From Nitrospinota bacterium (GTDB taxonomy: Bacteria; Nitrospinota; Nitrospinia; JACRGO01): a stretch of 8,358 nucleotides of DNA. The position numbers and the translations under genes were made by a program. The stretch spans positions 1 through 8,358 of the forward strand of contig JACRGO010000001.1 in assembly GCA_016212295.1 (NCBI GenBank), written 5' to 3'. Below the pieces are notes generated by a model that was not told the DNA's origin, searched no databases, and saw only the letters and a list, made by a program, of their open reading frames with translations. Positions 1 through 8,358 of this stretch are shown piece by piece (the first letter of the stretch is position 1; the number at the start of each line of letters is the position of its first letter).

Positions 1-1
1 T

Positions 2-88
2 AAGGCCATTGAGATTAGACCACATAACACAATACCAAAGTGGAACTATACACTTATGCCAAACGATGGATACATATCGACCAATTAA
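2..88 (+). pseudogene. C-terminal end of a possible ISAzo13-type transposase (cut by window edge)
   Basis: A frame is open from the first bases to TAA at 86-88 and encodes 28 residues, including PKWNYTLMPNDGY near the end. The pattern H-x4-PxWNYT-x2-P resembles, from memory, the last residues of Rhodopirellula/ISAzo13-type DDE transposases, which commonly end near FHPEWNYTI. The frame reads like real protein and stops 18 bases before the convergent stop of the next gene. Only the tail is in view, so I cannot tell whether the element is intact or a remnant, and I see no terminal inverted repeat. It could equally be the end of an unrelated gene. Confidence 0.3.
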
Positions 89-106
89 TTGTTGAGAATT
101 TTGGCC

Positions 107-448
107 TCAAGATTGTAAAGTTATTTTTTCTCGGACCCTTATTTTCCAATTATCATTTAACTCGTTTTGCGTAACCGGTAAATCCCCAATTATATCCCTA
201 TATTTTTGAATTATCTCATATGCAGATAGCATTATCTCGATGAATTTTAGAATACTTGTAGCTTCTGCAATGAACTGAAACTCTCCATATCCCTTTACCC
301 CGCTGGTTGCGACTTTCTCTCCAGATAATAGATCATCAGCAATATTAGCTCCTTCCAATTCAAAAGCCGACATCTCATCTGGGAAGTGCGTGTTTACTAC
401 ATTGCGAATAATTGATATAAATGCTTCTTTCGAAATGGGCTGTGTCAT
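107..448 (-). CDS. Small protein of unknown function (113 aa)
   Basis: I do not recognise this protein. It starts MTQPISKEAF and looks mainly helical and soluble, with no signal peptide or membrane segment. A central stretch (IADDLLSGEK, then a glycine-rich VKGYGEFQF) is followed by a hydrophobic helix (ILKFIEIMLSAYEIIQKY) and a basic C-terminus. I chose the ATG at 448 because an AAGGAG ribosome-binding site sits five bases upstream (454-459). A GTG at 454 would extend it by two codons but overlaps that site. It stands alone: the upstream gap is about 500 bases of hairpin-rich DNA, and a possible transposase end converges on it from the left. The good ribosome-binding site and protein-like composition support a real gene. 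Confidence 0.6.
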   Translation of the reverse strand: MTQPISKEAFISIIRNVVNTHFPDEMSAFELEGANIADDLLSGEKVATSGVKGYGEFQFIAEATSILKFIEIMLSAYEIIQKYRDIIGDLPVTQNELNDNWKIRVREKITLQS

Positions 449-542
449 AAGCACTCCTTATGATGTAGTTGATCTTAATAGAAATTTGGGTATTTTTTTA
501 AACGTTGAGTATTTTCATTTTTTATAACATTATGCCAGAAAA

Positions 543-563
543 CCCTCAGGCTTTGCCTGGGGG
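543..563. repeat. GC-rich stem-loop 1
   Basis: Arms CCCTCAGGC (543-551) and GCCTGGGGG (555-563) pair over nine bases with one G-T pair and a TTT loop. First of three similar hairpins in this gap. There is no T-run directly after it on either strand, so it does not look like a simple intrinsic terminator. Confidence 0.6.
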
Positions 564-593
564 ATGAATGGCATCCTTTTAGAGCAGGGGTTT

Positions 594-616
594 TTAGGGG
601 ACGGCGAGTCCCCTAA
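594..616. repeat. GC-rich stem-loop 2
   Basis: Arms TTAGGGGAC (594-602) and GTCCCCTAA (608-616) are perfect nine-base inverted repeats around a five-base GGCGA loop. The site lies between stem-loop 1 and a 9-base tandem repeat. Confidence 0.7.
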
Positions 617-622
617 TAATCG

Positions 623-648
623 TTTGTAACATTTGTAACATTTAAACA
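623..648. repeat. 9-base tandem repeat
   Basis: TTTGTAACA occurs twice in direct succession (623-631 and 632-640), followed by a degenerate third unit TTTAAACA (641-648). It could be an iterated protein-binding site or simple repeat slippage. Nothing nearby decides between these. Confidence 0.6.
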
Positions 649-676
649 ATCCGCCGCACTTTGTTCGGCTAAAAAG

Positions 677-697
677 CCACCGGGCTCTGCCCGGTGG
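677..697. repeat. GC-rich stem-loop 3
   Basis: Arms CCACCGGGC (677-685) and GCCCGGTGG (689-697) form a perfect nine-base stem with a TCT loop. A smaller overlapping inverted repeat, GGCT/AGCC (667-670 and 675-678), competes with its left arm. Same style as the other two hairpins here and the cluster at 4378-4501: GC-rich arms and a loop of three to five bases. Confidence 0.7.
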
Positions 698-784
698 TAA
701 TTTACTCCAAAATATACAAAAGTTTAGCATTATGGCGTATAAAAATTCAAAGACTCCTTGCCCCCTGAGAGCCTGTTTTACAAT

Positions 785-868
785 CCGGCTTCCGCTCAGG
801 TTTCCAGCCGGCCACGACGCGACGGGCAAGGCCGCCTGAATGGGGCCGCACCTTGACGGGCGTTGCCC
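785..868. repeat. Nested inverted repeats in a GC-rich island
   Basis: Several pairings fall within 84 bases: CCGGCT/AGCCGG (785-790 and 806-811), CAAGG/CCTTG (827-831 and 851-855) and GGGC/GCCC (858-861 and 865-868). GACGGGC also recurs directly at 821-827 and 855-861. The island is GC-richer than its surroundings. It may be a repeat-family member or a structured RNA. I do not recognise a known RNA family. Confidence 0.35.
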
Positions 869-903
869 AAAGCAATTTGCTAATGAGGGTGATTCCACTT
901 TTT

Positions 904-940
904 TAAAGGTTCTAATGGGTGACCCCATTTATGACCTTTA
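904..940. repeat. Two-tier hairpin after the methyltransferase-like gene
   Basis: Outer arms TAAAGGT/ACCTTTA (904-910 and 934-940) enclose inner arms AATGGG/CCCATT (914-919 and 924-929), all perfect, with small internal bulges and a TGAC loop. It begins 14 bases past the stop of the operon that ends at 955, so it could help end that transcript or protect its 3' end. On the minus strand the bases after the stem are A-rich, not T-rich, so a standard intrinsic terminator is not supported in that direction. Confidence 0.45.
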
Positions 941-954
941 ATAGTCAGTGGGAT

Positions 955-2109
955 TCATGGTTGATAAGTCAACAATACACCTCTCGCAAAAAATGTTCTC
1001 TCTTTTGTAGACGCAATGTACTCCCGAAATTCATCGCCAAAGAAAATCGGGAAGACTTCAAGCGCATCTTCGTATGAATCAAAACCCCATACCGTATCAA
1101 TTTCTTGCTTCTCGAAGCCCCCATCAATAAGCTTGCGCAAGAAATATTCCTTTTTCTGCCGATGTTGTTCAACTCGTTTTCTTCCCAGGATTTCCAAGGA
1201 CTGATTCATGCCAACAATGCCTGGGGCACTAGTCACTAAGAATACGCGAACGTTTTTGAGACTCCTTAGTCGGCAAAGAAAATCATCCATTGGCCCATAA
1301 TCGTTATCCCACGGGTTAGACAGAGCCCAGAAAGAAAATATATCGCAATCATCCTCCAAAGTATACATCAAAGCATCGGAAAGATTGGCTTGCACATTTG
1401 CCAAGCCGCCTAATTCCAAAACTGTGTTCAACCAGTTGCACATAGAAGAATTCTTCTCCAGAGCTGTCAACTCCTTCACCAGTTTTGACAACCTCAGTGT
1501 ATACTTACCTGTGCCAGGTCCAACCTCGATAACTTTTCTGCCATAGCACACTTTACTACTGAGCTTCGACCAAACGGAATCGTGACAATCTTGGGCTTGT
1601 GAGAGACAGTTATATAGTATGGTTCTTTTCGTATAAATGTCATCCCAGCCGTTGCTTGCAGCTAAAAAGGAATCGCTGATCTCATGCGAGACCCCTCTGA
1701 TGAAAATAACAGGACCATAATGATTCGTCATAATTCCGCAAGCAAGTACTCCCGACAAGCAAGAACCGTATTGTGCCGCTCTATATCTGGTTCCGTACTC
1801 ATACATAGTCGTCAAATATCTCTTTATTGGAGGAAAGAAGTATTGTGATGCATGTGTGAGCTCACCAGCTGACGAAACGAGATGAAAACCATCATGAAAT
1901 TTGCTGTCAGCGGCTGAAAATTTCAGTAGAAGCGATACAATATTATCAATTCCAGAAACAGGCGAAATCTCGCACCTAAGAGGCGCGATTTCTAGTTGCT
2001 CTAAAGCATCGTACAGAACAACCCCTACTCCTGTGAACCGATCATCCTTTGCGCGCGCCATTCTACCAAGAATCGCGGACAAATACTTGTATCCGCTATA
2101 TAGTTTCAT
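955..2109 (-). CDS. DAC/DisA-like domain fused to a class I SAM-dependent methyltransferase domain (384 aa)
   Basis: Two domains are visible. Residues about 20-140 resemble diadenylate cyclase (DAC, DisA_N) domains: a GVGVVLYD strand, then a helix ending at FHDG (71-74, equivalent to LHDGA), then GTRYRAA (106-112, equivalent to GTRHRAA) and a strand after YGPV. Canonical DGA is DGF here, RHR is RYR, and the acidic SEE-type motif is not evident, so nucleotide binding without normal c-di-AMP synthesis is plausible. Residues about 185-384 look like a Rossmann methyltransferase: motif I VIEVGPGTGKY (193-203), acidic E218 after the second strand, and a later LVTSAPG. The substrate is unknown. The ATG at 2109 overlaps the end of the radical SAM gene by 14 bases, with AAGG-type purines upstream, indicating coupled translation. 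No signal peptide or membrane segment is seen. The methyltransferase call is firm; the DAC-like call rests on remembered motifs. Confidence 0.75.
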   Translation of the reverse strand: MKLYSGYKYLSAILGRMARAKDDRFTGVGVVLYDALEQLEIAPLRCEISPVSGIDNIVSLLLKFSAADSKFHDGFHLVSSAGELTHASQYFFPPIKRYLTTMYEYGTRYRAAQYGSCLSGVLACGIMTNHYGPVIFIRGVSHEISDSFLAASNGWDDIYTKRTILYNCLSQAQDCHDSVWSKLSSKVCYGRKVIEVGPGTGKYTLRLSKLVKELTALEKNSSMCNWLNTVLELGGLANVQANLSDALMYTLEDDCDIFSFWALSNPWDNDYGPMDDFLCRLRSLKNVRVFLVTSAPGIVGMNQSLEILGRKRVEQHRQKKEYFLRKLIDGGFEKQEIDTVWGFDSYEDALEVFPIFFGDEFREYIASTKERTFFARGVLLTYQP

Positions 2110-3157
2110 CTTGTAAATCCTTGCCTTTATAAGTTGTGTACCACAATGACCGATAATTCTGCCATCGCCGAGGGACTATGCTGTCATTATCAATAATCTC
2201 CTCGAAGAATCTCCTAGCTTCAAGGTAGAACGTAATGTCATCAGCACCCTTACACCGCAAAAAGTGAGCATCTGTTGTATGCGGTTGAAATATGTTGAAG
2301 ACTGGAAACCCTGTCAATAATTGATTGATGGCAAGGAACTCTTTTCTCAAACCACAAAATTTTTCAAGACCAACAATGTATGAATACGCTGTGATTACGC
2401 CTAGTTCATTCGCACACTCCATGATTTTCATTATGCCGCCAATTGAATAGTTGGCTTTACTCAACCTTAATATTTCCGTTCGTCTTGATAGGGTTTCCAG
2501 AGCGAAGGTATACCTGAATCTCATGTGGCACACAGCAGCCAGTTGCTCGCGCGTTACAATCTCAGTACCCAAATAGTACATTTCGCCATCGAATCTCCGT
2601 CTTGTAGCACACTCGTAAATGTCCCGCAAGTGGCTTATCAACCTATCCGCACTATTAAAACATCCTGTCACCAAAGCAATCTCCGAAAGGTTCGCAAAGA
2701 AGTCTTTGCCATATCGTCTCTCAAGGTTTTCAAAGAATAAGTCTACATCAGATTTCGCCTTTATTGTCTCTCGATCCTTCGGTGTCTGTAGCCCAAAGCA
2801 AAACTTGCATCCGCGACACAGACTCCTGCTATGGGAATTAAAACATAACTCATGGTTATTCTTTCTAAGATACACAGCGTCACAAGTATCATCCTCTGCG
2901 GCAAAAATATCCCCCATCTTCTCCCCATCCAGAATTAGACTATCACCTACGATTCTGAAAGGAGAGATTGCAATGTTGTTCGGGATACCAAAATAGAACG
3001 GTAAATGATACGAAAACGGCTTGAACTTAAAGCGAATCCTCTGATGAGGCAGATCACTATTGACACCACATACGTTCAATGCTATCAACAAGATGTCAGT
3101 AAAGGGTACCTCAAAGGATTCTGCCAGCTTTTGAATCAGGCTCTGATCGACCCTCAT
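2096..3157 (-). CDS. Radical SAM protein with atypical cysteine motif (353 aa)
   Basis: The chosen start is the ATG at 3157. It follows an AAGGAGG ribosome-binding site by seven bases, and its ATGA overlaps the upstream gene's stop. An in-frame ATG at 3199 would add 14 residues but lies inside that gene. Residues 1-104 are an extra N-terminal region of unknown role. The iron-sulfur region reads C114-RG-C117-KF-C120, CX2CX2C where CX3CX2C is usual, with a further C105 nine residues before C114. Barrel-like elements follow: LVTGCFNSADRL (162-173) in place of the usual TGGE strand, FALETLS (218-224), and YSYIVGLE (258-265), which matches the glycine-leucine strand of radical SAM barrels. The C-terminus carries RRWQNYRSLW. 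No SPASM-type cysteine cluster is seen. It probably uses SAM to generate a radical on a substrate I cannot name. The 14-base overlap with the methyltransferase gene suggests one pathway. Confidence 0.8.
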   Translation of the reverse strand: MRVDQSLIQKLAESFEVPFTDILLIALNVCGVNSDLPHQRIRFKFKPFSYHLPFYFGIPNNIAISPFRIVGDSLILDGEKMGDIFAAEDDTCDAVYLRKNNHELCFNSHSRSLCRGCKFCFGLQTPKDRETIKAKSDVDLFFENLERRYGKDFFANLSEIALVTGCFNSADRLISHLRDIYECATRRRFDGEMYYLGTEIVTREQLAAVCHMRFRYTFALETLSRRTEILRLSKANYSIGGIMKIMECANELGVITAYSYIVGLEKFCGLRKEFLAINQLLTGFPVFNIFQPHTTDAHFLRCKGADDITFYLEARRFFEEIIDNDSIVPRRWQNYRSLWYTTYKGKDLQDETI

Positions 3158-3166
3158 GGTGCAACC
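3154..3166 (-). promoter_or_regulatory. Ribosome-binding site and ATGA stop/start overlap
   Basis: On the minus strand AAGGAGG is followed seven bases later by ATGA. The ATG starts the radical SAM gene and TGA ends the upstream small gene. This fixes the radical SAM start and indicates translational coupling. Confidence 0.75.
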
Positions 3167-3420
3167 TCCTTGATCTCTCCTGAAAGGTAAACCAACCATG
3201 CCTTGGCTGTTATAGCAAACCGATCTTGATTAACACCATAAATCAGATTTGCTTGACTACTAACATCCTTAAGGAAAATTGAGAAATACTTTGTCGATAC
3301 ATATCCTGGGACTATCAAATTACCAGTTTTAGGACAACTCAGCAAAAACTCCCTCGAAGGTTCAATCGTTTTGTCTTTCAAGTTCCAGTCACCATCCCAA
3401 CGATGATTGCCTCCCATCAT
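3154..3420 (-). CDS. Small unknown protein heading the radical SAM operon (88 aa or longer)
   Basis: Not recognised. The protein is rich in aromatic residues (NHRWDGDWNLK near the start) and ends in a likely helix (FAITAKAWLVYLSG) with no membrane segment. Its TGA overlaps the radical SAM start codon as ATGA, strong evidence that it is translated and co-expressed. The start is uncertain. ATG at 3420 and 3417 both lack a clear ribosome-binding site, and the frame stays open upstream to a TAG at 3502-3504. That extension encodes protein-like sequence (ALGKGVKNVSYIEHA) but has no ATG, GTG or TTG. Either initiation is unusual, for example CTG at 3466-3468, or this is the 3' remnant of a longer gene. 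It could be a substrate, a partner or a small accessory subunit; the sequence does not say which. Confidence 0.5.
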   Translation of the reverse strand: MMGGNHRWDGDWNLKDKTIEPSREFLLSCPKTGNLIVPGYVSTKYFSIFLKDVSSQANLIYGVNQDRFAITAKAWLVYLSGEIKEVAP

Positions 3421-3533
3421 TGCATGTTCAATGTAACTGACGTTCTTTACGCCTTTGCCAAGCGCCAGCTTACTCTGCTTAAAGTGAGTAAAGAGGAAAA
3501 ACTAAAACTTTGTGCTCCTTGAGTCTGGTTATT

Positions 3534-3573
3534 GAGATTTATTTGTGGTTTGATGCTTGCCATTTGGAATTTT
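3534..3573. repeat. AT-rich dispersed repeat, copy A
   Basis: This reads GAGATTTATTTGT, then TTTG, then TTGCCATTTGGAATTTTT, matching copies at 4515-4555 and 8092-8125 (consensus GA-rATTTATTTGTAATTTG then CCATTTGAAATTTT). It begins 48 bases past the toxin stop at 3621 in transcription order. Between it and the stop is a short tandem repeat, TCCGCGCTCA then TCCGCGGCTCA (3576-3596). Confidence 0.65.
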
Positions 3574-3575
3574 TA

Positions 3576-3596
3576 TCCGCGCTCATCCGCGGCTCA
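3576..3596. repeat. 10/11-base tandem repeat
   Basis: TCCGCGCTCA (3576-3585) is followed at once by TCCGCGGCTCA (3586-3596). The CCGCG/CGCGG bases can also pair as a small stem. It occupies the same place relative to AT-rich copy A as the heptamer array does relative to copy B. Confidence 0.5.
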
Positions 3597-3620
3597 TGTC
3601 GAATTAATAACGATTTTAAA

Positions 3621-4007
3621 TCAAACTTGGATGTGCAACTCTATTTCTTCAAGAATCTCTCTTAATTTCGGCGCTCTTGACGACATCACATTCTCCTCGC
3701 TTCCTTCATGTTTATGGTGCGGATAGGTGGGGATTCCCGCTCCCTTGTGATGCCCCGTATCATCATAACGGAAGACAAGTTTTTTTGAATGGTCTACGTA
3801 CTGGTAAGCGTACATCAAACGTTCCGTGGTCTTTTCGACGTCAATAAATTCCCGAAAATGCAGAATTGAATTGTCGACAAAAAACAGCTCTCCGCGAATA
3901 AAACCTTCATAGGTCCCCCTCTTTTCAAAGGTGATATTCGTAAGTCGAACGGCAGGGCACGAGTTGACCACGGCTTGGATTTCGGAAAAATAATCTTCAA
4001 TTTTCAA
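3621..4007 (-). CDS. tumE: TumE-family toxin (DUF6516-like, 128 aa)
   Basis: This matches the TumE toxin family by its characteristic middle and end: LVFRYDDTGHH (77-87), YPHHKH (95-100), then a polar segment with an SS pair and a closing helix (LREILEEIE). The N-terminal half forms the expected beta-rich part (LFFVDNSILHFREFIDVE). Length is normal for the family. TumE proteins are annotated as toxins of type II-like pairs; the histidine-rich motif is the conserved signature, and I do not know the target. Translation appears to start at TTG 4007, the only reasonable initiator. It is preceded by GAAGAG and overlaps the antitoxin gene by 11 bases. The weak start and overlap suggest toxin output is coupled to, and kept below, antitoxin output. 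No frame damage is seen. Confidence 0.85.
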   Translation of the reverse strand: MKIEDYFSEIQAVVNSCPAVRLTNITFEKRGTYEGFIRGELFFVDNSILHFREFIDVEKTTERLMYAYQYVDHSKKLVFRYDDTGHHKGAGIPTYPHHKHEGSEENVMSSRAPKLREILEEIELHIQV

Positions 4008-4287
4008 TTCGAATACTCTTCAGCGTTTTTGATTTTTCAATCAATCGTTGCAACATTCTGAATTCCCCTATCCATTCCATGTGATCCATGGTTTCCTTTA
4101 TCATATCGCTCTCGTATTGGGCCACGAATTCCTTGGTCTCCATATGATATTTTTTCTCAAAATCCCTGAGCCTGGCTTGGGTACGATGGATACCCGCATC
4201 CATGAGCTTAATTTCATTATTCAACGCCGCCTCAACCAACGGCTTGATTTGGCGTTCCCCGGGAGAAACCAGTTTTAACTCGCACAT
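3997..4287 (-). CDS. TumA-type antitoxin partner (96 aa)
   Basis: A small, highly charged and mostly helical protein lies directly upstream of the TumE-like toxin and overlaps it by 11 bases, the usual arrangement for this pair. It contains long amphipathic helices, for example around KLMDAGIHRTQARLRDFEKKY and EFRMLQRLIEKSK, which may form coiled coils. No DNA-binding motif is obvious. The ATG at 4287 is supported by AAGGAGG ending five bases upstream. Its role as antitoxin is inferred from position and partner, since the sequence itself is not distinctive. The pair is presumably transcribed from the hairpin-rich gap on its right; no clear -35/-10 boxes were found there. Confidence 0.75.
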   Translation of the reverse strand: MCELKLVSPGERQIKPLVEAALNNEIKLMDAGIHRTQARLRDFEKKYHMETKEFVAQYESDMIKETMDHMEWIGEFRMLQRLIEKSKTLKSIRIEN

Positions 4288-4377
4288 AATAGCCTCCTTA
4301 AGAATTGGCGCTAACAGGCCTACATGGTTTATTTTCTCTTATTTAAAACAAAAATTAAAGGTTTTTCTTTCGAACAG

Positions 4378-4501
4378 TACGAGGCGGAGCCTCGTAACCC
4401 GGCATTCCCAGGCAGGAGCCTGGAACGAGAATAGCCGCCATCACACACCCCGGCCTTCGGCCACCCCTCTCAAGAGGGGAATTTCCAAGGAAGATCCTTG
4501 G
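4378..4501. repeat. Cluster of five short palindromes
   Basis: Five perfect inverted repeats in 124 bases: TACGAGGC/GCCTCGTA (4378-4396, loop GGA), CCAGGC/GCCTGG (4408-4423, loop AGGA), GGCC/GGCC (4452-4462, loop TTC), CCCCTCT/AGAGGGG (4464-4479, loop CA) and CCAAGGA/TCCTTGG (4485-4501, loop AGA). Arms are GC-rich with tiny loops, in an AT-rich setting, like REP-type elements. One or more could end pump transcripts, but no T-run marks a specific terminator. Confidence 0.7.
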
Positions 4502-4514
4502 TCATTGGGATTTT

Positions 4515-4555
4515 GAGTTTATTTGTAATTTGAATTTTGCCATTTGAAATTTTGC
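4515..4555. repeat. AT-rich dispersed repeat, copy B
   Basis: This reads GAGTTTATTTGTAATTTG, then TTGCCATTTGAAATTTTG. It is the best-conserved copy of the family also seen at 3534-3573 and 8092-8125. It lies 46 bases past the pump stop in transcription order, nearly the same offset as copy A from the toxin stop. Confidence 0.65.
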
Positions 4556-4560
4556 CTCTC

Positions 4561-4591
4561 TTCGACGTTGGACGTTCAATGTTCGACGTTC
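4561..4591. repeat. Heptamer tandem repeat
   Basis: Four 7-base units TTCGACG, TTGGACG, TTCAATG, TTCGACG and a partial TTC run without gaps from 4561 to 4591, ten bases past the pump stop codon. Units differ at one to three positions. Confidence 0.65.
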
Positions 4592-4600
4592 ATTTTTCCC

Positions 4601-7600
4601 TCACTCTTCCTCCTCCTGCCTCGGCAGGCCGTGGCCAGGACGCTTGGCGTACACCAGGTGATAAACCACGGGGATAACGCCCAGGGTGAAGAGAGTCGAG
4701 GCCGTGATGCCGAAGATGATGGACCAGGCCAGGCCGGAAAAAATGGGGTCCAGCGTGATGACGATATTCCCCAGAAAGGCCGTGCCCGCGGTGAGGAAGA
4801 TGGGCCTCATGCGGATGGCGCCGGACTGCACCAGGGCCTCCTCTAAATCCAGTCCCTTGCGCAGGGCGTGGTGGAAAAAATCCACCAGCACCACGGAGTT
4901 TCGCACCACGATGCCCGCCAGCGCGATCATGCCTATCATGGCCGTGGCCGTGAAAAAAACCGGGTTCGGGTTTCCGTTGATGACCCTTTCTCCAATGGCG
5001 TTAAGGGCCCAGAATCCGGGCATGATCCCCACCATGGTGAGCGGGATGGCCAGCATCATGATCCCGGAGATGGCGGCGGAGCCGGTCTGCATCATGAGCA
5101 CCAGGAAAATCCCGGCCAAGGCCGCGCCGAAGGCAATGCCCAAATCACGGAACACATCCACCGTTATCTTCCACTCCCCCTCCCCGCCCCAGACAACCTT
5201 TGCCCCGGAAGGGAGCGTCCACGGAATCCCCCCGCCCTGGGAGAGATAGGTCCTTTTCTTCAGCGGCCTGGGTCCGGTGGAGGATTGTGCCTCGCCGCCG
5301 GATTTCTGGAGGTCCGCATCCACGTCCAGCACGATATCCGCCGGCGGCCTTCCGGCTGTGTCCGCGAACACATAAGCCACCCGCTTCAGATTCTTGTGGT
5401 AGATGGTTTTGTCCGCCAGGGTGGTTTCAAAGTTCCCTATCTCGCCCAGTTGGGTCAAGGGCTGGGGGGCATCGCGCAGGGACACTCCCTCCCTGATCTT
5501 GGTGTAACCCGGACGCCCCTTGATGAAAAGAGAAACTATTCCGGCGGGATCGGAGCGTTGGGGCCGCGGCAACTGCAAAATAACCGGCAGGGGATAGGCC
5601 TCGCTTGGAATATTCAGGTTCGCGGCCTCCATGCCGTGGGCCGCGAGCCGGACCGTTTGCGCGATCTCCTCCGTGCCGATAGCCGAAAGAGCCGCCTTTT
5701 CCTTATCGGTCCTAAATACCAGGCGGGTCTGGTCGGCCTCCACCGAGGTGTCCACGTCCGTCACGAAGGGCTCCTTGCGCAGGCGCTCGGCTACTGCCAG
5801 GGCGGCCTTCTGAAACACAGGATAGGGAGTGTCCTCCTCGCCATGGATCTCGGCGGTGACGGTGGAGATCACCGGCGGACCCGGCGGGACCTCCACGAGC
5901 TTGATGTTGGCGTTGTTCCTTTTGGCGATCCGTTCGAGATCGGCCCTGATACGCAGAAGGATTTCATGGGACTGGTGGACCCTCTTTTTTTTATGGGCCA
6001 GGTTGACGCGCAGGTCCGCCATGTTGGCCCCATCGCGCAGGAAGTAGTGCCGCACCATGCCGTTAAAGTCCATGGGGGAGGGCGTTCCCACGAATCCCGT
6101 GAACATGGCCGCCTCTGGCACGGAGCGGAAATACTCGGCCAGCTCGCGCGTCACCCCTTGCGTCTCCTCCAGGGTCGTCCCCTCCGGCATGTCGATCACA
6201 ATCTGGAATTCGTTCTTGTTATCGAAAGGCAACATCTTGAGCGGCACGAGCCGCAGGGCGGGAAGAATCACCGCCAGGGCGAAGAGGAGTCCGATGCCCC
6301 CCAGAAAGGCCAGACCCAGGGCGCGGCTTCGCAGCAGGGGCCGCAGCAGGGAATTATAAATTTTATAGAGAAGCGTGCGCCGGACGTCATACTCCCCTTC
6401 CGCGCTTTCTCTTGTCCTGGGCTTGAGGATAAGCCGCGAGGCGTAAGGCGTCACGCAAAAGGCCACGATCAGGCTCATGAAGATGGTGAGCGGCACATTC
6501 AGGGCCATGGGCCGCATGTAGGGTCCCATCATGCCGGTGATGAAGAACATGGGCACGAAGGAGAGGATCACGGCGATGGTGGACATGATCAGGGCGGGCC
6601 GGATCTCCTGCACCGCGGCGAGGATGGCCGGGCGAGGCTTCCATGTCCCCATCGAAAAATACCGCTCGATGTTTTCCACGTCCGTGATGGGATCGTCCAC
6701 GAGGATGCCCAAGGCCAGGATGAGCGCGAACAGGGTCACGCGGTTGATGGTGTATCCGGCCATGAGATTGATCAAGAGAGTCGCGCCGTAGCAGACCGGG
6801 ACCGCCAACGCGATGACCAGCGCCGCGCGCCAGCCGAGGACTAAACCAACGAAAATCACAACGGAGAGGATGGCGACCGCCAGGGCCTCCACTAGCTCGT
6901 CGACCTTCTCATCCGCGGTGTCGCCGTAGTCGCGGGTGATGTTGAAATGCACTTGGGGCGGGAAGATCTTTTTCGAGAGGCACTCCAGGGTCTCCCGCGC
7001 GTCCCGCGCCACCCAGACCGCGTTGGCCCCTTTTTTCTTGGCCACCGCGAGGTGGACCGCCGGATAGACCCCGCCGGACTTGGCTATTCCGTCCTTTTCC
7101 CCGGACGCGGCGGGGCCGAACCCGATCCACGAATAGCTGAAGACCTCGGCCGGACCATCGATCACCTCGGCCACGTCCTTGAGGTAGACAGGGATGCCGT
7201 CCACCACGTTCACCACCAGATTCTGGATCTCCTCCACCCCGCGAAAGAAGACGCCCGCCTCCACCAGAATGGCCTCGTTCTTTTGCTCGATGGTCCCGGC
7301 CGGGAGCTGGATGTTGCCCACCCGCAGAGCGAAGGCCACCTCCAGCGGAGTGGTGCGGCGCGCGGCCAGGGCGTGATTGTTCAGTTCCACGCGCACCGCG
7401 CGCGGCCTCCCGCCCGTTACCGTCACGCGGTTGGTGTCCTTCACGGCCTGGAGGGAAAGCTCCACCTCTTCCGCGAGCCGCCTGAGCTGGTGGTCGTCGA
7501 AATTTTCCGGATCGTCGCTCCACAGGGTGGCGATGAGGATGGGCACGTCGTCAATCTCCACCGGCTTCACCACCCATCCGGCCACTGAGGGCGGGACCTT

Positions 7601-7996
7601 GTCCGTGTTGGACTGTATCTTGTTATAAATCTTGACCAGGCTGTCCTCGCGTCCTTCCCCCACGTAAAAGCGGACCGTGACCACGGAAGACCCTTCCTTC
7701 GACATGGAGTATACGTATTCCACGCCGTCGATCTGGGAGAGGAGTTTTTCCAGGGGGGTGGAGACCTGGCGCTCTACTTGTTCGGCGGAAAGGCCGGGCG
7801 CGGAGATCAGGACGTCGGCCAAAGGCACCACGATCTGCGGCTCCTCTTCCCTGGGGGTGAGGAGCAGGGCGACCCCTCCCGCGATGAGGGAGAGGAGAAT
7901 GACCAGCACGGGGAGCGGCCCCTGGAGGAACGCGGACACGATGCGGGCGCTGAAGCCCAGGGAGTCGGCGGGATTGTTTTTTTGAAGGTTTTGCAT
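4601..7996 (-). CDS. RND-family efflux permease (AcrB-like, 1131 aa)
   Basis: An inner-membrane proton-driven pump of the AcrB/HAE superfamily. Visible layout: first membrane helix (about 27-47), large periplasmic loop (about 48-365), a block of helices from about 366 to 525, a second periplasmic loop (about 590-945), and closing helices from about 950 to 1115. The proton-relay pair DD434-435 lies in GILVDDPITDVENI, as in the fourth helix of AcrB. In the AcrB tenth-helix lysine region the sequence is GIVVRNSVVLVDFF (1028-1041), with arginine at the lysine position, a pattern I associate with a subgroup of RND pumps. The length is slightly above the usual 1030-1060. The ATG at 7996 is the first possible start after an in-frame stop; no clear ribosome-binding site precedes it. 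No membrane-fusion adaptor or TolC-like gene is beside it, so partners must lie elsewhere. GC content is far higher than in the genes to the left. Substrate unknown. Confidence 0.95.
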   Translation of the reverse strand: MQNLQKNNPADSLGFSARIVSAFLQGPLPVLVILLSLIAGGVALLLTPREEEPQIVVPLADVLISAPGLSAEQVERQVSTPLEKLLSQIDGVEYVYSMSKEGSSVVTVRFYVGEGREDSLVKIYNKIQSNTDKVPPSVAGWVVKPVEIDDVPILIATLWSDDPENFDDHQLRRLAEEVELSLQAVKDTNRVTVTGGRPRAVRVELNNHALAARRTTPLEVAFALRVGNIQLPAGTIEQKNEAILVEAGVFFRGVEEIQNLVVNVVDGIPVYLKDVAEVIDGPAEVFSYSWIGFGPAASGEKDGIAKSGGVYPAVHLAVAKKKGANAVWVARDARETLECLSKKIFPPQVHFNITRDYGDTADEKVDELVEALAVAILSVVIFVGLVLGWRAALVIALAVPVCYGATLLINLMAGYTINRVTLFALILALGILVDDPITDVENIERYFSMGTWKPRPAILAAVQEIRPALIMSTIAVILSFVPMFFITGMMGPYMRPMALNVPLTIFMSLIVAFCVTPYASRLILKPRTRESAEGEYDVRRTLLYKIYNSLLRPLLRSRALGLAFLGGIGLLFALAVILPALRLVPLKMLPFDNKNEFQIVIDMPEGTTLEETQGVTRELAEYFRSVPEAAMFTGFVGTPSPMDFNGMVRHYFLRDGANMADLRVNLAHKKKRVHQSHEILLRIRADLERIAKRNNANIKLVEVPPGPPVISTVTAEIHGEEDTPYPVFQKAALAVAERLRKEPFVTDVDTSVEADQTRLVFRTDKEKAALSAIGTEEIAQTVRLAAHGMEAANLNIPSEAYPLPVILQLPRPQRSDPAGIVSLFIKGRPGYTKIREGVSLRDAPQPLTQLGEIGNFETTLADKTIYHKNLKRVAYVFADTAGRPPADIVLDVDADLQKSGGEAQSSTGPRPLKKRTYLSQGGGIPWTLPSGAKVVWGGEGEWKITVDVFRDLGIAFGAALAGIFLVLMMQTGSAAISGIMMLAIPLTMVGIMPGFWALNAIGERVINGNPNPVFFTATAMIGMIALAGIVVRNSVVLVDFFHHALRKGLDLEEALVQSGAIRMRPIFLTAGTAFLGNIVITLDPIFSGLAWSIIFGITASTLFTLGVIPVVYHLVYAKRPGHGLPRQEEEE

Positions 7997-8012
7997 TTGT
8001 ATTTAGCTTACA

Positions 8013-8104
8013 ACAAATAAATTCCAATAACCAAAATTGCAAAGAACAAACAAGGAAATGGAATTGTTTTGGCATTCAATAATTGTAATTTGAAATTTAT
8101 TTGT
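8013..8104. repeat. Inverted repeat framing the pump upstream region
   Basis: ACAAATAAATT (8013-8023) is the exact reverse complement of AATTTATTTGT (8094-8104), separated by 70 bases. The right arm is the core of AT-rich repeat copy C, so the left arm is an inverted partial copy of the same element. Both lie within about 110 bases of the pump start codon. Confidence 0.5.
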
Positions 8105-8125
8105 AATTTGCTATTTGGGATTTTG
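8092..8125. repeat. AT-rich dispersed repeat, copy C
   Basis: This reads GAAATTTATTTGTAATTTG, then CTATTTGGGATTTTGC, four bases shorter in the spacer than copies A and B. Unlike those it lies upstream of the pump gene, about 96 bases before its start, so it may instead mark the 3' end of a gene beyond the window. Confidence 0.6.
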
Positions 8126-8139
8126 CTTTCTTTTTTGGT

Positions 8140-8154
8140 CGCGGCCGTGCCGCG
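8140..8154. repeat. GC-rich hairpin
   Basis: CGCGGC (8140-8145) and GCCGCG (8149-8154) form a perfect six-base stem with a CGT loop. A T-run (TTTTTT, 8131-8136) lies just left of it, which on the minus strand is an A-run after the stem, so it is not a standard terminator in that direction. Confidence 0.5.
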
Positions 8155-8358
8155 CCGTGTTGGGTTCCATCCTGAAAAAATGTTATATTTGGTTCCACTA
8201 CTGTCCGGCTAAATTACCGAATAAATTCAATTGGTTAGGCACATAGCAGTCCTGTATTTTGTATTCTCTTTTTGTAAGTATTTGAAATAATGGACTTTTC
8301 TCGAACAAGGTCAGGCTCAAAATCTGTAAAATTGTGTAAAGATCGGTCTTGATATGGA

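Follow-up and report, generated by a model that had tools for sequence, protein, structure and literature searches.

A diadenylate cyclase (DAC) domain assigned by its sequence to the PanS family is joined in one reading frame to a class I methyltransferase in a Nitrospinota bacterium, and the fusion gene is translationally coupled to the gene of a predicted radical SAM enzyme upstream. Enzyme domains of the DAC part's type produce alarm nucleotides in defence against phages. The operon may be a nucleotide-making and nucleotide-tailoring module, in which the product of the DAC domain would be modified by the radical SAM enzyme and the methyltransferase. This proposal is put forward tentatively, at less than even confidence.

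Architecture of the fusion gene

The window, i.e., the whole stretch of 8,358 nucleotides that was analyzed (contig JACRGO010000001.1), contains the following features:

955-2109, minus: DAC-methyltransferase fusion gene, 384 codons (958-2109); single open frame, both halves with independent homologues
1675..2109, minus: PanS-type DAC domain, residues 1-145; match to 37jy_A and alignments A1 and A3
1882..1896, minus: HDGFH motif at residues 72-76, in the place of DGA; HDG unchanged across the family
1774..1794, minus: GTRYRAA motif at residues 106-112, in the place of GTRHRAA; G106, R108 and A112 invariant in A1/A3
955..1662, minus: class I methyltransferase domain, residues 150-384; RrnaAD above cut-off, collinear with the stand-alone methyltransferase of locus L021
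1507..1527, minus: SAM-binding motif EVGPGTG, residues 195-201; direct reading and alignment
2096..3157, minus: predicted radical SAM enzyme, 353 aa, 14-base overlap with the start of the fusion gene; family scan, AlphaFold2, Foldseek and VIA-align
2798..2818, minus: CRGCKFC cluster motif (CX2CX2C); spacing found in every scanned family member
3154..3420, minus: 88 aa open reading frame, stop overlapping the radical SAM start (ATGA); position only

In a preliminary description, the stretch 955-2109 had been read as a DAC-like domain apparently fused to a methyltransferase. The open reading frame is real and lies on the minus strand; the plus strand across it is full of stops. The coupled radical SAM gene had been overlooked, and the comparative evidence makes it the central partner. 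In one uninterrupted frame, a DAC-like domain (residues ~1-145) precedes an entire class I methyltransferase (~150-384), and each half matches a whole stand-alone protein end to end. The joining of a DAC-family domain to a Rossmann methyltransferase was confirmed by the matches to 37jy_A and RrnaAD and by the stand-alone homologues of each half. A frameshift artefact was considered as the origin of the fusion and rejected, there being no break in the frame and nothing missing from either half. The arrangement had been called unfamiliar, and the searches gave no other such fusion. A scan of genome contigs with the whole fusion protein found no relative, the 77 genomes of the phylum held no second copy, and phage records gave no match.

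Comparison of the N-terminal part with profile and structure databases gave the DAC-like match that had been anticipated. Pfam PF02457 remained below threshold (E 0.0073; 16.3 bits against a family cut-off of 27 bits), while residues 12-139 matched PDB chain 37jy_A (“Panoptoo PanS synthase”) with E 6e-20. The aligned part of this chain is identical, letter for letter, to the protein of a Rhizobium etli plasmid gene (L008:5983-6426). The window domain shares with this PanS the DAC sequence, the HDGF and GxRY motifs and the domain length. It differs in being fused to a methyltransferase and in having a radical SAM partner, with neither a Cap15 effector nor CBASS found. The canonical c-di-AMP synthases (CdaA, DisA, CdaM; PF02457) are remote homologues sharing the DG and G-x-R signature positions, and the window domain retains the D and the first R; however, it has DGF for DGA, RYR for RHR and no SEE. 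A separate canonical DAC above the PF02457 cut-off (L092) is present in the window genome.

These motif changes (HDGF, GTRYRAA, SEE absent) had been noticed before and are real, but the suggestion that they mark a degenerate sensor was not supported. DGF and the GxR arginine were each found in 10/10 PanS-type rows and SEE was absent from all ten, so that the same changes run throughout the PanS family, including the solved protein that its depositors named a synthase. All family-invariant residues are present in the window domain (alignments A1 and A3), and its GTRYRAA is nearer to the canonical GTRHRAA than is the GGRYLAA of the solved PanS. Since the invariant residues are retained, its sequence gives no sign of lower activity than that of PanS. 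In a tree of DAC sequences, the window domain was not united with that of Micrarchaeota locus L090.

The methyltransferase half contains the Rossmann SAM-binding motif I. RrnaAD matched above its cut-off (E 6.6e-7) over residues 191-245 only, and ksgA reached 32.5 bits against a cut-off of 171 over residues 189-252 only. Matches to KsgA/Erm were confined to the region of the SAM-binding motif, a full-length match being absent. The stand-alone full-length methyltransferase of locus L021 (E 2e-20) aligns from window residue ~141 to the end, N-terminal part included, and has BioC, a carboxyl methyltransferase, as its best-scoring match. A reading as an N6-adenine methyltransferase, based on the SNPW/NAPW stretch, was dropped on account of this best score.

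The radical SAM partner and its neighbours in other genomes

The Pfam radical SAM profile matched the product of 2096-3157 with E 0.12 only. A family scan gave 71 related loci, and the family is unnamed. Its AlphaFold2 model (55 aligned rows) reached a pLDDT of 92.5 and a pTM of 0.91. In Foldseek and VIA-align comparisons, radical SAM enzymes ranked first, with Z about 12-13 and many ties; since the scores were tied, no closest relative was picked. A viperin-like function was not adopted, viperin being tied with many other radical SAM folds. The canonical CX3CX2C motif is absent, and CX2CX2C is found throughout the family; non-canonical spacings of the cluster motif occur in the radical SAM superfamily. 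Based on the model, the enzyme has the partial or full TIM barrel of this superfamily, as a member of which it would bind a 4Fe-4S cluster and cleave SAM. The predicted fold is shared with lipoyl synthase, biotin synthase and viperin, from which the enzyme differs by its ~10% identity, the CX2CX2C motif and an extra N-terminal domain of ~95 residues.

The 88 aa open reading frame before the radical SAM gene had no Pfam, NCBIfam, PADLOC or PDB match. A TumE toxin and TumA-like antitoxin pair (3621-4287, minus) lies directly upstream of the operon, and a 115 aa open reading frame (107-454, minus) without a family match lies 500 bases downstream of the fusion gene. The RND efflux pump gene (4500-8000) has a GC content of 61%, against 42% for the part with the DAC, radical SAM and TumAE genes (1-4500). 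The low-GC part is probably transferred DNA; an assembly join is also possible as the cause of the GC step.

In other lineages, each half of the fusion follows the radical SAM gene as a separate protein. In Micrarchaeota locus L090, an unfused PanS-type DAC lies directly downstream of it (E 3.6e-32), and in Micrarchaeota locus L021 the window-type methyltransferase does so, with no DAC. Thus, the window fuses those two proteins. Among 301 Micrarchaeota genomes, a PanS-type DAC was found in one and the radical SAM enzyme in two, and the DAC adjoins one of these two. In the phylum of the window, the fusion occurs in 1/77 genomes and the radical SAM enzyme in that same genome. This sporadic distribution suggests horizontal transfer.

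Across 78 radical SAM loci, which are not independent (many are from Streptomyces) and among which a tree gave the window no exact position, a DAC-like gene was present in 4, a GGDEF-like gene with intact GGDEV or GGDEI in 20, and a GrpB nucleotidyltransferase gene in 8. Phosphoketolase without any detected cyclase was seen in 36/78; therefore, the radical SAM enzyme can do without a cyclase. Unnamed actinomycete clusters surround the CX2CX2C radical SAM gene in L015-L020, L027-L062, L065-L077 and L080-L088, with genes for phosphoketolase, mandelate-racemase-like, HAD, methyltransferase, PhyH and OmdA-like proteins. A GGDEF-like protein (GGDEV or GGDEI) is encoded in 20 loci, in several of them fused to an OmdA-like part. 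These phosphoketolase-radical SAM clusters have the radical SAM family and often a methyltransferase in common with the window, but contain several further sugar-modifying enzymes and have GGDEF where the window has DAC. In Patescibacteria and Bacillota, the GrpB gene follows the radical SAM gene, mostly directly (L044, L063, L064, L074, L078, L079, L089, L021), and several of these loci are also near phosphoglycerate-mutase-like and Nudix genes.

The neighbours bear on a somewhat unlikely alternative, namely that the operon is a small-molecule biosynthetic cassette in which the DAC-like domain would act on a metabolite, as nucleotidyltransferase or nucleotide carrier, without a second messenger being made. 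It would fit the co-occurrence of the radical SAM family with phosphoketolase, mandelate-racemase-like, HAD, PhyH and TPP decarboxylase genes as well as the BioC-like relative of the methyltransferase. However, the loci of the window and L090 have no sugar-cleaving enzymes. The activity for which DAC, GGDEF and related domains are known is the joining of two nucleotides, and we know of no DAC that transfers nucleotides to other acceptors.

PanS relatives next to Cap15 and CBASS

The preliminary description had also linked the domain to conflict systems, and this link was borne out: PanS relatives precede Cap15 genes and often adjoin CBASS. A tblastn search against plasmids gave 14 records, all matching the DAC part only, with homologues reaching E 1e-15; one of them, L009, clears the PF02457 cut-off by itself (30.2 bits). 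A gene with a Cap15 cyclic-dinucleotide receptor domain follows the small DAC gene in 5/6 plasmid loci examined. A type II CBASS operon adjoins the DAC gene in 4/6, with none seen near the L009 DAC and the L010 record being without annotation. The same DAC with a 2TM-beta-like gene was found in two prophage-type contigs (L095 among them), and Cap15 was confirmed in both. The viral contigs searched held no radical SAM relative; the PanS relatives there were PanS with Cap15. In Mesorhizobium, PanS is followed by a gene (L007:6368-7810) in which a Cap15 receptor domain is joined to a nucleoside-phosphorylase-like domain (PNP_UDP_1); it may encode an effector variant, unlike the usual 2TM form, that cleaves nucleosides.

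A second family of DAC-like proteins, with DGA and GSxxNS and without a Pfam match, was found at L096:4307-6714, L097:4334-5378, L098:4842-5351, L022:84-614 and L023:262-708; L096 encodes a further protein of 426 aa with a weak C-terminal DAC match. In L022 and L023, the DAC-like protein (148-176 aa) is encoded upstream of the radical SAM gene and a methyltransferase downstream. Its alignment with PanS covers the positions of DGA and GSGYNS, the hhalign match being moderate (E 5.5e-5, probability 66). Its rhizobial plasmid relatives adjoin Cap15 genes and CBASS. Thus, both contexts are found for each of the two DAC-like families, and the second is possibly another Panoptoo-type synthase.

Of the parts of Panoptoo (PanS and a 2TM-beta effector), the window has the PanS-family DAC but neither an adjoining Cap15_CD_rec (2TM-beta) gene nor a neighbouring CBASS, which is common and perhaps not obligatory. 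No Cap15 was found in the scanned window open reading frames and the window genome, the same search being positive in three PanS+Cap15 records, and none in four genomes with a radical SAM-DAC pair, PanS+Cap15 records searched alongside being positive. SMODS/CD-NTase (CBASS) was not found in the window genome either, whereas the control genomes were positive. Distant partners could be lost, since the window genome is a MAG of 90.5% completeness and the contig has only 8358 bases.

In Panoptes, a cyclase unrelated to PanS silences a 2TM-beta-type effector via a decoy nucleotide (PMC12657218, PMC12657230). By analogy, Panoptes (mCpol/OptS with 2TM-beta/OptE) is likewise a conflict-type operon of two or three genes that includes a small nucleotide cyclase of constitutive type; however, mCpol has the Cas10/GGDEF palm fold, whereas the window has a DAC and is without a 2TM-beta effector. 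A literature search found no paper on Panoptoo and none linking a diadenylate cyclase to Panoptes, and we infer the mechanism of Panoptoo from Panoptes alone, by analogy.

That the window operon is a guard of the Panoptes kind is clearly unlikely. The radical SAM enzyme and the methyltransferase would replace Cap15 as effectors, kept inactive by a decoy nucleotide from the DAC for as long as no phage sponge or phosphodiesterase took it away. The position of PanS relatives before Cap15 effectors and often near CBASS would agree with this, as would the action of Panoptes mCpol by inhibition, sometimes linked to other effectors (PMC12657218, PMC12657230), the adjoining TumA/TumE pair and the GC content below that of the pump gene. 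However, with no CD-NTase (SMODS) found in the 90.5% complete genome a guard would have no CBASS to protect, the radical SAM family stands mostly in biosynthetic-looking operons, and a nucleotide-sensor domain was recognized on neither partner.

Nucleotide tailoring as a candidate role

In the proposed tailoring module, the PanS-type DAC domain would condense nucleoside triphosphates into a nucleotide, probably a cyclic dinucleotide, which would be modified by the radical SAM enzyme of the coupled gene and by the methyltransferase half of the fusion. The outcome would be a modified signal or small molecule, as opposed to the plain nucleotide of Panoptoo. The main argument is that three kinds of nucleotide-joining enzyme, i.e., DAC-like, GGDEF-like and GrpB, converge on one radical SAM family. 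Support comes from the closeness of the DAC to the solved PanS synthase, with every family-invariant residue kept, and from the stand-alone DAC (L090) and methyltransferase (L021), each encoded immediately behind this radical SAM enzyme. In addition, the sole PanS-type DAC in 301 Micrarchaeota genomes adjoins one of only two members of the radical SAM family, the second DAC-like family also stands with a radical SAM enzyme and a methyltransferase (L022, L023), and the four radical SAM-DAC genomes are without Cap15. The main caution is the biosynthetic neighbourhood in actinomycetes. Also against the proposal are the KsgA/Erm matches only at the SAM-binding motif together with a relative (L021) nearest to BioC, the 36 phosphoketolase loci without a cyclase, the separation of the window and L090 in the DAC tree, the lack of a DAC in L021 and the moderate homology of the L022/L023 protein.

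A wider version of the proposal is rather doubtful: a mobile pathway of three steps, with a cyclase (PanS-type or other), the radical SAM enzyme and the methyltransferase, would make a covalently modified cyclic dinucleotide, possibly missed by phage sponges or phosphodiesterases, and its DAC, GGDEF and nucleotidyltransferase forms would count as parallel solutions around one radical SAM family. No natural methylated c-di-AMP was apparent in the literature titles searched.

The earlier sensor view, read as an inactive DAC that detects a nucleotide and controls the attached methyltransferase, is more improbable still: SEE is absent, RHR is altered and sensors commonly have an enzyme as their fused output, but the solved PanS, called a synthase, has the same changes, the window domain keeps the invariant residues and a GTRYRAA nearer to GTRHRAA than is GGRYLAA, and the L090 DAC is unfused.

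PanS-type cyclases were otherwise met in this analysis only with membrane-attacking Cap15 effectors near CBASS. The fusion and its coupling to a radical SAM gene, with the same partners in archaea and other bacteria, point either to the chemical alteration of signal nucleotides or to a biosynthetic use of DAC-like enzymes, and either outcome would be new.
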